A stretch of 64,000 nucleotides of DNA from Longimicrobiales bacterium (lineage in GTDB: Bacteria > Gemmatimonadota > Gemmatimonadetes > Longimicrobiales > Gaopeijiaceae). Below, piece after piece: positions 1 to 64,000 of the stretch (its first letter is position 1; each line of letters begins with the position of its first letter). The stretch covers positions 661,340 through 725,339 of the forward strand of contig OX638356.1 of the NCBI GenBank assembly GCA_951813395.1, read 5' to 3'. Both the position numbers and the translations under genes were made by a program. The notes beneath the pieces were generated by a model. It saw only the letters and a list, made by a program, of their open reading frames with translations. It was not told where the DNA came from and searched no databases.

Positions 1-244
1 CAGCGAGCACCCCGGCCGAGTCGAGGGAGATTTCGACGGCGCTGGTGCCCCCGGTCGTAGTTGAAGGACGCGGCACCTCCACCCTCAGTCCACGCACCTC
101 CATGACGAGGGTGTCACGCGCGACCGACGTCGTGTCCTGCGCAGACGCGGTTGTCGTACCGGCCACGAGCAGCACGAGAGCGGCGGTGACCGGCCGGACA
201 TCGAGACGGCGGATCCTGAGGCGCGGCGCACGGCCATCGATCAT
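1..244 (-). CDS. TonB-dependent outer-membrane receptor, N-terminal fragment
   Basis: The gene runs off the left edge, so only about 81 N-terminal codons are visible. The ATG at 244 is preceded by GGATGAG. The translation shows a basic N-terminus, a hydrophobic stretch and a signal-peptidase site near residue 36 (ending ASAQ). A short segment follows (RGLRVEVPRPSTTTGGTSAV) that resembles the region ahead of the plug domain in TonB-dependent receptors, where the TGGTSAVE pattern is common. The expected role is energised uptake of a ligand across the outer membrane; the substrate cannot be read. It starts 10 bases after the transketolase stop, so it may be co-transcribed. The family call rests on this short stretch only. 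Confidence 0.6.
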   Translation of the reverse strand, partial: MIDGRAPRLRIRRLDVRPVTAALVLLVAGTTTASAQDTTSVARDTLVMEVRGLRVEVPRPSTTTGGTSAVEISLDSAGVLA

Positions 245-254
245 GTCCGTCGGC

Positions 255-2285
255 TCATCCCTTCTTGAGATGCTGACGTCGTACAGCGTCGGCCACGGCT
301 TCCGCCGTGATGCCGTAGTGGCGGTAGATCTCCTGGAACGGAGCCGAGGCTCCGAAGCGGTCGATGCCGACTGAAGTGCCTCCGATTCCTACCCATCGCT
401 CCCATCCCATGGTGCTGCCAGCCTCGACCGATACCTTCAGTACGTGACGCGGGAGGATCTGTTCCCGGTAGCCGGAGGGCTGTGCCGCAAACAGGCGCCA
501 GCTGGGCATGCTCACGACCCGCGCGCCGACGCCCTCGGAGGCCAATCTCTCACGCGCCTCGAGGGCAATCCCCACTTCGGATCCCGACGCGACCACTACG
601 GCGTCGAGAGTGGTTCCGCCTGGAGCATCCCGCAGCACGTAGGCTCCGCGGTGTAGCCGGCGGGCCGGGGGTTTTCCCGGTCTCCTGTCGATAACGGGGA
701 CGGTCTGGCGGGTCAGTGCCAGGAATGACGGCCCCTCTCGATAGGCGAGTGCCGCTCGCCATGCCTCGGCGGTCTCGGGGCCGTCGGCCGGCCGGAGGTC
801 CAGGAGGCCGGGAATGGCCCGGAGCGCGGCCAGCTGCTCGATGGGCTGATGCGTCGGCCCGTCCTCGCCAAGGCCGATACTGTCGTGTGTGAAGACGTAG
901 GTGACGGGCAGCCCCATCAGTGCGGCGAGCCGAATCGAGGGCCGCATGTAGTCCGAGAAGATGAGGAAGGTGCCGCCGAAGGGGTGCATGCCACCATGCA
1001 GCGCCATGCCGTTTATGATCGCTCCCATCGCGTGCTCGCGCACGCCGAAGTGAACGATCCTCCCACCGGGATTGTCGCGGAGGAGATCCCCGCTTCCAAC
1101 GATGTCGGTCTTGTTCGAACCCCCCAGATCCGCGGAACCGCCGAGCATCGTCGGCAAGGCGCTGGCGGCACCCTGCAACACCTTGCCCGAGTGGTTGCGC
1201 GTCGCGGTCGCCGGCGCCGAGGACAGGTCCGGCAGAGCATCGTCCCATCCCTCGGGGAGCTCTCCCGCCATAACGGCTTCGAACTCGGAGGCGAGTTCGG
1301 GGAACTCCGCGCGGTATGCCTCAAATCGCCGGGTCCAGGCTTCCTGGTGCGCGGCCCTGCCCGCCGCCGCGCGGCGCCAATGCTCCAGTGCGGCGGGCTC
1401 CACGTGGAAGGGTTCCAGCGACGGATACCCGATATTGCGCTTGGTCGCCTCGATCTCGTCCGTGCCGAGCGGTGCCCCGTGGGTGGCCGCGGTGCCTGCC
1501 ATATTGGGGCTTCCCTCCGCAATGGTCGTCCTCAGGGCGATGAGCGAAGGACGCTCTGTCTCGGCCCTGGCGGCGAGGAGAGCCGCGTCGATGGCCTCCA
1601 GATCGGTGCCGTCGTCTACCATGAGGGTATGCCAGCCGTACCCCTGGAAGCGCTGGCACTGATCCGTGGCCGTGGCCAGGTCGGTGGCGCCCTCGATCGT
1701 GATGCGGTTGTCATCGAAGATCCAGACCAGCTTGCCGAGTCCCTGGTGCCCGGCAATCTCGGCGGCCTCGTGGGAAATCCCCTCCATGAGATCGCCGTCG
1801 GAGCAGAGGGCATAGGTACGGTGACCCACGACATCGTGGCCGGGCCGATTGTAGCGCTCCGCGAGCCAGCGCTCCGCCAGCGCCATTCCGACCGAATTGG
1901 CGACGCCCTGGCCCAGGGGTCCGGTCGTGGTCTCGACGCCGGGCGTGTGGCCGTACTCGGGGTGGCCGGGCGTCTTGCTGCCCCACTGCCGGAACCGCCT
2001 GATGTCGTCCAGCGTCAGGTCGTACCCGGTCAGGTACAGGAGGCTGTAGATGAGCATGGATGCGTGGCCGGCGGAGAGAACGAACCGGTCGCGGTCCACC
2101 CAGCCCGGGTCGCGCGGATTGTGCCGGAGGTGCCGGGTCCAGAGGGCGTAGCCGACGGGGGCCAGCGCCATGGGCGTGCCGGGGTGCCCCGACCTGGCCT
2201 TCTGGACTGCGTCCATGGCCAGGGTTTTCACGGTGTCGATTGCAAGCTGCTCGATGGATGTGGACGTGCCCGCGGCCAGGGGCAT
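255..2285 (-). CDS. tkt: Transketolase
   Basis: This is a 676-aa thiamine-diphosphate enzyme of the non-oxidative pentose phosphate pathway, moving two-carbon ketol units between sugar phosphates in the cytoplasm. Its length matches full-size bacterial transketolases (about 660-680 aa). Visible hallmarks are the substrate-loop histidines near residues 34 and 74, the [15 protein letters not shown] segment near 113-127, and the ThDP/metal motif SDGDLMEG at 162-169 followed by DDN at 191-193. The pyrimidine domain contains the [15 protein letters not shown] stretch, including the catalytic glutamate region. The ATG at 2285 follows GCGAGG. It lies 23 bases downstream of leuS on the same strand. 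Confidence 0.97.
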
Positions 2286-2308
2286 GGCTCAGCCTCGCTT
2301 TTGGTTGA

Positions 2309-4810
2309 TCACTGGACTCTTGCGGCTTCCCTCGCGACAACGAAGTTCAGGAGACGATCCTTCACGTGGACGATGCGCCGGACATCCATCCCCTCCAGAT
2401 GGCGCGCCACATTCTCTTCGGCGCGGGCGAGGGCGGCTGCGGCCTCACGGTCGGCGCCCGCCGGTGCGGCGACCGTACCACGCACCTTGCCGTTCACCTG
2501 CACCGCGATGCGGACCTGCTGCTCCACCGCCTTTGCGGGATCGAAGGCCGGCCAGTTGGCGCCGGCGAAGATGCTCTCGCGGTGTCCCAGCCGTTGCCAC
2601 AACTCCTCGGCCATGTGCGGCGCGAAGGGCGCGATCAGGGGCACCAGGGGCTCGACCTCGGCACGGCAGGGCGTCCGTCCGCCGGCCCGCGCCGCGTTCA
2701 GGTATTCCATCATCGCGGCGATCGCGGTGTTGTAGCGCAGCTCGCCGATCTGTCCTGTGGCCTGCTTGATCGTCCGGTGCAGCTTCCGCTCCACGGTCGG
2801 GTCCGGGGCGCCGCCGCCAAGTTCGCCGTCGCGCGGCACGATCGACTCCCAGAGCCGGTGAAGGAAGCCGTGCGGGCCGGAGATGCCCCGATCCTGGTAG
2901 TCCCCACCGGCCATGAACGGTCCCAGGAACATGAGGTAGAGGCGGAAGGTGTCGGCGCCGTACCGCTCGATGATCGGGTCGGGCACGATGACGTTGCCCT
3001 TGCTCTTGGACATCTTTGCGCCCTCCCGGATGATCAGCCCGTGGGCGCGGAACTGGTCGTAGGGCTCCTCGAAATCGAGCCAGCCCATGTCGTGCAGGGC
3101 CATGACCACGAAGCGGGAGTAGAGCAGATGGAGCACGGCGTGTTCGTTGCCGCCGATGTATGTGTCGACTGGAAGCCAGCGTCGGGTGATCTCCGCGTCG
3201 AAGGGCCGGTCGTCGAAGTCGGTGGATGGGTATCGGAGGAAGTACCAGGCGCTGTCCAGGAAGGTGTCCGACACGTCGGTCTCGCGCCTGGCGTCCCGCC
3301 CGCATCGCGGACAGGGCACCTCGTACCACTCGCGCACCCTCGCCAGCGGGCTGACGCCCGACTCGTCGGGACGAAAATCCTCGATCCTGGGCAGCAGAAC
3401 CGGAAGATCCTCTTCCGGGACCGGCACGGCTCCGCAGTCGTCGCAATGGATGATCGGGATGGGCGGACCCCAATACCTCTGGCGGGAGATGCACCAGTCG
3501 TGCAGGCGGTAGTTGACCTGCGCCTCGGCGAGCCCTCGGGCAGCCAGGTCGGATGTGATGGCCCCTTTCGCCTCGGACGGCTGCATGCCGTCGTACCGGC
3601 CCGAGTTCACCAGTTTGCCGCGCGGGAACTCATACGCGATCTCGAGCGGGGTGTCGGCGTCGTCTCCGTCGTCGGCGACGACCCGGACGATGGGAAGACC
3701 GTATGCGGTCGCAAAGTCGAAGTCGCGCTCGTCGTGTCCGGGAACCGCCATGATGGCGCCGGTTCCGTATCCCATGAGAACATAGTCGGCGATCCACACG
3801 GGCACCGGCTGCCGGGTTGCGGGATTGAGGCAATGGCCGCCCGTGAACACCCCCGTCTTGTGCTTCTCGATCTTCTGGCGCGCCACGAGGTCCTTCGCCC
3901 TGGTGCGCGACCGGTAGGCGTTCACGAGGTCCCGGCAGTCGTCCGAGGTGACCAGGTCCACCATCGGATGCTCGGGAGCCAGGACCATGTACGTGGCGCC
4001 GAACACCGTATCCGGGCGCGTGGTGAACACGGGGATCAGGGGCCGCTCACGACCGTCCGTGCCGCCATCGTCTTCGCCCAGGATTGGAAATCGGATCTCC
4101 GCGCCCTGCGACCGCCGGATCCACGCACGCTGAGCCTTGCGCGTGGTGTCGGACCAGTCCAGGTCGCCGAGGTTGTCCAACAGGCGTCCCGCGTACTCGG
4201 TGATCTTCAGGAACCACTGGCGAATGAAGCGCTGCTCGACCGGGGTGCCGCACCGTTCGCACGCACCGACGACGACTTGCTCGTTGGCCAGGACGGTCAT
4301 GTCGGAAGGGCACCAGTTGACCGGTGCCTCCTTCTGCTCGGCAAGGCCGTGCTTGAAGAACTGCAGAAAGAGCCACTGGGTCCACCGGTAGTACTCCGGG
4401 GCGGTTGTGTCGACGGTGTGGCGCCAGTCGAACATTCCGCCCATCCGCCGCAGCTGGCGGGTGAAGTTGGCCACGTTGGCCGGAATCAGGTCCATGGGGT
4501 GGACGCCCGCCTTCAGCGCGAAGTTCTCCGAGTGGATTCCGAACGCGTCAAACCCGATCGGCTCGAAGACGTCGTGACCCTGCAGGCGCTGGAAGCGTCC
4601 GTGCACGTCCGCGCCGGTGAAGGCGTAGATGTTCCCGACGTGCAATCCCTCGGCCGACGGGTACGGAAACATCATCAGGTTGAAAAACGGCCGCTCCGCG
4701 GTACGCAGTCGCTCCGGTGTGAAGGAGTTGGTCCCGTCGCGATCCCATCGGGCCTGCCACTTGCCTTCCAGGGTGGCGGGATCGTATGTCCTGTCGGCTT
4801 CCATGGACAT
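2309..4810 (-). CDS. leuS: Leucyl-tRNA synthetase
   Basis: This 833-aa class I synthetase charges tRNA-Leu. The HIGH-type signature is PSAEGLHVGN at residues 51-60. A large CP1 editing insertion is present, and the KMSKS loop (GAKMSKSKGN) lies around residue 598. The C-terminal part has the anticodon-binding helical region and ends with the small domain typical of bacterial LeuRS (AVQVNGKVRGT). The length is normal. Two in-frame ATGs (4810 and 4804) lie at the start and neither has a convincing Shine-Dalgarno, so the start is uncertain by two codons. It probably forms a transcription unit with tkt. Confidence 0.97.
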   Translation of the reverse strand: MSMEADRTYDPATLEGKWQARWDRDGTNSFTPERLRTAERPFFNLMMFPYPSAEGLHVGNIYAFTGADVHGRFQRLQGHDVFEPIGFDAFGIHSENFALKAGVHPMDLIPANVANFTRQLRRMGGMFDWRHTVDTTAPEYYRWTQWLFLQFFKHGLAEQKEAPVNWCPSDMTVLANEQVVVGACERCGTPVEQRFIRQWFLKITEYAGRLLDNLGDLDWSDTTRKAQRAWIRRSQGAEIRFPILGEDDGGTDGRERPLIPVFTTRPDTVFGATYMVLAPEHPMVDLVTSDDCRDLVNAYRSRTRAKDLVARQKIEKHKTGVFTGGHCLNPATRQPVPVWIADYVLMGYGTGAIMAVPGHDERDFDFATAYGLPIVRVVADDGDDADTPLEIAYEFPRGKLVNSGRYDGMQPSEAKGAITSDLAARGLAEAQVNYRLHDWCISRQRYWGPPIPIIHCDDCGAVPVPEEDLPVLLPRIEDFRPDESGVSPLARVREWYEVPCPRCGRDARRETDVSDTFLDSAWYFLRYPSTDFDDRPFDAEITRRWLPVDTYIGGNEHAVLHLLYSRFVVMALHDMGWLDFEEPYDQFRAHGLIIREGAKMSKSKGNVIVPDPIIERYGADTFRLYLMFLGPFMAGGDYQDRGISGPHGFLHRLWESIVPRDGELGGGAPDPTVERKLHRTIKQATGQIGELRYNTAIAAMMEYLNAARAGGRTPCRAEVEPLVPLIAPFAPHMAEELWQRLGHRESIFAGANWPAFDPAKAVEQQVRIAVQVNGKVRGTVAAPAGADREAAAALARAEENVARHLEGMDVRRIVHVKDRLLNFVVAREAARVQ

Positions 4811-4941
4811 CTGGTCACGGCGTTGGGAGGGTTACGTTGCCCCGGCATGCGGCCTAACCTTGAAAGCTAAGAAAGCGCGCGGGGCTTTTGCAGTCCGACT
4901 CGGCCGCGTGTCGACAACGCAGCGTCCCGAATCTCGGCTTG

Positions 4942-4959
4942 CCGCCCGCCGGCGGGCGG
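4942..4959. repeat. GC-only perfect palindrome between leuS and the aminopeptidase gene
   Basis: The 18 bases CCGCCCGCC/GGCGGGCGG are perfectly self-complementary. They lie 30 bases past the stop of the minus-strand aminopeptidase gene and upstream of leuS. RNA from either strand could fold into a very stable hairpin with a four-base loop. No U-run follows on the minus strand, so it is not a canonical intrinsic terminator. A pause site or Rho-linked processing element is possible. Confidence 0.4.
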
Positions 4960-4988
4960 TCGTTGTTGCGCCCCAGTGAGCCGGGTGG

Positions 4989-6101
4989 CTACGGGGTATT
5001 GCCCGCAGACAGCAGTTCGAACGGATCGGCGACCGTGGTCACCCCGCTTCGAAGTTCCTCGATCGCCTCCCTGAGCGAGTCGTTGCTTCGGCCCGGAAGC
5101 GTTTCGAAATCGGGCAGGCGATGGTAATAGCGCATTCGGCTGAGGAGCGTGGCGTTGTTCAACGGGGTGGCCTCGAAGCCCGAGAAGGTGAGTGCCCGCA
5201 AGCGTGGACGGACCTCTTCGCGGAAGGCCCGCACATGCCGGTCGAACACCGCCTCGCGCCCGATGAGCTTCTCGGAGGCGGTCGTGGCCGTGTCGCCATA
5301 CACCCCCTCGAGCTCCGCCACGAGGCCGTCGATGAACACCGAGAACAGCTTCACGTCGTGCCATCTGTCGCGGGCGCGGTTGCACCAGACGGTGTCCGGG
5401 CCTCCACCCGGACGCGTACAGAAGAACTCCGCCGCACCGGTTCTTCCCACCCAGCTGGCGAAGCTCTCGTTGAACCGCACGTGGCCGGGCACGAAGAGGT
5501 GGTTGTGGGAAAGCTCGTGGATGATCGTCGTCACGAGCTCCACTTCGTCATACCGCACGACCGTGGAGAGCAGCGGATCGGAGAACCATCCCAGGGTGCT
5601 GAAGGCGGCAGTGGGGCGAAGGTAGGTGTCGAATCCCTCGTCTTCGAGATTCCTCTGCTCGTCGAGCGCGTCGTCGAGCGAGAAAAAACCCCGGTAGGGG
5701 ACGTGTCCCACCACGGGGAACCACCAGGTTCGTGACTGAAGTCTGTCCCGGTAGGCGGCGGACAGGACCATCGCGAGGGTGTCGCTCTCGAGTTCCGTGT
5801 AGGTGGTATAGCTGTCGCCGACGTCGAGACCCAGCCCGTTCATCGCGAACTCGCGGGCCTCCCGGGCAAGTGTGAGCTTGCCGCGCGTGCGCTCATCGGT
5901 GTCGGGAGCCAGAATCACCTCGGGAATCGGCTGGCGCGCACGCAGGATCTTCGCCTCCGCCCAGCCGGCCTTGATCACGTAGATGGGCGAGCACGCCGTG
6001 CCCTGCCAGAGCGTGACGGCCACCACGACGAGGCCTCCCACGGCCGCGAGCCGTCTTGCCCGCGGCCGCCTGCGCGCCTTCCCGTTCACGCCCCTTGTCA
6101 C
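4989..6101 (-). CDS. Predicted aminopeptidase lipoprotein (COG4324 / Aminopep family)
   Basis: This 370-aa protein has a basic N-terminus and a hydrophobic helix ending in a possible lipobox cysteine (GTACSPIYVIKAGW). The SPIYVIKAGWAEAKIL start is characteristic of the COG4324 putative zinc aminopeptidases. The zinc motif HELSH is visible near residue 190 (IIHELSHNHLF), with a downstream FNESFASWVG stretch giving the distal glutamate. It is therefore predicted to be an envelope-anchored metallopeptidase. The start is GTG at 6101, 12 bases after the SPFH gene stop, implying a two-gene operon. The substrate is unknown. Confidence 0.85.
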   Translation of the reverse strand: MTRGVNGKARRRPRARRLAAVGGLVVVAVTLWQGTACSPIYVIKAGWAEAKILRARQPIPEVILAPDTDERTRGKLTLAREAREFAMNGLGLDVGDSYTTYTELESDTLAMVLSAAYRDRLQSRTWWFPVVGHVPYRGFFSLDDALDEQRNLEDEGFDTYLRPTAAFSTLGWFSDPLLSTVVRYDEVELVTTIIHELSHNHLFVPGHVRFNESFASWVGRTGAAEFFCTRPGGGPDTVWCNRARDRWHDVKLFSVFIDGLVAELEGVYGDTATTASEKLIGREAVFDRHVRAFREEVRPRLRALTFSGFEATPLNNATLLSRMRYYHRLPDFETLPGRSNDSLREAIEELRSGVTTVADPFELLSAGNTP

Positions 6102-6113
6102 GACGGGCAGCCG

Positions 6114-7001
6114 CTACCTCCCGCCGCCCAGGTTCCTGATGAGGGGAATCCCGCCTTCGGTGGGAACGTATACCAGCGACCCCTCGGGCATCTCCGCGAG
6201 CTGCTGAATGTAGAAGAAGGTCAGATACTCCTGGGACAGACCCGCGGTGATGATCTGCTGAGCCTCGGCGATACCCTTGGCCTCCTCGGCCTGCTGACGC
6301 GCCTGTTCCTGGATGATCTGCGTCTGGAACTCCTCGGCGGCGACCTGCTGCTCGCGTTCCAGCTTCTGCTCGATCGCCTCGCGCACCCTGGGCGGCGCCT
6401 GGATGTCGCGCACGAACACGTCCACGACGTCGATGCGGTCGCCCGCCTTGGCCTGGATCTCCTCCTTCATGCTGATCGCCACCTCACGGCGGTCGGGGGA
6501 GAAGATCTCGTTGATCGACTTGGTGGCCACGGCGTCGCGAACACCGTTGCGGACCGCGTTGAGCACGATGCTGCGCTTGATCTGGTTTTCGGACCCGATG
6601 CGCTGATAGAGGTCGGGCGCGTTGTTGCCGTTGATCTCGAACAGGATGGACACCTCGAGCGCGACGTTGAGCTGCTCCGAGGTCTGCGCCTCGATCTGTT
6701 CGACACCGCCCTGGGCGGGGAAGGACTGTTCACGAACCGACATCCTTTCCACCGACGCAAAGGGGTTGACGATGTGTACGCCCTGCTCGAGAGACACGGG
6801 GTCGACCTGGCCGAGGAAGTGCTTGACCCCGACTTCGCCGACGCGGACCATCACGACGGCGTTCAGAAACGTCAGGCCGACGCCGACGAACATGATGACG
6901 TATCCGGCCAGGCGGGTCGGGACCTTCCCGCTCTCGCTCGGGAGGGATCGGACGATCGCCCCGATTGCGATCAGGACGATGGCGATGGCTGCGAAACCCA
7001 T
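6114..7001 (-). CDS. SPFH / prohibitin (band 7) family membrane protein
   Basis: This 295-aa protein has two hydrophobic segments near the N-terminus (about residues 3-20 and 31-50). A band-7 domain follows (VGVKHFLGQVDPVSLEQG; VREQSFPAQ), then a charged coiled coil rich in E, Q and A (about 205-265). This matches prohibitin-like proteins that form ring oligomers and organise membrane proteases or microdomains. I chose the ATG at 7001 because AAAGGA precedes it; an upstream extension to 7169 would lack signals and read through the divergent promoter region. It is transcribed toward the COG4324 peptidase, suggesting a shared envelope quality-control role (inference). Confidence 0.9.
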   Translation of the reverse strand: MGFAAIAIVLIAIGAIVRSLPSESGKVPTRLAGYVIMFVGVGLTFLNAVVMVRVGEVGVKHFLGQVDPVSLEQGVHIVNPFASVERMSVREQSFPAQGGVEQIEAQTSEQLNVALEVSILFEINGNNAPDLYQRIGSENQIKRSIVLNAVRNGVRDAVATKSINEIFSPDRREVAISMKEEIQAKAGDRIDVVDVFVRDIQAPPRVREAIEQKLEREQQVAAEEFQTQIIQEQARQQAEEAKGIAEAQQIITAGLSQEYLTFFYIQQLAEMPEGSLVYVPTEGGIPLIRNLGGGR

Positions 7002-7192
7002 TGTGGTGTTCCTTTCATGGAATGGTCTGACGGGTATCCTGTTGTTTTCCTTCACAAGAATATGTGTAATTCCACTACGTGTCGCGCCCGGCCGGCCGTC
7101 ACGGGAATCGGCGTCGGGCATCGGTCCAACGGACCGGGGGTTGCCGCGCGGCGCCCGCATGCCACGCAAACACGAACCAGGGAGGTCACTCA

Positions 7193-7960
7193 GTGAGAAC
7201 CGCGGCGTCGGAGCATCGTCTGGAAGGCAAGGTGGCGATCGTCACCGGAGCATCGTCCGGAATTGGCCGGTCGGTCGCGTTTGCACTGGCGCGTGAGGGC
7301 GCCGCGGTCGTACTTGCGGCGCGGCGCATCGAGCGTCTGGAGGCGGACGTCCGCGAGTTGAGCGCGGCCGGGGCTCGAGCCCTCGCCGTCGCGGCCGACG
7401 TCACGCGGATGGACGACATGCGTGCCGTTGCAGACGCCGCCAAGACGGCATTCGCACGGATCGACATCTTGGTGAACAGTGCCGGGATCATGCCTCTTTC
7501 TCCACTTTCGGAGGGTCGCGTGTCGGACTGGACCCGAATGGTGGATGTCAACGTCAACGGCGTGCTGCACGGGATCGGGGCGGTGCTCCCGGCAATGCTG
7601 CAACAGGGGACGGGCCATATCGTCAACATCGGATCCGTGGCTGGCCGCCGGCCGTTCCCGGGTGGAACCGTGTATTGCGCCAGCAAGTTTGCCGTGCGCT
7701 GCATTTCGTGGGGTCTCCATCTGGAACTGGGCGCCGGACACGGTATTCGCTCGACGGACATTCAACCGGGCTATGCCGAGACGGAGTTGATCGATACCGT
7801 TCCGGACGCCGCTGCCCGCGACGCCTGGAATGAACGGTGGGCCGGCAAGAAACCGCTGGAGGCCGAGGACGTTGCGCAGGCGGTGCTATACGCCGTTACG
7901 TCGCCGCCGCACGTCTCGGTCAGCGAGGTGCTGGTGCGTCCCCTGGACCAGCCGACGTAG
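7193..7960 (+). CDS. SDR-family NAD(P)-dependent oxidoreductase
   Basis: This is a classical short-chain dehydrogenase of 255 aa. The cofactor motif TGASSGIG lies near residue 20, NSAG near 97, and the catalytic YCASK further on, with the serine of NIGSVAG about 14 residues upstream. An arginine pair after the second beta strand (AARRIERL) favours NADP(H). Its closest look is the YdfG/clavaldehyde-dehydrogenase-like group of 3-hydroxy acid or alcohol dehydrogenases, but the substrate cannot be deduced. The start is GTG at 7193 after GGGAGG; an upstream ATG would give an implausible arginine-rich extension. The gene stands alone, divergent from the SPFH gene. Confidence 0.9.
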   Translation: MRTAASEHRLEGKVAIVTGASSGIGRSVAFALAREGAAVVLAARRIERLEADVRELSAAGARALAVAADVTRMDDMRAVADAAKTAFARIDILVNSAGIMPLSPLSEGRVSDWTRMVDVNVNGVLHGIGAVLPAMLQQGTGHIVNIGSVAGRRPFPGGTVYCASKFAVRCISWGLHLELGAGHGIRSTDIQPGYAETELIDTVPDAAARDAWNERWAGKKPLEAEDVAQAVLYAVTSPPHVSVSEVLVRPLDQPT

Positions 7961-7974
7961 CCGGCGGGCGGGCC

Positions 7975-9804
7975 TCAGGCCGCTGCGCCCGCGAACTGCA
8001 GTTCGTGCAGCTGACGGTATAGTCCCTCTTCGGCCAGAAGCTCCTCGTGGCTTCCTTCCTCCACGAGCCGGCCATGGTGCATGACAAGGATGCGGTCGGC
8101 ACCCTGCACGGTCGAAAGGCGATGTGCAATCACGAGGCTGGTCCTGCCGTGCATGAGCCGGTCGGTCGCCTCCTCGATGCGCGCTTCGATTTCTGAATCG
8201 ACCGAACTGGTTGCCTCGTCGAGCACAAGGATCCCGGGGTCGAACGCCAGTGCGCGCGCGAACGAGAGCAGCTGCCGCTCTCCAACCGACAGGCTTGCTC
8301 CGCGCTCGCCCAGTTCCTGAGCTGCCCCGTCGGGAAGGCGCTCCACGAATGGCGTGGCGCCGACGGCCTCGAGCGACTCGGCCACCCTGGCCCCGCCGAC
8401 GGTTCCCGACCCGAGCCTCACATTGTAGTCGACCGATTTGCTGAACAGGAAGATGTCCTGCAGGACCAGCCCGATCCGCGCGCGCAGGTCCTGCAGCTGG
8501 AGCTGCTCGACCGGGATTCCGTCGACCAGGATGCGGCCGCGCTGAGCCTCGTAGAATCTCATGAGCAGGTTGATCACCGTCGTCTTCCCGGCGCCCGTGT
8601 GCCCCACGATCGCCAGTTTCTCCCCTGGCGCGACCGTGAACGACAGGTCCCGAATCACCCAGTCGCGCCGACCCTCCGCGCCACGGCGGCCCTTCGCCTC
8701 ATCCTCGCCGCCCGCGTACGCGAACCAGACGTTCTCAAACCGGATTTCCCCCGGCGCCCCTTCCGGAAACCGACGCGTGACCGTCGCGTCACGGATCGCG
8801 GGCTCGCGGTCCAGCAGCCGGAAGATCCGCTCGGAAGAGGCCATGGCTCCCTGCAGCAGGTTGTATTTCTCGGACAGGTCCTGAATCGGCCGGAAGAACC
8901 GGCGCGCGTAGTCGAGGAAGGCCGCGAGAACGCCGATGGTGACGGCACCCTGGATCATCGCGCTGCCCCCGTACCAGACGATGAGCGCGATTGCCACGGA
9001 GGTGAGCTGCTGAATGACCGGAAAAAACAGCGCGTAGTAGGTGATCGACCGCAGGTGGGCGTCCAGGTAGTCGTTGTTGAGTTCCTTGAAGCGTCCCAGG
9101 TCGGCGTCTTCGCGGTTGAAAAGCTGGACGACCCTGATTCCGGTGAAGCGCTCCTGAAGGAAGGCGTTCATCCGCGCCAGGCGATGGCGGATGTCCCGAT
9201 ACGCGGACCGGATGCGCGAGCGGAAGACGAATGCGGCCCAGGCGACGAAGGGAAGCACGCTGAAGGTCACCAGGGCCAGGTCGGCATCCATCTGGAGCAT
9301 CGCGGCCACGATGAAGAAGAGCATGAAGAGGTCGCCGAAGACCGTGACGAGCCCCGAGCTGAAAAGCTCGTTCAGCGTCTCGACGTCCGAGGTGATGCGT
9401 GTCATCAGCCGGCCGACCGGGTTCCGGTCGTAGAAGCGAAGGTCGAGCTCCTGCAGCTTGCGGAAGATCTGCGTGCGGAGATCGTACATCACCCGCTGGC
9501 CGAGCCAGGTCGTGACGAGCGCCTGCACGTACTGGAGGACGAAGACCAGTACGGTGACCGCCAGGTAGACGATGGCGAGAAGCGCAAGTTGCCCGCCATC
9601 GTTGGAAGGGATCGCCTCGTCGAGGGCGATCATGGTGAGGTAGGGACCGATCACGGCCGCCAGCGACGCCAGCAGCAGGAGGACGACGGCGCCCGCTACC
9701 TGCAGCGCGTATGGCCGCAGATAGCGCAGAAGGCGCGCCATCAGGCGTGAATCGTACGCCTTGCCTAGGACTTCCTCTTCGTAGCCATCGTGCGCTTGCG
9801 ACAT
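7975..9804 (-). CDS. ABC transporter, fused permease and ATPase (MsbA/LmrA type exporter)
   Basis: This 609-aa half-transporter has six predicted transmembrane helices in the first ~320 residues, followed by a nucleotide-binding domain. The NBD shows Walker A GHTGAGKTT near residue 400, Q-loop LVLQDIFLF, signature LSVGERQ near 505 and Walker B ILVLDEATSSVD. A short charged insert (EDEAKGRRGAEGRR) lies just before the NBD core. Such proteins work as dimers exporting lipids, peptides or drugs; the cargo is not readable. It is 46 bases downstream of the HisC-like gene on the same strand. Confidence 0.93.
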   Translation of the reverse strand: MSQAHDGYEEEVLGKAYDSRLMARLLRYLRPYALQVAGAVVLLLLASLAAVIGPYLTMIALDEAIPSNDGGQLALLAIVYLAVTVLVFVLQYVQALVTTWLGQRVMYDLRTQIFRKLQELDLRFYDRNPVGRLMTRITSDVETLNELFSSGLVTVFGDLFMLFFIVAAMLQMDADLALVTFSVLPFVAWAAFVFRSRIRSAYRDIRHRLARMNAFLQERFTGIRVVQLFNREDADLGRFKELNNDYLDAHLRSITYYALFFPVIQQLTSVAIALIVWYGGSAMIQGAVTIGVLAAFLDYARRFFRPIQDLSEKYNLLQGAMASSERIFRLLDREPAIRDATVTRRFPEGAPGEIRFENVWFAYAGGEDEAKGRRGAEGRRDWVIRDLSFTVAPGEKLAIVGHTGAGKTTVINLLMRFYEAQRGRILVDGIPVEQLQLQDLRARIGLVLQDIFLFSKSVDYNVRLGSGTVGGARVAESLEAVGATPFVERLPDGAAQELGERGASLSVGERQLLSFARALAFDPGILVLDEATSSVDSEIEARIEEATDRLMHGRTSLVIAHRLSTVQGADRILVMHHGRLVEEGSHEELLAEEGLYRQLHELQFAGAAA

Positions 9805-9850
9805 GCTTCAGCCGGTCGTGCCCATCGCCGTGCGCGTCACGGCCGCGACC

Positions 9851-10924
9851 TCAGGGCCGGCCCGCCGCGACCAGGTCGAGCCCGTCCAGCAAGCGCTGCA
9901 TCCTGTCCCACGGCGCGACGGTCGCCCGGAGTCCGGATCCCCGCGCGGTGGTGCCCGCAAAGGGGCGAACGCGCACACCGCACGACTCCAGTTGCCGCGT
10001 TTCCGGTTCCAGCCTGTCATCCGGACGCAGGATGAACACGAAGTTGGCTGCCGAGGCCGGGACGCTGTAGCCCCGCTGGCGCAGGCAGTCGATCAATCGC
10101 TCTCGGTTCACCCTGGTCTCGGCGATGGTCTCGTCCAGCCACGGCGAGTCGCTTGAAACCGCCGCCGCCGCGGCTGTGCTCGTGACGCCGGAAACGACGA
10201 ATGGCCCCCGCGCCTTGTCGACTTCGAGGACGAGCGACTCGCTGCCCACCCCGTACCCGGCCCGCATGCCGGCGAGCCCGTACGCCTTCGACAGGGTCTT
10301 GACGCACAGTGTGCGCTCACCCTCCAGCGCCATCTCGAAGGGCGTCAGATCCTCACGAGCCCGGTGGTACTCGCCGTACGCCTCGTCGATGATCAGGACG
10401 CTCCCGACAGCTTCCGTGTGCTTGTGGACGGCCCGGATCCAATCGTCGGGGACGGCCTCCCCGGTCGGATTGCCCGGGTTCGCGATGTATGCGATGCACG
10501 GCTGCGAACCCGCGAAGCGGATGGGGTCTTCCAGCGCTCTTTCCCACTCGACCGGCACCGGTTCATGTCCGTTCATGCGTGCCAGCATTCCCGCCGCCGG
10601 CCAGCCCGGATCCATGAAGCGCATGCGCGTCGGCGCCACCGCCCGCATGAGCGCGTCCAGCACTCCGGTACCCCCCGCGCCCGTGGTCACGTTGCAGGGT
10701 GAGGTGCCGAATTTCGCCGCGACGGCTGCCGCGAGCTCGTCCGCGTAGCTGTCCGGGTACTCGGATGCAACCGCCGTGCCCGCGTCCGCCATGACGGCCA
10801 GTGCCGCCGGATGGGCTCCCCAGAGGTTGCGGTTGTCACCCAGGTCGGCCGCGATCGGTGACCGATCCGGAAGGTAGCGACCGAGGTCGTCGTAGTCGTC
10901 GCGCGGGTAGATGTCCGGTTTCAT
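9851..10924 (-). CDS. Class I/II PLP aminotransferase, histidinol-phosphate aminotransferase-like
   Basis: This 357-aa fold-type I aminotransferase has NPGNPTG, the DEAYGEY aspartate/tyrosine pair, and the PLP lysine in KTLSKAYGLAG near residue 210, followed by the phosphate-binding RAGYG. Length and motifs fit the HisC/CobD-like group. No other histidine biosynthesis gene is nearby, so the true substrate may be a different amino acid and I give no symbol. The start (ATG 10924, MKPDIYPRDDY) is where sequence resembling this family begins; the open frame continues upstream only as an antisense shadow of uvrA. It is divergent from uvrA with 123 bases between starts. Confidence 0.85.
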   Translation of the reverse strand: MKPDIYPRDDYDDLGRYLPDRSPIAADLGDNRNLWGAHPAALAVMADAGTAVASEYPDSYADELAAAVAAKFGTSPCNVTTGAGGTGVLDALMRAVAPTRMRFMDPGWPAAGMLARMNGHEPVPVEWERALEDPIRFAGSQPCIAYIANPGNPTGEAVPDDWIRAVHKHTEAVGSVLIIDEAYGEYHRAREDLTPFEMALEGERTLCVKTLSKAYGLAGMRAGYGVGSESLVLEVDKARGPFVVSGVTSTAAAAAVSSDSPWLDETIAETRVNRERLIDCLRQRGYSVPASAANFVFILRPDDRLEPETRQLESCGVRVRPFAGTTARGSGLRATVAPWDRMQRLLDGLDLVAAGRP

Positions 10925-11047
10925 CGTGTTTCTGCTGGTAGATTGAGGAAGACGGCATGTGCCTTGGTGCGGCGCGAGGCCGTTCCACGGTCGGGAAAAT
11001 CGTGTCCGAAGGCAACGGGTGGCCACTCGGGGGACTGTAGCGCGTTC

Positions 11048-14000
11048 ATGGATCGATCGATTCGGATCAGAGGTGCGCGGCAGCACAATCTGAAGAACCT
11101 CGACCTTGACCTGCCGCGCAACGCGCTCACCGTCATCACCGGGCCCTCGGGATCGGGAAAGTCCTCTCTGGCGCTGGACACCCTCTTTGCGGCGGGCCAG
11201 CGCCGCTACGTCGAGGCGTTGTCCAGCTATGCCAGGCAGTTTCTCGACCGGCTCGAGAAGCCCGATGTCGACCGGATCGACGGACTGTCGCCCGCCGTCG
11301 CGATCGAGCAGCGCAATCCGACGACCAGCAGCCGCTCCACGGTGGGCACCGCCACGGAGGTCTACGACTTTCTCCGGCTCCTCTTTGCGCGGGTGGGGCG
11401 TACGCATTGTCCCGCCTGCGGGGACGAAGTATGTCCGGACAGCGTCTCCGATGCCGTCGATCGCGTCACGTCCCTGCCCCCGGGCGACCGGTTCCTGGTT
11501 GCCTTTCCGCTGAGCAGGAGCGGTCGCGTATCCCACGAACTGGTTGTGGAGAACCTCCAGGCTCTCGGCTTCGTCCGCGTACTGGCCGATGGAGTGTTGG
11601 CCGAGCTCCGTGATCTGCCGACTGCATCGGCGGACCGGGACACCCCGGCAGCTGCAGCCGAGCCGGGACCCGGGCCGGGCGAGGCCGCCGTTGCCGATCT
11701 CGCGACGGCCCGGGAAGTCATGGTCGTTGTCGACAGGCTGAAGATTCCGCCCACGCCCGACCGGAACTGGACGGACCGGCTTGCGGACTCGATCGCCACG
11801 TGCTTCCGTGAAGGCGAGGGCGAAGCGGTCGTGGTTCCGGCGAACCGCGCGCACGAAGCGATCCGCTTCTCGGAGCGGTTCCGGTGTCCCCGGCACCCCG
11901 ACAAGGTCTTCCTGAAACCGTCGCCGCGCCTCTTCTCCTTCAACAATCCCTACGGCAGCTGCCCCACGTGCACCGGCTTCGGCGCGACCCTGGAATACGA
12001 CCCCGCGCTGGTGGTTCCCGACGAGGACCTTTCGCTCGACGACGGGGCGGTGGACCCGTGGGCGAAGCCCCGCTACAGGCGGGAACGCGCCCTGCTGCGC
12101 CGTTTCGCCGACGAATACGGCGTCTCGATCCACGCTCCGTGGAAGGAGCTGCCCGAGTCCTTCCGCGAGGCGGTGCTGTACGGCCAGGGGTCGTTTCGCG
12201 GGGTTCTGGACTTCCTCGGCTCCAGGGAGCGGAAGCGGTACAAGCAGTACATACGCATCTTCCTCCGCCAGTACCAGCGCCCTCGGCCATGCCGCGCCTG
12301 CGGCGGATCGCGTCTCAGGCCCGAGGCCGGGCATGTGGCCGTGGGCAAACTCGACATCGGGAAGGTCTCCGCCATGCCGATCGAGGCGCTTCCGGAATGG
12401 ATGGCGGGACTCGATCTGCGCCCGATGGAGGTCCGGATCGCGAGCACCATACTGCGGGAGCTGTCGGCGCGGTTGGGGTTTCTCGTGGATGTCGGCCTGG
12501 GATACCTCACGCTTGGCAGGCAGATGCGCACGGTCTCCGGAGGGGAAGCACAGCGGATCTCCCTTGCCAACTCCCTGGGTTCGCGCCTCGTTGACACGCT
12601 GTACGTCCTCGACGAGCCCTCGATCGGACTGCACCCGCAGGACATGGACGCCCTGATCGGACTGTTGCACCGGCTCCGTGACGGCGGCAATACGGTGGTC
12701 GTGGTCGAGCACAACGCGACCGCGATCCGCGCCGCGGACCACGTTGTCGAACTGGGTCCGGGTTCCGGGGACCTGGGCGGGGAGGTCGTTTTCGAAGGCC
12801 CGCCCGACGATCTGGCCCGAACGGAGACAAATACGGGCAGGTATCTGTCAAAGGTGTGCGCGCGAGCCGGCGGAGACGGCAAGGAAGGCCGCAGCGGGCC
12901 GCGCGGATGGAGTGGGAGTCGCCGCCGGCCGGTGGATGGCGCCCGCATCCGGCTGGAGGGAGCGAGGCTGCACAACCTGCGCGGAGCCGAAGCGGAGTTC
13001 CCGGTCGGGGCGATGACCGTCGTGACGGGCGTGTCCGGGTCGGGCAAGTCGACCCTCGTGCACGACATTCTCTACCGTGCGCTGGAGCGTGAACTTCGGG
13101 GAGGCCGCACGTCGGCAAAGGAGCACCTTGGCGAGGTGATCGGCGCCTACGGCTCCCTGACCGGTACCGAACACGTCGACGACGTGATTCTGATCGACCA
13201 GAGCCCCATCGGACGCACGCCCCGCTCGAATCCGGTCACCTACATCCGGGCCTGGGCGGACATCCGCCGCATCTTCGCCCGCCAGCGCGCGGCCGCCACG
13301 GCCGGTCTGGACGCGCGCAGCTTCTCGTTCAACGTCAGGGGCGGCCGCTGCGAGGAGTGCAGAGGCGCCGGATACGTGCGCGTGGAGATGGTCTTCATGG
13401 CGGACATCCACGTGCCGTGCGAGGTGTGCGGCGGAAAACGCTACCGGCCCGAGGTGCTCGAAGTCAGAGTGCGCGGGCTCAACGTCACCGATGTGCTCGA
13501 TCTGACCGTCGATCGCGCCATACGCTTCTTCCTCCGCGAGCCACGGCTGGGTCAGGCGCTGTGGCATCTGCAGCAGGTCGGACTCGGCTACCTCCGTCTG
13601 GGCCAGCCGGCCACGACTCTGTCGGGCGGCGAGGCACAGCGGCTGAAGATCGCGCGTGAACTGATCGGGGCGGCGGCCCGCAAGGGCACCCGCAAGGCGT
13701 ACATCCTGGACGAGCCGACGACCGGTCTTTCGGGAGAGGACGTGGAACTGCTGAACGACGTGCTCCGCAGGCTGGTCAAGGCGGGCCACACCCTGGTGGT
13801 GGTCGAACACGATCTGGATGTCGTCAGGGCGGCCGACTGGGTGGTCGACATGGGCCCCGGAGCCGGTGCGCGCGGCGGAGAGGTCGTCGCCATGGGGCGG
13901 CCCGAGGACGTGGCCTCGGTGCCCGAGAGCGTGACGGGCCGGTTTCTCGGAGAGGCGCTGGGGTGGGGAGAGCGACGGTCCGGTCCGGGGCGGCCGCACC

Positions 14001-14050
14001 CGCGCGACCATCGGGGTTCGGATTCCGGCGCGCCTGCGGGAGCCGCGTGA
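11048..14050 (+). CDS. uvrA: Excinuclease ABC subunit A
   Basis: This 1000-aa protein is the damage-recognition ATPase of nucleotide excision repair. It holds two ABC modules: Walker A GPSGSGKSS at 32-40 and GVSGSGKST around 661-669, with signatures TVSGGEAQR and TLSGGEAQR and Walker B LYVLDEPSIG and YILDEPTTG. Zinc-binding cysteine pairs are visible as CPACG, CPTC/CRACGG, and the large CEEC...CEVCGG finger in the second half. The C-terminus has an extra basic, proline-rich tail of about 25 residues. The start MDRSIRIRGARQHNL matches the usual UvrA N-terminus. Confidence 0.97.
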   Translation: MDRSIRIRGARQHNLKNLDLDLPRNALTVITGPSGSGKSSLALDTLFAAGQRRYVEALSSYARQFLDRLEKPDVDRIDGLSPAVAIEQRNPTTSSRSTVGTATEVYDFLRLLFARVGRTHCPACGDEVCPDSVSDAVDRVTSLPPGDRFLVAFPLSRSGRVSHELVVENLQALGFVRVLADGVLAELRDLPTASADRDTPAAAAEPGPGPGEAAVADLATAREVMVVVDRLKIPPTPDRNWTDRLADSIATCFREGEGEAVVVPANRAHEAIRFSERFRCPRHPDKVFLKPSPRLFSFNNPYGSCPTCTGFGATLEYDPALVVPDEDLSLDDGAVDPWAKPRYRRERALLRRFADEYGVSIHAPWKELPESFREAVLYGQGSFRGVLDFLGSRERKRYKQYIRIFLRQYQRPRPCRACGGSRLRPEAGHVAVGKLDIGKVSAMPIEALPEWMAGLDLRPMEVRIASTILRELSARLGFLVDVGLGYLTLGRQMRTVSGGEAQRISLANSLGSRLVDTLYVLDEPSIGLHPQDMDALIGLLHRLRDGGNTVVVVEHNATAIRAADHVVELGPGSGDLGGEVVFEGPPDDLARTETNTGRYLSKVCARAGGDGKEGRSGPRGWSGSRRRPVDGARIRLEGARLHNLRGAEAEFPVGAMTVVTGVSGSGKSTLVHDILYRALERELRGGRTSAKEHLGEVIGAYGSLTGTEHVDDVILIDQSPIGRTPRSNPVTYIRAWADIRRIFARQRAAATAGLDARSFSFNVRGGRCEECRGAGYVRVEMVFMADIHVPCEVCGGKRYRPEVLEVRVRGLNVTDVLDLTVDRAIRFFLREPRLGQALWHLQQVGLGYLRLGQPATTLSGGEAQRLKIARELIGAAARKGTRKAYILDEPTTGLSGEDVELLNDVLRRLVKAGHTLVVVEHDLDVVRAADWVVDMGPGAGARGGEVVAMGRPEDVASVPESVTGRFLGEALGWGERRSGPGRPHPRDHRGSDSGAPAGAA

Positions 14051-15075
14051 CCTCGTCCCGGCCGCGCCACGCACCCCTCGTCACGGTCGTCCTCCCGGTC
14101 AGAGACGGCGCCGCCACGCTGGGAGCCGCGTTGCGGTCGCTCGGCGCGCAGACGTTCTCCGACTTCGAGATCATCGTGGTCGACGACGGATCCGGTGACG
14201 ACACGGCGCGTGTCGCGCGGCGGTGGGAGCGGCGCGACAGCCGCTTCCGCCTGGTTCGCACCCCGCCCGGAGGCATCGTGTCGGCGCTTCGCCGCGGCCT
14301 CTCCGAGGCGCACGGGACGCTGGTCGCGCGGATGGACGCGGACGACGTATGCCACCCCGCGCGGCTCGCCACCCAGGTCGACCTCCTGCAGCGCCGCCCC
14401 GACCTCGCAGGCTGCGGCACCGGCGTCCGCTACGTCCCGGCTTCCAGCGTCACCGCGCGGGCGGCCGAATACGCGTCCTGGCTCAACTCCATGACCACGT
14501 GGGAGACGGTCGCGGCGAACATCTTCGTCGAATGTCCCCTCGCGCACCCCACCATCATGTTCAGGGCCGCGGCGCTCTCCGCCGTGGGCGGCTACCGTGA
14601 CCGCGGCTGGCCCGAAGACTACGACCTGGTGCTGCGCCTTTGGCGGCGCGGCCACCGCTTCGTGTCCGCCCCGCGCGTGCTCCTCGACTGGAACAACCGC
14701 GGAGACCGCCTGAGCCGCACGCACCCTTCCTACTCGCTGGACGCGTTTCGCGCGTGCCGGGTGCATCACCTGCGCCGCACCCTGCTCGCCGGCAGGTCGG
14801 GTGTCGTGATCTGGGGAGCGGGTCCCACGGGCAAGAAGCTTGCGCTGGAGTGCCGTCGCCAGGGGATCCGGGTGCGCGCGTTCATCGAGGTCGACCCACG
14901 CAAGATCGGCCAGGTGATTCACGGCGCGCCGGTGCGCGAAGCGGCGGCCGCCAACGGGTTCCGGGACGCACTGCATCTGGGAGCCGTCGCGAGGTCCGCG
15001 GGCCGCGAGACGGTGCGGGCGGCGGCGGTGGGGGAGGGGCTCGCAGACGGCGAGGACTTCGTGGCGATGGCGTGA
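14047..15075 (+). CDS. GT2 glycosyltransferase with C-terminal PglD-N-like Rossmann segment
   Basis: This 342-aa protein has an N-terminal GT-A domain: VTVVLPVRDGAATLGAAL, VVDDGSGDDTA, the metal-binding DADD of ARMDADDVCHP, and the acceptor-side WPEDYDLVLRL. After about residue 250 comes a second segment, VVIWGAGPTGKKLALEC, then IEVDPRKIGQ and HGAPV. This resembles the nucleotide-binding N-terminal part of PglD-like sugar acetyltransferases. It is likely cytoplasmic and transfers a sugar to an envelope or exported glycan. The GTG start at 14047 overlaps the uvrA stop (GTGA); longer starts would run into uvrA. The acceptor is unknown. Confidence 0.82.
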   Translation: MTSSRPRHAPLVTVVLPVRDGAATLGAALRSLGAQTFSDFEIIVVDDGSGDDTARVARRWERRDSRFRLVRTPPGGIVSALRRGLSEAHGTLVARMDADDVCHPARLATQVDLLQRRPDLAGCGTGVRYVPASSVTARAAEYASWLNSMTTWETVAANIFVECPLAHPTIMFRAAALSAVGGYRDRGWPEDYDLVLRLWRRGHRFVSAPRVLLDWNNRGDRLSRTHPSYSLDAFRACRVHHLRRTLLAGRSGVVIWGAGPTGKKLALECRRQGIRVRAFIEVDPRKIGQVIHGAPVREAAAANGFRDALHLGAVARSAGRETVRAAAVGEGLADGEDFVAMA

Positions 15076-15177
15076 GGAGGACCCGCGTCGGGGCCAGGCG
15101 CGGACGCGTCCACGCGGTGCTCGAAGGGGCGCTGGAAGAGGCGTGCGAACCAGCCCGGATTAACCGCTCCCTACAGC

Positions 15178-15206
15178 TTGAAAAGCCTTTGTGAATCAGC
15201 TATTTT
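15178..15206 (+). promoter_or_regulatory. Sigma-70-type promoter for gyrA
   Basis: TTGAAA (15178-15183) and TATTTT (15201-15206) are separated by exactly 17 bases in an AT-rich island of a GC-rich gap, 73 bases before the gyrA ATG. They match five and four of six consensus bases. The same segment is an inverted repeat, CTTGAAAA (15177-15184) with TTTTCAAG (15203-15210). A local regulator, or supercoiling-sensitive opening as known for gyrase promoters, could therefore act here (inference). Confidence 0.6.
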
Positions 15207-15278
15207 CAAGGGCTGTCCGGGGCTCGTTTTTGAAGCCTTCGGCCCAGCGCATCCAACCCTTCAGCGCCCGCAGGACGC

Positions 15279-17804
15279 ATGGCCGAAAACGAGCACGATA
15301 CCGCAGGCGAACGGGTCCTCGAACGAATCCTCGAACAGGAGATGCGCGAGTCGTTCATCGACTATTCGATGAGCGTCAACGTGCAGCGCGCGCTTCCCGA
15401 CGTGCGGGACGGGCTGAAGCCGGTTCACAGGCGCATCCTCTACGCGATGTCCGAACTGGGCCTGTCGCCGGGACGGGCGTACAAGAAGTGCGCGACGGTC
15501 GTCGGCGAGGTGCTCGGCAAGTACCATCCGCACGGCGACTCCGCGGTCTACGACGCGCTTGTCCGCATGGTCCAGGATTTCTCGCTGCGGTATCCGCTCG
15601 TGGACGGCCAGGGGAACTTCGGCTCCATCGACGGGGACTCGGCCGCGGCCTATCGCTACACGGAAGCCCGTCTCCAGCGGCTCTCCATCGAACTGCTGGC
15701 GGACATCGACAAGGACACGGTCCGCTTCGACGAGAATTTCGACGGTCGCCTCAAGGAACCGTCGGTCCTGCCGTCGAAGGCGCCCAACCTCCTGATCAAC
15801 GGAGCGTCGGGGATCGCCGTGGGAATGGCGACGAATATTCCCCCGCACAACCTGCGCGAGGTCGTCGCCGGCCTGCTGGCGCTCATCGACGACCCGTCGC
15901 TTCCGCAGGACCGGCTGGAAGAGATCGTCCGGGGCCCCGACTTCCCCACCGCCGGCCTGATCTGCGGCACCGAGGGCATCCTGGAGGCGTATCGAACGGG
16001 ACGGGGCCGGGTCGTCATCCGGGCCAGGGCGGACATCGAGGAGGCCGACGACGGGCCGGCCCGGATCATCGTCACCGAGATCCCGTTCATGGTGAACAAG
16101 GCGCGCCTGATCGAACAGATCGCGACGCTGGTGCGCGAGAAGAAGCTCACCGCCATCCGCGACCTCCGGGACGAGTCCGACCGCGACGGCCTCCGCGTCG
16201 TCATCGAACTGAAGCGGGACGCGGTGCCTCAGGTCGTCCTCAACCGCCTGTACAAGCACACGCCGATGCAGTCCACCTTCGGCGTGATCTTCCTCGCGCT
16301 GGTCGACGGCGTGCCCAGGGTCATGCCGCTGCGCGACATGCTCGGGCACTTCATCGAGCACCGCCACAACGTCGTGGTGAGGCGGAGCCGATTCGACCTG
16401 GCCGCGGCCAGGGACCGCGAGCACATCCTCGAGGGGCTGAGACTCGCGGTCGACAACATCGACGAGGTCGTGAGGATCATCCGCGCTTCGCGCGATGCGG
16501 CGGAAGCAGCGGTGGGGCTGCGCCGGGCGTCGAAGTCGTGGCGCAAGCTGGTGCTGCCGGGTGAGCCGGTCGAGGATCTGCCCGAGTCGGCCGACGACGA
16601 GTCCTACGAGCTTTCGGAGCGGCAGGCGCGGGCCATCCTGGACATGCGGCTGGCTCGTCTGACCGGGCTCGAGATGGAGAAGCTGGACCACGAGTTGCTG
16701 GGTGTTCGGACGCGGATCGCGGAACTGGAACGCATCCTGGGGGACCGCGGGATCCGGATGGGAATCATCAAGGACGAGCTAAGGGAGATCGCCGCGCGCT
16801 ACGGCGACGACCGGCGTTCGGAGATCCGGGGCAGCGTGTCCTCCTTCGACGTGGAGGACCTGATCGCGGACGAGGAAGTCGTGATCACCATGTCCCGCCA
16901 GGGGTACGTGAAACGCATCCCCATCGACACCTACCGCGCACAGCGGCGCGGCGGACGCGGCCTCCGCGGGATGAATACCAAGGCTGAGGACTGGGTCGAG
17001 CACCTCTTCGTGGCGTCGACGCACGACTACCTGATGGCGTTCACCGACCAGGGCCGGTGCCACTGGGTGAAGGTATGGGGGATTCCTCACGGAGGCCGCT
17101 ACGCGAAGGGCAAGCCGATCGTCAACTTCCTGCACCTGGCCCGGGGCGAGAAGGTGGCGTCGGTGCTGCCCGTGCGAGAATTCAGCGGCGACCGGTTCCT
17201 GCTCTTCTGCACCAAGAACGGGGTGGTCAAGAAGACGCCGCTGTCGGCGTACGGCCATGTGCGCGCGGTGGGGATCTACGCGATCAAGTTCCGCGAGGGC
17301 GACGAGCTCATCGACGTTCGCATCACCGACGGCGCCAACGAAGTGGTCCTGGCGACCCGGCTGGGCAAGGCCATCCGCTTCCACGAATCGGACGTGCGGT
17401 CGATGGGGCGCAACACGGAAGGCGTGATGGGGATACGGCTGGGCAAGGACGACGAGGTCGTGGGGATGGTCGTGGTGCGCCGGCCGGACGAGACGCTGCT
17501 CACCGCGACCGAGCGCGGGATGGGCAAGCGGAGCGAGATCCGGAACTATCGGTTCCAGGCCCGGGGCGGGCTGGGCGTGATCAACCTGAAGCTGTCGGCG
17601 AACTCCGGTCCGGTGGTCGCGGTCAGGGCCGTTACGGACGACGACCAACTCATGGTGATCACCCGCAACGGGGTGGTGAACCGGCAGCCCGTGTCGGACA
17701 TGCGCGTGATCGGGCGCGCGACCCAGGGGGTGCGGCTGGTCAACCTGGACAAGGGCGATTCGGTGGTCGATGTCGCCCGGGTCGTGGGCGATGACGAGGA
17801 CTGA
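15279..17804 (+). CDS. gyrA: DNA gyrase subunit A
   Basis: This 841-aa type IIA topoisomerase subunit breaks and rejoins DNA; with GyrB it introduces negative supercoils. The catalytic tyrosine is Y127 in [10 protein letters not shown]. The quinolone-determining segment [15 protein letters not shown] carries serine (residue 88) and aspartate (residue 92), the wild-type, drug-sensitive combination. A coiled coil follows, then the C-terminal beta-pinwheel with the GyrA box QRRGGRGL near residue 554. That box marks gyrase rather than topoisomerase IV, with R in place of the usual K. The ATG at 15279 fits the [18 protein letters not shown] start. No gyrB is in the window. Confidence 0.97.
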
Positions 17805-18846
17805 GGCGTCTCCAGTGCGAGACGCGGCCGCCGGCGCCGGGGCGGGGACGGGGGCGGCTGGAGATGACGCCACCGCCGGCCTCGTCTCGCTGACCGAGAT
17901 CCAGGCCGCGGCCGCGCGCATTCTCGGCACCGTGGTCCGCACGCCGCTGATTCCGGACGCGGACCTGTCGCGCGCGGCAGGCGCCGAGGTTCGCCTCAAG
18001 TGCGAGTCACTGCAGAAGGCCGGCGCCTTCAAGGCGAGGGGGGCCTGCAATTTCCTCGCGCAACTTCCCGAAGAAGAGCTGGCCCGCGGCGTCATCACCT
18101 ACTCCTCGGGGAACCACGCCCAGGCGGTGGCTTTTGCCGCCGGACTCAGGGGTGTGCACGCCGTGGTGGTCATGCCCACGACGGCGCCGGGGGTGAAGAG
18201 CGACGGGGCCCGCAATCTCGGTGCGCGCGTCGAGTTCGCGGGGACGACGTCCGAGCACCGGCGGGTGCGCGCCGAGGAGATCGCGGCCGAAGAGGGCCTG
18301 GTGATGGTCCCGCCCTTCGATCACCCGTGGATCATCGCGGGGCAGGGAACCGTGGCGCTGGAAGTCTGTGAAGACTGGCCCGAGGTCGATACGCTGCTGG
18401 TGCCGATCGGAGGCGGAGGACAGATGGCGGGCTGCGCGGCTGCGCTTCGGCGCCTGAACCCGGCTGCCGCCGTGATCGGCGTCGAGCCCGCGGGAGCGCC
18501 CACCATGCGGCGGGCGCTCGATGCGGGGGCCCCGTCCACGCTGGAACGCATCGACACGATCGCCGACGGTCTGGCGCCCACCCGCGCCGGCGACCTCACC
18601 TTCGCCCACGCGGCCGCGTTCCTGGACGACGTCGTGCTCGTCGAGGACGACGACATCCGGCGCGCCGCCGCCCACCTCATCACGCGGCGCAAGCTCGTGG
18701 TGGAGTACTCGGGCGCGGCCACCGTCGCCGCGCTCCTGTCCGGCCGCGTCGATGCGACCGGGCGCAGGGTCTGCGCGGTCCTCTCCGGGGGCAATCTGGA
18801 CACGTCCCTGCTGGGCGAAATCCTGGACGTGGATCCCGCTGCGTAG
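17791..18846 (+). CDS. Threonine/serine dehydratase-like PLP enzyme (fold type II)
   Basis: This protein of about 351 aa belongs to the TdcB/serine racemase group. The PLP lysine is in [14 protein letters not shown], the substrate loop is [13 protein letters not shown], and the phosphate-binding glycine loop is [10 protein letters not shown]. No C-terminal ACT domain is present, so it is the unregulated catabolic or racemase-like type rather than IlvA. The first ~30 residues are Ala/Gly rich and atypical. The start is either ATG 17791, overlapping gyrA by 14 bases, or GTG 17815. Expected products are 2-oxobutyrate or pyruvate plus ammonia. Confidence 0.85.
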
Positions 18847-18860
18847 CCCTGCACGGCCCC

Positions 18861-19559
18861 GTGCTCATCCTCTTCGACATCGACGGCACCCTCACGACAG
18901 GCGGCCCCGCGCGGTCGGCGTTCCGGCTTGCACTCGAAGAGGTGTACGGAACGGCGGGACCGATCGCCAATCATGATTTTTCGGGCAAGACGGATCCCCT
19001 CATCATGCGGGAGCTTCTGACCGCGGCCGGGCACGACACACGGCAGATCGAGACCGGGCTGCCGCGTTTCTGGGCGCGCTACGTGACCGGGCTGGAGGCG
19101 CGGATCGACGGCGACCCCGTGACCGTGCTGCCCGGAGTCCACGAGCTGATCGCAGCGCTCACCGCGCGAGAGGACGCTTACCTTGCCCTTGTGACCGGCA
19201 ACGTCGAGGATGGCGCCAGGCTGAAGCTCCGATCGGCGGGGCTGTGGCGCCACTTTCCGGTGGGGGCATTCGGCTCGGACCACGAGCTGCGCAACGAACT
19301 GCCGCCGGTTGCGATCGAGCGGGCGTCGGCACACTGGGGCCGCGCGTTCCGGGGAAGCGACGCCGTGGTCCTGGGCGACACGCCCCGCGACGTGGAGTGC
19401 GGCAAGGCGGTCGGCGCAGCCACCGTGGCGGTCGCGACGGGCCACGTTTCCGCCGCCCGGCTGCGGGGCACCGGCGCCGACCGCGTTCTTGAGGATCTCT
19501 CCGACACCGGCGCTGTCGTCGAAGCCCTGCTCGGCGGGAATACCGAGCCGGAATACTAA
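18861..19559 (+). CDS. HAD-superfamily phosphatase, phosphoglycolate phosphatase-like
   Basis: This 232-aa protein shows HAD motif I in LILFDIDGTLTTGG at the very start, motif II threonine in LVTGN, and motif III/IV in VLGDTPRDVECG. The helical cap between motifs I and II is the small C1 type of the Gph/beta-phosphoglucomutase group. The likely role is dephosphorylation of a small metabolite. The start is GTG at 18861, 14 bases after the dehydratase stop, so the two are probably co-transcribed. The exact substrate is unknown. Confidence 0.85.
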   Translation: MLILFDIDGTLTTGGPARSAFRLALEEVYGTAGPIANHDFSGKTDPLIMRELLTAAGHDTRQIETGLPRFWARYVTGLEARIDGDPVTVLPGVHELIAALTAREDAYLALVTGNVEDGARLKLRSAGLWRHFPVGAFGSDHELRNELPPVAIERASAHWGRAFRGSDAVVLGDTPRDVECGKAVGAATVAVATGHVSAARLRGTGADRVLEDLSDTGAVVEALLGGNTEPEY

Positions 19560-19577
19560 ACAGAAATGTTAAGTATT
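19552..19577. repeat. Imperfect inverted repeat at the HAD gene end
   Basis: AATACT (19552-19557) and AGTATT (19572-19577) form an inverted repeat, extended inward by AAC/GTT after one mismatch. It overlaps the HAD stop codon and is strikingly AT-rich for this region. It could be a weak terminator hairpin or an operator for the disulfide cassette that starts at 19675. No T-run proves termination. Confidence 0.35.
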
Positions 19578-19674
19578 GTTCCGGCACCGCCGACTGCCCA
19601 TCTTGCTATGGTCCCGCCCGTGCATTGGAAGCAGGCGGGGGACCGTGGGCTATCATGATTCGGAGAACAATGAC

Positions 19675-20349
19675 ATGAAAAATTTCTACATCATCATCGG
19701 GATCGTGGCGGTCGGCGGGATTGCGACGATTGCCCTGGTGCTCCGGGGCGGCGGCGCCGCAGTGACCGAGCCCGTCGACCTGGGCGAACTCGCGGACGCG
19801 GAGTTGCTGGGGCTGGCACAGGGTATGGTCCAGGGCGACCCGGACGCGCCGGTCACGATCATGGAGTTCGGCAACTACCAGTGCAACTCCTGCCGGCAGT
19901 TCGCGCTGATGATCAAGCCGCAGGTGGACATGGCCTACATCGAGACCGGCCAGGCCAAGTTCGTGTACTACGACTATCCGAATCCCGGCTTCCCGCACTC
20001 GTTCCTGGCTGCGCGGGCCGCCCGTTGCGCCGGCGACCAGGAACGCTACTTCGACTATCACGACGCGGTGTACCGTACGTTCGACGACTGGGCCATGCGC
20101 AGCAGCGTCGCCGGCCACTTCGAGGACCTGGCCGGCGAAATCGGTCTCGACACCGACGCTTTCGAGGAATGCCTGCACAGCGACCGGTTTGCGGATGTCG
20201 TAACCGCCAACCTCACACTGGGTCAGCGGCTTGGCGTGCCTGGCACGCCGGGGATCTTCGTCCACCACGGCACGGGCTCCGCCCAGCGGCTGGGCGGCTT
20301 CCAGTTCATCGACATTCAGCAGGCCATGGAAGCCGGCCCGGGGAATTGA
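19675..20349 (+). CDS. Membrane-anchored DsbA-like thiol oxidoreductase
   Basis: This 224-aa protein has an N-terminal signal-anchor (about residues 4-24) and a thioredoxin-fold DsbA domain outside the membrane. The active site is CNSC at residues 70-73 (EFGNYQCNSCRQFA). The GTPGIFVHHG stretch supplies the cis-proline. It should oxidise or shuffle disulfides of exported proteins. The ATG at 19675 has GGAGA eight bases upstream. The gene ends one base before the VKOR start, and VKOR would be its electron acceptor. DsbA-VKOR pairing is established knowledge in bacteria lacking DsbB. Confidence 0.9.
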   Translation: MKNFYIIIGIVAVGGIATIALVLRGGGAAVTEPVDLGELADAELLGLAQGMVQGDPDAPVTIMEFGNYQCNSCRQFALMIKPQVDMAYIETGQAKFVYYDYPNPGFPHSFLAARAARCAGDQERYFDYHDAVYRTFDDWAMRSSVAGHFEDLAGEIGLDTDAFEECLHSDRFADVVTANLTLGQRLGVPGTPGIFVHHGTGSAQRLGGFQFIDIQQAMEAGPGN

Positions 20350-20350
20350 T

Positions 20351-20806
20351 TTGACGGAATCGCCCCCGCGAAACCGAATGCTCATCGCCGTCCTCACCCT
20401 GGGCGGCGCGTTCCTGGCCTTCTACCTGGTGGCCTACGCCATGGGATGGACGCCGCCGATACCTTGCGGCACAGGCGACTGTGCCACCGTGCAGTCCTCG
20501 AGGTATGCCTGGATCGGTCCCGTGCCAGTCGCCGGGATCGGTCTGGGCGGCTACATCGCGCTCTTCGCGCTGTCGATCGCGGGATTGCAGGGGCCGTTCG
20601 CCTCCTCGCGCGTCACGGCCTTTCTGCTCTTCGGCGGTGCCCTGTCCGGAGTCCTGTTCAGCGCCTACCTCACGTATATCGAGGCGGCGGTCCTGCAGGC
20701 GTGGTGCCGCTACTGCGTCGCCTCCGCGATCCTCATCTCGATCGTGTTCCTGGCGACGCTGCCGGAGCTGAAGCGCATGCGTGGATCCCGCGGGAGTTCA
20801 CCATGA
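20351..20806 (+). CDS. Vitamin K epoxide reductase (VKOR) family membrane protein
   Basis: This 151-aa integral membrane protein has four predicted helices. Loop cysteines are C39 and C44 (PCGTGDC) and the quinone-side CxxC is C119/C122 (AWCRYC), the standard VKOR arrangement. VKOR passes electrons from DsbA-like partners to quinone and so replaces DsbB. I chose the TTG at 20351, one base after the upstream stop, because GGGGAA sits seven bases before it. The alternative ATG at 20378 has no Shine-Dalgarno. It overlaps the following small gene by ATGA. Confidence 0.88.
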   Translation: MTESPPRNRMLIAVLTLGGAFLAFYLVAYAMGWTPPIPCGTGDCATVQSSRYAWIGPVPVAGIGLGGYIALFALSIAGLQGPFASSRVTAFLLFGGALSGVLFSAYLTYIEAAVLQAWCRYCVASAILISIVFLATLPELKRMRGSRGSSP

Positions 20807-21012
20807 GTGGCGAACGGATTCGCGTGCGCGTGCTGTACGCCGAAGGTGGCGGATACCACTCCGAGGTCATCTCCGTCCCCGGCGACGGGCTGCGGGACCA
20901 TGAGCGCCTGATCGATTTCCTGCGCGAGGACGAGGCTGTGGCCGCCAAGTGCTACATTGACGCCGCGAGGCTCTGTTCGGCGCAGTTGCTGGAGGCGGAC
21001 GAAGAGGCCTGA
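20803..21012 (+). CDS. Small protein coupled to VKOR, function unknown
   Basis: This 69-aa soluble, acidic protein has its ATG at 20803 overlapping the VKOR stop (ATGA), so it is translationally coupled. Its first half (RIRVRVLYAEGGGYHSEVISVP) looks like a small beta-sheet unit and its second half is helical. It has two cysteines in a C-x7-C arrangement near the C-terminus (KCYIDAARLC). There is no signal peptide. I do not recognise a family. The tight coupling suggests a job linked to the disulfide pathway, but that is inference only. Confidence 0.65.
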   Translation: MSGERIRVRVLYAEGGGYHSEVISVPGDGLRDHERLIDFLREDEAVAAKCYIDAARLCSAQLLEADEEA

Positions 21013-21030
21013 CCGTGGCGGGCGCCCGGC

Positions 21031-21618
21031 CTACAGCGAGTGCAGGACGCTCAGCGCCCGCGCCAGCGACCACTCTCCCACGGTCTGCGGCGGCCAGGCA
21101 TTCGCGCTGTGCGAATGCACCAGGGACGCAGCTTCGGCGCGGGCCCGCTCCGCCGTTTTCCCGTCGACCTGCCCTGCTTCTTCCGCCTCGTTCAACTCGT
21201 CTTCGTCCAGTGTCCGGACCGGGCCCCAGCGGGGGACCCAGACGTCAAGGCACAGATCCGTTGTCGACCAGGTGCGGGCGTCGACGAAATCGACCGGCGT
21301 GAGGACATTGGCGTACATCCCCGTGTGGCTGCCGTTGTTGCGGAAGAAAAGGCCGATATCGTGCCACTTGCCCGGGAACGTGAACCAGATGACCGGCGAA
21401 CGCGGCTCCAGAATGGTGAGTTCATCGACGACGATCGGTTGCTCGAGGGGCGCACGGGGCTGAAACGTGACGACGACATCGGCACTGCTGTCCAGCACGA
21501 AGAGACGATAGGTATCCTCCGGTTTCCCGATGCGCCGGTAGTATATGTCGACGAAATCGCCATCCCGCGGCAGGATCAGCCGCCGGTTGGACCCGGAGCC
21601 TTCGGCGGGCGCGGTCAC
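21031..21618 (-). CDS. DUF402 family protein (possible nucleotide phosphatase)
   Basis: This 195-aa protein carries the DUF402 (COG3557) pattern: GMYANVLTPVDF, a conserved TTDLCLDVWV, then LDEDELNEAEEAG. The D-x-D and D-E-D-E clusters are the likely metal ligands. Characterised relatives hydrolyse nucleoside tri/diphosphates or are RNA-associated. The GTG at 21618 overlaps the stop of the upstream XdhC-like gene (GTGA). A longer open frame upstream is only antisense or overlapping sequence. It is the last gene of the minus-strand molybdenum-accessory run. Confidence 0.8.
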   Translation of the reverse strand: MTAPAEGSGSNRRLILPRDGDFVDIYYRRIGKPEDTYRLFVLDSSADVVVTFQPRAPLEQPIVVDELTILEPRSPVIWFTFPGKWHDIGLFFRNNGSHTGMYANVLTPVDFVDARTWSTTDLCLDVWVPRWGPVRTLDEDELNEAEEAGQVDGKTAERARAEAASLVHSHSANAWPPQTVGEWSLARALSVLHSL

Positions 21619-21944
21619 GGGCCGTCGAATCGTTCGGGGTTGGCCCGCTCGACGAAGACGTCCATGATTCCGCCGCACACCGCCGGACTCCACGTGGTGA
21701 AGTCATCGGTCAGGTCGACGCGAACGGTTCTCGGCGGCGCGCCGGCAAGCAGTGCCTCCGCGGCAGCGATCACTTCGCCTTCGCCACACCCTCCTCCGAC
21801 GGTGCCGGCGATCACGCCGTCCCGCCCGACAAGCATCCGTGCGCCGGTCTTGCGCGGCGTCGATCCCCTGGCGGACACGATCGTGGCCAGGACGGCCGGC
21901 TCGCGCAAAGTCGCCAGTTGGCCCAGCAGCTCCTTTTCGTCCAA
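21615..21944 (-). CDS. XdhC/CoxI-family protein, N-terminal domain only
   Basis: This 109-aa protein consists only of the XdhC_CoxI domain: VLATIVSARGSTPRKTGARM, GTVGGGCGE, and the end CGGIMDVFVE. XdhC-type proteins bind the molybdenum cofactor and insert it, often sulfurated, into xanthine dehydrogenase or CO-dehydrogenase-like hydroxylases. The start is TTG at 21944 with a very strong GGAGGAG just upstream; no ATG or GTG is better placed. It works next to a full-length paralogue encoded upstream on the same strand. No molybdoenzyme subunit is nearby. Confidence 0.85.
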   Translation of the reverse strand: MDEKELLGQLATLREPAVLATIVSARGSTPRKTGARMLVGRDGVIAGTVGGGCGEGEVIAAAEALLAGAPPRTVRVDLTDDFTTWSPAVCGGIMDVFVERANPERFDGP

Positions 21945-21987
21945 CTCGCTCCTCCGTGTTCGCGTTGTGGATTGCCGCCGTGGCCGC

Positions 21988-22839
21988 TCAGTCCTCGGCA
22001 GCGTTTCGTCCCCCCGGGTCCCCGAAGAAGCGCTCGACAACCCGTTCCTTCTCCACGAGGGGCGCTCCCGTGCCTCCCCCGTGAAACAGAATGATCTCCG
22101 CCACCACCGAGACCGCGATCTCGGCCGGTGTCTGCCCACCCAGATCGAGGCCGACCGGGGCTCGCACCCGGCGCATTTCGTCGGTCGTGAAGCCTTCCCG
22201 AGCGAGCTGCTCGTGGGTTGCACGCACCCGGCGGCGACTCCCGATCATACCGATGTAGCCCGGGGGTGCCGACATGCGCAACAGCCGCACCAGGCACTCG
22301 TAGTCGAAGCTGTGCCCCCGCGTGACGAGCACGACATGGTCGGAGGGGCCGAGGTCCATGGCGGCGAAGGGGTCGCGGAAGTCGATCACGCGTACCGCGG
22401 CGGCCTCCGGAAAACGGTCCGCCGCGGCAAAGTCCGGGCGGTCGTCCAGCACTTCGACGCGCATTCCCAGCATCGCGGCCATCCGGGACAACGGAATGGC
22501 GATGTGTCCCGCACCCACGATCACCATGCGCGCGGGCGGGCCGTGGAGTTCGATATAGACCGTGGCCGTGACGGTCCGGCCGCCGTCCGGGTACCGAAAG
22601 TCGCGGCTCAGCGCACCGCGGGATTCTCTTGGGGGGAAGAGCGCCGGCACCGCCGCGGCGACCGCTTCGTCGAGCGCCGGGCTGCCGAGCGAGCCCCCGT
22701 GGCGCCTGCCGGAGAGCCACCACCGCCGCCCGATCAGCGCAGGGTCGCGCGCGCCGGTCACGACCGCCGTGTATATCCGCTCGCCCCTTCCGAGCGCTTC
22801 CAGGACTCGGGCGGCTACCCGCGCGGCCGACGGATTCAT
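21988..22839 (-). CDS. XdhC-family protein, full length with Rossmann domain
   Basis: This 283-aa protein has an XdhC N-terminal domain (about 10-70) and an XdhC_C Rossmann domain beginning MVIVGAGHIA at about 105-114. Further motifs are VLDDRPDFA, VLVTRGHSFD and IGMIGSRRR. It is expected to deliver molybdenum cofactor to a xanthine-dehydrogenase-type enzyme. The ATG at 22839 overlaps the stop of the upstream nucleotidyltransferase (ATGA). The C-terminus is typical of the family (VVAEIILFHGGGTGAPL) plus a short tail. Confidence 0.88.
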   Translation of the reverse strand: MNPSAARVAARVLEALGRGERIYTAVVTGARDPALIGRRWWLSGRRHGGSLGSPALDEAVAAAVPALFPPRESRGALSRDFRYPDGGRTVTATVYIELHGPPARMVIVGAGHIAIPLSRMAAMLGMRVEVLDDRPDFAAADRFPEAAAVRVIDFRDPFAAMDLGPSDHVVLVTRGHSFDYECLVRLLRMSAPPGYIGMIGSRRRVRATHEQLAREGFTTDEMRRVRAPVGLDLGGQTPAEIAVSVVAEIILFHGGGTGAPLVEKERVVERFFGDPGGRNAAED

Positions 22840-23552
22840 GCGGACGCGCGGGGTGGCCCGGTGCGGGTCCGCGGCCCGGACGGGCACGCTGGCGGCCTGG
22901 AGTGCGGCGAAGGCTCCCGCTGGAACCGCCGCCGGTATCGCTCGGGCGTGTCGATGTCCTCCACGGCGCCCGGATCCTCCACCGCGACCTCCACCACCCT
23001 GCCGGGATCGCGTCGCACCACCGTCCGCGCCCCCTCCGGAAGGCCCGGCTCGTGGAACTCGTGCGCGATTCTCATGTCGGCCAGCACGGGGTGCCCACGG
23101 CGATCCCCGCAGCGGGGCAGCACGATGTCGGCGCGGGCGGCGCCCCACGCGGCGATCAGCGCCTCGACGGTTGCGCGCGCGACGGCGGGGTTGTCGACCG
23201 GGGTGAAGACCACCGCGGCGGGGAGATTCTCGCGCCTGGCCAGACTGGCCAGCCCCGCCCGCAGCGAACCGATCTGGCCGCCCGCGCCGTCCGGGTTCAC
23301 GACGAGGCGCGCGCCTGCCCTCGCCGCTTCGTGGGCCACGCTGCCCCTGCTCGCCGCCACGACGACGATTACGGGGTCGCACCCGGCGCTCTCCAGCGTC
23401 TGCACCAGCCGCCCGACGAAGGTCGTCCCGCCCGCGTCCAGGAGCGCCTTCGCGGTGCCCATCCGCGACGAACCGCCGGCGGCGAGCACGAGGCCCGCGA
23501 CGCGCGGCCCCGGTCGCCGGCGCGGTCTGGCGGGAACGCGGTTCGCGCTCAT
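22836..23552 (-). CDS. MocA-like molybdenum cofactor nucleotidyltransferase
   Basis: This 238-aa MobA/MocA-type NTP transferase has the signature LAAGGSSRMGTAKAL at about residues 23-37, an NPDGAGGQIGSLRAGL loop and the metal aspartate in FTPVDNPAV. MocA adds CMP to molybdopterin for hydroxylases of the xanthine/CO dehydrogenase group, which fits its coupling to two xdhC-like genes. CTP versus GTP specificity cannot be decided by eye. Stop-start overlaps of ATGA type join it to fadJ upstream and xdhC downstream. Confidence 0.85.
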   Translation of the reverse strand: MSANRVPARPRRRPGPRVAGLVLAAGGSSRMGTAKALLDAGGTTFVGRLVQTLESAGCDPVIVVVAASRGSVAHEAARAGARLVVNPDGAGGQIGSLRAGLASLARRENLPAAVVFTPVDNPAVARATVEALIAAWGAARADIVLPRCGDRRGHPVLADMRIAHEFHEPGLPEGARTVVRRDPGRVVEVAVEDPGAVEDIDTPERYRRRFQREPSPHSRPPACPSGPRTRTGPPRASA

Positions 23553-25726
23553 CCTCGTTCCGGCGCCACGTCGTCGGCGCGCGGAAACGCGCCGTGGAAG
23601 GTCTCGCCTGCCTCGGCCAGCTGCCCGAGCAGCGTACTGGGCTCAAAGCGGCTTCCATGCGCGTCCTGGAGGGCCGCAAGGGCCGCGAGAACCTCGTCCA
23701 GCCCACGGTCGTCCGCATACCTCAGAAGGCCGCCACGGAATGGCGGGAAACCGGCGCCCATGATCATGCCCAGATCCACGTCCGCGGCGCTCGACACAAT
23801 GTCGTCCTCAAGCACCCTGGCGGCCTCGTTGACCATGGCGAGGATCGTCCGGTCCCGCGCCCGTGTAGGGTCCCGATCAGTGCGCGGCGAGGACACGCCC
23901 ATGTCCGCATACACGGTGGGATCGATGCCTTTCGGCTTCGCGCCTTCATACAGGTAGAACCCTCTGCCGCCCTTCTGGCCGGGCCGGTTCGACTTCGCCA
24001 GAGCGGCGAGGGATCGGGCGGGCGCCAGCCGGTCGCCGAACGCGGCGGCCAGCGCCTGTCCCGCGTGGTATGCGACTTCCATGCCGATCGTGTCGATCAG
24101 GCGGCAGGGACCCATCGGCATGCCGAACCGGGTCCAGACGCGGTCCAGCGCGGCCGCGTCCCAGCCCTGGTCAAGCAGGTGCCCGGCCTCGTTCAACCCG
24201 GGTCCGATGATACGGTTGACCAGGAAGCCGGGTCCGTCCCGCGTGATGACCGGGACCTTGCCCAGTCGCACTGCGAGCGCGGCGATGGTCTCGATCGTGT
24301 CGGCGTCGGTCTTCTCCCCCGCGACCACCTCAACGAGCGGCATGCGGTGAACAGGGTGAAAGAAATGCATCCCCGCGAATCTGCCGGGCCGCTCCAGGAC
24401 GCCTGCCATCTCGTCGATCGACAGCGACGACGTGTTGGTCACGATCACCGCCTCGGGACCCACGACCGCTTCGACTTCGCCGAGCACGGCCTGCTTGACG
24501 TCCATGCGCTCGACGACCGCCTCGACCACCAGGCCGGCCCGCGCCACGCCCGGGTAGTCGAGTCCCCCCGAGATCATCGCCATCTTCCTCATGGCGTCCC
24601 GGCGGCCGAGCTTGCGGCGTTTCACGGCACCGTCAAAGACCGAACGCGCGTAGGCGAGTCCTCCCGCCACGGCCTCGTGGCGCACGTCCTTCATCCGCAC
24701 GGGAAGATCATTGTACGCCGCCACCTGTGCGATCCCGGCTCCGAGCTGGCCGGCCCCGACCACTGCGATGCGCTCCACCACGGCGTCGCGGCCGCCATCC
24801 GACCACGGTCCCTTTCGGGCCGCCTCCCGCCAGCCGAAGAGACCAAGCAGATGGCGGCACACGGGCGACGCGATCAGGTCGCCGATTGCTTCGGCCTCCG
24901 CGTGGAATCCGGCCGTCGGACCGTTGCGCAGCCCCCGGCGCACCACGCTCAGGATCCTGAGTGGGGCGGGGTACCTGCCGCCGGTGAGTTTCAGGATCCG
25001 CCGGGTGGCCATCCGCAGCACCAGCGACCTTCCGGGCGCGGTGCCGTCCAGCAGTCGGGCCACGAGCCTGCGCCGTCCCCGGCGACCCCCGCCCTCCCGA
25101 TCCGCCACGGCGCGGGCGAAGTCCAGGCAACGCTCGTGAAACTGATGTCGCGGGAAGATCCGGTCCACCAGCCCGACTCGCTTCGCCCTGGAGACCCGCG
25201 CGGGCTTCCCGGTGAGCAGGAGGTCCAGGGCGGCCTGCAGTCCCACGAGCCGCGGCAGACGCGTCGTCCCACCCCACCCGGGCAGGATGCCCAGCTGCAC
25301 CTCCGGCAAGCCGATGCGGGTGCCGTCGTCGTCGTCGCTGACGCGGTACTGGCACGCCAGCGCGATTTCGGTGCCGCCGCCGAGGCAGATCCCCTGGATG
25401 GCGGCGATCGTCGGCACCGGCATGTCGGCAATGCGTCCGAACAAAGCCTGGATCCGGCGCGATATTTCGACGCTGCGCTCGCGGTCCCTGGCAGCGGCAA
25501 TGGCCGTGATCGCTTCCACGTCCGCCCCGGCGATAAACGAACCGGGTTTTGCGGACGCTACCACCAGCGCCCGAAGTCGGCCCTCTCCGGCGGCGTCGCA
25601 CGCCTGCGCGATCGTCCGCTCAAGGTTGAGCAGCACCTCCTCCGTGAGGACGTTGTGCGCCCGCGACGGGTCACGGAAGGTGATCTGCCCGATGCCCTCC
25701 GCGTTGAGTTCGAAGCGCGGATTCAT
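23549..25726 (-). CDS. fadJ: Bifunctional enoyl-CoA hydratase / 3-hydroxyacyl-CoA dehydrogenase
   Basis: This 725-aa beta-oxidation enzyme has an N-terminal crotonase domain (about 1-200; AGADVEAITA and GGGTEIALACQ form the oxyanion region). An NAD-binding domain starts at VVGAGQLGAGIAQ near residue 318. The dehydrogenase catalytic histidine is in MHFFHPVHRMPLVEVV. Two C-terminal helical domains follow. Length and domain order match FadB/FadJ; without a thiolase gene beside it the choice of symbol is tentative. It hydrates enoyl-CoA and oxidises 3-hydroxyacyl-CoA in the cytoplasm. Confidence 0.92.
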   Translation of the reverse strand: MNPRFELNAEGIGQITFRDPSRAHNVLTEEVLLNLERTIAQACDAAGEGRLRALVVASAKPGSFIAGADVEAITAIAAARDRERSVEISRRIQALFGRIADMPVPTIAAIQGICLGGGTEIALACQYRVSDDDDGTRIGLPEVQLGILPGWGGTTRLPRLVGLQAALDLLLTGKPARVSRAKRVGLVDRIFPRHQFHERCLDFARAVADREGGGRRGRRRLVARLLDGTAPGRSLVLRMATRRILKLTGGRYPAPLRILSVVRRGLRNGPTAGFHAEAEAIGDLIASPVCRHLLGLFGWREAARKGPWSDGGRDAVVERIAVVGAGQLGAGIAQVAAYNDLPVRMKDVRHEAVAGGLAYARSVFDGAVKRRKLGRRDAMRKMAMISGGLDYPGVARAGLVVEAVVERMDVKQAVLGEVEAVVGPEAVIVTNTSSLSIDEMAGVLERPGRFAGMHFFHPVHRMPLVEVVAGEKTDADTIETIAALAVRLGKVPVITRDGPGFLVNRIIGPGLNEAGHLLDQGWDAAALDRVWTRFGMPMGPCRLIDTIGMEVAYHAGQALAAAFGDRLAPARSLAALAKSNRPGQKGGRGFYLYEGAKPKGIDPTVYADMGVSSPRTDRDPTRARDRTILAMVNEAARVLEDDIVSSAADVDLGMIMGAGFPPFRGGLLRYADDRGLDEVLAALAALQDAHGSRFEPSTLLGQLAEAGETFHGAFPRADDVAPERG

Positions 25727-25786
25727 CGGTCGGGTACGCCGGACGGGCGGTGCTCTCGCGGATGCACGCCCCCGGTGTCGCTGCCG

Positions 25787-26569
25787 CTAGAAAATGGATC
25801 TCACGACCGCGTTGTCGCGGTTGAGCCGCAGCACCAGGGGTTCCTCGCGCGTGATCACTATCGGGATGTTCCAATAGAGCTCGTTATACGGCAGCTCGTG
25901 ACGCGCGTAGACCCAGTACTGCCCTGGAGCGGCCTCGAACTCGGCTATGCCCTCCACACCTGTCGTGTCCGCATGTTCCTCCAGGCCGGCGAGTTCGGTC
26001 TTGGCCGCGATGACCATGCCCACATCCTCGAACGCCTGGTCGGCCCAATCCGCCTGGACGATATTGATGCTGTCCATGCGCCCGATGGCGGCCTGCTGCA
26101 GCGACGTGAAGTTGTCGAAGAGCCTTCCGAGCTGCTGCTCAGCACGGTTGTAGTCGCCCTCCAGGTCCTGGTACTCGTTGTAGAGCGTCAGGTAGGCGCG
26201 CTGCGCCCGGTTGAGGCCCTCCATGGCGTCGGTCAGCTTCTGGAGCGTGTCGCGCAGAATGTTCCACTGCGTCTCCATGTCGCGCCACTCCTGCTGGGCC
26301 TGGGCGATCTCCTCCTGCGCCGCAAGCAGATCGGGGGGGACTTGTGGTTCGGGCATTCCGGCGGCGGCCGCCACCGTGGTCAGGGAGTCGAAAATCTGAT
26401 CCCGGTCATACGGCAACAGCCGGACTTCGACCCCCTCGATGGTGTTTGTGTCTTCGCCGGTTTCGTCTCCGAGCGCGACGACGATCGTGGCTTCGCCGGG
26501 CCCGCAGGCCGCGAGAATCGTGGTGACCAGGATTGCAACCAACCCTGTGCCCATGCTGCTTCGCTTCAT
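25787..26569 (-). CDS. Coiled-coil lipoprotein of unknown function
   Basis: This 260-aa protein has a lipoprotein signal ending ILAACGP (lipid-modified cysteine near residue 22). The middle (about 80-170) is a long helical coiled coil rich in Q, E and L. A beta-rich C-terminus follows (GIAEFEAAPGQYWVYARHELP) that resembles a small beta-sandwich. It is probably held at the periplasmic face. The ATG at 26569 has GGGAG upstream. I do not recognise a family. It sits between an M23 peptidase gene and fadJ, so a cell-wall link is possible. Confidence 0.75.
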   Translation of the reverse strand: MKRSSMGTGLVAILVTTILAACGPGEATIVVALGDETGEDTNTIEGVEVRLLPYDRDQIFDSLTTVAAAAGMPEPQVPPDLLAAQEEIAQAQQEWRDMETQWNILRDTLQKLTDAMEGLNRAQRAYLTLYNEYQDLEGDYNRAEQQLGRLFDNFTSLQQAAIGRMDSINIVQADWADQAFEDVGMVIAAKTELAGLEEHADTTGVEGIAEFEAAPGQYWVYARHELPYNELYWNIPIVITREEPLVLRLNRDNAVVRSIF

Positions 26570-26690
26570 GACTTCGCTCCCTGAAGTTGGCCGTACGGTT
26601 GCTGTCGCCCCAAAAGACCGCGCGCCGCCCAAGGTAAGGACGAAAAAGGACTGCATCAAGACGGGGGAATGCGGCCGGGAGGGACCGATC

Positions 26691-27620
26691 CTACCGCGTG
26701 CCGCGCGTGAGGACGTAGTTCAGCGGATTGACCGGTGTTCCGTTCCTACGGACTTCGTAGTGGACGTGCGGCGCCGTGCAGGTCCCGGTGCACCCCACTT
26801 CGGCGATGACTTCGTCCCGGCGAACCCTCTTGCCCACGTAGGGAAACAGCCTGGAGGCGTGGGCGTAGCGCGTGACGTACCCGTAACCGTGATCGATCTC
26901 GATCAGGTTCCCGTATCCGTACATCTTCCCCGCATAGGTGACGACACCGGCGCCGGTGGCCACGATCGGGGTTCCGTAGAGGGCGTGCACGTCGATGCCC
27001 TGATGAGGCAGGTCGACCATGTGGATGGGGTGCGGCCGACTCCGGCTGAATGTGGACGAGACCAGGCCGCCCACGGGGGAGATCGACGGAATCGCCGCGA
27101 GGCGCTCCGCGTCCGACTCCAGCGCGGCGGTCGTCTCGTCGAGGCTTTCGCCGAGCAGGTCCGCCTTCCGTTCGAGCACGGCGAGGTCGTAGCGGAACGC
27201 ATACGCGGCCTCCGAGGCCTCCGGATCGAGTCTCCAGAGTTCGTCCTCGCCGGGCGATTCCAGTCCAGGGCCACCGACGCCGACCTCGAACACCTCTTCG
27301 TCGAAGCCGATCCGGCCAGTCAGCAACCGCGCGTGGCGGTCCTTCTCCGCAAGGTCGGCAATGGTCAGGTCGAGATCGCCGAGTCTGCCGTGGTAGTCGG
27401 CGAGCTGGTCTTCCAGAATCCGGTTCTCACGGGCGAGCATGGCGGCGCGCGCGCGCGCACCCGCATCGTACGCCAGGAAGGCCGCAGCGCCGAGGAAAAG
27501 AACCCCGCACACACCCAAAGCCAATCCTGCCCGCCGCACGGTCGAGCGCGGCAGCGAGTACTGCCGCACTGAATCGTTGTCGCCCTTCATCAGGAGGACG
27601 GTCCATCGCTCGCTAAACAT
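26691..27620 (-). CDS. M23-family metallopeptidase (LytM-like), membrane anchored
   Basis: This 309-aa protein has one N-terminal transmembrane helix (about 30-50), a coiled coil (about 55-100), a linker and a C-terminal M23 domain. The zinc ligands appear in LPHQGIDVHA near residue 205 and CTAPHVHYEV near 285, with GYGNLIEIDHGYGYVTRYAHAS between. These residues imply an active endopeptidase cutting peptidoglycan cross-links, or a divisome-type activator. An ATG at 27620 opens the frame without a clear Shine-Dalgarno; a second ATG lies at 27590. It ends about 120 bases before the lipoprotein gene start. Confidence 0.9.
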   Translation of the reverse strand: MFSERWTVLLMKGDNDSVRQYSLPRSTVRRAGLALGVCGVLFLGAAAFLAYDAGARARAAMLARENRILEDQLADYHGRLGDLDLTIADLAEKDRHARLLTGRIGFDEEVFEVGVGGPGLESPGEDELWRLDPEASEAAYAFRYDLAVLERKADLLGESLDETTAALESDAERLAAIPSISPVGGLVSSTFSRSRPHPIHMVDLPHQGIDVHALYGTPIVATGAGVVTYAGKMYGYGNLIEIDHGYGYVTRYAHASRLFPYVGKRVRRDEVIAEVGCTGTCTAPHVHYEVRRNGTPVNPLNYVLTRGTR

Positions 27621-27632
27621 GTGGCTGATAGG

Positions 27633-29222
27633 TTACCCGTCTGGCTCCACCGGGTCAAGTAACCGGGGGTTCTCCTGATCGGAAATGCCCGTATCCACTC
27701 GCGGGAAAAGGGGTTGGCCGACCGCAACCGCATGCCCGGCAAGATCGGCGGCTTCCAGGTCCGCCAGGAGCGGCACACCCGCCAGGCCCAGTCGCAAAGC
27801 CAGTTCGCGCGTCTGCACGGGCATCACGGGTTCGAACATCGCGGCGAGCACGGCAAGCGTCCGGACGAGTGTCGCCAGGGTTTCGTCGAGTTCCCCCGCA
27901 CGGGCGGGTTCCCGCGCAAGCGCCCACGGTTCCCGCGCTTCCACGAATCCGTTCGCGGCCCTGGCCAGGTCCATCGCGGCCGCGAAGCCCTCATGGAAAC
28001 GGTAGCCGTCGAGGCCACGCCGGTACGCGGCCAGGGCCCGGCCGGTCTCGGAGGCCAGGCCCCCCGCCGGCGCGTCGGGGACCGTGCCGCCCCGGTACCG
28101 CTTCACCATCGAGAGGGTGCGGTGCGCCAGGTTGCCGAAAATGTTGCGCAACTCGTCGTAGCGGGTGAGGAAGCGGTCCGGGGTGTAGGACGCGTCCTGA
28201 CCGGTGGGCATCTCGCGCATCAGGTACCACCGGACGGCGTCCGCACCGTACTGCTCCCTGAGATCGAGCGGGTCCACCACGTTGCCGAGCGACTTGGACA
28301 TCTTGGTGTCGCCGACGACCCACCAGCCGTGCGCGAGTATCTTGCGGGGCAGCGGCAGGTCGGCTCCCATCAGCAGCGTAGGCCAGTAGACCGCGTGCGT
28401 GGTGAGGATGTCCTTGCCCATGAGATGCACGTCGCAGGGCCACCACGATGGGCGCCGGCCATCGCCAAACCCGCGCTCCTCCGTGGGCGCACCGGGCTCG
28501 ATGGCTCCCGAGGCCGTGACGTAGTTGGTCAGCGCGTCCACCCACACGTAGGTCACCTGGTCGGAATCCCAGGGCAGGGGGATGCCCCAGTGGATACGTG
28601 AGCGCGGCCGGGAGATCGACAGGTCGGCGAGCCCCTGGCCGAGGAAACCGAGGACCTCGTTGCGGCGCGTGGCGGGCACGATCCACTCCGGGTTGTCCTC
28701 GATGTGCCGGATCAGCCCTTCGCGGAATTCGCTCATCCTGAAGAAGTAGTTCTTCTCGCGTATCCGCTGGACCGGTCCGCCCGCGATGGGGTCCACCCGA
28801 TCAGGCCCGATCTCCTTCTCCGTGAAGTACCGTTCCTGGCCGACGGAGTACCACCCCGTGTACTCGGCCTCGTAGACCAGACCGTTGTCGTACAGGCGCT
28901 CCAGCAGAGCGCGCACGACGGCGATGTGCTCCGGCTCGGTGGTGCGGATGAAGCGGTCGTGGGAGATCCCCATCTCTTCCCACGCGGCCTCGAAGCGCTT
29001 CGCCATGACATCGCAAAGCTCGAGCGGAGTGACCCCCTGTGCGGCGGCCGCCTCCTGGATCTTCTGTCCGTGTTCGTCGGTCCCGGTAAGAAACAGCACA
29101 TCGTCGCCGGCGCGGCGCCTGTAGCGTGCCAGCACATCGGCCAGGATCGTCGTGTACGCGTGGCCCAGGTGCGGCTCGCCCGAAGCGTAGTAGATCGGCG
29201 TGGAGAGGTAGAAGGATCCCAT
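27633..29222 (-). CDS. metG: Methionyl-tRNA synthetase
   Basis: This 529-aa class I synthetase has HLGH at residues 18-21 and a KMSKS loop in DTKMSKSLGN near residue 305. The FLTGTDEHGQKI stretch is typical of MetRS. The connecting peptide lacks the four-cysteine zinc cluster of the E. coli type, so it is a short, zinc-free form. It also lacks the C-terminal tRNA-binding (EMAP-like) domain. It is essential for initiation and elongation. It sits 12 bases upstream of the M23 gene on the same strand. Confidence 0.96.
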   Translation of the reverse strand: MGSFYLSTPIYYASGEPHLGHAYTTILADVLARYRRRAGDDVLFLTGTDEHGQKIQEAAAAQGVTPLELCDVMAKRFEAAWEEMGISHDRFIRTTEPEHIAVVRALLERLYDNGLVYEAEYTGWYSVGQERYFTEKEIGPDRVDPIAGGPVQRIREKNYFFRMSEFREGLIRHIEDNPEWIVPATRRNEVLGFLGQGLADLSISRPRSRIHWGIPLPWDSDQVTYVWVDALTNYVTASGAIEPGAPTEERGFGDGRRPSWWPCDVHLMGKDILTTHAVYWPTLLMGADLPLPRKILAHGWWVVGDTKMSKSLGNVVDPLDLREQYGADAVRWYLMREMPTGQDASYTPDRFLTRYDELRNIFGNLAHRTLSMVKRYRGGTVPDAPAGGLASETGRALAAYRRGLDGYRFHEGFAAAMDLARAANGFVEAREPWALAREPARAGELDETLATLVRTLAVLAAMFEPVMPVQTRELALRLGLAGVPLLADLEAADLAGHAVAVGQPLFPRVDTGISDQENPRLLDPVEPDG

Positions 29223-29394
29223 GTCGCTCGGTGGTCACAGGCATCCGGCGCCTCAGGGCGGCCGGCTATCGGAAGGAATGCGGCCCGGACAGGATAACCA
29301 CGATGGGGACGATCCAGAAGGGTTGCACCGTGGCTGGCTCAGTTCGCGTGCCCCTGTCACAGCGGCGGCGCCGGTTCACCTGCGGGGTTGGGGA

Positions 29395-29967
29395 TCAGCC
29401 CCCGTCCGAGTCGACCGCCGCGCCGATCGCACGGGCGTACCAGTCGAGCGTCTCGATGAAGCCCGCGAAGGACTTCTCGTAGTGCGGCTCCACGGGGTTG
29501 CCGTCTTCGCCAAAGCTGCGTGACACCTTCGAGACATGCATCCCGGCCACCGGCAACGCCTTGAGGCGCAGGAAGAGGAGTTGCAGGTGGTTGTGCACCT
29601 GGACACCGCCGAACCCCCCCGCCGACACGGTCACGATGCCGACCGGCTTGCGGAACCACTCGCCATAGATGTAGTCAAGCGCGTTCTTGAGCACGCCGGG
29701 GATGGAGCCGTTGTATTCGGGGCTGACGACCACCATCGCGTCGGCGGCCTTCACCGCCTCCGAGAAGCGCAACAGCCCCGGCGGCGGGTCGTCCCGCATG
29801 TGCAGGCGCTCCTCCATGATCGGCAGGTCGAGGCTGCGCAGATCCAGCAGCGGAGCATCGGCGCCCGCCTGCTCGAGCCGGTGGCCGGCGAAACGGGCGA
29901 CCCTGATGGACTGGCGTGCGCGGCGCACCGAGCCGAGGAGAACCGGTATGCGGAGCGGGCGGTTCAC
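29395..29967 (-). CDS. NADPH-dependent FMN reductase family protein
   Basis: This 190-aa flavodoxin-like reductase shows LLGSVRRARQS for FMN phosphate binding and VVVSPEYNGSIPGVLKNALDY, the hallmark of the SsuE/ArsH/chromate-reductase group. It reduces FMN or quinones with NAD(P)H. The GTG at 29967 has GGGAG six bases upstream and overlaps the ligase stop (GTGA), so it is translationally coupled to the CoA ligase. It could supply reduced flavin to, or protect, the aromatic pathway encoded divergently (inference). Confidence 0.88.
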   Translation of the reverse strand: MNRPLRIPVLLGSVRRARQSIRVARFAGHRLEQAGADAPLLDLRSLDLPIMEERLHMRDDPPPGLLRFSEAVKAADAMVVVSPEYNGSIPGVLKNALDYIYGEWFRKPVGIVTVSAGGFGGVQVHNHLQLLFLRLKALPVAGMHVSKVSRSFGEDGNPVEPHYEKSFAGFIETLDWYARAIGAAVDSDGG

Positions 29968-31577
29968 GGCGAACTCCCGGACGCACGGGGCGCGGTCCGC
30001 GACTCGGGGTCCCGGTTCGACACGCGCGGCTCCCGCTTCAGCGCCCCGCGGTCGACCTTGCCCAGATGGGTGCGGGGCAGGTCGGAAAGGATGTGGATCG
30101 CGCGAGGGCGCTTGTGGGACTCCAGCCGGGTGGCGACGTGCGCGCCAAGGTCGGCTTCGTGCGCGGGTGCCGGGCCGGCCGCCGCATTCCCCCCGTCCTC
30201 GCGGGCGGCGAGCACCACGAACGCCTCCGGAACCGTCAGCCCGGCTTCCGTCTCGATCCCCACCACCGCCGCCTCCCTTACGTGCCGGTGTTGCAGCAGG
30301 CACTCCTCGGCCTCCTGGGGCGAGAACCACTTCCCCGAGACCTTGAGCAAGTCGTCGTCGCGTCCCTGGTAGCTGAAATACCCGTCCCGGTCGCGCGTCA
30401 TCATGTCGCCCGAAATGTACCACTCCCCGGCAAAGGCGTGACGGGTCGCTTCCGGGTGTTGCCAGTAGCCGTGGGCCAGGGATCCGCCCCGCACCCGCAT
30501 CCGGCCGATCTCGCCGGGCTCCACCTCGTTGCCGTCGTCGCCGCAGAGCACGACCTCGAAGCCGGGAACCGCCGTGCCGAGCGTCCCGGGACGGACCCGG
30601 CCGGGCCGGTTCGAGATGAAGACGTGCCACATCTCGGCCGTGCCGAGGCCGTCGAGGAGCTCGACGCCGAAGGTATCGTCCCAGCGGCGGTGCATGGTGG
30701 CGGGCAGGGGTTCTCCGGCCGAGGTGGAAAGCCGCAGACAGCTCAGGTCCCGTGCGTCCGCGTCCGGGTGCGCGACCATTCGGTTCACCATGGTGGGGAC
30801 GTTGACGAGGATCGTGGGGCGGTGGCGGGCGATCTGCGCGAAGAGTTCTGCGGCGGTGCAACGCTCCGGAAAGAGCACCGCCGAGGCTCCCGCGGCGAGG
30901 GGGAAGAAGAGGTTGGAGCCGGTGGCGTACCCGAAGTAGAGCTTGGGCACCGAGAGGGTGATGTCGTCGGGCGTGTAGCGGAGCACGCACTTCGCGTAGC
31001 ATTCGGTAGTGTTGGCGAACGACGCGTGGCTCTGAATCACACCCTTGGGGCGCCCCGTCGTGCCGCCGGAGAACAGCCAGATCGCAGGGTCGTCAAAATG
31101 TGAAGCAAAGTTGACATAATGTAAACTGGAGTTGTCAACAAGGGCGTCGTCGTCGGGCGTACCGAGGACGATAAGGCGGGGTGGACCGGGCGAGCCCTGC
31201 GCCGCCTTCAGGAAGGTGCGCGCATGATCCGCGTGTATCACGGCCGCCGCGGCGCGGGTGTACGCGTACAGTTCGCGGATACGCGACGCGCCCAGGTAGC
31301 AGTTCACCATGACTCCGACCGCACCCATCTTCAGCGCGCCGAAGAGAGCGGCCGGGAAGTCCGGCACGTCCGGCAGACCCACCAGGACTCGTTCCTCGGG
31401 TCGCACACCCGCCGCTTCGAGGGCGTTGGCGAACCGGTTGGCGCGGGCTTGCAGCGCCGCATAGGTGACCGTGCCGTCCCGCGTCCGCAGCGCGATGCGC
31501 TCTCCGAGCCCCTCGCGAACCCGGTCGTCCAGGAAATAGTCGGCGATGTTGAATGCGTCGGGCGGGTCGAAGGGCAT
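29964..31577 (-). CDS. Aryl-CoA ligase, likely 2-aminobenzoate-CoA ligase
   Basis: This 537-aa member of the adenylate-forming superfamily has the AMP motif SGGTTGRPKG near residue 168, the gate motif LLDGLGTAEMW, and the hinge GYFSYQGRDDDLLKVSGKWFSP. The catalytic lysine lies near the C-terminus (LGKVDRGALKR). The N-terminus NIADYFLDDRVREGLGERIAL is typical of the benzoate-CoA ligase group. It lies 61 bases from a divergent operon containing tryptophan dioxygenase, kynureninase and a 2-aminobenzoyl-CoA-type monooxygenase. I therefore infer that anthranilate is the acid activated. A low-GC patch lies inside the gene at about 31095-31140. Confidence 0.85.
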   Translation of the reverse strand: MPFDPPDAFNIADYFLDDRVREGLGERIALRTRDGTVTYAALQARANRFANALEAAGVRPEERVLVGLPDVPDFPAALFGALKMGAVGVMVNCYLGASRIRELYAYTRAAAAVIHADHARTFLKAAQGSPGPPRLIVLGTPDDDALVDNSSLHYVNFASHFDDPAIWLFSGGTTGRPKGVIQSHASFANTTECYAKCVLRYTPDDITLSVPKLYFGYATGSNLFFPLAAGASAVLFPERCTAAELFAQIARHRPTILVNVPTMVNRMVAHPDADARDLSCLRLSTSAGEPLPATMHRRWDDTFGVELLDGLGTAEMWHVFISNRPGRVRPGTLGTAVPGFEVVLCGDDGNEVEPGEIGRMRVRGGSLAHGYWQHPEATRHAFAGEWYISGDMMTRDRDGYFSYQGRDDDLLKVSGKWFSPQEAEECLLQHRHVREAAVVGIETEAGLTVPEAFVVLAAREDGGNAAAGPAPAHEADLGAHVATRLESHKRPRAIHILSDLPRTHLGKVDRGALKREPRVSNRDPESRTAPRASGSSP

Positions 31578-31638
31578 CGAGCGGGCGCTTTGGGCAGGAG
31601 GGTGGCGATTATGTTTAGAAACGAAGGAGGGATCGTCA

Positions 31639-32495
31639 ATGGAGAACCACCATTGGGGCAATGCCACGTGGACCGGGATCAGGCGTCTTGGTCTTGGGCC
31701 CGGCGGTGCGGGCGAGAGCGCCCACACCCCACACGGCTCCCGAGTCGTCGCCCTGCTTCCGGTCGGCGCGGTCGAGGCGCACGGCCCCCACCTACCGCTG
31801 ACCACCGACGTCATCATCGCGACCGCCGCCACCGGCGCCGCGCTGCCCGGTCTGCGGCGACTGGGCCTCCATCCCGTCGTTCTGCCTCCCTTCCCGTACA
31901 CGGCCGCCCCCTTCGCCGCCGGCTTCCCGGGAACGATCTCGGTGCGGCCGGCCACCTTCACCGCGCTGCTGGCCGACGTTGCGGCCTCCCTGGAGCAGCA
32001 GGGGGCGGCCGCGCTGGTCGTGGTCAACGCGCACCTGGATCCTGCGCACCTGGCCGCGATCCGGAGCGTGGTGCGTGACAGCGCGGCCGCGGTCGCCGCG
32101 GCGCCATTGCGGCCCCGGGACGATGCCCCCGTGCGGGACGCGGCTTTCGCCCCCCGCCGACCCATGCCGGTCATCCACCCGGATCTCACCGAACGGCGTT
32201 GGGCCTCGCGCCTCACCGCCGAGTTCAGGAGCGGCGCGTGTCACGCGGGATGCTACGAAACCTCGGTGGTCATGGCCGCGGCCCCCGAGCTGGTGCGGGA
32301 CGCGGCGCGGCGCGAGCTGGCCGCGAACCCGGCGTCCCTCTCGGCCGCGATCCGTGACGGCGCGGCCACCTTCGAGGAAGCGGGGGTGGAGGAGGCGTAT
32401 TGCGGGGACCCCGCCGCCGCGACCCGCGAAGAGGGCGAGAGGACCGTTGCGGTACTGGGCGGGATCGTCGTGGACTCGGTGGCCGGGGCCTTCTC

Positions 32496-32499
<4 letters not shown>
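31639..32499 (+). CDS. Creatininase-family amidohydrolase, candidate N-formylkynurenine deformylase
   Basis: This 286-aa protein has the creatininase signature LLPVGAVEAHGPHLPLTTD near residues 37-55 and a second metal site in NAHLDP (where the family usually has NGHGGN). The distal glutamate is in HAGCYETSVVM. The family are binuclear-metal amidohydrolases, and one characterised branch (archaeal ArfB) removes formyl groups. The gene heads an operon encoding tryptophan dioxygenase and kynureninase that lacks a cyclase-type KynB, so deformylation of N-formylkynurenine is my inferred role. The ATG at 31639 follows GAAGGAGGG. The 61-base gap to the ligase should hold divergent promoters. Confidence 0.8.
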
Positions 32500-33250
<751 letters not shown>

Positions 33251-33254
<4 letters not shown>

Positions 33255-33712
33255 CCTTCGAGATCGTGAACCCGGCGGCGCTGGGGCGCCCCCGCGGCTG
33301 GAACAACGGGATGCTCGCGCCGGCGGGGGGCAGGGTGCTCTTCGTTGCAGGGCAGATCGGGGTGGGGGGCGAAGGGGAGGGGGGCGAACGCGGGGGAGCC
33401 GCGCCGCCGGACCCAGGGGCCGCCGGCAGCGCGCTGGCAGCGCAGTTCGGATCCGCGCTCGCCAACGTGATGGGGGTGGTGGAGGCGGCGGGGGGAGAGG
33501 TCTCCGATGTGGGCCGTCTCACCATCTACGTGACCGACATGGATGCCTATCGCGGGTCGCTGCCCGAGATCGGGGCCGCGTACAGGGCGGTGTTCGGGAA
33601 GCACTTCCCGGCCATGGCGCTGGTGGCGGTGACCGGGCTGGTGGATCCGTGCGCGGTGGTGGAGGTCGAGGCCACGGCGGTGATCCCCCCGCGACGGGAT
33701 GGTGCCACGTGA
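33251..33712 (+). CDS. RidA-family enamine/imine deaminase
   Basis: This 153-aa RidA (YjgF/UK114) protein forms trimers that hydrolyse reactive enamines or imines. Visible are the FVAGQIG strand, a conserved region around VGRLTIYVTDM, and the C-terminal VEVEATAVIP. An unusual Gly/Glu/Pro-rich loop of about 25 residues interrupts the domain after residue 37. The ATG at 33251 overlaps the SDR stop (ATGA). In this operon it could remove the ring amino group once 2-aminobenzoyl-CoA has been dearomatised to an enamine (inference from chemistry and context). Confidence 0.85.
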
Positions 33713-33806
33713 CCGGGAAGGTAGCCGCCAGCGAGGCGACGGCCATCCGGCAGGCGCCGCCGGGCGCCCATCCAGCCATGGACCCGCCCGCCCCGAAGGA
33801 GAAGCC

Positions 33807-34628
33807 ATGACCGACCTCAAATCCCCTCTCCTGGATACCCCGCGCTCGTTTCTGCTGGACTGGGACGGGGAGACGAGCGTCGCGCGGATCACGCTCAACC
33901 GGCCGGAGCGTCTGAATGCGCTGACCTTCGAGGTCTACGACGAGGTGCGGAACACGTTTCGGGCGCTGGATACCGAGCCGGAGGTGCGCGCGGTCGTGAT
34001 TACCGGCGCGGGCAGGGGATTCTGCACCGGCGGGGACGTCGAGGACATCATCGGCCCGCTGTTCGAGCGGGACTTCGAGGGGCTGCTGGAGTTTACGCGC
34101 ATGACGTGCGACCTGATTCTGGCGATGCGGCAGTGCCGTCAGCCGGTGATCGGGGCGCTGAACGGGACGGTTGCGGGCGCGGGGGCGGTGATTGCGACCG
34201 CGTGCGATGTGCGGATCGCGGCGGAGTCGGCCCGGATCGCGTATCTGTTCACGCGGGTCGGGCTTTCGGGCGCGGACATGGGCGCGGCGTGGCTGCTTCC
34301 GCGGATCATCGGCTTCGGTCGCGCCAGCGAGCTGCTCATGACCGGCCGGTTCGCCGATGCGGCGGAGGCGCACCGGATCGGGCTCTACAACCGGGTGGTG
34401 CCGGACGGTGAGGCGCTCGCGGCGGCGACGGCGTTCGCGGAGAAGCTGGCGCGGGGTCCGTCCTTTGCGCTTCAGATGACCAAGGAGGCGCTCAACCGGG
34501 AGGCGCACATGGAGCTCGAGAAGGCGCTCGAGGCCGAGGCGCGGGTGCAGGCGACCTGCATGCTCAACCCCAACTTCCGCGAGGCGTACGATGCGTTCGT
34601 GGAAAAGCGGAAGCCGCGTTTTGTTTGA
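33807..34628 (+). CDS. Enoyl-CoA hydratase/isomerase (crotonase) family protein
   Basis: This 273-aa crotonase-fold enzyme shows the oxyanion-hole regions GRGFCTGGDVEDI and NGTVAGAGAVIATACD, and an RPERLNALTFE N-terminal motif. The usual second catalytic glutamate position is altered (GLSGADMGAAWLLPR), which is seen in specialised members, including ring-cleaving hydrolases. It probably hydrates or opens the alicyclic CoA intermediate. The ATG at 33807 has GAAGGAG upstream. A 94-base gap separates it from ridA, the longest inside the operon. Confidence 0.9.
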   Translation: MTDLKSPLLDTPRSFLLDWDGETSVARITLNRPERLNALTFEVYDEVRNTFRALDTEPEVRAVVITGAGRGFCTGGDVEDIIGPLFERDFEGLLEFTRMTCDLILAMRQCRQPVIGALNGTVAGAGAVIATACDVRIAAESARIAYLFTRVGLSGADMGAAWLLPRIIGFGRASELLMTGRFADAAEAHRIGLYNRVVPDGEALAAATAFAEKLARGPSFALQMTKEALNREAHMELEKALEAEARVQATCMLNPNFREAYDAFVEKRKPRFV

Positions 34629-35778
34629 CGGCGGCGGGTTGTCGCTGGACCCGGTGGCGGCGTTCATCGAGGCGTCGCACCGGGAGTACCGGGAGCGGGT
34701 CCTGGCGTTCTGCGAAGAGGAGATCGGGGAGGGGCGCGATCCGGACACCGATGCGGCGGCTCGGGCGCGCGCGCGAGAGCTGGTGGGACGGATGGGGCAG
34801 GCGGGGCTCTTTCGTCCCATTGCCGAGGGGGATGTGCGGGGCTGTCTGGTGGCGCGCGAGGTGCTGGCGTGGTGGTCGCCGCTCGCGGACGCGGTCTTTG
34901 CGCTGCAGGGGCTCAGCGCGACACCGGGGCTGATCCGGGACGAGGATCCCGGTGGATGGGCGGAGCGCGCCGTGGCGGGCGAAGCAATGGGCGCATTCGC
35001 CATGACCGAGTGGGAGGCGGGGTCCGATGTCGGGTCCATGACCACCGTTGCGGTGCCGGACGGGTCCGGGTTCAGGCTGAACGGTGGGAAGGCCTTCATT
35101 TCCAATGCGGGCATCGCGGATTTCTACGTCGTCTTCGCTTCGACCGACCCGGGTGCGGGAACCTGGGGGCTCTCGTGCTTCGTCGTGCCGGCGGACGCGG
35201 ATGGGTTCGAGTTCACGGGATCGCTGGTCATGAGCGCTCCGCATCCGCTTGGCGAGGTGAAGTTCAACGACTGCGTCGTTCCGGGTGCTGCTCTTCTGGG
35301 CGATGTGGGGGGTGGGTTCAAGATCGGAATGGCGACGCTCGACCGGTTGCGCCCCACGGTGGCTGCGGCGGCCTGCGGCATGGCCGGAAGGGCGCTCTGG
35401 GAGGCCGTGGAGCACGCGCGCGGACGGGAACAGTTCGGAAAGCGCCTGGCCTCGTTCCAGTTGATCCAGGAGAAGCTGTCCTCTTCGGCGATCGAGCTGA
35501 CCGCCGGGCGCCTGCTGGCCTACCGGGCCGGGTGGGAGAAGGACCGGGGGGCGGAGCGGATCACGATGGAGGCGGCCATGGCGAAGGCGTTCTCGACCGA
35601 GGCCGCGCAGCGGATCGTGGATCGGGCGGTACAGGTGCTGGGGGGGCGGGGAGTCCTTGCGGGCCATCCGGTCGACCACCTGTACCGGAGCGTGAGGGCG
35701 CTGCGGATCTACGAGGGGACGACGGAGATCCAGCACCTGATCGTCGGCGGCGGGCTCGTGCGGGGGGATGCGGGGTGA
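34621..35778 (+). CDS. Acyl-CoA dehydrogenase
   Basis: This 385-aa FAD enzyme has the family blocks FAMTEWEAGSDVGSM (FAD/substrate loop), a middle beta domain, and RGREQFGKRLASFQ. The catalytic base is in IYEGTTEIQ near the C-terminus. It should desaturate the acyl-CoA made after aromatic-ring reduction. I set the start at TTG 34621, which has CGGAAG seven bases upstream and overlaps the hydratase stop by 8 bases; a second TTG at 34639 is possible. The gene overlaps the next by GTGA. Confidence 0.88.
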   Translation: MFDGGGLSLDPVAAFIEASHREYRERVLAFCEEEIGEGRDPDTDAAARARARELVGRMGQAGLFRPIAEGDVRGCLVAREVLAWWSPLADAVFALQGLSATPGLIRDEDPGGWAERAVAGEAMGAFAMTEWEAGSDVGSMTTVAVPDGSGFRLNGGKAFISNAGIADFYVVFASTDPGAGTWGLSCFVVPADADGFEFTGSLVMSAPHPLGEVKFNDCVVPGAALLGDVGGGFKIGMATLDRLRPTVAAAACGMAGRALWEAVEHARGREQFGKRLASFQLIQEKLSSSAIELTAGRLLAYRAGWEKDRGAERITMEAAMAKAFSTEAAQRIVDRAVQVLGGRGVLAGHPVDHLYRSVRALRIYEGTTEIQHLIVGGGLVRGDAG

Positions 35779-38198
35779 AGGTCAATGTGGTCGGCGGCGG
35801 CCCGGGCGGGCTTTTTGCCGCGCTGCTGCTCAAGAAGGCCGACCCCGCGCGGCAGGTCGACTTGTTCGAGCGCAACCGTCCGGATGACACGTTCGGTTTT
35901 GGCGTGGTCTTCTCCGATGCGACGCTGGAGGAGGTGGCCAGGGCGGATCCGGCGACGTTTCGCGCCATCGAGGAGCGCTTCTACCACTGGGACGACATCC
36001 ACATTCACTACCAGGGCGAACTCCTGGAGTCGACCGGGCACGGGTTCGCGGGACTGTCGCGGCGCGCGCTCCTGCTGTTGCTGCAGCGGCGCTGTCGGGA
36101 GATGGGGGTGGGGCTGCACTTCGAGACCGAGATCGGCGATCCGTCTGTCGGAGAGACTGCACGCGCGGTCCTGGCCTCGCGCTTTCTCGACGCCGACCTG
36201 GTCATCGGAGCGGACGGGCTCAACAGCGTGGTGCGGGAGCGGTTTGCGGAGACGTTCGAGCCGGCGGTCGACCTGCGTCCCAACCGCTTTGTCTGGTTGG
36301 GCACGACGCGGCCGTTCCCCGCGTTCACCTTCTACTTCCGCGAGGATGAGCACGGGCTGTGGCGCGTGCACGCCTACCAGTACGATGCCTCCGGCAAGGC
36401 GACCTTCATCGTCGAGGCCACCGGGAGCACATGGCGCCGGGCCGGCATGGACACGGCCGGCGAGCAGGACACGGTACGCTTCCTGTCGGCGCTCTTCGCG
36501 GAGGAACTCGACGGGCACCCGCTGATCTGCAACCGTTCGGTCTGGCGACGGTTTCCCACGATTGTGAACGCGCGCTGGTCGGCGGGGAATGTCGTCCTGA
36601 TCGGGGATGCTGCCCATACGGCGCACTTTTCGGTGGGGTCGGGGACCCGGCTGGCCATGCTGGACGCCATTGCGCTGGCAGGGGCGTTGGATGGGGCCGG
36701 TCGCGGGGAGAATGGGCAATCCCTCGCCGATGCCCTCGTCGCCTACGAAGAGGAGCGCCGTCGGCCGGTGGAGTCGCTGCAGCGCGCGGCCCATGCGAGT
36801 CTGCAATGGTTCGAGGACACCGAGCGCTACTTCCGTCTCGATCCCGTGCAGTTCGGCTTCTCGCTCCTGACCAGGAGCCTGCGGATCTCGCACGAGAACC
36901 TGCGGGAGCGGGACCCGGCGTTCGTGGACCGGGTGGACCGATGGGTGGCACGGCAGGCGGAAGAGCAATCCGGTGTGACCATTGCGGAGAACGAGGCGAC
37001 GCTGGGGATCGATCGCGGGGCCGGAGTGGAGGAGAACCCCCCCCGCACCGGCGCACGCCTCGACGCCGGTGTGCCTCCGCCCCCGCTGTTCACCCCTTTT
37101 CGCCTGCGGGAACTGGTGCTGGCCAACCGGGTGGGGGTTTCGGCGATGTGCCAGTACTCGGCCGCAGACGGTACGGTCGACGACTGGCACCTGGTCAACC
37201 TCGGATCGCGCGCGATCGGCGGCGCGGGGCTGGTGATGGCGGAAATGACCGCGATCGGGCGGGACGGCCGCATCTCGCCCGGGTGCGCCGGCATCTACGA
37301 CGAGGGTCATGTGGCGGCATGGCGGCGCCTGACCGGGTTTGTGAAACGCTTCACAAGCGCGCGCGTCGGCATCCAGCTTGGCCACGCGGGACGCAAGGCA
37401 TCGACGCGGCTGGACTGGGAGGGCCCCAACGAGCCCTTGCCGGAGGGCGGCTGGCCCACCGTGTCGGCGTCGCCGATCGGGTACTTCGAGCACAGCCCGG
37501 TGCCGGCTGAACTCGACGAAGCGGGGATGGACGCGCTGGTTGGCGACTTCGAGCGCGCCACGGCATTGGCGGTCCAGGCCGGCTTCGACATCGTCGAGAT
37601 CCACATGGCGCACGGGTATCTCCTGGCGAGTTTCCTCTCGCCACTGACCAACCAGCGGACGGACCGCTACGGTGGCTCGCTCGGGAACCGCCTGCGATTC
37701 CCATTGCGAGTGGTCGGCGCGGTGCGCTCGCAGTGGCCGGACGAACGCCCGCTCTCGGTGAGGCTGTCCGCGGTGGACTGGTGGCCTGGCGGCAACGAGC
37801 CCGGGGATGCGGTGGAGATCGCGCGTGCGCTGAAGGCTTGGGGCTGCGATGTGGTCGACGTTTCCGCCGGACAGACGGTACCCTACCAGCAGCCCAGGTA
37901 CGGGCGGCAGTTCCAGACGCCGTTTGCCGACCGGATCCGGCACGAGGTCGGGATCGCGACGATGGCGGTCGGCAACATCTCTTCGTTCGAGGACGTCAAC
38001 GGGATCATCGCGGCGGGGAGGGCGGACCTCTGCCTCATGGCGCGCGCCCACCTCTGGGATCCATACTGGACGAGGCACGCCGCGTATGCGCTGGGGTATC
38101 CGCTACGGTGGCCCCCGCAATACGAAACACTGGACAACTACACGCCGCGGTTCGGTTCGGCCGCCGGCGCATACGGACCGGACACCGGAGATGAGTGA
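35775..38198 (+). CDS. 2-aminobenzoyl-CoA monooxygenase/reductase-type fusion (FAD monooxygenase + OYE domain)
   Basis: This 807-aa two-domain flavoenzyme begins with an FAD monooxygenase domain (about 1-400): VNVVGGGPGG at residues 3-12 and the FAD motif VVLIGDAAHTAHFSVGSG. From about residue 437 follows an old-yellow-enzyme reductase domain (LFTPFRLRELVLANRVGVSAM, HAGRKAS, AVDWWPGG). The same architecture is annotated as salicylyl-CoA 5-hydroxylase/oxidoreductase or as 2-aminobenzoyl-CoA monooxygenase/reductase. Kynureninase and tryptophan dioxygenase next door favour the latter, which hydroxylates and dearomatises 2-aminobenzoyl-CoA. The GTG start at 35775 overlaps the ACAD stop. Confidence 0.88.
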   Translation: MKVNVVGGGPGGLFAALLLKKADPARQVDLFERNRPDDTFGFGVVFSDATLEEVARADPATFRAIEERFYHWDDIHIHYQGELLESTGHGFAGLSRRALLLLLQRRCREMGVGLHFETEIGDPSVGETARAVLASRFLDADLVIGADGLNSVVRERFAETFEPAVDLRPNRFVWLGTTRPFPAFTFYFREDEHGLWRVHAYQYDASGKATFIVEATGSTWRRAGMDTAGEQDTVRFLSALFAEELDGHPLICNRSVWRRFPTIVNARWSAGNVVLIGDAAHTAHFSVGSGTRLAMLDAIALAGALDGAGRGENGQSLADALVAYEEERRRPVESLQRAAHASLQWFEDTERYFRLDPVQFGFSLLTRSLRISHENLRERDPAFVDRVDRWVARQAEEQSGVTIAENEATLGIDRGAGVEENPPRTGARLDAGVPPPPLFTPFRLRELVLANRVGVSAMCQYSAADGTVDDWHLVNLGSRAIGGAGLVMAEMTAIGRDGRISPGCAGIYDEGHVAAWRRLTGFVKRFTSARVGIQLGHAGRKASTRLDWEGPNEPLPEGGWPTVSASPIGYFEHSPVPAELDEAGMDALVGDFERATALAVQAGFDIVEIHMAHGYLLASFLSPLTNQRTDRYGGSLGNRLRFPLRVVGAVRSQWPDERPLSVRLSAVDWWPGGNEPGDAVEIARALKAWGCDVVDVSAGQTVPYQQPRYGRQFQTPFADRIRHEVGIATMAVGNISSFEDVNGIIAAGRADLCLMARAHLWDPYWTRHAAYALGYPLRWPPQYETLDNYTPRFGSAAGAYGPDTGDE

Positions 38199-38982
38199 CC
38201 GCGAGGAATCGATGAACTACCAGCGTTTCGCGATGCTACCCGAACTGCTGTCCCTGCAACGGCCGCTGTCGGACCCGCCGGAGCACGACGAGATGCTCTT
38301 CATCATCGTTCACCAGGTCCACGAGTTGTGGTTCAAGGCGGCGCTGCATGAACTCGACCACGCCAGCGACCTTCTCGTTGGCGGCGATGAGGCCCGGGTG
38401 GCCGCGACCCTCAAGCGCGTGCGTTCGATCATGAAGGTGCTGGTGGGCCAACTGGACATCCTGGAGACGATGACACCGGTCGAGTTCGAGTCCTTCCGCG
38501 ACCGCCTCGACACGGCCAGCGGCTTCCAGTCGGCCCAGTTCCGCGAGCTGGAGTTCGCGCTGGGAATCAAGCGCGCATCGGTCCTCAAGGCGTTTCCCGA
38601 CCCCGACGAACAGCGGCGCCTGAGGCGTAGACTGGAGGAGCCATCGCTCTGGGACGCCTTTCTGCGGTTCATGGTCGGCAGAGGGTACGAGGTCCCGGAT
38701 CGTGCGCTGGCTCGCGATCTGACCGAACCCGTAGCGCCCGACCCCGAGTTGCAGGGAATGCTGGTCGATGCCTACCGCTCGGATCCGGGGCTGATCAACC
38801 TGTGCGAACGGCTGGTGGACCTGGACGAGGGGTTCCAGGAGTGGCGCTACAGGCACATCAAGATGGTGGAGCGCACGATCGGCAACAAACCGGGGACGGG
38901 CGACAGCGCCGGGGTGGCCTACCTGGTGACCACGATGAACGCCGCGTTTCCGGATCTGTGGGAGATGAGGTCGGCGCTTTGA
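38191..38982 (+). CDS. kynA: Tryptophan 2,3-dioxygenase
   Basis: This 263-aa all-helical haem enzyme has the highly conserved HQVHELWFK at residues 41-49, the FESFRDRLDTASGFQSAQFRELE block and the haem-ligand region WRYRHIKMVERTIG, then GTGDSAGVAYL. It opens the indole ring of tryptophan to N-formylkynurenine, the first step of the pathway encoded here. The start at 38191 overlaps the upstream gene by 8 bases; an internal ATG at 38212, after GAGGAA, is an equally plausible start. It is coupled to kynureninase by a TTGA overlap. Confidence 0.95.
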   Translation: MSDREESMNYQRFAMLPELLSLQRPLSDPPEHDEMLFIIVHQVHELWFKAALHELDHASDLLVGGDEARVAATLKRVRSIMKVLVGQLDILETMTPVEFESFRDRLDTASGFQSAQFRELEFALGIKRASVLKAFPDPDEQRRLRRRLEEPSLWDAFLRFMVGRGYEVPDRALARDLTEPVAPDPELQGMLVDAYRSDPGLINLCERLVDLDEGFQEWRYRHIKMVERTIGNKPGTGDSAGVAYLVTTMNAAFPDLWEMRSAL

Positions 38983-40238
38983 CGGAAGGGGACGCCGGCA
39001 GGCACCCTGCCAGACGCGGCGATCCGGTGCCCGGGCGACTGGCCCGCCACTATTCCCGCTTCCGGGTCGCGCAGCGGGTGTTGCTTACCGGGCACTCCCA
39101 CCAGGCGTGGCCGGACGTGGCGTTTTCCGCTCAGCAGCAGGCGTGGCTGGACGCGGCCGAGCTCGTGGACGACAAGTGGGGACGGGCTTTCGAGATGGCC
39201 GACGAAGTGCGCGACGGCTTCCGACGCCTGCTGGACGACCCCGACGGGCACATCGCGCTGGGTCAGAACACGCACGAGCTGGTGATCCGGTTCCTGTCGG
39301 CGCTGCCGTTGCGGGAGCGGCCGCGCCTGGTAACCACCGACGGCGAGTTCCACACGATCCGCCGCCAGCTCGACCGGCTGGAGACGGAAGGGGTCGAGAT
39401 CGTCCGGGTGGCGACGGGCGCAGGCGACGGGGCGAGCGTGCCGGGGGCGGTGGCCGAGGGGATCGTGGACGCCCTGGATGACCGCACCGCCGCCGTGCTG
39501 GTTTCGTCGGTGCTCTTCCGGGACGCGCGCATCGTGGAAGGGTTGGACGAGGTGGCTGCGGCGTGTGCGAACGTCGGCGCCGAACTGCTCGTGGACGCAT
39601 ACCATTCGCTCAACGCAGTGCCGTTTTCGGTTGTGGAAACGGGGCTGCAGGACGCATTTGTCGTGGGGGGCGGGTACAAGTACTGCCAGTTGGGGGAAGG
39701 GAACTGCTTCCTGAGGTTCCCGCGCGATTGTGCCCTGAGCCCGGTCCTGACTGGGTGGTTCGCCGAGTTCGGAACGCTGGCGAGCGGGCCGCGAGAGGGC
39801 GGGGCCGCAACCGATTCCCGAGTCGTTTACGGCGAAGGGCACCACCGGTTCGCCGGCTCCACCTACGACCCGGTCAGCCACTACCGGGCCGCCGCGGTCT
39901 TCAGGTTCTTTCGGGAGCAGGGACTGGACGCGCAGCGCCTGCGGAGGATCGGCCTGGCGCAGGTCCGGCGACTGGCTGCCGGCGTGGACGCGCTGGACCT
40001 GGATCCGGGGGTGTTGAAGAGGGACCGCGCCGTGCCCCTGTCCCGGCGGGGAGGCTTCCTCGTCGTGGACACGCCGATGGCGCCGCAGATCTGCTGCAAG
40101 CTGCGCGGACTCGGTGTCTACGCCGACTTCCGCGGCCGGGCGCTGCGCCTGGGGCCCGCCCCGTACGTGACCGGGGAGCAGCTGGACGGGGCGGTGACCG
40201 CGCTGGGGGAGGCGGTGGCGGGGCTGGAAGGGTCGTAG
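38979..40238 (+). CDS. kynU: Kynureninase-like PLP enzyme
   Basis: This 419-aa fold-type I PLP enzyme has a cofactor aspartate in LLVDAYHSLNAVPF and the PLP lysine in GGGYKYCQLGEGNCFLRF, near residue 234. The GYKY pattern and the position after tryptophan dioxygenase identify a kynureninase releasing anthranilate and alanine. It is divergent from the classical E. coli-independent KynU families, so the symbol is by role. I chose TTG at 38979, which overlaps the kynA stop and has GAGATGAGG upstream; GTG at 39027 is the alternative. Confidence 0.82.
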   Translation: MTEGDAGRHPARRGDPVPGRLARHYSRFRVAQRVLLTGHSHQAWPDVAFSAQQQAWLDAAELVDDKWGRAFEMADEVRDGFRRLLDDPDGHIALGQNTHELVIRFLSALPLRERPRLVTTDGEFHTIRRQLDRLETEGVEIVRVATGAGDGASVPGAVAEGIVDALDDRTAAVLVSSVLFRDARIVEGLDEVAAACANVGAELLVDAYHSLNAVPFSVVETGLQDAFVVGGGYKYCQLGEGNCFLRFPRDCALSPVLTGWFAEFGTLASGPREGGAATDSRVVYGEGHHRFAGSTYDPVSHYRAAAVFRFFREQGLDAQRLRRIGLAQVRRLAAGVDALDLDPGVLKRDRAVPLSRRGGFLVVDTPMAPQICCKLRGLGVYADFRGRALRLGPAPYVTGEQLDGAVTALGEAVAGLEGS

Positions 40239-40268
40239 AGGGGTCAGAACCTCGTCAGCCGTGCCCCC

Positions 40269-41672
40269 TCACGGATTGATCATGTTCTCCAGCTCACCGG
40301 GTTCCCGCGGCAACCCCGCCGTCAGTACCTCCGCACCCTCCTCCGTCACCAGCACCACCTCCTCGACGAACACGGACACGCCGATCTCGTGGTTGTAGTA
40401 CCACGGCTCGACGGTGAAGATCATGCCGGGCGCGAGGGGCTCGTCGATCAGCGCCGGATCGCCCGCCGAGAGCCCGATATGGTGGCCAAAGAACGACGGC
40501 GTCTGCATGTACGCCTCCTCGTGGTCCGGGATCGCCGCGTAGGCGACAGCGGTCAGTTCCCGAAGGGTCACACCGGGGCGAATCCCTGCGATGATCGCTT
40601 CGGCGGCGCGGTTGCTGACCATGAGCTTCTCGCGCTGCACATCGGTGAATGTCCCGTTGACCGGAAACGTCCGCCCGACATCGCTCACATAGCCATTGAC
40701 TTCGCACCCCACGTCGAGAATGACCAGGTCCCCGTCACGCAGCCCGCGGTTGCGGCGGTCGTAGTGGGCGGCGAGGATGCGCCACGGCCACAGGCTGTTG
40801 GGACCGGATTTCACGATCGGCGTGAACGGAATCCCCTGGGAGCCGAAGGTCCGGCAGGTCCGCTCGAATTCGCCCTGCAGGGTCCGCTCGTCCACGCCCG
40901 GGCGGATCCGGCCGGCGGCGGCGAGGATGCCGGCGATGGTGGCGTCGGCCGCGGCCCGCATCCGCTGGATCTCGGCGGGTGTCTTCACCATGCGCATGCG
41001 GGCGATGACCTCGAACGCATTCCGTATTTCGGCCTCGGGTTGGTCGGTCTGCAATCGATGGATCAGGGCGGCGGTGGCATCGAGGGCGCCGATCAGCGGC
41101 ACCATTGGCTCGGGCACGGGCCCGGTCGCGCCTGCGTTGACACGTAGTGTGGTCCCCTCGGCGAGCCGGTCCCGCAAAAACGCGTCCAGTTCCGCGATGT
41201 CCCGGTATTCGTCGATCCCCGCGATGCTGCGCAGCTGATAGTCGTCCAGCAGTGGCCGCCCGGGGAAGTCGTTCGGCCGGCCCGGGTTCTCGAAGCGTGG
41301 GTCGCGCGGCGGCATGAAGAGGTGGGACCGGCCCCGGTCCGCGTCGAGGACCAGCATCGACGCCGGGACTTCCAGCCCGGTCAGGTACCAGAAGTCCTCG
41401 AGCTGGCGGAACGTGCCGCCGTGCGTGGTGCCGTCGGAGGATGGCGTGAGCAACAGGCCTCCCCCCGTGGCGCGCAGTCCGTCCATGACCCGGCCGCGCC
41501 GGTACTCGTACTCCTGCGGGCGGAAGTCGGGCCGGGCCCAATCCGCGTAGCGCTGCTCGGGCGTCTGGGCGGCGAGCGGGGCCGGCGAGGCCATCACCGA
41601 CCATGCCGCGGCCGCAGTGCCCGATGCAACGAACCATCGCGTAACGATGCGGCGGCGACGTGGTCCCGTCAT
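40269..41672 (-). CDS. Secreted M24-family peptidase (Xaa-Pro aminopeptidase-like)
   Basis: This 467-aa protein has a signal peptide (arginine-rich start, hydrophobic core, cleavage near LAAQ at residue 36). It then has an N-terminal creatinase-like domain and a C-terminal pita-bread domain. Dinuclear metal ligands are visible in ILDVGCEVNGYVSDVGRTF, FFGHHIGLSAGD, FTVEPWYYN and FVEEVVLV, so it should be active. It is predicted to trim proline-containing peptides in the periplasm. The ATG at 41672 has AGAGGAGG upstream. It converges on the kynureninase gene with 30 bases between stops. Confidence 0.92.
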   Translation of the reverse strand: MTGPRRRRIVTRWFVASGTAAAAWSVMASPAPLAAQTPEQRYADWARPDFRPQEYEYRRGRVMDGLRATGGGLLLTPSSDGTTHGGTFRQLEDFWYLTGLEVPASMLVLDADRGRSHLFMPPRDPRFENPGRPNDFPGRPLLDDYQLRSIAGIDEYRDIAELDAFLRDRLAEGTTLRVNAGATGPVPEPMVPLIGALDATAALIHRLQTDQPEAEIRNAFEVIARMRMVKTPAEIQRMRAAADATIAGILAAAGRIRPGVDERTLQGEFERTCRTFGSQGIPFTPIVKSGPNSLWPWRILAAHYDRRNRGLRDGDLVILDVGCEVNGYVSDVGRTFPVNGTFTDVQREKLMVSNRAAEAIIAGIRPGVTLRELTAVAYAAIPDHEEAYMQTPSFFGHHIGLSAGDPALIDEPLAPGMIFTVEPWYYNHEIGVSVFVEEVVLVTEEGAEVLTAGLPREPGELENMINP

Positions 41673-41723
41673 GATGCCGTCCTCCTCTTTGAGTTGCCCC
41701 GCGGCTACGGTAACTTCGCGACC

Positions 41724-42695
41724 ATGAAGATTGCCATCTACGGCACGGGCGGGGTCGGCGGGTTTTACGGCGCCGTACTCGCCCGCGCGGGTTGCGACGT
41801 CGCGCTGCTGGCCCGGGGCGACCACCTCGCTGCAATCCGCCGGTCCGGCCTCCGCGTCCGTTCGCCCATGGGCGACTTCCTCGTGCGGCCCGCCGTCGCC
41901 ACCCACGACCCCGGCGAGATCGGCCCCGTGGACTTCGTCATCGTCGCGGTGAAGTCGTCGCACCTGCCGGCGGTGCGGGACGGAATCACCCCGCTGCTCG
42001 GTCCCGAAACCCTGGTCGTGCCGTTTCTCAACGGCGTGGATGCGCACGAGAGGCTTGTCGAAGCGGGCGGGCGGGCGCGCATGGGGAAGGGCCTGACCCG
42101 CATCATGAGCGAGATCGCGGCCCACGGAGAGATCCGCCACATCGGCGTGGATCCGTACGTTGCGATTGCCGAATGGGACGGCAGCGCGTCGCCGCGGGTC
42201 GATGCCCTGGTGGCCGCTCTGCGCCGTGCGGGGGTCGACGCCGAGGTGCCTCCCGACATCGACGCGGCGCTCTGGCTCAAGTTCCTGTTCATCTGCTCGG
42301 TCGGTGGCGTCGGTGCGGTGTGCCGGATGCCGTTGGGCCCGGTCCGCGCGCTGCCGGAAACCCGCGCGCTCCTGCGGCGGGCGATGGAAGAGATTGTGGC
42401 GGTGGCGGCCGCCCACGGAGTGTCGTTGCCCCACGACGCTGTCTTCCTTGCGATGAACACCGTGGACACGTTCCCCGCCGAGGGCACATCGTCGCTGCAC
42501 CGCGACATCGTTGCCGGAGTCCCGTCCGAACTTGATGCGTGGAGCGGAGCGGCGGTGCGTTTGGGCGCCGAAGCGGGTGTGCCGACCCCCGTCCATTCCT
42601 TCATCCATTCAGTGCTGTTGCCGGGGGAACTGGAGGCGCGGCGCGCGGCCAAAACGGGTACATTCGTGGAACCGGAGCGCGGGTTGCCCACGTAG
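41724..42695 (+). CDS. panE: 2-dehydropantoate 2-reductase family protein
   Basis: This 323-aa ApbA/PanE family protein starts with the NADP motif KIAIYGTGGVGGFYG, has a VKSSHLPAV block and the catalytic lysine region DIDAALWLKFLFICSVGG. The conserved C-terminal serine/aspartate segment is SSLHRDIVAGVPSELD. It makes pantoate for coenzyme A synthesis, or reduces another 2-keto acid; ApbA paralogues are common, so the symbol is tentative. It is divergent from the M24 gene with 51 bases between starts. Confidence 0.85.
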   Translation: MKIAIYGTGGVGGFYGAVLARAGCDVALLARGDHLAAIRRSGLRVRSPMGDFLVRPAVATHDPGEIGPVDFVIVAVKSSHLPAVRDGITPLLGPETLVVPFLNGVDAHERLVEAGGRARMGKGLTRIMSEIAAHGEIRHIGVDPYVAIAEWDGSASPRVDALVAALRRAGVDAEVPPDIDAALWLKFLFICSVGGVGAVCRMPLGPVRALPETRALLRRAMEEIVAVAAAHGVSLPHDAVFLAMNTVDTFPAEGTSSLHRDIVAGVPSELDAWSGAAVRLGAEAGVPTPVHSFIHSVLLPGELEARRAAKTGTFVEPERGLPT

Positions 42696-42768
42696 GAGGG
42701 GCAGGCATCCGACCGAGGGACAGGAGAGTGTCGCAAACAGTGCATTGGACGGGCAGATAGCGGTGTTG

Positions 42769-43530
42769 ATGACGCCCTGGGTGCGACGACTGCTGCTGGC
42801 AAACGTCGTCATGTTCGTCCTGATACAGGGCATGCCGGGCCTGGTCCAGGGCCTGGGACTCATTCCCCTCGCCGTCCTCTACCGTCCCTGGACGCTCCTG
42901 ACCTACATGTTCCTCCACGGCGGTTTCGCCCACATCCTGTTCAACATGCTCATGCTGTTCTTCTTCGGTCCCCGGCTGGAGGAGCGGCTCGGTCCCAGGA
43001 CGTTCATCTGGTTCTACCTCGCATGCGGCGTGGGTGGGGCCCTTCTCTCCTTCATGACGCCGTACGCCCTGATCGTCGGAGCCTCGGGCGCGATCTACGG
43101 GGTGGTTCTCGGTTTCGCGCGCTACTGGCCCCGCGAGGACATCTACATCTGGGGCATTCTGCCCATCCAGGCGCGGATGCTGGCGATCTTCATGGTCGCG
43201 GTGAGCCTCTTCGCGGGAGTTACCGGGGCGCGGGACGGGATCGCCCACTTTGCCCACCTCGGCGGGCTGGTGGCCGGCTGGGTGTTCCTGAGGAGCTGGG
43301 AAAAACGCCGCAAACAGCGGGTGGTACGGCGTCCCTCGGCACGCTCAAGGATGCCCGGGATCCGCGATGCGGAGGCGATTCAGAACTGGGAGGCGATCCC
43401 GAGAGAGAGACTTCACGAGATCAACCGGGAAGAGGTGGACTACCTGCTGACCAAGGTGAAGAAGATGGGCGTCGGTTCGCTGACCGCCGAGCAGCGCGCG
43501 TTCCTGGACCGCATGGCCAAGCCCCGGTAG
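42769..43530 (+). CDS. Rhomboid-family intramembrane serine protease
   Basis: This 253-aa membrane protein has six hydrophobic segments. The catalytic serine is in GASGAIYGVV and the catalytic histidine in IAHFAHLGGLVAG; the HILFNML motif in TM2 completes the oxyanion site. A cytoplasmic C-terminal tail of about 70 residues (INREEVDYLLTKVKKMGVGSLTAEQ) is the conserved extension seen in many environmental rhomboids. The start is uncertain: ATG 42769, or in-frame GTG 42763 or TTG 42745 upstream, none with a good Shine-Dalgarno. Confidence 0.92.
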   Translation: MTPWVRRLLLANVVMFVLIQGMPGLVQGLGLIPLAVLYRPWTLLTYMFLHGGFAHILFNMLMLFFFGPRLEERLGPRTFIWFYLACGVGGALLSFMTPYALIVGASGAIYGVVLGFARYWPREDIYIWGILPIQARMLAIFMVAVSLFAGVTGARDGIAHFAHLGGLVAGWVFLRSWEKRRKQRVVRRPSARSRMPGIRDAEAIQNWEAIPRERLHEINREEVDYLLTKVKKMGVGSLTAEQRAFLDRMAKPR

Positions 43531-43576
43531 GGGCGCGTTCCCGCTGCATCGCAAGCCGCCACGGGTCCACCGTTTG

Positions 43577-43606
43577 TTGCGAACCGGAGCCTGACCCTGT
43601 TGTAAT
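43577..43606 (+). promoter_or_regulatory. Promoter of the Xre/RES toxin-antitoxin operon
   Basis: TTGCGA (43577-43582) and TGTAAT (43601-43606, five of six consensus) are spaced by 18 bases and lie 30 bases before the antitoxin ATG. Transcription would start about 43613, inside the first CCATATGG palindrome. Repressor bound there would block the promoter. Confidence 0.5.
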
Positions 43607-43608
43607 GA

Positions 43609-43640
43609 CCCATATGGAGTGCTAGAATATCCCATATGGG
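43609..43640. promoter_or_regulatory. Twin CCATATGG operator palindromes overlapping the antitoxin start
   Basis: Two palindromes, CCCATATGG (43609-43617) and the perfect ten-base CCCATATGGG (43631-43640), have centres 22 bases apart, about two helical turns. The second contains the antitoxin ATG (43636). This layout is what an autoregulating antitoxin dimer pair would bind. Confidence 0.6.
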
Positions 43641-44067
43641 CAATGACGCCAGATATCCCGAGCCGACATGCGGGTCGACCCTGTATCCGCTGCTCGTTCG
43701 CGAAGGGGCCGTGGCCGTGGTTCGTCGCGGTCTGCCGTTCTCGGCCGTGGATGAGGTGGCCGCCACCGTTCGGCTCGGACGTCTTGCCTTGGCTCGAGTC
43801 ATCGGCCTCTCGCCCACTACCCTGGCCCGGCGACGGAAAGCGGGCATGCTGACGGCGGAGGAGTCGGATGGCCTGGTGCGCGTCGCGCGCCTGGTTTCGA
43901 TGGCGTACGAGATGATGCTCGGCGATGGCAAGGCTGCCCGGCGATGGCTCAAGGAACGCCACGAGTTGCTCGAAGGCGAGTCGCCGCTCGAACGCGCGTC
44001 CACGGAAGTGGGGGGCAGGGAAGTGGAACAGCTCATCGGGCGTCTTCGTCACGGGAGCTTCAGCTGA
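43636..44067 (+). CDS. Xre/MbcA/ParS-family antitoxin (DUF2384)
   Basis: This 143-aa protein matches the Xre-like antitoxins of RES toxins. A helix-turn-helix-like N-terminal part includes GLSPTTLARRRKAGMLTAEESDGLVRVARL. The DUF2384 C-terminal part has MLGDGKAARRWLKERHELLEGESPLE, which normally fills the toxin active site. It is expected to neutralise the toxin and repress its own promoter through the twin palindromes at the start codon. The toxin gene follows directly. Confidence 0.9.
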   Translation: MGNDARYPEPTCGSTLYPLLVREGAVAVVRRGLPFSAVDEVAATVRLGRLALARVIGLSPTTLARRRKAGMLTAEESDGLVRVARLVSMAYEMMLGDGKAARRWLKERHELLEGESPLERASTEVGGREVEQLIGRLRHGSFS

Positions 44068-44111
44068 CCCGTGGCCAGGCCCGGCGTCGCTTCCCAGGAC
44101 TCCCAGGGGGC

Positions 44112-44621
44112 ATGGCAGGCGCGATCGACGCGTGGCGTCTGGCGGCGCCCGAGCATTCGCGAACCGTCGACGAAATGCTCAGCGGCGAGGGTCCGCTGCG
44201 CTATGGCGGCCGATGGAACAGTCCGGGGCGGAGGGCGGTCTATCTGAGTGGCAGTCTGGCCCTGGCGAGCCTCGAGTTGCTCGTCCACCTCAAGGCGCCG
44301 GATGTCCTGAGGCGATACCGAAAGCTCCGCGTGTCGATACCGGAGACCCTGATCACCGAGGTGAGCTTGCGGGACCTTCCCGCAGAGTGGGAGAGCCCGA
44401 GTCTTCATCCGGCCACACAGCGGATCGGGGACCGGTGGCTCGAGTCCCGCGAATCAGTTGTGCTGCGCGTCCCGAGCGCGGTGGTGGTCGGCGAAGTCAA
44501 CTACATCGCGAATCCGGTGCATCCACGTTTCGTCGGGCTGAAGCCGGGATCCATCGTCGATTTCCGCTACGATCTCCGGCTCGCAAGCGGCCGGGACGGC
44601 ACACTCGCGGGAACAAGCTGA
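44112..44621 (+). CDS. RES-domain toxin
   Basis: This protein of about 169 aa has the RES family core: AWRLAAPEHS, LRYGGRWNSPGRRAVYLSGS and LALASLELLVHL, containing the conserved arginine, tyrosine and glutamate. Characterised RES toxins (MbcT, P. putida Res) deplete NAD+. I set the start at ATG 44112, directly after AGGGGG and just before the domain. A CTG at 44064, overlapping the antitoxin stop and with GGGAG six bases upstream, would add 16 residues. The toxin looks intact. Confidence 0.88.
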   Translation: MAGAIDAWRLAAPEHSRTVDEMLSGEGPLRYGGRWNSPGRRAVYLSGSLALASLELLVHLKAPDVLRRYRKLRVSIPETLITEVSLRDLPAEWESPSLHPATQRIGDRWLESRESVVLRVPSAVVVGEVNYIANPVHPRFVGLKPGSIVDFRYDLRLASGRDGTLAGTS

Positions 44622-44622
44622 A

Positions 44623-45084
44623 TCAGCCCGTGCCGCTGGCTTCCCGCCTGGGGATCACCTTGCCAGTCTCGCGGTCGTAGTCGACGATGTTCTCCCATTC
44701 GGAGGCGTCCGACCGTGCGACGACGGCCACGACATCTTCCGTGTCGCTCTCGTTGAACACCTCGTGGGGTATGCCCGGCTCGATGTAGATGAAGTCGCCC
44801 GCGTGGTTCACGATCGAGTGGCGCAGATTCGGTCCGAACTCGTGGCGCACGGTGCCCTGCAGGATGTAGAGCATGACTTCGAAGTCGACGTGGATGTGGG
44901 CGAAGGCCACGCCGCCGGGCGGGATCCGCGCCACGTTCATGGAAAGCTCCCGAGCGGGGACGTTTTTTGCCGAGAGGCCCGTCTTGTAGTGGATCCCGTT
45001 CCAGCCCCGATGGACGCCGCTGGCGCGAATCGTGTGGATGCCGTGCCCGCCGTCGGGGACGCCGGGATTGTCGCCGCCGCTCAC
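44623..45084 (-). CDS. Cupin-domain protein
   Basis: This 153-aa single-domain cupin has motif 1 HIHVDFEVMLYILQG and motif 2 GDFIYIEPGIPHEVFNES, with the histidines and glutamate for metal binding in place. Such proteins are small oxygenases, isomerases or binding proteins; the substrate cannot be told. The GTG start at 45084 overlaps the HAD stop (GTGA), so it is coupled to the dehalogenase-like gene. It converges on the RES toxin gene with one base between stops. Confidence 0.85.
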   Translation of the reverse strand: MSGGDNPGVPDGGHGIHTIRASGVHRGWNGIHYKTGLSAKNVPARELSMNVARIPPGGVAFAHIHVDFEVMLYILQGTVRHEFGPNLRHSIVNHAGDFIYIEPGIPHEVFNESDTEDVVAVVARSDASEWENIVDYDRETGKVIPRREASGTG

Positions 45085-45794
45085 GAGACCCCCAGCAGCC
45101 GCGCCAGCCCCGCCATGTCCGCGGTCACGGCGTCAGGACGCGCCTCCGCGGGGGGCGTGGCCCCACCGGCGCCTGCCAGACCGGGACGGTTCACGTGCAC
45201 GGTGGCGTAGCCCAGCGAGGACGCGGGAGCGATGTCGTGAAACAGGCTCTGCGCGACGTGTAGCGTGCGGTCGCGGGGGATGCGGGACCTCATGGCCATC
45301 TCCTCGAAGTGCGCCGTGGCCGGCTTGTAGCTTCCGACCTGCTGGGCCGTGACCACCCAGTCGAAGTCGGTGTCCAGTCGCTTCCGTGTTTTCGCGAAGA
45401 GGTCGTCGTCGACGTTGGAGACGATTCCCAGCTTGTATCGCGCCCCGAGCCGGTGCAGTGCTTCCACGGTATCGGGGAAGGCGGGCCAGTCACCCACCGA
45501 GGCGGCAAAGGCGTCGCAATCCGTGTCAGTCGGCCGGAAACCCAGCGCCTCACCCATCCGGCCGAAGGTCAGGGCGAGCACTTCACGATAGGTGCGGTAT
45601 CGCCGGGCCTGCACCACGTGCTCCGCATCGGCAAAGGCGGCGAGAACCGCGGCGGCGCTGGGAGACCGGCCGTGCGCGGTGCAGACCGGGGCCGCGGCCT
45701 CGATGATTCCTGTCTCCCAGTCGACCAGCGTGCCATAGCAGTCGAACGTCAGCAGTTCGAAACGGTCTGGATCGAACGGCGCATCACGAGTCAC
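45081..45794 (-). CDS. HAD-family hydrolase, haloacid dehalogenase type II-like
   Basis: This 237-aa protein has motif I LLTFDCYGTLVDWE, motif II serine in LGIVSNVDDD, the lysine in GSYKPATAHFEE and motif IV around HDIAPASSLG. The FDCYGTLVDWE start is characteristic of L-2-haloacid dehalogenase-like proteins, though many act on phosphates instead. It is cytoplasmic and coupled to the cupin gene, suggesting a two-step small-molecule pathway of unknown substrate. Confidence 0.85.
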   Translation of the reverse strand: MTRDAPFDPDRFELLTFDCYGTLVDWETGIIEAAAPVCTAHGRSPSAAAVLAAFADAEHVVQARRYRTYREVLALTFGRMGEALGFRPTDTDCDAFAASVGDWPAFPDTVEALHRLGARYKLGIVSNVDDDLFAKTRKRLDTDFDWVVTAQQVGSYKPATAHFEEMAMRSRIPRDRTLHVAQSLFHDIAPASSLGYATVHVNRPGLAGAGGATPPAEARPDAVTADMAGLARLLGVS

Positions 45795-45805
45795 GGGCGG
45801 TACCT

Positions 45806-46312
45806 CTACATGTCCGGAAAATCGGCGGTCGGCCCGAACATCTGCGGTACGGGCACGTCCAGCATCCGGAGGTATACGCCGAGTTGCGCGCGGTGGTGGA
45901 TCAGGTGGTCCATGATGAAGCTTCGCAGCACGATCCGCTTCGGCAGCGTAAAGCGGGCATCACCGGCAACCAGCATCGTCCATGGGGCGTCCATGTCCTC
46001 TTCGGACGCGCCCTTCATCGCGGCGCGGGCGGCTGCCGCGCTGGTTTCCAGAGCCTGGACCAGTTCGTCCCTCGAGCCGAGCGGAGCCATCGGCGGGGCA
46101 CCGCCCTCGGCGGGGCTGATGTCGAACTCGGACACGGAGAGGGTGGCGATCGTCCAGTTGGGCAGGTTGGAGATGTGGGTCGCGAGCTCCCCCAGCGTCC
46201 AGGACTTGTCGTGGGGCCGCCAGTCCAGACGGTCGTCGGGCACGGCCTCGAGGAGACTCTTCGCCCCGGCGACGATGTGGTCGAATGCCGCGATTTGACC
46301 TTGTACAGACAT
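45806..46312 (-). CDS. DinB-family protein
   Basis: This 168-aa four-helix protein has the DinB/YfiT layout. Metal-binding histidines are seen in LATHISNLP and MDHLIHHRAQLGVYLR, with PDDRLDWRPHDKSWTLGEL at the usual place. Members are often stress-induced or thiol (bacillithiol, mycothiol) transferases; the actual role here is unknown. The ATG at 46312 has AAAGGA upstream. It ends 12 bases upstream of the HAD gene on the same strand. Confidence 0.85.
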   Translation of the reverse strand: MSVQGQIAAFDHIVAGAKSLLEAVPDDRLDWRPHDKSWTLGELATHISNLPNWTIATLSVSEFDISPAEGGAPPMAPLGSRDELVQALETSAAAARAAMKGASEEDMDAPWTMLVAGDARFTLPKRIVLRSFIMDHLIHHRAQLGVYLRMLDVPVPQMFGPTADFPDM

Positions 46313-46453
46313 GGGTCGTCCTTTCAGTGACATGATGGGCGGCAAAAAGGTAGGGAAAGGCGCGGGGCGACGGAATAGCGGCGTGGGTCTCCACGGATCG
46401 GCGTCCCGGGCCGAGGAGTGGCAGTCGGGGCAGCGCCGGCCCCTCCGGTCCCG

Positions 46454-47719
46454 CTACCTTGACCTGACCCGGCGAAAGAGCCGGTCGGCGAGCACCGCGG
46501 CGGCCGGGGCGCCCACCGTCGCCATGACGATCCCGAGTCCCCGCGACCCGCTGAACCCGTCTTCATCGGTCGTAAGCGCGAGGACGACGCCCGGGGCGGA
46601 TAGAATCGCGCTTGCCACCGCGTTCCTCCACATGCTGCCTTGCGACAGGTCCGTGCCACCGACGCGCGCAACGACGAATCCCACCCCGGCCTGGGGAGCG
46701 CCGTACAGCGCAAGACGCGAGCCGGCGTTGACGAGAAACCCGCATTCGGCCTCGTAGAAATGCCGGGCCAGCGATTCGAAGTTCAGGCAGCGATTGGACA
46801 GCGCGTAGCCGGCGAGGAGGCCGAGCGCATTGGCAGCGCCGGCGGCGGCGAGGGCCCTGGTCCATGGATAGGGCCTGGACTCCAGTGCCCAGTTGTAGAG
46901 CCCTGCCGGCGTGTCCTGCGAGCGGCCCGGCAACGGCCCGCCCGACCGGGTCTCTATGATGATCACGCCGGCGTTCGAGTCGGCTCCGTAGCGCACTCCG
47001 GCCTCTCCCGGCGGTACCGCCTCGATGCTCTGGATCACGGTGAGGGGGATCGTGTTGAGCGTGACCAGGCCGTTGGACTGGCGCACGTTGTCGACGATGA
47101 CGATCGGCGTGAGGCACCCGGGTTGGGCAAAGCTGGTGACGCCCCTGAACTCGAGGCACACGAGTTCCCCGGGCTGACTGCGGCCGCTGCGGACACGCAC
47201 ACCCGGCACCAGCTGCGCCAGCGCGTTGGCCAGGTGGTTGCCGGTGCTGGCGATCGGCGCCAACTGCTCCGCCGTGACCCTTCGGCGAGCCGTACCCAGC
47301 GCGCGGGCGCTCCGCTGATCCCGGGACGCGGCCTCGACCACAACCGGGTCGAGGACAATTGCGGCAGGTGACAGCGTCACCCGCAGCGCGAGCCGCTCCC
47401 CGGCCGTCACCGTCAGCCGCTCCTGAAAGGCGCCGTACGCGATGTGCGTCACGGTGAGCGCGTACACGCCGGGAGCGGCTCGCTCGAACTGGAACAGCCC
47501 CACGCCGTCGGTGACCCTCTCGGCCCGGACCGAATCCGCCTCCTCCTCGCGGAGGGGCACCAGCGCAATCTCCGCGCCCTCCACGCCGGCCCCCGTGTCG
47601 CGGTCCACCACGCGGCCCGAGATGCGGGGCGGCCCTTCCTGCGCGGCCAGCTCGCCCACGCCCCCACCCGGCAGCCCATCCATGCCATACAGCAATACCA
47701 CGATACCACACAGCCACAT
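46454..47719 (-). CDS. Carboxypeptidase-regulatory plus TonB-plug protein without a beta-barrel
   Basis: This 421-aa protein has a short signal peptide (cleavage near ELAAQ, residue 28) and a carboxypeptidase-regulatory-like beta-sandwich (about 32-115; ISGRVVDRDTGAGVEGAEI). A TonB-receptor plug domain follows (about 130-265; LAQLVPGVRV, TPIVIVDNV, IEAVPPGEAGVRYGADSNAGVIIIET). After the plug, where 600-700 residues of barrel would be expected, there are only about 150 residues with hydrophobic helices and two or three cysteines. The frame ends cleanly. It starts 54 bases after the fusion-hydrolase stop. Confidence 0.8.
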   Translation of the reverse strand: MWLCGIVVLLYGMDGLPGGGVGELAAQEGPPRISGRVVDRDTGAGVEGAEIALVPLREEEADSVRAERVTDGVGLFQFERAAPGVYALTVTHIAYGAFQERLTVTAGERLALRVTLSPAAIVLDPVVVEAASRDQRSARALGTARRRVTAEQLAPIASTGNHLANALAQLVPGVRVRSGRSQPGELVCLEFRGVTSFAQPGCLTPIVIVDNVRQSNGLVTLNTIPLTVIQSIEAVPPGEAGVRYGADSNAGVIIIETRSGGPLPGRSQDTPAGLYNWALESRPYPWTRALAAAGAANALGLLAGYALSNRCLNFESLARHFYEAECGFLVNAGSRLALYGAPQAGVGFVVARVGGTDLSQGSMWRNAVASAILSAPGVVLALTTDEDGFSGSRGLGIVMATVGAPAAAVLADRLFRRVRSR

Positions 47720-47772
47720 CCCGCCCCTACGCGGCCATCCGGCAGCCCCGCCTGCCCGCCCCGCGGCCCCCC

Positions 47773-50700
47773 CTACCACTCGATTCGCCAGATCCGCCCC
47801 CCTTCTCCGGCGGCCCACCCGACGCGGCCGCCCGGCGCGAACTCGACCGCCCACGCGCTCACGCCATCGAGCGGCGCCCACGTCGCGCCCATGTCCGCGC
47901 TGTACGCGGCCGCCGGCGGCGCCACGGCCACCACCCGCCGGTTCCCGCGCCGGCCCCCCACCGCGCTCCCGTACACGGCTCCGTTGATCGGCGCGGGACG
48001 GGTGGCCATCCAGGTACGGCCGCCGTCCGTGGTCGCGGCCGCGTTGGCGGCGACCACCTCGTCGCGCGCGGCCAGATCGCCGCCCAGCGCCATGAACGGC
48101 GACCCGTCCGCCATTGCCAGGGTGAAGATCCCCGCCGCCTCGCCCGTCGCCATCGGGACATCGACCTCGCTCCATGTGGCGCCGTAATCCCGGGTTGCGA
48201 GCACGCGCGCCGACCCCCCGGCACCCGTGCCGATCCACCCTTGTCCCGAATGGCCCGCCCGGGCGCAGGTGCCGCTGGCCGCGAAACCGCCTTCGCCCTC
48301 GCCGGCCGGCGGCATCGCCCTCGCCGGGACCCGCGCCCAACTGCGCCCGCCGTCCCCGGTGACCAGGATGTACGGTGCGCCGTCGAACGAGTCACCGTAC
48401 GCGAAGCCCTGCCGGCCGTCCCAGAAATCGAGGCAGTCCAGAAAGCCCTCGGGCGCGTCCATCAGGAAGACGAGGCGCCATGACTCGCCGCCGTCGGCGG
48501 TGCGGTAGATACGCGATGCCGGCCCCGTGCCCGCGGTCAGCGCAATGGCCGCAAGGGACGAGAAGCCGTGGATGTCGCGGAATTGGAGCGAATCGCCCGC
48601 CGGCGCCGCCACCCGCTCCCACGCGGCACCGCCGTCGACGGTCCGCAGGATCACCCCGCCGTGCCCACTGGCCCACACCGTCTCCGTGGACACCGGACTG
48701 ATCGCCTGCAGGACCTCGGTCGTGCCGCTGGACTGTTCGACGATGCCGGGCGCGTCGGGGCCGATTGCCGCGGCCGCGCCGCCCGCGTCCTGCGCCTCCG
48801 CACCCCGCCGCCGATACACCTCGCGTGCTTCGTCGAACTGGGCGAAGACGTGTTCGCGCTCGCGCTGCGATCGCCAGCCGGGCCACTGGTCCGCCATGGC
48901 CTGCAGCTTGGCGATCCAGCGGAGCGCGTAGTCGGCAGCCGCGGCGCTCCGGATCGGGCGCCCCGCGACCGTCACCCACACGGGGTTCGTGAACGCCTGC
49001 GGGTACGCCGTGTCGAGGGGCCAGCGGTCCTCGCGGGCGCCCTCGACCCGCAGGTGGATCCACCCGCTCGCGCCGATGGCCACGGTGTCGTCGATGACGA
49101 GGGACTTGCGGGCGCCGGTGAGCTCCCAGGTGCGGACCACGTCGCCGTCGACGACCAGCTCGACCCTTTCCATCGGCACCACGCCCCACACCCGGCCACT
49201 CAGCCGCACCTCGCCGGGGCCGTCGAGTTCGAGCTCTTCCCCCGGCTCCTTTCCATCGACCGTGAACTCGATCAGCGGGCCGGAGCTGACGAAGGAACGG
49301 CCGTCGCGGAGCCCCTGAAACCACCCGTCCATGGTCAGCGTGCCGTCCGGCGTGCGGACGTAGGTGCGCATCGAGCCGAGGAGCGGGGTGGCGTGCAGGC
49401 TGGAGATGGAGTCCTCGCCGCCCACCACGGTTGCGCGAATACCGTTGCTCCAGACGGCGTAGACCGGGGGCCAGCCGTCCTGGGGCGTGGACCACTCGAC
49501 GGCGTCGGCCGCGGCGAGGGCGGCGTCGACGATGAAGCCCTTGGCGCCGCCGAGGTTGCCTTCGAGGGGATCGCCGTTGTAGAAGGAGTGGACGTAGGCG
49601 GTTGTGGCCCCCTGGGCCTTGGCCTTCAGCATCATGTCCGTGTTGCTGGGGTAGAGACTCTCGATCGCCGTGCCTTCGTAGCCCATCGCGTACGGAGAGA
49701 TCAGGTGCTCCCGGTGGCCGAACATGAAGACGTGGCCGTAGAAGGGCGGGCGGTACTCCTGACCGACGACCAGTAGGCGGTCCGGCTCGGAGAGCGGGTG
49801 CGGGCCGCCGCCCGGCAGCCAGAACTGGTGGTCGAGGATGCGGTTGTCCTTGTTGGCGATCTGCTCGGCGACGACATCCTGGTCTTCGGCTGCGGACATC
49901 ATCATCAGGTTGGAGAGGCTGTTGCGCAGGTTGCCGGCGTAGTTCATGTGGACGTGGGTGGAGCCCGAGAACCAGCCGTCGTCGGAGAGGTCGGAGATCT
50001 CCTCGAGCGTGACTGTCATCGTGGTGGTCTCGCCTGGCTGGACGACCGCGGTGTGCGTGACCGGCGTGGTTTCGAAGCCGCGCACGATCGTCATTTCGGC
50101 TTCGCCGGCCGGGAGTTCGACGGTGAACGAACCCGGATGGTGGAAGATCCGGTCGCCGGCGCGGGCCACGCGGGCATACGCGTCGGCGGGCGCGTAGGAC
50201 CTGCCGTCCGCGGCGGTAAGGTGCACGCGGCTGGCCAGCATCTCGCCCTGCGGGTCGACGGTGGTCACCGAGAGCGTCCCGGTGGGCCGGGCCCAGTGCC
50301 GCTCCATGATGTTGACGCGCCGCAGCTTGCCGCCGTTGGCTTCCAGGAGGTACAGCTGCGGCAGTCCGGACAGGTGGTTCGGGACGCCTTCCACCCACGG
50401 GTCGCCGCCGTTGGCCACGAAGGCGATCCACTCCGCGTCCGGTGACCAGCGCGGGTGGAAGGCGTCGTGGTCGAAGAAGGTCATCTTGTAGGGCTCGCCG
50501 CCCGTCGTGGGCTGGACGTACAGGTTCTGGAACTGGTCCGCGGCGCCCGCGGTCGAGGAGTAGACGAAACGGCGGCCGTCATACGACACGTGCGGCTGGG
50601 TGCGGTAGAGCGTCTGCTCGGCGAGCACGACCCGGCGGTCCTCGATGCCGCCGGCACGGGCCGGAACCCGGTAGACGTTGCCGCTCCCGAGTGCCACGTC

Positions 50701-51423
50701 GCGGTTGGAGACGATCAGCAGTTCCTCGCCGTTCGGCAGCCATGCGGGCGAGATGTGCATGTCCCAGGGCCCGAAGTAGAGCCGGTCGCGGGCAAAATAG
50801 TTGTCGGAGGTGACCGCGACCTCCGGGCCGGTCCAGGCGCCGCCGGCGAATGGGCGGATGTAGACGTTGAAGTAGCCGCTCGGCGCGGTCGAGACGTAGG
50901 CGATCCGGCCGCCGTCCGGCGAAAAGCGCGGGTCGGTGTGGATGTGGGCGCCCTCGGTGAGGCGGTGGCGCTCCCCGGTGGCCGTGTTCATGACTTCGAG
51001 GTCGATAGTGCCGCCGCCGTCGTCGGCCGTGTAGAGCAGCCACGCGCCGTCGGGAGAGTAGTTGGGCGAGGAGTAGTAGTCGGGGCCGTGCACGATCTCG
51101 TGGGCGTCGCCGGTCGCGATGTCCACTTCCCAGAGCGACCCGCTCATGGCCACCGCAACGCGCTCGCCGCCGGGGTGCCAGGCCGGGTACCAGGGCGACG
51201 AGGAGGGTGCCGGGGGGAAATGGAAGTTGTGCATGTAGTTGCCGCCGTGCGCGGCGGCGGGGTAGGCGCGCTGGGCGGAGAGGGAGCCGTGGGGCGCAAG
51301 CCCGGTCAGCGCGAGGGCGGCGGCCAGCGCGAGGGCGCGGGCGGGCGTGAAGGCGCGAGCGGGCGCGAGGGCGGGGCGGGCCAAGCGGGCGACGAAGGTT
51401 AGGGCGTTGCCGATTCGGGTCAT
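47773..51423 (-). CDS. Secreted TolB-propeller / CehA-type metallohydrolase / YCF48-like propeller fusion
   Basis: This 1216-aa protein has an Ala/Pro-rich signal peptide (cut near SLSAQ, residue 51). The first third is a TolB/PD40-type beta-propeller (repeats such as PNYSPDGAWLLYTAD and PRFSPDGGRIAYVS). A CehA/McbA-type PHP metallohydrolase occupies about 490-850, with metal-binding histidines in STHVHMNYAG and later histidines in GHVFMFGHREH and VHSFYNGD. From about 890 comes a second propeller of YCF48/BNR type (ILRTVDGGAAW, IYRTADGGESW, ATTDGGRTW). The first two parts are commonly one protein; the third is usually separate. It is predicted to be periplasmic or exported; the substrate is unknown. 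Confidence 0.82.
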   Translation of the reverse strand: MTRIGNALTFVARLARPALAPARAFTPARALALAAALALTGLAPHGSLSAQRAYPAAAHGGNYMHNFHFPPAPSSSPWYPAWHPGGERVAVAMSGSLWEVDIATGDAHEIVHGPDYYSSPNYSPDGAWLLYTADDGGGTIDLEVMNTATGERHRLTEGAHIHTDPRFSPDGGRIAYVSTAPSGYFNVYIRPFAGGAWTGPEVAVTSDNYFARDRLYFGPWDMHISPAWLPNGEELLIVSNRDVALGSGNVYRVPARAGGIEDRRVVLAEQTLYRTQPHVSYDGRRFVYSSTAGAADQFQNLYVQPTTGGEPYKMTFFDHDAFHPRWSPDAEWIAFVANGGDPWVEGVPNHLSGLPQLYLLEANGGKLRRVNIMERHWARPTGTLSVTTVDPQGEMLASRVHLTAADGRSYAPADAYARVARAGDRIFHHPGSFTVELPAGEAEMTIVRGFETTPVTHTAVVQPGETTTMTVTLEEISDLSDDGWFSGSTHVHMNYAGNLRNSLSNLMMMSAAEDQDVVAEQIANKDNRILDHQFWLPGGGPHPLSEPDRLLVVGQEYRPPFYGHVFMFGHREHLISPYAMGYEGTAIESLYPSNTDMMLKAKAQGATTAYVHSFYNGDPLEGNLGGAKGFIVDAALAAADAVEWSTPQDGWPPVYAVWSNGIRATVVGGEDSISSLHATPLLGSMRTYVRTPDGTLTMDGWFQGLRDGRSFVSSGPLIEFTVDGKEPGEELELDGPGEVRLSGRVWGVVPMERVELVVDGDVVRTWELTGARKSLVIDDTVAIGASGWIHLRVEGAREDRWPLDTAYPQAFTNPVWVTVAGRPIRSAAAADYALRWIAKLQAMADQWPGWRSQREREHVFAQFDEAREVYRRRGAEAQDAGGAAAAIGPDAPGIVEQSSGTTEVLQAISPVSTETVWASGHGGVILRTVDGGAAWERVAAPAGDSLQFRDIHGFSSLAAIALTAGTGPASRIYRTADGGESWRLVFLMDAPEGFLDCLDFWDGRQGFAYGDSFDGAPYILVTGDGGRSWARVPARAMPPAGEGEGGFAASGTCARAGHSGQGWIGTGAGGSARVLATRDYGATWSEVDVPMATGEAAGIFTLAMADGSPFMALGGDLAARDEVVAANAAATTDGGRTWMATRPAPINGAVYGSAVGGRRGNRRVVAVAPPAAAYSADMGATWAPLDGVSAWAVEFAPGGRVGWAAGEGGRIWRIEW

Positions 51424-51672
51424 GCGGCGCGTCCGGGGCAGGGGTGGATGCCCGAGCCCGATGCGGTGGGGCGCGGGCGTGCAGGGATCGTACCGCGCGG
51501 CGGGGGGGTGGGCCAGTGGGGGGTGGGGGTGGTGATGGACGCCGGTGCCCGGATGGCGTCCGCGCCAGCCGTCCGGACCGTCGTCTGGCGAGGGCGTGAC
51601 CGTTTGCCACGGGAAGCAGCGGGTCGCTACATATCCCGGTGGAGCATCCTGCAGGCTTGTTGTCGAATGTCA

Positions 51673-51706
51673 ACTAAAGGTTACTTAGTGTAATGTTCAC
51701 TTTACA
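51673..51706. promoter_or_regulatory. Nested AT-rich inverted repeats over the amidase start
   Basis: ACTAA (51673-51677) pairs with TTAGT (51685-51689), and TGTAA (51689-51693) pairs with TTACA (51702-51706). The block is one of the most AT-rich in the window and covers the amidase start codon at 51693. A repressor binding here would block initiation. No confident -35/-10 pair could be assigned. Confidence 0.4.
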
Positions 51707-53294
51707 TTTGTGGTCGCGCTTCTGCCCCCGCCACACGCTCGTGGTGCTCAGTCTGGCGTTCATGTTCGGCACCGGTCCGCTCGACGGGCAGAGTTTCGAG
51801 CTCGAAGAGGCGACGATTGCCGACATCCACGCCGCTTTCCTCTCCGACGACCTGACGTGCGTGGACCTCGTGCAGGCATACCTGGACCGGATCGATGCGT
51901 ACGACGAGCAGGGACCGCGGCTTAACGCAATCGCGACCCTGAACCCGCGCGCGCTCGACGAAGCGGCGCGCCTTGACGATGCCCTGGCGGCAGGCGGTCT
52001 CACCGGGCCGCTGCACTGCGTTCCGGTTCTGCTGAAGGACCAGGTCGAGACCAGCGACATGCCGACGACGTACGGCTCAGCGCTCTTTGCCGACTTTGTG
52101 CCGGACCGGGACGCGACGATCGTCACGCGGATGAAGGAGGCGGGCGCGCTGATCCTGGCCAAGACGAACATGGGCGAGTTCGCGTCGCGCTACGTGGGGT
52201 CGGGCTTCGGTGTGATCCGCAACGCCTACGACCCCCGTCGCAACCCCAGCGGCTCGTCGGGCGGCACCAGCGTGGGCGTCGCGGCCAACTTCGGCATGGT
52301 CGGCGTCGGCGAGGACACGGGCGGCTCGATCCGCGGTCCGGCGGCGGTGGCGTCGCTGGTCGGTCTGCGGCCCACCCTAGAGCTCGTCAGCCGCTTCGGC
52401 CTGATGCCCGCCAACCCCACGACCGACACGCAGGGCCCGATCACTCGCACGGTCATGGACGCGGCCATTCTGCTGGGCGTGATCGCGGGCTACGATCGGA
52501 ACGATCCCGTGACCGCGCGCGCCGTGGGCCGTGTGCCGGATTCATATGAGGGCGGACTTGGCGACGACGGGTTGCGGGGGGCCCGCATCGGAGTCATCCG
52601 CGATCCCATGGACGAGTCGGTGGATCAGGACTCGGAGGGGTTCCGGCAGGTGCGCTCCCGCGTCGACGCGGCGGTGGCGGATCTGCGACGGCTCGGGGCC
52701 GAGGTCGTGGACCCCGTCGCGGTCGCGGGGATCGAGACGGTGAACCCGGTGTTCGGCAGCAACGCGTTCGAGACCGAGGAGGCTACGGACGCGTACCTGG
52801 CCGGGCATGCCGGCGCACCGTACAAGACACTGCGCTCGATCCTGCTGACCGGGCGCGTGACGCCGTGGCGGGCCGCGGGACTGGCGGGGTCACTCGGCAA
52901 GACCACCCGCGACCCCGGCTATCTGGACTACCTGCTCGCGCGCGGCCGGATCAGGCGGGACGTGCTCGTGGCCATGGCCGCCCACGACCTGGACGTTCTT
53001 GTCTACGCCACCTTCGACCACCCGCCGACACCCATCGCGGAGGATGCCGAGACCAACCCGGCCCCGGCCGACCGGTACGGCCTGGGCGACAACCGTCTCC
53101 TCAGCCCCATCACCGGGTTCCCCGCGCTGACGGTGCCGGCCGGGTTCACGCCGGACGGGCTGCCCGTGGGGATCGAGTTCCTGGGACGGCCGTTCACCGA
53201 GGCCATGCTGCTGCGCTTCGGGTACGCGTTCGAACAGGGGACGGGGTATCGGCGGCCGCCGGCGAGCGCGCCGGCGCTGGGCGGGGGGCGGTAA
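51693..53294 (+). CDS. Secreted amidase-signature family hydrolase
   Basis: This 533-aa protein has a signal peptide (about 1-33). Its amidase-signature triad is Lys115 in PVLLKDQVETSD, a cis-serine near residue 187 in NPSGSSGGTSVG and the nucleophile serine near residue 212 in GEDTGGSIRGPA. All are intact, so it should hydrolyse amides or peptidyl amides outside the cytoplasm. The ATG at 51693 is supported by the signal peptide. Its last 101 bases overlap, on the opposite strand, the 3' end of the STAND gene. Confidence 0.93.
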   Translation: MFTLHLWSRFCPRHTLVVLSLAFMFGTGPLDGQSFELEEATIADIHAAFLSDDLTCVDLVQAYLDRIDAYDEQGPRLNAIATLNPRALDEAARLDDALAAGGLTGPLHCVPVLLKDQVETSDMPTTYGSALFADFVPDRDATIVTRMKEAGALILAKTNMGEFASRYVGSGFGVIRNAYDPRRNPSGSSGGTSVGVAANFGMVGVGEDTGGSIRGPAAVASLVGLRPTLELVSRFGLMPANPTTDTQGPITRTVMDAAILLGVIAGYDRNDPVTARAVGRVPDSYEGGLGDDGLRGARIGVIRDPMDESVDQDSEGFRQVRSRVDAAVADLRRLGAEVVDPVAVAGIETVNPVFGSNAFETEEATDAYLAGHAGAPYKTLRSILLTGRVTPWRAAGLAGSLGKTTRDPGYLDYLLARGRIRRDVLVAMAAHDLDVLVYATFDHPPTPIAEDAETNPAPADRYGLGDNRLLSPITGFPALTVPAGFTPDGLPVGIEFLGRPFTEAMLLRFGYAFEQGTGYRRPPASAPALGGGR

Positions 53295-56200
53295 GTATAC
53301 ATGCCGTGTAGCCGTGTTTCCTCGCCAGCCTTGCCAGGGTCTCCGGAGGCCCACCCTTTAGCGGTGCCAAGTGGGCCTCTGCCGAGACGGAACGGCCAAG
53401 GAGGGTAGCGTATAACTCAGGTTCGGTGCCTACCAAATGGCGGAAGAACACCGGGTCGGCGTCCGGCGGTATCGCAAGGATCAGGTCACGCCGGTCGTCG
53501 GTGGTCATTCGGTCTCGTGCAGTCAATATAAGCTCGTGTTTGGCTGGCGAAGGATCGTCGTCTCCTTGCTCCTCTTTGGACTTGGCGCTCTCGCGAGCAT
53601 TGTGAAGCGTCCAGGCCCGTGCAGCATCGGAGTCGGAGCGAAGGACCTCGAGGAGCAAATCAGTGTCACCGCACTCGACTACGGCAGCTTGCCAGAGGGT
53701 GCCCGACACACCGCCGGGTCTCCTTCCGCCCACACTCTCCCACAATCCGGCGGCGGTAGCCCCACGCACACGAGGGTCTGGGTGCTCCAGAAACCTGTGT
53801 TTCCATTCCCGTGGCATGTCATCCCAGGGAAGCCGGTTCCCCACGGATTGGGCGTAGTCGGGCACTACCGCCATGATGTGGCGTACCGCGTCTTCGCCGA
53901 GACCGCCGACCCGCACCCCAAAACCAACTGCGACGGATTCGAGCCGTGGATCGCTCGCGACGATGCTCCACGCCGTGTCCGATGCAGCATGCGTAGCCGT
54001 CGCCGCCTCCAGAAACGGAGTGATCCAGTCAGGAGGTGCCCGCCCGAACGCGACGAGGGCTTCCAGCCAATCCATGGGTGAGGCTACAACTTGAGCGAGC
54101 TGGTTGGGAATGAGCTTGAGGATGTCCGGATAGTGGTGGTCCATCAGTTCACGCTGCTGCTCGTAGTACGACATCCGCGCAACGACGATCTTTGGCGGCT
54201 CGTCGCTCCACTGGACCGCAATGGCCCGTGCGATGGAGTGCAACTTCCGCTCGGGACGGTCATGTGATCGCATTTCGCCAGGGGCTGGGAAAAGGCGACG
54301 AAGTATGGGAACGTCGATTCTCGGCAGATCTGCTTGCAGTCGATGTCTGGCGATCAGCCTTTGTGCCCACAGAGCCACGCCCGGCGCGTTGTCAGCCAAC
54401 GCGATGACGCCGGGTAGCATCGCGGAGAGTTTCTCCCGTGCCGTCGCCCGGGTTTCGGACCTCTCGTTCAACACTCCGGGTCCGATGGCCCAGCGGCGGA
54501 CGATCTCACGAGCGCACGAGACTCCGGCTAGGCTCATGTGGCGAAAAACACCCATGGCTGTGGGCCAAAAGCGCGCGATTTCGCTCACGTCAGTTCCGGA
54601 CAGCGAACCCAATGCGAGTCTGAATCCTGTTTCGGTGACCCGATCCCCGCGGATGTTCTCGAAGTGTAGTGCGAATACAACCTGCAAGAGCCTGGTCAAG
54701 CCATTCTCCCACCCGCGTGGCGCCGAGGAATCTGCCGTCTTCGTTGCGATCAGATCCGTTTGATCCACAATCTTCTGGAGCAGGAGGTGCCGGCGTTCCA
54801 CAGCTCCGGCACCTAGGCATCCGCCGAGGACCCAGTTTCTTGCGTGCGCGTCAAGCGCGTCGCCGTCGGATCGACTCTCGATGACATCAGGTATCATCTG
54901 CTCCAATGCGCGGTCAGGTGCGAATTCGAGTGCCGGCGCGGCAATGAGTTCGGTTTTCTCCGCGTGGTTGCCGAGCACCCAATCGACGGCCTGCTTTCCC
55001 GACCACGCGTAGTCCTCCCACAAGCGCTTCCCAACCCCCGCATCGTCGTGTTCTTCAAGGCGTCCACGCACCAGGCGATGCGGAACTGATGCTCCTCTGC
55101 GCAGTGTCCCAATCAGCGTCTCAGTGCAGGCCACGGGGTCTTGCACTTCCTCGATGACGGGCTCGATGGCGTTACTCCAACTGCCGGAGAAGAAGCTGCG
55201 CCGGACCAGGGCATGTCGAAGTGCGGATGGCATGACCGACAGGGCCCCGGTCGGAAACAGGTCGTTCCCGATCTCGTGAACGATGCCGGTACCTGCGACC
55301 GGAAGGACTCCCTCTCGCAGGCGCGACTCATGCACCTGCAGGGTCTTCGCGGCACCGGTGAGACTCATCCCGGCCGAACCACCCAGGGCAAATGCCGCCA
55401 GTGCATCAAGTGTGAAACGCGAAGGGCGGATGTCCCTTTTCAGTTCCGACAACAACAGTTGCCCGCTTGCCAGGTCCTGGAGTTCGCCTCGTTGTGCCCA
55501 CTGCGCCAGGGTCACGGCCAGCCCGGGCCTGCCGTTACTCTGGTCGAGAATCTCACCGATCAGCACGTTCGTGAACCGGGGGCCCACCGCGAGGACAATG
55601 TCCGCCATTACGCTTCGCGCAAGCGGGTTCACCCGGCGAACCCGATCGCGGGGCAGATACAGGGCCTGGCGAACATCGTCCTCGTGCCCGGGCCAGGTTG
55701 TGGCCATGATCCGGAACCGCATGTCCAACTCGCGTCGCAGTCGGCTCAGTTTGCCGAGAAGGGAATCGCGGGAAGTCGCAGCATCCAGGTGCGCGTCGTC
55801 AACGAAGACCCAATCGGGGTCGAGTTCACGGCAAGCGTCAGCGATCTGTCCGAGGTCTTCCGAAACCACGAAGAGCCCATGCCCCTCCCTGGCGAGCGCC
55901 CCCAGAAGCGCCGTCTTCCCGACGCCGGGCTGGCCCGAGATCACGACGTCATGTCGAGCCCGTCGCAGCCAGGCCAATTCGTCGTCCCGACCAAGCAGCT
56001 GCTGCGCTGGAAAGGGTCGAGGCGACCTGGGCAAGGCCGACAGAGCGGGCGGATCGCCGGTCAGACCCAGTAGTTCCCTTCGCCATGCCGGATTCTTGTA
56101 GAGGCGGCCCACGAAGTCGGCATGGTCATGGATGTTGCGCAGGACGAACCCCAGTTCGGCGGCGCGTTTGTTGAGGTTTCTCCGCTTCAGCGGGGTCAGC

Positions 56201-56499
56201 GCCTGCGAGGTCGCCAGCACGCACTCGCTGGCAGAGCTTCCCGTGCTCCTGCAGGACTTCAGATTCCTGGTGAGATTGCCGATTACGTCCTCACCCGTGG
56301 TGGCCACCAGCGGGATGGGATGCCGGCCGCCCGGCACCGACATCGCCCCGTCCATACCCCCGTCTCCCCCTCCCCGAATCGGCACCAGGCCCGGATACAC
56401 ATCGCGCAGCAAATCCACCGCACATCGCTCGAACAGATCCGGATCCAGTCTCTTCCCCAGACGTTCCTCGATGTCCCGGTACAGTGGGTCCTTCACCAC
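53194..56499 (-). CDS. STAND-like NTPase with N-terminal restriction-endonuclease-like domain
   Basis: This 1101-aa protein carries an N-terminal domain of about 145 residues resembling the restriction-endonuclease/Mrr fold: RGGGDGGMDG at 42-51, then LVATT at 64-68 where an E/Q-x-K motif is expected. Next is an NTPase module with Walker A GQPGVGKTA (189-197) and Walker B DWVFVDDAH (229-237). The remaining 700 residues look like helical repeats suited to sensing. The last ~35 residues are a Pro/Ala/Arg-rich tail read antisense to the amidase gene. The GTG start (56499) follows GGAGG, one base after the partner gene's stop. The layout recalls antiviral STAND proteins (inference). Confidence 0.7.
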   Translation of the reverse strand: MVKDPLYRDIEERLGKRLDPDLFERCAVDLLRDVYPGLVPIRGGGDGGMDGAMSVPGGRHPIPLVATTGEDVIGNLTRNLKSCRSTGSSASECVLATSQALTPLKRRNLNKRAAELGFVLRNIHDHADFVGRLYKNPAWRRELLGLTGDPPALSALPRSPRPFPAQQLLGRDDELAWLRRARHDVVISGQPGVGKTALLGALAREGHGLFVVSEDLGQIADACRELDPDWVFVDDAHLDAATSRDSLLGKLSRLRRELDMRFRIMATTWPGHEDDVRQALYLPRDRVRRVNPLARSVMADIVLAVGPRFTNVLIGEILDQSNGRPGLAVTLAQWAQRGELQDLASGQLLLSELKRDIRPSRFTLDALAAFALGGSAGMSLTGAAKTLQVHESRLREGVLPVAGTGIVHEIGNDLFPTGALSVMPSALRHALVRRSFFSGSWSNAIEPVIEEVQDPVACTETLIGTLRRGASVPHRLVRGRLEEHDDAGVGKRLWEDYAWSGKQAVDWVLGNHAEKTELIAAPALEFAPDRALEQMIPDVIESRSDGDALDAHARNWVLGGCLGAGAVERRHLLLQKIVDQTDLIATKTADSSAPRGWENGLTRLLQVVFALHFENIRGDRVTETGFRLALGSLSGTDVSEIARFWPTAMGVFRHMSLAGVSCAREIVRRWAIGPGVLNERSETRATAREKLSAMLPGVIALADNAPGVALWAQRLIARHRLQADLPRIDVPILRRLFPAPGEMRSHDRPERKLHSIARAIAVQWSDEPPKIVVARMSYYEQQRELMDHHYPDILKLIPNQLAQVVASPMDWLEALVAFGRAPPDWITPFLEAATATHAASDTAWSIVASDPRLESVAVGFGVRVGGLGEDAVRHIMAVVPDYAQSVGNRLPWDDMPREWKHRFLEHPDPRVRGATAAGLWESVGGRRPGGVSGTLWQAAVVECGDTDLLLEVLRSDSDAARAWTLHNARESAKSKEEQGDDDPSPAKHELILTARDRMTTDDRRDLILAIPPDADPVFFRHLVGTEPELYATLLGRSVSAEAHLAPLKGGPPETLARLARKHGYTACILTAPRPAPARSPAAADTPSPVRTRTRSAAAWPR
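53295..53302. repeat. Left copy of border repeat GTATACAT
   Basis: The octamer GTATACAT begins directly after the amidase stop codon. An identical direct copy lies at 58066-58073 beyond the two-gene ATPase island. It could be a target duplication or a trace of site-specific insertion. The sequence is AT-rich and nearly palindromic in a GC-rich genome, but eight bases alone prove little. Confidence 0.35.
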
Positions 56500-56500
56500 T

Positions 56501-57982
56501 TCAGCCTCCGATGAGCCAGACCAGCAGCGCAGTCGGGACCGCCATCAACTCCGGATCACTCAAATCGAGCGCGCTCCGGGTGGCCACGACACCGCGCCAG
56601 CGAGACGCTCTCATCGTCCGCGCCGCCCGCCTCCACCGTTCGCCGTCGACGTACTTCGACTCGACGGCGAGATCACCAAACCCGGGGCCCACGAAGTCGA
56701 TCTCCTTGCGCGTTGGTGTCCTGTGGTGCAACACGGCGTCGAAGTTCAGGTAGCCGCCCGGGCGTTCGCGGGCGAACGACCGGACCAGAGCCATGCCGAG
56801 TTGTTGCTCGGACATGGGTCCGAAGTCGGCAGTGGGCTGTGTGCGCGGCGAGAGGCGCGAATAGATCGGATCGGTGAAGTATGTCTTCTCCTGTGACCGA
56901 AGAGCGGGCCGGAGATCGTGTTCCCGATGACATGGCCACGCCACGAAGCTCTCGCGAAGGGCGTCGATGCGCCGGCGAACGGTGTTCGCGGATGTGCCAA
57001 TGTCCGTGCCGATGTCATGACAGTTGGTAGGCGAGGCGATCCCCCGGGCCAGCCGTTGGACGAAGGCGTCCGTCTGTGTCAACGACCACGCCGCCCTCCG
57101 GAAAGACTCCCCGTGAATCACATCGAGCAGGGTCCGCTCGAATACCCGCGACTCTTCTGCCTCATGGGCCGCGACCGCTTGCGGGAAGCCGCCAACCGTC
57201 AAGTAGGTCTCCCACTCTGCCACGAGTCGCCTTAACCATGGAGTAAGCGTCCGGACGGCGTCCGACACGGTTGCAGTGGTCAGATCGGCGACTGCGAAGG
57301 GGCCGAAGTCGTTGGGTGGAGAACCGATGGAAAGAGCCGAACCGCTTCCAGACCTGACTTCGACGAAATCCCGGAACGGCATCGGGAGCAGGATGCGATC
57401 GGGTCGCAGAGCATTCCCGCGTCGCCCGGCGAGAGCCTTGACCGCCTCGGTCAGATTGGCGGCAGACGAACCCGTGAGTACCACTGTATCCAGGGAGAAG
57501 CGACTGTCGTTGTCGCGAAGCCACTTGATTGCGGCCGGCCATCCGTCGGTGATAGCGGTGATTTCGTCGATGAACCAGAAACGCCGCACGTCAATCGGCG
57601 TCAAGTCGGCGGCAGCGTCCACGGCGCGACGAAGATCGCCGGCGGTCAACTCGTCGGCTGCGATGTGAATGATGCGCCGGGGATCCTCTCCGGCGTCTAT
57701 CAGCCGCCGTATCTTTTTTTTGACCTCAACGGATTTTCCGACTCTCCTGGGGCCGCGGAGGACGTAGAGCCCACCCGGCGCAAGGTCTTCAATGACTCGG
57801 GCCGTATACTCGAACGGAGCCTCGCGGGCCCGCCGGAGGTCGGGATCGCGAAGTACCCAGGTTCGAGGCTCGGCCCACCAGCTGGTTCGGGCCAGAAGGT
57901 CTCGCAGTTCGGGTGTGGTTGCCAGTCGTGTCTCCAGGTACCGGGGATTGTCTGGTCGCGAGCGGAAGATGGCTGGCTCCAT
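56501..57982 (-). CDS. AAA ATPase of the DUF4143 type
   Basis: This 493-aa protein has Walker A GPRRVGKS at 78-85 and Walker B RRFWFIDEIT around 134-142. A winged-helix region follows (SANTVRRRIDALRESF). The C-terminal nuclease-like DUF4143 part has EIDFVGPG and LAVESKYVDG, i.e. a D...E-x-K pattern. Family members are very common and mostly uncharacterised. It is the first gene of a two-gene operon with the STAND-like protein. The ATG at 57980-57982 has no clear Shine-Dalgarno; TTGACA lies just upstream on the minus strand. Confidence 0.82.
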   Translation of the reverse strand: MEPAIFRSRPDNPRYLETRLATTPELRDLLARTSWWAEPRTWVLRDPDLRRAREAPFEYTARVIEDLAPGGLYVLRGPRRVGKSVEVKKKIRRLIDAGEDPRRIIHIAADELTAGDLRRAVDAAADLTPIDVRRFWFIDEITAITDGWPAAIKWLRDNDSRFSLDTVVLTGSSAANLTEAVKALAGRRGNALRPDRILLPMPFRDFVEVRSGSGSALSIGSPPNDFGPFAVADLTTATVSDAVRTLTPWLRRLVAEWETYLTVGGFPQAVAAHEAEESRVFERTLLDVIHGESFRRAAWSLTQTDAFVQRLARGIASPTNCHDIGTDIGTSANTVRRRIDALRESFVAWPCHREHDLRPALRSQEKTYFTDPIYSRLSPRTQPTADFGPMSEQQLGMALVRSFARERPGGYLNFDAVLHHRTPTRKEIDFVGPGFGDLAVESKYVDGERWRRAARTMRASRWRGVVATRSALDLSDPELMAVPTALLVWLIGG

Positions 57983-58031
57983 AGACCCATGTCAACAGTA
58001 CGCCCGACAAGTCTCTTCGAGATGGGATATT

Positions 58032-58073
58032 ATGTATACCTTATCATACGTACATGTCGGAAAATGTATACAT
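58032..58073. promoter_or_regulatory. AT-rich regulatory region with ATGTATAC repeats upstream of the ATPase island
   Basis: ATGTATAC occurs at 58032-58039 and again at 58064-58071, with a TACGTA palindrome between (58047-58052). The region lies 50-90 bases before the start of the two-gene ATPase operon and is strongly AT-rich. It probably contains its promoter and operators. The right copy of the GTATACAT border repeat (58066-58073) is inside it. Confidence 0.4.
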
Positions 58074-58086
58074 CATTCTCCGCATC

Positions 58087-58111
58087 GTTAGATATTCGGA
58101 GCCTGTCTAAC
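58087..58111. repeat. Short inverted repeat GTTAGA / TCTAAC
   Basis: GTTAGA (58087-58092) and TCTAAC (58106-58111) are a perfect six-base inverted repeat with a 13-base spacer. It lies 50 bases past the serine hydrolase stop, in the gap ahead of the ATPase island. It could be a weak hairpin at the end of the hydrolase transcript. Confidence 0.3.
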
Positions 58112-58161
58112 AGGAGAACGTCGGCGTACGCCTTCCGTGAAGCTCACGTTGCCGACCGCGA

Positions 58162-59622
58162 TCAGCCGCTGCGGCGCATGGCGAAGACGCCGTTCAGGTA
58201 GTGCGTCGCACGACCGCTGCCGTCGTCGCCCCAGAAGGCGACGTCCCAGCCGCGGTTGCCGCCCATCGCCGGATCGCGCGGCAGGAACCGGTCCCCGCCG
58301 AGCGGTATCAGCTCGGACTCCAGCGTGCTGCCGATCTCCGAGCGCGCCACCAGCCGGTCGCCGTCCACGGAGAACGAAAACCGGCTGCCCACCGCTTCGA
58401 ACTGGCCGACATACCGCTCGAGTTCAACCTTCCGGGGCGTCACCGAGTCCGGCTTCGGCGTCTGGGGCTTGTCGATGCCGAAGACCTCCGGGAAGAGGGT
58501 GTCGAACACCTTGTCGGCCAGCGGGTAGCCCTGGCTCGGCACGTTGGCGATCGTCGCGGCCGCGACGCCCTTGTTCGGACACCAGAGCAACAGGGAGGAC
58601 CCGCCCGAGTTGGTGCCGCTGTGCCCGTAGATCACCTCGCCGCCCCAACGCTTCCAGTAGGGCCCTGTGCACCACCGCTGGGCAATGATTCGGGTCGGCA
58701 TGTCGATCTCCGGGGTGTGCATCGTTTCGACGGCCTGCTCCGACAGCACCTGCCGCCCGTCGGCCGAGCGCCCGTTTCGGAGGAACATCCCGGCGAACCG
58801 CGCGAGGTCGCCGGCGCTGCAGCACAGGGTTGCCCCGGCCGGGGCGATGCTGCGCGGCAGCCCCCAGAACGGTACCCGCTCACCTTCGGGCCTCGATGGG
58901 GTCGGCGAGTAGCCTAGCGCCACCGGGTGATAGAGCAGGTCCTCCGGGAAGGTAGCCGAGTGATCGAGCCCGGCCGGCTGGAGGATCCGCTCGGCGAGCA
59001 GGGTCTCCCAGTTCCTACCCATCACCCGCTGGGCGGCGAACCCGGCGACGGCGGTGCCCGCGTTCGAGTAGCCGTAGGCCATACCCGGCTCGAATATCCC
59101 GGGAAACCCGGCGAGCGAGGCGACGTACCGGCCCAGGGCGTCATCGCCGCGACCGTGATCCGTGTATGGCCCGTTGTCGAGTCCCGACGACATCGAGAGC
59201 AGCTGGCGCAGGGTCACGTGGACGGGAGGGACGTCACTCGTCAGGGCCGCTCCGTCGAGGTAGCTCCCGACGGGTTCGTCCAGGTCGAGCGTTCCCTCGT
59301 CGACCAGCGCCATGACCACGGCGGCGTTGAAGACCTTGGTGGTCGAGCCGATCTGGAACAGGGTGTCCGGCGTGACGGCCAGGTTGCGCTCACGGATCGC
59401 CAGACCGGTTGCAAACTCGTGGACCGCCTCGCCGTCGAACACCGCGAGCTGGGCGCCGACCACGCCGAGGCTCGCGGCCGACTCGTCGAGGAGCTGCTGG
59501 AGATCGCGCGGACGGACCGCCACCTGCGGCGGAGCCGCGATCGCCGCCAGGCCCCGCGCCGACGCGACGATCGGCAACGCGGCCGCGGCCGCACCGGCTT
59601 TCAGCAAGGTACGTCGATTCAT
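58162..59622 (-). CDS. Tat-exported serine hydrolase (beta-lactamase/PBP-like family)
   Basis: This 486-aa protein has a twin-arginine signal (NRRTLLKAG) with a hydrophobic stretch to about residue 28. The class C beta-lactamase-like active site is complete: SxxK in IGSTTKVFN, YxN in YGYSNAGTA and HxG in IYGHSGTNSG. A C-terminal lipocalin-like domain (about 390-480) ends the protein. It may be an esterase, D-aminopeptidase or beta-lactamase; context does not decide. The ATG at 59622 has GGGAG upstream. It is divergent from the propeller lipoprotein gene. Confidence 0.9.
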   Translation of the reverse strand: MNRRTLLKAGAAAAALPIVASARGLAAIAAPPQVAVRPRDLQQLLDESAASLGVVGAQLAVFDGEAVHEFATGLAIRERNLAVTPDTLFQIGSTTKVFNAAVVMALVDEGTLDLDEPVGSYLDGAALTSDVPPVHVTLRQLLSMSSGLDNGPYTDHGRGDDALGRYVASLAGFPGIFEPGMAYGYSNAGTAVAGFAAQRVMGRNWETLLAERILQPAGLDHSATFPEDLLYHPVALGYSPTPSRPEGERVPFWGLPRSIAPAGATLCCSAGDLARFAGMFLRNGRSADGRQVLSEQAVETMHTPEIDMPTRIIAQRWCTGPYWKRWGGEVIYGHSGTNSGGSSLLLWCPNKGVAAATIANVPSQGYPLADKVFDTLFPEVFGIDKPQTPKPDSVTPRKVELERYVGQFEAVGSRFSFSVDGDRLVARSEIGSTLESELIPLGGDRFLPRDPAMGGNRGWDVAFWGDDGSGRATHYLNGVFAMRRSG

Positions 59623-59773
59623 CAGGAACTCCCGGGTCTTGTAACCGCGGCTACGGCGTCTTGCAGGGTCATGGCGGATCCCCGCTGCGCCGACGATACT
59701 TCAAAGATAGGCTGGCCCCACGGGCGCGCGAATTTGGTTCAGACGCGTCCACTTTGAGTCGCGCGAGGCGCAC

Positions 59774-60988
59774 ATGAAGCTGCACCGTCTCCTCTCCCTG
59801 TTGCTTCCGGCTGCGCTCGCCTGCGAGCAGGGCCGGCGATCGCCGTCCTCGCTTTCCACCGAAACACGGGACAGCGCGGGCATCCGGATCGTGGAGAACG
59901 CACGGCCGCCCGAGGGCTCGCGCCTCTCCTGGCGGATCGGATCGGGGCCCGCCGTCTCCATCGGTGCCGTCGAGGGCGAGGAGCCCTACCTGTTGGACGC
60001 GGCTTTCGACGCCACCCGGCTGAGCGACGGACGCATCGTCGTTGCGAACGTGGGGACACAGGAATTGCGGGTCTTCGACGCAAACGGCATCTACCTGGCG
60101 ACCTGGGGCGGCCGGGGAGAGGGACCGGGCGAATTCACGGGTCTCTGGCAGATCGAGCCGTGGCCGGGCGACTCGATTGTGGCCTGGAACGCGCCGCGCT
60201 TCGGGATTTCGATCTTTGACGCGCGGGGCACCTACGCCCGCACCTTCAGACTGGCTCACGACGAGGGCACGCCGCCAATGCAGCGGTTCTGGCCACAATC
60301 AACGACGCGAGACGGAGCGGTTCTCGCGGCCTACCGGCCCGAAGCCGCGGACACGGTCGTCGTTCAGCTCAGGGATGGTGATGGCGAAATCCGGAGTTCG
60401 TTCGGAACCCACCCGGGCAGGGAGCCGTACATCCATCGCGAGGGCGACCGTTCGATCCTCTACTGGACGATCTTCGGGCAGCAGCCCGTGTGGACCTCCT
60501 GGGGCGACCTTACGATTGTCGCCCACACCGGCCGCTACGAACTCAGGGCCTACCGCGCAGACGGTTCACTGACCCGGATCGTCCGACGCGACCATGTCCC
60601 GCGCCCGCCCTCGGAGACCGAAATCGAGGCCTTTATCGAATGGCAGGTCGGCCGCAGCGTTCGCAGTTCCGAGAGCGAACGAGCCGAGTCGCGGGGCCGG
60701 TACCGTAACGTCCCGGTCGCGGAGCACTTTCCGGCTTTCGAATCGGTCCTGACGGACGCCCGCGATCACCTCTGGGTCGAGGAATACGAGTCACCGGCTG
60801 AAGAGGAACCGGGAGCGCTCTGGACCGTGTTCGATCCGGAGGGTCGGGCGCTGGGGTTCGTGGAATTGCCGGAGGGACTCCGGGTCCACGAGATCGGCGA
60901 GGACTACATTCTCGGCCGCGCTCTCGACGAACTCGATGTGGAGTACATCCAGGTGTGGGCGCTGGAGCGGTTGGGAGGCGGGAGCTGA
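59774..60988 (+). CDS. Six-bladed beta-propeller lipoprotein
   Basis: This 404-aa protein has a lipoprotein signal (LLLPAALACEQ, cysteine near residue 17) and a series of propeller blades. One includes the typical LRVFDANGIYLATWGGRGEGPGEF segment (written here in two parts: LRVFDANGIYLA, TWGGRGEGPGEF). NHL-type six-bladed proteins of this kind are abundant in environmental Bacteroidota and Gemmatimonadota and usually have no known function. The ATG at 59774 follows GCGAGG. It converges on the alpha/beta hydrolase gene with 21 bases between. Confidence 0.85.
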   Translation: MKLHRLLSLLLPAALACEQGRRSPSSLSTETRDSAGIRIVENARPPEGSRLSWRIGSGPAVSIGAVEGEEPYLLDAAFDATRLSDGRIVVANVGTQELRVFDANGIYLATWGGRGEGPGEFTGLWQIEPWPGDSIVAWNAPRFGISIFDARGTYARTFRLAHDEGTPPMQRFWPQSTTRDGAVLAAYRPEAADTVVVQLRDGDGEIRSSFGTHPGREPYIHREGDRSILYWTIFGQQPVWTSWGDLTIVAHTGRYELRAYRADGSLTRIVRRDHVPRPPSETEIEAFIEWQVGRSVRSSESERAESRGRYRNVPVAEHFPAFESVLTDARDHLWVEEYESPAEEEPGALWTVFDPEGRALGFVELPEGLRVHEIGEDYILGRALDELDVEYIQVWALERLGGGS

Positions 60989-61009
60989 GGGTGCCTGCGG
61001 GAGAGCGTC

Positions 61010-61924
61010 CTACAGCAGGCCCTCGTCCTCGAGAAAGCCAAGCAGCAACTCGACGCACTCCTCGGGATGTTCGATCTGGAGGAAGTGCGTTGCATCCGGA
61101 ATGAAATCGTAGTCGACCGTATTGATGTGGCTCAGGTTGAACGTCGGCATGTAAGCGAACGACATCATGGGGTCCGACCCGATGACCTTGGTGGGACACG
61201 GCAGGTTCCCCAGGTCGACCAGGAAGGCGTAGGTGCGCGAGTACGCAAAGATCTGCGCTTCGTACTCGCGGGGACATCGAAGCTCCAGGCCCTCCCCGTC
61301 CGCGGATTCCCGCAACACGGTGCTGGCCATCAGGTCTGCGGCACCTGGAACGGCGCGCGTCAGCAGCAGGTGGTGGACGAGCTCCGAGAACTCGGCCGCC
61401 TGATGGAACCGATCCGTCCTGCGGCGCGCGATCTCGGCCGACCTGTCCGCGGACTTGTCGAATTCGGCTTCCCCCATCCTCGGCCTGTAGAGAGGCGGAT
61501 CGTAGAGGACCCAGGCGGAAAGATCACCCGTACGACCTGTGCCGAGCGCCGAGGAGAGCAGGGCGGTCAGGGCCGAAAGGGAGTGGAAGACGCCGATCGT
61601 GCGCGTCCGGCCGTAACGGGCGGCGACCGCCTCGACGACCTGTTCCTGGTCCCGGATCAGATTGGGGATGTTGTGCCCGCCGCGCGGGCCGACCGCGTTC
61701 CACCCGTGATTCCTGAGGTCATAGACCAGGACATCGAAGTCTTCCAGGAACCGCGACCAGAACGGGTAGTAGAGGTCTACGGCGAGCCCGTTGCCATGGC
61801 CCACGAGCACACGGAGCCCGCGGGGGTTCCCATGTCGCCGTACTCTGGTGACGCTGCCGTCGTCATGCCTTACGTCATGTACCGAACTCGGCTCCGGTAC
61901 TCTCCAGACAGCGCCGGAAGTCAT
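61010..61924 (-). CDS. Alpha/beta hydrolase
   Basis: This 304-aa alpha/beta hydrolase has an oxyanion-type loop VLVGHGNGLAVD, the YDLRNHG strand, the nucleophile serine in GVFHSLSALTA and the catalytic histidine in PDATHFLQIEHPEE. The nucleophile elbow has histidine before serine (FHS) rather than the common GHS. It lies 66 bases downstream of a free-standing acyl carrier protein gene on the same strand. A thioesterase or acyltransfer role on carrier-bound acyl groups is therefore an attractive inference. The substrate is unknown. Confidence 0.87.
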   Translation of the reverse strand: MTSGAVWRVPEPSSVHDVRHDDGSVTRVRRHGNPRGLRVLVGHGNGLAVDLYYPFWSRFLEDFDVLVYDLRNHGWNAVGPRGGHNIPNLIRDQEQVVEAVAARYGRTRTIGVFHSLSALTALLSSALGTGRTGDLSAWVLYDPPLYRPRMGEAEFDKSADRSAEIARRRTDRFHQAAEFSELVHHLLLTRAVPGAADLMASTVLRESADGEGLELRCPREYEAQIFAYSRTYAFLVDLGNLPCPTKVIGSDPMMSFAYMPTFNLSHINTVDYDFIPDATHFLQIEHPEECVELLLGFLEDEGLL

Positions 61925-61990
61925 GGCACGCCGCGCTCCCCGCAGGCGTCACGCCGGGGAAGAACTGCGGCCATGGCCGTGGAGGTGCGT

Positions 61991-62209
61991 TCAGCCGGTC
62001 TGGGAATCGATGAACCGGGCCAGCTTGCGCAGCGTGGTGAAGCACTCGGGGGGAATCGAGACACCGAACTCCTTCTCGACGACCTTCTTGAAGGCGACGG
62101 CGTCCAGGGAGGAGACACCGGAGTCGGCGAGGCCACCATCCCACATGGGTTCACGGCCCAGGTTCAGGTGCTCATCGACCAGTTCTGCCAGGCGAGCTTC
62201 AGCGGCCAT
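61991..62209 (-). CDS. Free-standing acyl carrier protein
   Basis: This 72-aa protein has the phosphopantetheine-binding fold. The likely modified serine is Ser34 in LADSGVSSLDAVAF, with the following LDAV helix and FGVSIPPE loop typical of carrier proteins. It is acidic and about the size of one carrier domain. The ATG at 62209 has GAAGGG upstream. No fatty acid, PKS or NRPS genes are nearby, and the only partner is the downstream alpha/beta hydrolase. Confidence 0.82.
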   Translation of the reverse strand: MAAEARLAELVDEHLNLGREPMWDGGLADSGVSSLDAVAFKKVVEKEFGVSIPPECFTTLRKLARFIDSQTG

Positions 62210-62254
62210 CGTTGCAACCCTTCGTGCAGAGGATATGGAACAGGTACGCCACAG

Positions 62255-62274
62255 GAACGCGCGAGCGCGCGTTC
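62255..62274. repeat. Perfect GC-rich hairpin between the ATPase and ACP genes
   Basis: GAACGCGCG and CGCGCGTTC flank a two-base centre, giving a nine-base perfect stem. It lies about 40 bases past the stop of the minus-strand DUF4143 ATPase gene and upstream of the ACP gene. It may end or attenuate the ATPase transcript, although no U-run follows. Confidence 0.45.
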
Positions 62275-62314
62275 GCCCGTGGCACAACGATGCTTCACTA
62301 TCCGGCCAGGATTG

Positions 62315-63544
62315 TCAAGCCACGGCCTTACATCTGTACAGCAGGCTCACCATTTCCTGCAGTCCAATCGCCTCCGCACCGCCCTGAAGCGGGAAGCGCT
62401 CAGTGCCGCCGTAAACGACGAAGGCCCGCTCGGGGGCGATGTCGCCGAGCGCAATCCGCAAGTGTCGTGTCGGTGAGACCGCAAGCCCCCGCTTGACCTC
62501 AATCGCCCAGACCGTGCCCCCCGGGAGTTCCAGAACAAGATCCATTTCGACGCCCGTGGCCGTCCGGTAGAAGCTGGCCCGCGCGCCGTCGGGGACCGCG
62601 CGGACGAGCGTCTCGAGCACGAATCCCTCCCAGCTGGTCCCCGCCACCGGATGGCCCAGTACGGCGTCCAGATCGTCCAGTCCCAGGAGTGTGTGTACGA
62701 TGCCGCTGTCGCGCAGGTATACCTTCGGTGACTTCACCAGCCGCTTGCGCACGCTGGCGTGGAACGGAGGGAGCCGGCGTGCCAGTAGCAGATCGACCAG
62801 CAGGTCGAGGTAGCGCATGACGGTCTTGCCGTCCACGCCCAGGCTCCGGGCGAGCGCCGACGCGTTCCAAAGGCCTCCCTGCGAATGGGCCAGCATGGTC
62901 CAGAAGCGGCGCAGCGTCTCGGCCGGGATGCGTGGTCCCAGCATGGGAATGTCGCGTTCCAGGTAGGTGCGGATGAAGTTCCGGCGCCAAAGCGCGCTGG
63001 CGGCATCGTCGGGGGCCAGGAAGCTCCGGGGGAATCCTCCGCGTATCCACAGGCTCGTCGATTGCTCGGCCGGCACTTCGCGGATATCCAGAGGATCGAG
63101 GGCCAGGTAGCCGATCCGCCCTGCGAGGCTCTCTCCGGATTGCCGCATCAGGTCCATGGAGGCCGATCCCAGGATCAGAAAGTGGCCGGCCGGCTCGCCT
63201 TCACGGATGCGGTCGTCGATGACTCCGCGGAGGACCTGAAACATCTCCGGAACCCGGTGGATCTCGTCGAGCACCACAAGCCGGTCCCGAACCGAGCCGA
63301 GGTACCCGCGTGCATCCGACAGACGTTGGAGATGGGCAGGGTTCTCGAGGTCGAGGTAGAGTCCGGGCCTCGGCGCGCCGGGTTCGGCCAGGCGTGTCCG
63401 CGTTTCGGTTGACGCGTCGACGATGGCGCGCGCCAGCGTGGTCTTCCCCACCTGGCGCGGGCCCAGCAGGGCAACCGCCGGAAACAGGGCAAGGTGGTCC
63501 TCGATGGTCGATCGCAGGGTGCGGGGGATGGCCGGGGTGTTCAT
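62315..63544 (-). CDS. Second AAA ATPase of the DUF4143 type
   Basis: This 409-aa protein has Walker A GPRQVGKTT at 28-36 and Walker B LVVLDEIHRVPE. The FLILGSASMDLMRQSGESLAGRI block is highly typical of these ATPases. The C-terminal nuclease-like part has a DLVLELPGG strand and AIEVKRG (E-x-K). It is related to, but clearly distinct from, the ATPase of the 53-58 kb island, and here it stands alone. I chose ATG 63544, three bases from a 33-bp inverted repeat; a TTG at 63580 would start inside the repeat. There is no Shine-Dalgarno, so leaderless initiation is possible. Confidence 0.88.
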   Translation of the reverse strand: MNTPAIPRTLRSTIEDHLALFPAVALLGPRQVGKTTLARAIVDASTETRTRLAEPGAPRPGLYLDLENPAHLQRLSDARGYLGSVRDRLVVLDEIHRVPEMFQVLRGVIDDRIREGEPAGHFLILGSASMDLMRQSGESLAGRIGYLALDPLDIREVPAEQSTSLWIRGGFPRSFLAPDDAASALWRRNFIRTYLERDIPMLGPRIPAETLRRFWTMLAHSQGGLWNASALARSLGVDGKTVMRYLDLLVDLLLARRLPPFHASVRKRLVKSPKVYLRDSGIVHTLLGLDDLDAVLGHPVAGTSWEGFVLETLVRAVPDGARASFYRTATGVEMDLVLELPGGTVWAIEVKRGLAVSPTRHLRIALGDIAPERAFVVYGGTERFPLQGGAEAIGLQEMVSLLYRCKAVA

Positions 63545-63547
63545 ATC

Positions 63548-63580
63548 TTGCAATATCGGCATAGGATACCGAAATTGCAA
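63548..63580. promoter_or_regulatory. 33-bp inverted repeat upstream of the solitary DUF4143 ATPase
   Basis: TTGCAATATCGG (63548-63559) and CCGAAATTGCAA (63569-63580) form a 12-base inverted repeat with one mismatch and a 9-base spacer. Each arm ends in the palindrome TTGCAA. It abuts the ATPase start and would cover its core promoter. The size and symmetry fit an operator for a dimeric or tetrameric regulator, possibly the ATPase itself. Confidence 0.6.
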
Positions 63581-63592
63581 ACTACAAACCCG

Positions 63593-64000
63593 CTACACTT
63601 CTCCCCGCCGGGCCGCCCACACCGCGTAGTGACTCGCCCGCGCCGCGAACGCCATGTACGTCAGCGACGGGTTCTGGCAGCCGGACGACGTCATCGAAGC
63701 GCCGTCGATGACGAACAGGTTCGGGACGTCCCACGCCTGGTTGTGGGCGTTGAGCACGGACGTGGCGGGGTCGCGCCCCATGCGCGCCGTGCCCATCTCG
63801 TGGATGGTCAGGCCGGGGGGCGTCATCTCCGTGTCGATCGTGATGTCGCGGCCGCCGCCGGCCTCCAGCATCTCGGCGGCCTGCAGGGCGGCGTCGCGCA
63901 TCATGGCGCGCTCGTTGGCGCTCCAGGCGCAGCTGATGCGCAGGGTTGGGATTCCCCATGCGTCGACCTGGTCGGGGTCGAGGGCAACATGGTTCTCCTC
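63593..64000 (-). CDS. GMC-family oxidoreductase, C-terminal fragment
   Basis: The gene enters from the right edge; 135 C-terminal residues are visible. They carry the GMC oxidoreductase C-terminal signature HEMGTARMGRDPATSVLN with the catalytic histidine, NLFVIDGASMTSSGCQNPSLT with the second active-site residue (Asn), and the final FAD-contact helix MAFAARASHYAV. Such FAD enzymes oxidise alcohols or sugars. The reading frame is open through the edge (EENHVALDPDQVDAWG). The N-terminal FAD-binding part is outside the window. Confidence 0.9.
   Translation of the reverse strand, partial: EENHVALDPDQVDAWGIPTLRISCAWSANERAMMRDAALQAAEMLEAGGGRDITIDTEMTPPGLTIHEMGTARMGRDPATSVLNAHNQAWDVPNLFVIDGASMTSSGCQNPSLTYMAFAARASHYAVWAARRGEV

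What the first reader, a model, noticed from the sequence alone, without database searches (positions are those of the whole stretch)
31639..32499. Creatininase-fold protein as a new kind of N-formylkynurenine deformylase
The pathway needs an enzyme between tryptophan dioxygenase and kynureninase, yet no cyclase-type KynB or arylformamidase is encoded. The operon's first gene is a creatininase-family metallohydrolase with metal ligands largely intact and an altered NAHLDP motif. A creatininase-family deformylase (ArfB) is already known, so formamide hydrolysis is within the fold's chemistry.
Basis: inference. Interest (0 to 1): 0.7.

Follow-up and report, generated by a model that had tools for sequence, protein, structure and literature searches.

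The report
Deformylase in a variant kynurenine pathway
A bacterium seems to break down tryptophan with an unrelated enzyme doing the formyl-removal step, probably in a different order from the textbook pathway, which would add a new version of a widespread metabolic route.

Summary
Window 31639-32499 is a creatininase-family protein (PF02633, 168 bits), metal-ligand positions kept, NAHLDP motif present. It heads an operon for tryptophan to anthraniloyl-CoA; the genome has no KynB at family cut-off. In 297 Gemmatimonadota genomes orthologs occur in 67 of 186 with tryptophan dioxygenase (TDO) and 2 of 111 without, both cut by a contig edge. They are anticorrelated with KynB. A deformylase role in this pathway is likely (about 0.7). 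The exact role first proposed is only partly supported. The family sits next to the anthranilate-CoA ligase (65 of 80 loci), never next to TDO. It is missing from at least six genomes that keep TDO and the kynureninase-like gene, itself so divergent that the kynureninase model misses it. Two genomes keep TDO, this kynureninase, the ligase and the creatininase without the downstream ring monooxygenase. Best reading: an inverted order, in which the divergent kynureninase cleaves N-formylkynurenine to N-formylanthranilate and the creatininase deformylates that for the ligase (0.4), against direct N-formylkynurenine hydrolysis (0.3). All function is inferred; nothing was assayed.

The parts
31639..32499 (+). 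creatininase-family protein (CREAT), the candidate deformylase, 286 aa
31774..31809 (+). metal-site motif EAHGPHLPLTTD (E46, H48, D57)
   Evidence: invariant in A1; aligned to creatininase E34/H36/D45
32026..32043 (+). NAHLDP motif (H132, D134)
   Evidence: aligned to creatininase H120 and E122
32239..32265 (+). CHAGCYETS motif (H202, E207)
31578..31638 (.). 61-base gap between divergent ligase and creatininase starts
   Evidence: divergent pair kept in 60 of 80 loci
29964..31577 (-). benzoate-CoA-ligase-family gene, read as anthranilate-CoA ligase (LIG)
   Evidence: TIGR02262 455 bits, cut-off 375
29395..29967 (-). NADPH-dependent FMN reductase-like gene
   Evidence: PF03358
32496..33254 (+). 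SDR dehydrogenase (start codon inferred)
   Evidence: PF00106
33251..33712 (+). RidA-type protein
   Evidence: PF01042
33807..34628 (+). enoyl-CoA hydratase
   Evidence: NF006107 382 bits, cut-off 330
34636..35778 (+). acyl-CoA dehydrogenase (start uncertain)
35775..38198 (+). FAD monooxygenase-OYE fusion, read as 2-aminobenzoyl-CoA monooxygenase/reductase (ACMR)
   Evidence: NF006101 1052 bits, cut-off 1078
38191..38982 (+). tryptophan 2,3-dioxygenase (TDO)
   Evidence: PF03301 197 bits (over its cut-off) and TIGR03036 266 bits (cut-off 391)
38982..40238 (+). divergent kynureninase-like PLP enzyme (KYNU variant; start uncertain, frame open from 38802)
   Evidence: no TIGR01814 match; profile of its family best matches P. 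fluorescens kynureninase 1qz9, 8.8e-24

Best explanation
The protein is a two-metal formamide hydrolase of a tryptophan-to-anthraniloyl-CoA pathway that has no KynB (deformylase role in this pathway: about 0.7). Most likely order: TDO makes N-formylkynurenine; the divergent kynureninase cleaves it directly to N-formylanthranilate plus alanine; the creatininase removes formate from N-formylanthranilate; the divergently transcribed ligase makes anthraniloyl-CoA; the fusion monooxygenase and beta-oxidation enzymes take it on. Shown: gene content, conserved metal-site residues, co-occurrence with TDO, anticorrelation with KynB, pairing with the ligase, divergence of the kynureninase. Inferred: all catalysis, metal content, substrate and reaction order.
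For: Co-occurrence: orthologs in 67 of 186 TDO+ and 2 of 111 TDO- Gemmatimonadota genomes; the 2 exceptions end at a contig edge inside the operon. Of 38 tested genomes from several phyla, TDO in 36 and KynB-like at 140 bits or more in 5. Replacement: among 126 genomes with TDO and ACMR, 54 have the ortholog only, 45 KynB only, 8 both, 19 neither. KynB lies within 2.5 kb of TDO in 27 of 148 genomes with a listed TDO place; only 1 of those 27 holds an ortholog, on another contig with its own TDO-KYNU-ligase set. Only 3 of 67 ortholog+TDO+ genomes have any TIGR01814 kynureninase match, against 91 of 119 ortholog-free TDO+ ones. Within one family, of 19 TDO+ genera 12 carry the ortholog, 7 canonical kynureninase, 1 both, 1 neither (p 0.0017). 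Order: ligase within 1.5 kb of the ortholog in 65 of 80 loci, TDO in 0 of 80. TDO plus variant kynureninase without ortholog, ACMR or KynB in at least 6 genomes (G006, G140, G153, G189, G192, G287); G192 is in the window's own genus. TDO-KYNU-ligase-creatininase without ACMR even at 1e-20 in G225 and G271.
Against: No biochemistry. Phylogeny confounds the counts: KynB genomes are mostly one family. 47 of 186 TDO+ genomes have neither ortholog nor KynB, so an unknown third deformylase must exist in places (for example G062, whose cluster has everything but a deformylase), which weakens arguments from absence. 8 TDO+ACMR+ genomes hold both. Gene order need not follow reaction order. Fifteen of 80 loci have no ligase within 1.5 kb, mostly Acidobacteriota. 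A 45%-identical paralog sits in an unrelated hydantoinase cluster (G070).
Confidence: 0.4

Rival explanations
1. One reading: the creatininase hydrolyses N-formylkynurenine to kynurenine, replacing KynB in the standard order; the divergent kynureninase then acts on kynurenine.
For: Same co-occurrence and KynB anticorrelation; textbook order of reactions (recalled); a bacterial creatininase-annotated formamidase exists (BrbF, PMC9478397, passages read).
Against: Ligase, not TDO, is the neighbour; at least 6 genomes keep TDO plus the variant kynureninase without it, one in the window's genus; KynB by contrast lies beside TDO or canonical kynureninase.
Confidence: 0.3
2. Lower-pathway hydrolase: it opens the ring or hydrolyses an intermediate after ACMR, as the creatininase-family enzyme IolN is annotated to do with a ring diketone.
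For: ACMR present in 37 of 38 ortholog genomes and strongly linked within TDO+ genomes (odds ratio 10.7); joint loss of ortholog and ACMR in G192; weak similarity to the IolN model, 31.8 bits.
Against: G225 and G271 keep it with TDO-KYNU-ligase without ACMR; it does not explain missing KynB; many ACMR+ genomes lack it (75 of 139).
Confidence: 0.13
3. Amidase for some other N-acyl or ring-opened anthranilate derivative (for example from quinolines or indoles), not tied to tryptophan.
For: Pairing with the ligase; by analogy, the quinaldine upper pathway of Arthrobacter Rue61a feeds anthranilate to an anthranilate-CoA ligase (PMC3534580, passages read).
Against: TDO is present in 67 of 69 ortholog genomes of the phylum and 36 of 38 wider genomes; no other ring-opening oxygenase was noticed in the sampled loci, though this was not searched systematically.
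Confidence: 0.12

Closest known systems
Creatininase (creatinine amidohydrolase, P. putida; PDB 1j2t, 1q3k)
   Same: Fold (model aligns at Z 19.0, rmsd 3.6, 235 residues) and the aligned ligand positions
   Different: TIGR04448 70.5 bits against 235; E122 is Asp; W154 and W174, mutated in the PDB entries, are not kept (alignment)
BrbF, bacterial riboflavin-pathway formamidase (PMC9478397)
   Same: A protein first annotated as creatininase that was shown to be a formamide hydrolase (passages)
   Different: Different pathway and substrate; no sequence comparison made here
ArfB, archaeal formamidase of riboflavin/F420 synthesis (recalled as creatininase family)
   Same: Deformylation of an arylamine-like substrate (recalled)
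   Different: Different pathway; not compared here; the BrbF paper says BrbF and ArfB lack sequence similarity
KynB, bacterial kynurenine formamidase (PF04199/TIGR03035)
   Same: Would serve the same step or a neighbouring one
   Different: Different protein family; KynB neighbours TDO or canonical kynureninase, this family neighbours the ligase
2-aminobenzoyl-CoA pathway of Azoarcus evansii (PMC4539516, passages)
   Same: Ligase, ACMR and beta-oxidation enzymes
   Different: There described for anthranilate; here joined to TDO, a divergent kynureninase and the creatininase

Membership tests
Creatininase family (PF02633) | Match above Pfam gathering score | tested here: met
   167.9 bits against 31.3
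Creatininase family (PF02633) | Creatininase fold | tested here: met
   AlphaFold2 model pLDDT 82.1; creatininase chains top at Z 19.0, next fold 9.6
Creatininase family (PF02633) | Ligand residues of the two-metal site | tested here: met
   E46, H48, D57, H132, D134, E207 invariant in 17 of 17, aligned with E34, H36, D45, H120, E122, E183; metal binding itself not tested
Creatinine amidohydrolase proper (TIGR04448) | Equivalog cut-off | tested here: not met
   70.5 bits against 235
MftE (TIGR03964) | Equivalog cut-off | tested here: not met
   91.8 bits against 172
IolN (NF041098) | Equivalog cut-off | tested here: not met
   31.8 bits against 245
KynB (TIGR03035) | Equivalog match of this protein | tested here: not met
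   not among its matches at E 0.001
Arylformamidase by function | Hydrolysis of N-formylkynurenine or N-formylanthranilate | not testable with these tools
   needs an assay
Kynureninase (TIGR01814), for the neighbour 38982-40238 | Equivalog cut-off 246.4 | tested here: not met
   no family matched at E 0.001; orthologs L077 and L305 unmatched by TIGR01814 at E 0.1, L119 28.6 bits
Kynureninase, for the neighbour | Kynureninase fold and PLP lysine | tested here: inconclusive
   family profile best matches 1qz9, 8.8e-24, K233, D205, R384, R389 invariant; model aligns to 1qz9 at Z 39.1 but to cystine lyase C-DES at 39.6, a tie

The most novel reading that the evidence does not exclude
A second kynurenine pathway without kynurenine: TDO, then a dedicated N-formylkynurenine-cleaving kynureninase giving N-formylanthranilate and alanine, then a creatininase-fold N-formylanthranilate deformylase coupled to anthranilate-CoA ligase, spread over Gemmatimonadota, Acidobacteriota, Planctomycetota and Myxococcota.
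Probability: 0.38. Interest if true: 0.82.

Novelty: new variant of a known kind. Interest (0 to 1): 0.62.

Why it matters
N-formyl removal is the second step of tryptophan breakdown by this route, and a gene for it is not evident in many genomes: here 47 of 186 TDO-bearing Gemmatimonadota genomes had neither this family nor a KynB-type protein. This family would fill the gap in 56 more (TDO+, ortholog+, KynB-) and in members of several other phyla. If the order is inverted, kynurenine is never made, so gene-based predictions of kynurenine from such bacteria would be wrong. Four purified proteins decide it.

Tried and rejected
Own-genome KynB: the only PF04199 protein has an N-terminus with a lipoprotein-like signal and a PQQ-type neighbour (own reading) and reaches only 36 bits on TIGR03035; rejected as the pathway enzyme, though not disproved. 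Arylformamidase of the alpha/beta type: all 9 PF07859 matches lie in frames of about 700-810 aa; rejected, but a distant unlinked esterase could still act.

G070 looked like a counter-example (creatininase plus ACMR in a genome with TDO-KynB). Its locus holds a luciferase-ACMR-like triple fusion and hydantoinase genes, so it was set aside as a paralog; it was not in the ortholog set (76 bits against 83 or more).

G110 and G159, orthologs without TDO: contigs end inside ACMR and inside the kynureninase gene. L125 (G324), the other TDO-less genome of the 38, was not explained.

ACMR counts used a typed list of genomes with segments of 560 bits or more, so G137 (487 bits) counted as lacking ACMR although a partial gene is present. 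The ortholog cut (83 bits or more per segment, next 76) was set by eye; KynB calls used E 1e-25, which includes 94-150-bit proteins that may not be KynB. TDO places beyond the listed rows were not available for the distance counts (148 of 186 genomes). Genus counts behind one search were made by eye.

A GC3-based gene caller worked poorly on L316; ORFs were read directly instead. Papers: searches listed no paper that I could see linking a creatininase-family protein to formylkynurenine or formylanthranilate (listings read; not every listed paper was opened); only open-licence PMC papers are held. PMC9058172 (passages) draws formylkynurenine to formylanthranilate by kynureninase as a RAST prediction, so the reaction as an idea is not new. 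PMC4243253 gave no passages for the terms asked.

Full report
What is there. The frame at 31639-32499 codes for 286 residues and is a clear member of Pfam Creatininase, 168 bits against a cut-off of 31. It misses the cut-offs of every functional model it touches: MftE 92 of 172, creatininase 70 of 235, IolN 32 of 245. It is the first gene of a tight operon (mostly overlapping or abutting frames): SDR, RidA, enoyl-CoA hydratase, acyl-CoA dehydrogenase, an FAD monooxygenase-OYE fusion, tryptophan dioxygenase (TDO) and a kynureninase-like gene. A benzoate-CoA-ligase-family gene starts 61 bases upstream on the other strand. The fusion, ligase and beta-oxidation genes are those of the 2-aminobenzoyl-CoA pathway known from Azoarcus evansii (PMC4539516, passages; gene content of that cluster otherwise recalled). 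So the cluster reads as tryptophan to anthraniloyl-CoA and on to central metabolism.

Metal site and fold. Seventeen orthologs align without variation at E46, H48, D57, H132, D134, H202 and E207. In the profile alignment with solved creatininases these fall on E34, H36, D45, H120, E122, H178 and E183. The E122 position is Asp here. The tryptophans W154 and W174, the sites of creatininase mutants in the PDB titles, are not kept. An AlphaFold2 model (pLDDT 82) aligns to creatininase at Z 19.0 with 3.6 A over 235 residues, well above the next fold at 9.6. NAHLDP is not a decayed motif but the family norm: 76 exact and 9 NAHFDP among 120 members.

No KynB in this genome. The genome is one contig of 4.09 Mb, 97.9% complete. 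TIGR03035 reaches 36 bits against 223, on a lipoprotein-like cyclase far from the operon. PF07859 matches are all in frames of about 700-810 aa.

Distribution. In 297 Gemmatimonadota genomes at least 80% complete, orthologs (83 bits or more, with a gap to 76) occur in 69. TDO occurs in 186, KynB-type proteins at E 1e-25 in 119, the fusion monooxygenase (ACMR) in 139 by my cut. Of the 69, 67 have TDO; the two others stop at a contig edge inside the operon. I tested 38 of these 80 genomes, chosen for missing TDO in the locus or for distance: TDO in 36, ACMR in 37, KynB-like at 140 bits or more in 5.

Replacement signature. Among 126 genomes with both TDO and ACMR, 54 have the ortholog without KynB, 45 KynB without ortholog, 8 both, 19 neither (Fisher p 3e-11). 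KynB lies within 2.5 kb of TDO in 27 of 148 genomes with a listed TDO place, and only G271 of these also has an ortholog. In G271 the two systems stand apart: canonical kynureninase-TDO-KynB on one contig, TDO-variant kynureninase-ligase-creatininase on another. These counts are confounded by descent, since most KynB genomes belong to one family. Inside another family that mixes both, 12 of 19 TDO+ genera carry the ortholog, 7 canonical kynureninase, one both and one neither (test).

The unexpected partner. The operon's kynureninase-like protein matches no NCBIfam model at E 0.001 and Pfam only at 24 bits. Two orthologs are unmatched by TIGR01814 even at E 0.1. Its family profile nevertheless finds P. 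fluorescens kynureninase first, at 8.8e-24, and keeps the PLP lysine, an aspartate and the C-terminal arginines. The predicted structure does not separate kynureninase (Z 39.1) from cystine lyase (39.6). Of 67 TDO+ genomes with the creatininase ortholog, 3 have any TIGR01814 match, against 91 of 119 TDO+ genomes without it. So this lineage differs in both its deformylase and its kynureninase.

Which formyl compound? Two results point past N-formylkynurenine, and a third against a role after ACMR. First, neighbours: in 80 loci the ligase lies within 1.5 kb of the creatininase in 65 (divergent in 60), TDO in none, while TDO and the variant kynureninase sit about 1 kb apart, centre to centre. The gene pairs are thus TDO-kynureninase and creatininase-ligase. 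Second, loss: G006, G140, G153, G189, G192 and G287 keep TDO plus the variant kynureninase but have no creatininase ortholog, ACMR or KynB (loci). G192 is in the window's genus, and there the ligase, creatininase, SDR, RidA, dehydrogenase and monooxygenase are absent between FMN reductase and the kept hydratase, TDO and kynureninase. Third, G225 and G271 keep TDO, kynureninase, ligase and creatininase with no ACMR at 1e-20, which speaks against a role after ACMR. An order TDO, kynureninase, creatininase, ligase fits all three. That kynureninases can cleave formylkynurenine is recalled; PMC9058172 draws the reaction as a prediction (passages).

Limits. Forty-seven of 186 TDO+ genomes have neither candidate, and G062 carries the whole pathway with canonical kynureninase and neither deformylase nearby, so an unknown deformylase exists somewhere and absence is weak evidence. 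Eight genomes with TDO and ACMR hold both candidates. Most genomes are metagenome bins or of unknown make. No ligand, assay or expression data exist here. I put 0.7 on a deformylase role in this pathway, split about 0.4 for N-formylanthranilate and 0.3 for N-formylkynurenine.

Known or new. Formamide hydrolysis by a creatininase-annotated protein is known: BrbF of riboflavin synthesis (PMC9478397, passages) and ArfB (recalled as creatininase family). No paper listed by my searches of the open library joined such a protein to the kynurenine pathway. I rate it a new variant of a known kind: a known fold and chemistry, in a pathway variant that looks undescribed.

Noticed in passing
window 38982-40238: The kynureninase-like protein is missed by the kynureninase model TIGR01814 although its family profile best matches a solved kynureninase; it travels with TDO in many genomes.
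   Followed up: yes
L267:7489-15745 (G070): A 45%-identical creatininase paralog beside a 969-aa luciferase-monooxygenase-OYE triple fusion, hydantoinase A and B genes and a periplasmic binding protein: perhaps an N-heterocycle degradation cluster.
   Followed up: partly
L316 (G192, window's genus): Apparent natural deletion of ligase, creatininase, SDR, RidA, acyl-CoA dehydrogenase and monooxygenase, with FMN reductase, enoyl-CoA hydratase, TDO and the kynureninase-like frame kept.
   Followed up: partly
L308 (G074): TDO is split into fragments by a stop or frame breaks next to an intact variant kynureninase frame.
   Followed up: no
L281 (G062): Complete TDO, canonical kynureninase, ACMR, ligase and beta-oxidation cluster with neither creatininase nor KynB nearby: a further deformylase is probably still unknown.
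   Followed up: partly
L001:1384-2208 (own genome): PF04199 cyclase with a lipoprotein-like N-terminus beside a PQQ-dehydrogenase-like gene.
   Followed up: no

Follow-up and report, generated by a model that had tools for sequence, protein, structure and literature searches.

We identified a two-gene cassette in the window (the whole 64-kb stretch of DNA that was analysed), in which a DUF4143 gene lies directly upstream of a gene for a STAND-like NTPase. Among 395 Gemmatimonadota genomes surveyed, eight carried the STAND gene, that of the window included, and the DUF4143 gene was found directly upstream in all eight copies. Co-occurrence of the two genes had been set as a test in the initial annotation of this DNA, and every STAND gene found in Gemmatimonadota was paired. 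The two genes move together between bacterial genomes. Each half is of a known or catalogued kind or is found alone; no described system with a DUF4143-STAND pair was found in the open-access literature. From our analysis we propose, tentatively and with somewhat less than even confidence, that the cassette is a mobile two-gene anti-phage (or anti-plasmid) Avs-like system, in which DNA would be cut by the DUF4143 (PDC-S01) partner.

The insert and its genomic site

The two ORFs lie on the minus strand and are separated by a single base at position 56500 (Table 1). This spacing had been pointed out in the initial annotation, together with a lower GC content than in the flanks and AT-rich control DNA, and all three were borne out. 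GC content was 0.628 in the insert vs 0.684 in the rest of the window, where 4.8-kb windows outside the island had a mean of 0.685 (sd 0.015, minimum 0.653), and the GC3 of the island ORFs was 0.71-0.74 vs 0.89-0.92 in the three adjoining ORFs. The AT-rich DNA, at 57990-58130 on the 5′ side of the DUF4143 gene, contains GTATAC palindromes.

Table 1. Features of the cassette, in window coordinates
Feature	Position	Strand	Remarks
Low-GC island (insert)	53303-58131		Between amidase gene and beta-lactamase-like gene; ends approximate, from comparison with empty sites
STAND gene, 1101-aa ORF, GTG start	53194-56499	minus	Family-conserved part stops at about residue 1065
N-terminal Mrr/REase-like domain, residues 1-150	56050-56499	minus	D50 kept, T67 at the lysine position
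STAND NTPase domain, residues about 167-340	55480-56001	minus	GQPGVGKT (Walker A), VFVDD (Walker B), GRPGLA (GxP motif); conserved
C-terminal HEAT/ARM-like alpha-solenoid, residues 450-1065	53305-55152	minus	Fastest-evolving part
Read-through tail, residues 1066-1101	53197-53304	minus	Antisense to amidase 3′ end; not conserved
DUF4143 gene, 493 aa, PDC-S01 family	56501-57982	minus	AAA_14 ATPase, wHTH, C-terminal PD-(D/E)xK nuclease (Pfam, PADLOC)
AAA_14 ATPase domain, residues 72-206	57365-57769	minus	GPRRVGKS (Walker A), FWFIDE (Walker B)
Predicted helix-turn-helix, residues about 320-345, GTSANTVRRRIDAL	56948-57025	minus	Weak HTH_AsnC match, E 0.014; conserved in alignment
PD-(D/E)xK catalytic motif, E427-I-D429 ... 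E441-S-K443	56654-56704	minus	From alignment
GGAGG Shine-Dalgarno-like site for STAND gene	56505-56509	minus	Inside last DUF4143 codons (IGG-stop); from junction sequence
Control element, two GTATAC palindromes, 32-bp centre spacing	58034-58071		Upstream of DUF4143 gene
Single GTATACAT	53295-53302		Other island end, just past amidase stop

Comparison with other genomes showed both empty and occupied states of this site. The amidase and beta-lactamase-like genes are 24-36 bp apart in G066, G347 and G299, while in G247 the site is occupied by a distinct version of the pair, with a STAND identity of 54% between flanks of 88-89% DNA identity. An N-terminally truncated N6_N4 DNA methyltransferase gene (L034 13050-13810) lies between this second pair and the flank, which hints that the site once carried restriction-modification genes as cargo. 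In G197, a decayed copy of the pair, resembling the G138 locus, was found at another site. The flanks in G127, G394 and G058 enclose a DPP4-type peptidase-like host gene (the type being read from sequence); these inserts were rejected as alternative cargo, and the empty-site argument therefore rests on G066, G347 and G299. No tRNA was found in the 64-kb window, so that a tRNA-linked insertion was rejected, and a search for riboswitches or other RNAs gave no Rfam match in 50000-61000. A dispersed family of similar genes, probably encoding beta-propeller lipoproteins, flanks several insertion sites in the genus (window 59774-60988 and L033/L036).

The flanks of the window insert are housekeeping genes, and searches of ten other neighbouring ORFs gave no defence domain. 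The expected defence-island setting stood in part: the cassette is gained and lost as at a defence hotspot, but its neighbours in the window do not form a classical island.

Domains of the two proteins

The large protein has effector-position, STAND and solenoid modules, and the Walker A and B motifs and helical C-terminus ascribed to it are both present. The length of 1101 residues holds for the ORF but not for the conserved protein. Two genomes without the pair (G127 and G394) match only the tail of the ORF, indicating that the conserved STAND protein ends near residue 1065 and that the remainder is read-through. AAA_16 and nSTAND3 matched all eight members weakly, with the window protein under the curated cut-offs; for nSTAND3 (PF20720), the matches had E up to 0.1 (best 0.00048), and scores were 19.1 bits for the window protein and 23-24 bits for two Planctomycetota proteins, against a gathering cut-off of 27.2. 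The alpha-solenoid was modelled with AF2 pLDDT mostly 80-95, and its fold list was filled by HEAT/ARM repeat proteins at Z 7-10, matches of a generic kind. PDB sequence searches returned generic AAA matches or chance hits only.

The likeness of the STAND N-terminus to Mrr rests on profile comparison: residues 1-150 matched Mrr_cat proteins with a profile-profile probability of 78% (E 1.9e-5), and PADLOC Aga_REase matched the N-terminus weakly. AlphaFold models were poor in the nuclease-like regions of both proteins, and for this reason we make no fold claim for this domain. In the alignment, the lysine of Q/E-x-K was replaced in 11 of 11 STAND-family proteins with an Mrr-like N-terminus; D50 and G51 were kept in these proteins, and T67 was invariant where Mrr proteins have Q-x-K. 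Since both Q and K were kept in all ten Mrr_cat domains gathered within the same bacterial family, the loss of the lysine appears old and fixed rather than a sign of decay. A restriction-endonuclease-like N-terminus had been proposed; its nuclease-like character was retained, but the lysine is gone in every relative that keeps the domain, and the domain is probably not a canonical nuclease.

Planctomycetota provided further information on this position. Three genomes carry four divergent STAND relatives, none with an adjoining DUF4143 gene. In one of these relatives (L111 5865-9335, G702), the NTPase and solenoid are kept and the first 98 residues match a CBASS-type endonuclease effector profile (PADLOC 2e-15), and the same genome also encodes an Mrr-like version (L110). 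We regard L111, from its sequence, as a natural effector swap, which identifies the N-terminal position of the STAND protein as an effector slot. The lysine-less N-terminus is shared by solo Planctomycetota relatives that have no DUF4143 neighbour, where the domain must act without DUF4143; it may be an active nuclease of a non-canonical type.

The initial annotation had described the upstream gene as encoding a DUF4143-type AAA ATPase with a C-terminal D...E-x-K pattern, and an E-I-D...E-S-K motif is indeed present. The product matched Pfam AAA_14 (1.4e-13) and DUF4143 (3.4e-5), the latter below the cut-off in the window protein and above it in two relatives. PADLOC PDC-S01 was matched by all 16 aligned proteins, with 3.6e-22 for the window protein. 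The helix-turn-helix match sits between the ATPase and the nuclease, and the nuclease motif EID..ESK was complete in 8 of 8 paired proteins in the alignment. In a low-confidence model, the nuclease region aligned structurally with Can2 and BstEII (Z about 5.5); the best, though weak, fold match of the ATPase was Avs5 (Z 6.9).

As the effector slot of the STAND protein lacks the usual lysine and its partner has a complete nuclease motif, the partner is favoured as the cutter. The DUF4143 protein had been suggested to be a partner or a second sensor. We kept the role of partner; given its intact PD-(D/E)xK motif, the protein is, judged by sequence, better seen as an effector than as a second sensor.

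Control element, pairing and exchange

Upstream of 11 of 16 DUF4143 genes, both solo and paired ones, we found a twin GTATAC element whose palindromes are spaced by 32-33 bp; 8 of these elements are exact. In a control with shuffled upstream DNA, such elements arose in 51 of 3200 cases with mismatches and in 1 of 3200 as exact copies. The 4.1-Mb genome contains two GTATAC pairs at 20-36 base spacers, and the 32-bp spacing occurs only in the window; the second pair (L086 1501-1532, G000:C1:347350-347381) lies outside the window with 26-bp spacing, at a place with no known DUF4143 relative.

The DUF4143 wHTH probably binds the twin palindromes and would thereby repress its own operon. In one alternative, the DUF4143 protein is mainly a regulator or guard that represses through the GTATAC pair, while toxicity resides in the STAND protein, through an unconventional nuclease centre (D50, E24, Thr67). 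The operator is strongly conserved, a helix-turn-helix lies within the DUF4143 protein, and no part of the STAND protein is better conserved than its N-terminal domain, in solo relatives too, all of which would agree with such a division of roles. We nevertheless consider it unlikely, given that the full nuclease motif and the Walker motifs are kept in DUF4143 and that the operator also precedes solo DUF4143 genes, which lack a downstream STAND gene to control.

GTATAC motifs also occur away from the promoter. GTATACAT occurs four times in the window, where 0.15 occurrences would be expected, and each match lies at an end of the island. Orphan twin GTATAC elements with no DUF4143 gene were seen in L040 (G127) at about 1758-1800 and L041 (G394) at about 7410-7465, on the amidase side of this site and before the DPP4-type peptidase gene; they may have been left by lost cassettes, or may be targets that existed before any insertion. 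In L035 (G138), the STAND gene is followed directly by three GTATAC motifs at 6211-6248, and the same motif stands beside a heavily deleted remnant of the pair in G197 (L093/L096).

We considered whether these motifs mark a selfish mobile cassette, in which the DUF4143 ATPase-nuclease would drive insertion or homing at GTATAC sites with the STAND gene as a passenger. Such a cassette would explain why GTATACAT stands at both island ends, why orphan pairs mark the same site in pair-less genomes, why one GTATAC cluster is common to G138, next to an intact copy, and G197, next to a decayed one, and why insertion sites vary. However, a recombinase is absent, no terminal repeats or target duplication were established, GTATAC is missing at the distal end of most copies, and the orphan pairs are equally explained as footprints of lost genes, which makes this reading highly improbable.

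The junction of the pair is closely kept. The gap between the DUF4143 and STAND genes is 1 base in seven loci and 2 bases in one, with a GGAGG or GGGGG Shine-Dalgarno-like site within the last DUF4143 codons at all eight, and the genes flanking the pair differ at most loci. Relatives of the DUF4143 gene without a STAND partner were found at L042-L048 with 62-68% identity, the contigs of L046 and L047 stopping soon after the gene. The plasmid search gave a single distant DUF4143 match, and no STAND relative was found on viral contigs and plasmids. Purifying selection acts on both genes (dN/dS 0.10-0.20 and 0.24-0.35). The DUF4143 and STAND trees are discordant, which is compatible with loose as well as tight coupling, and monophyly of the paired DUF4143 genes was neither rejected nor shown (p-AU 0.137).

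These data bear on a further alternative, namely that two self-sufficient defence genes share one promoter, the STAND gene having been captured downstream of PDC-S01 with additive effect and no physical coupling. That each half is found alone elsewhere, that the operator goes with the DUF4143 gene whether solo or paired, and that the gene trees disagree would all be expected if the genes were independent. On the other hand, the Gemmatimonadota STAND gene was never found without DUF4143 (8/8), although DUF4143 is often alone, and the 1-2 base junction with its overlapping Shine-Dalgarno-like site survives about 50% protein divergence. We therefore rate independence of the two genes as rather unlikely.

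Within the STAND protein, the lysine-less N-terminal domain changes slowest and the solenoid fastest: identity was 63-79% in the N-terminal domain and 51-78% in the NTPase, whereas in the solenoid it lay mostly at 31-61%, reaching 55-70% inside the L037-L039 group. Between the G152 and G017 loci, the synonymous difference per 75 codons was 0.07-0.34 along DUF4143; within STAND it was 0.37-0.45 in the first 150 codons, 0.52-0.80 in the rest and 0.39 at the end. The STAND interior, sensor included, thus appears to have been replaced between these loci while its surroundings stayed. Such an exchange is in keeping with a recognition region on which there is selection for change.

Proposed action and relation to known systems

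Our preferred reading, an Avs-like pair, would act as follows. The fast-changing solenoid of the STAND protein would bind an invader protein, and ATP-driven assembly of the STAND NTPase would cluster the N-terminal REase-like domains. The lysine-less domain would then provide a platform that docks or activates the co-expressed DUF4143 ATPase-nuclease, whose PD-(D/E)xK site would cut DNA, so that the infection would be halted. On this analysis the most likely mode would be abortive, with the active nuclease outsourced to PDC-S01. A split Avs, in which a catalytically dead REase adaptor in the STAND receptor would recruit and activate the PDC-S01 ATPase-nuclease in trans, is possible but on balance doubtful. 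Against the outsourced-nuclease model, solo DUF4143 genes persist without STAND, and solo STAND relatives in Planctomycetota have the lysine-less domain with no DUF4143 gene beside them.

If a split Avs is true, the abundant DUF4143 family would gain a defined trigger and function. With its recognisable sensor, its operator-like element and a sensing region prone to swaps, the operon provides a handle on DUF4143 nuclease switching, and the pair offers a direct route to asking whether a pseudo-nuclease STAND protein acts through a partner.

Compared with Mrr-type restriction endonucleases, the STAND N-terminus has profile similarity but lacks the D ... Q-x-K active site. An endonuclease effector domain like that of CBASS Cap4-like proteins is found at the N-terminus of the Planctomycetota paralogue but is absent from the window protein, and no cyclase or cyclic-nucleotide sensor was seen here. 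Avs5 (SIR2-STAND) has an nSTAND3-type NTPase and helical repeats (PMC12931631), to which the STAND protein compares with its sub-threshold nSTAND3 match and its own repeats, whereas the effector of Avs5 is a SIR2 NADase.

Avs1-Avs4 recognise phage proteins and then cut phage and host DNA (PMC12931631). The STAND protein shares with them an effector position, a STAND NTPase and a repeat sensor; in contrast to them, its N-terminus is without the catalytic lysine and a separate nuclease gene is attached. No PADLOC Avs model matched the window protein (E up to 1) or any of the eight members (E up to 0.1). As there was no Avs profile match and the effector motif was lacking, we did not file the pair as Avs.

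The upstream gene, finally, matches the PDC-S01 models and has the same layout of an ATPase with a PD-(D/E)xK nuclease. PDC-S01 is reported to join an ATPase to the PD-(D/E)xK superfamily and to rank fourth in abundance among prokaryotic defence candidates, and most PDCs still await validation (PMC12988326). We found no report of its mode of action, and a single open-access paper was found to name DUF4143. PDC-S01 is catalogued as a single-gene candidate, whereas here a STAND gene is fixed to it in one operon, with twin GTATAC palindromes in front.
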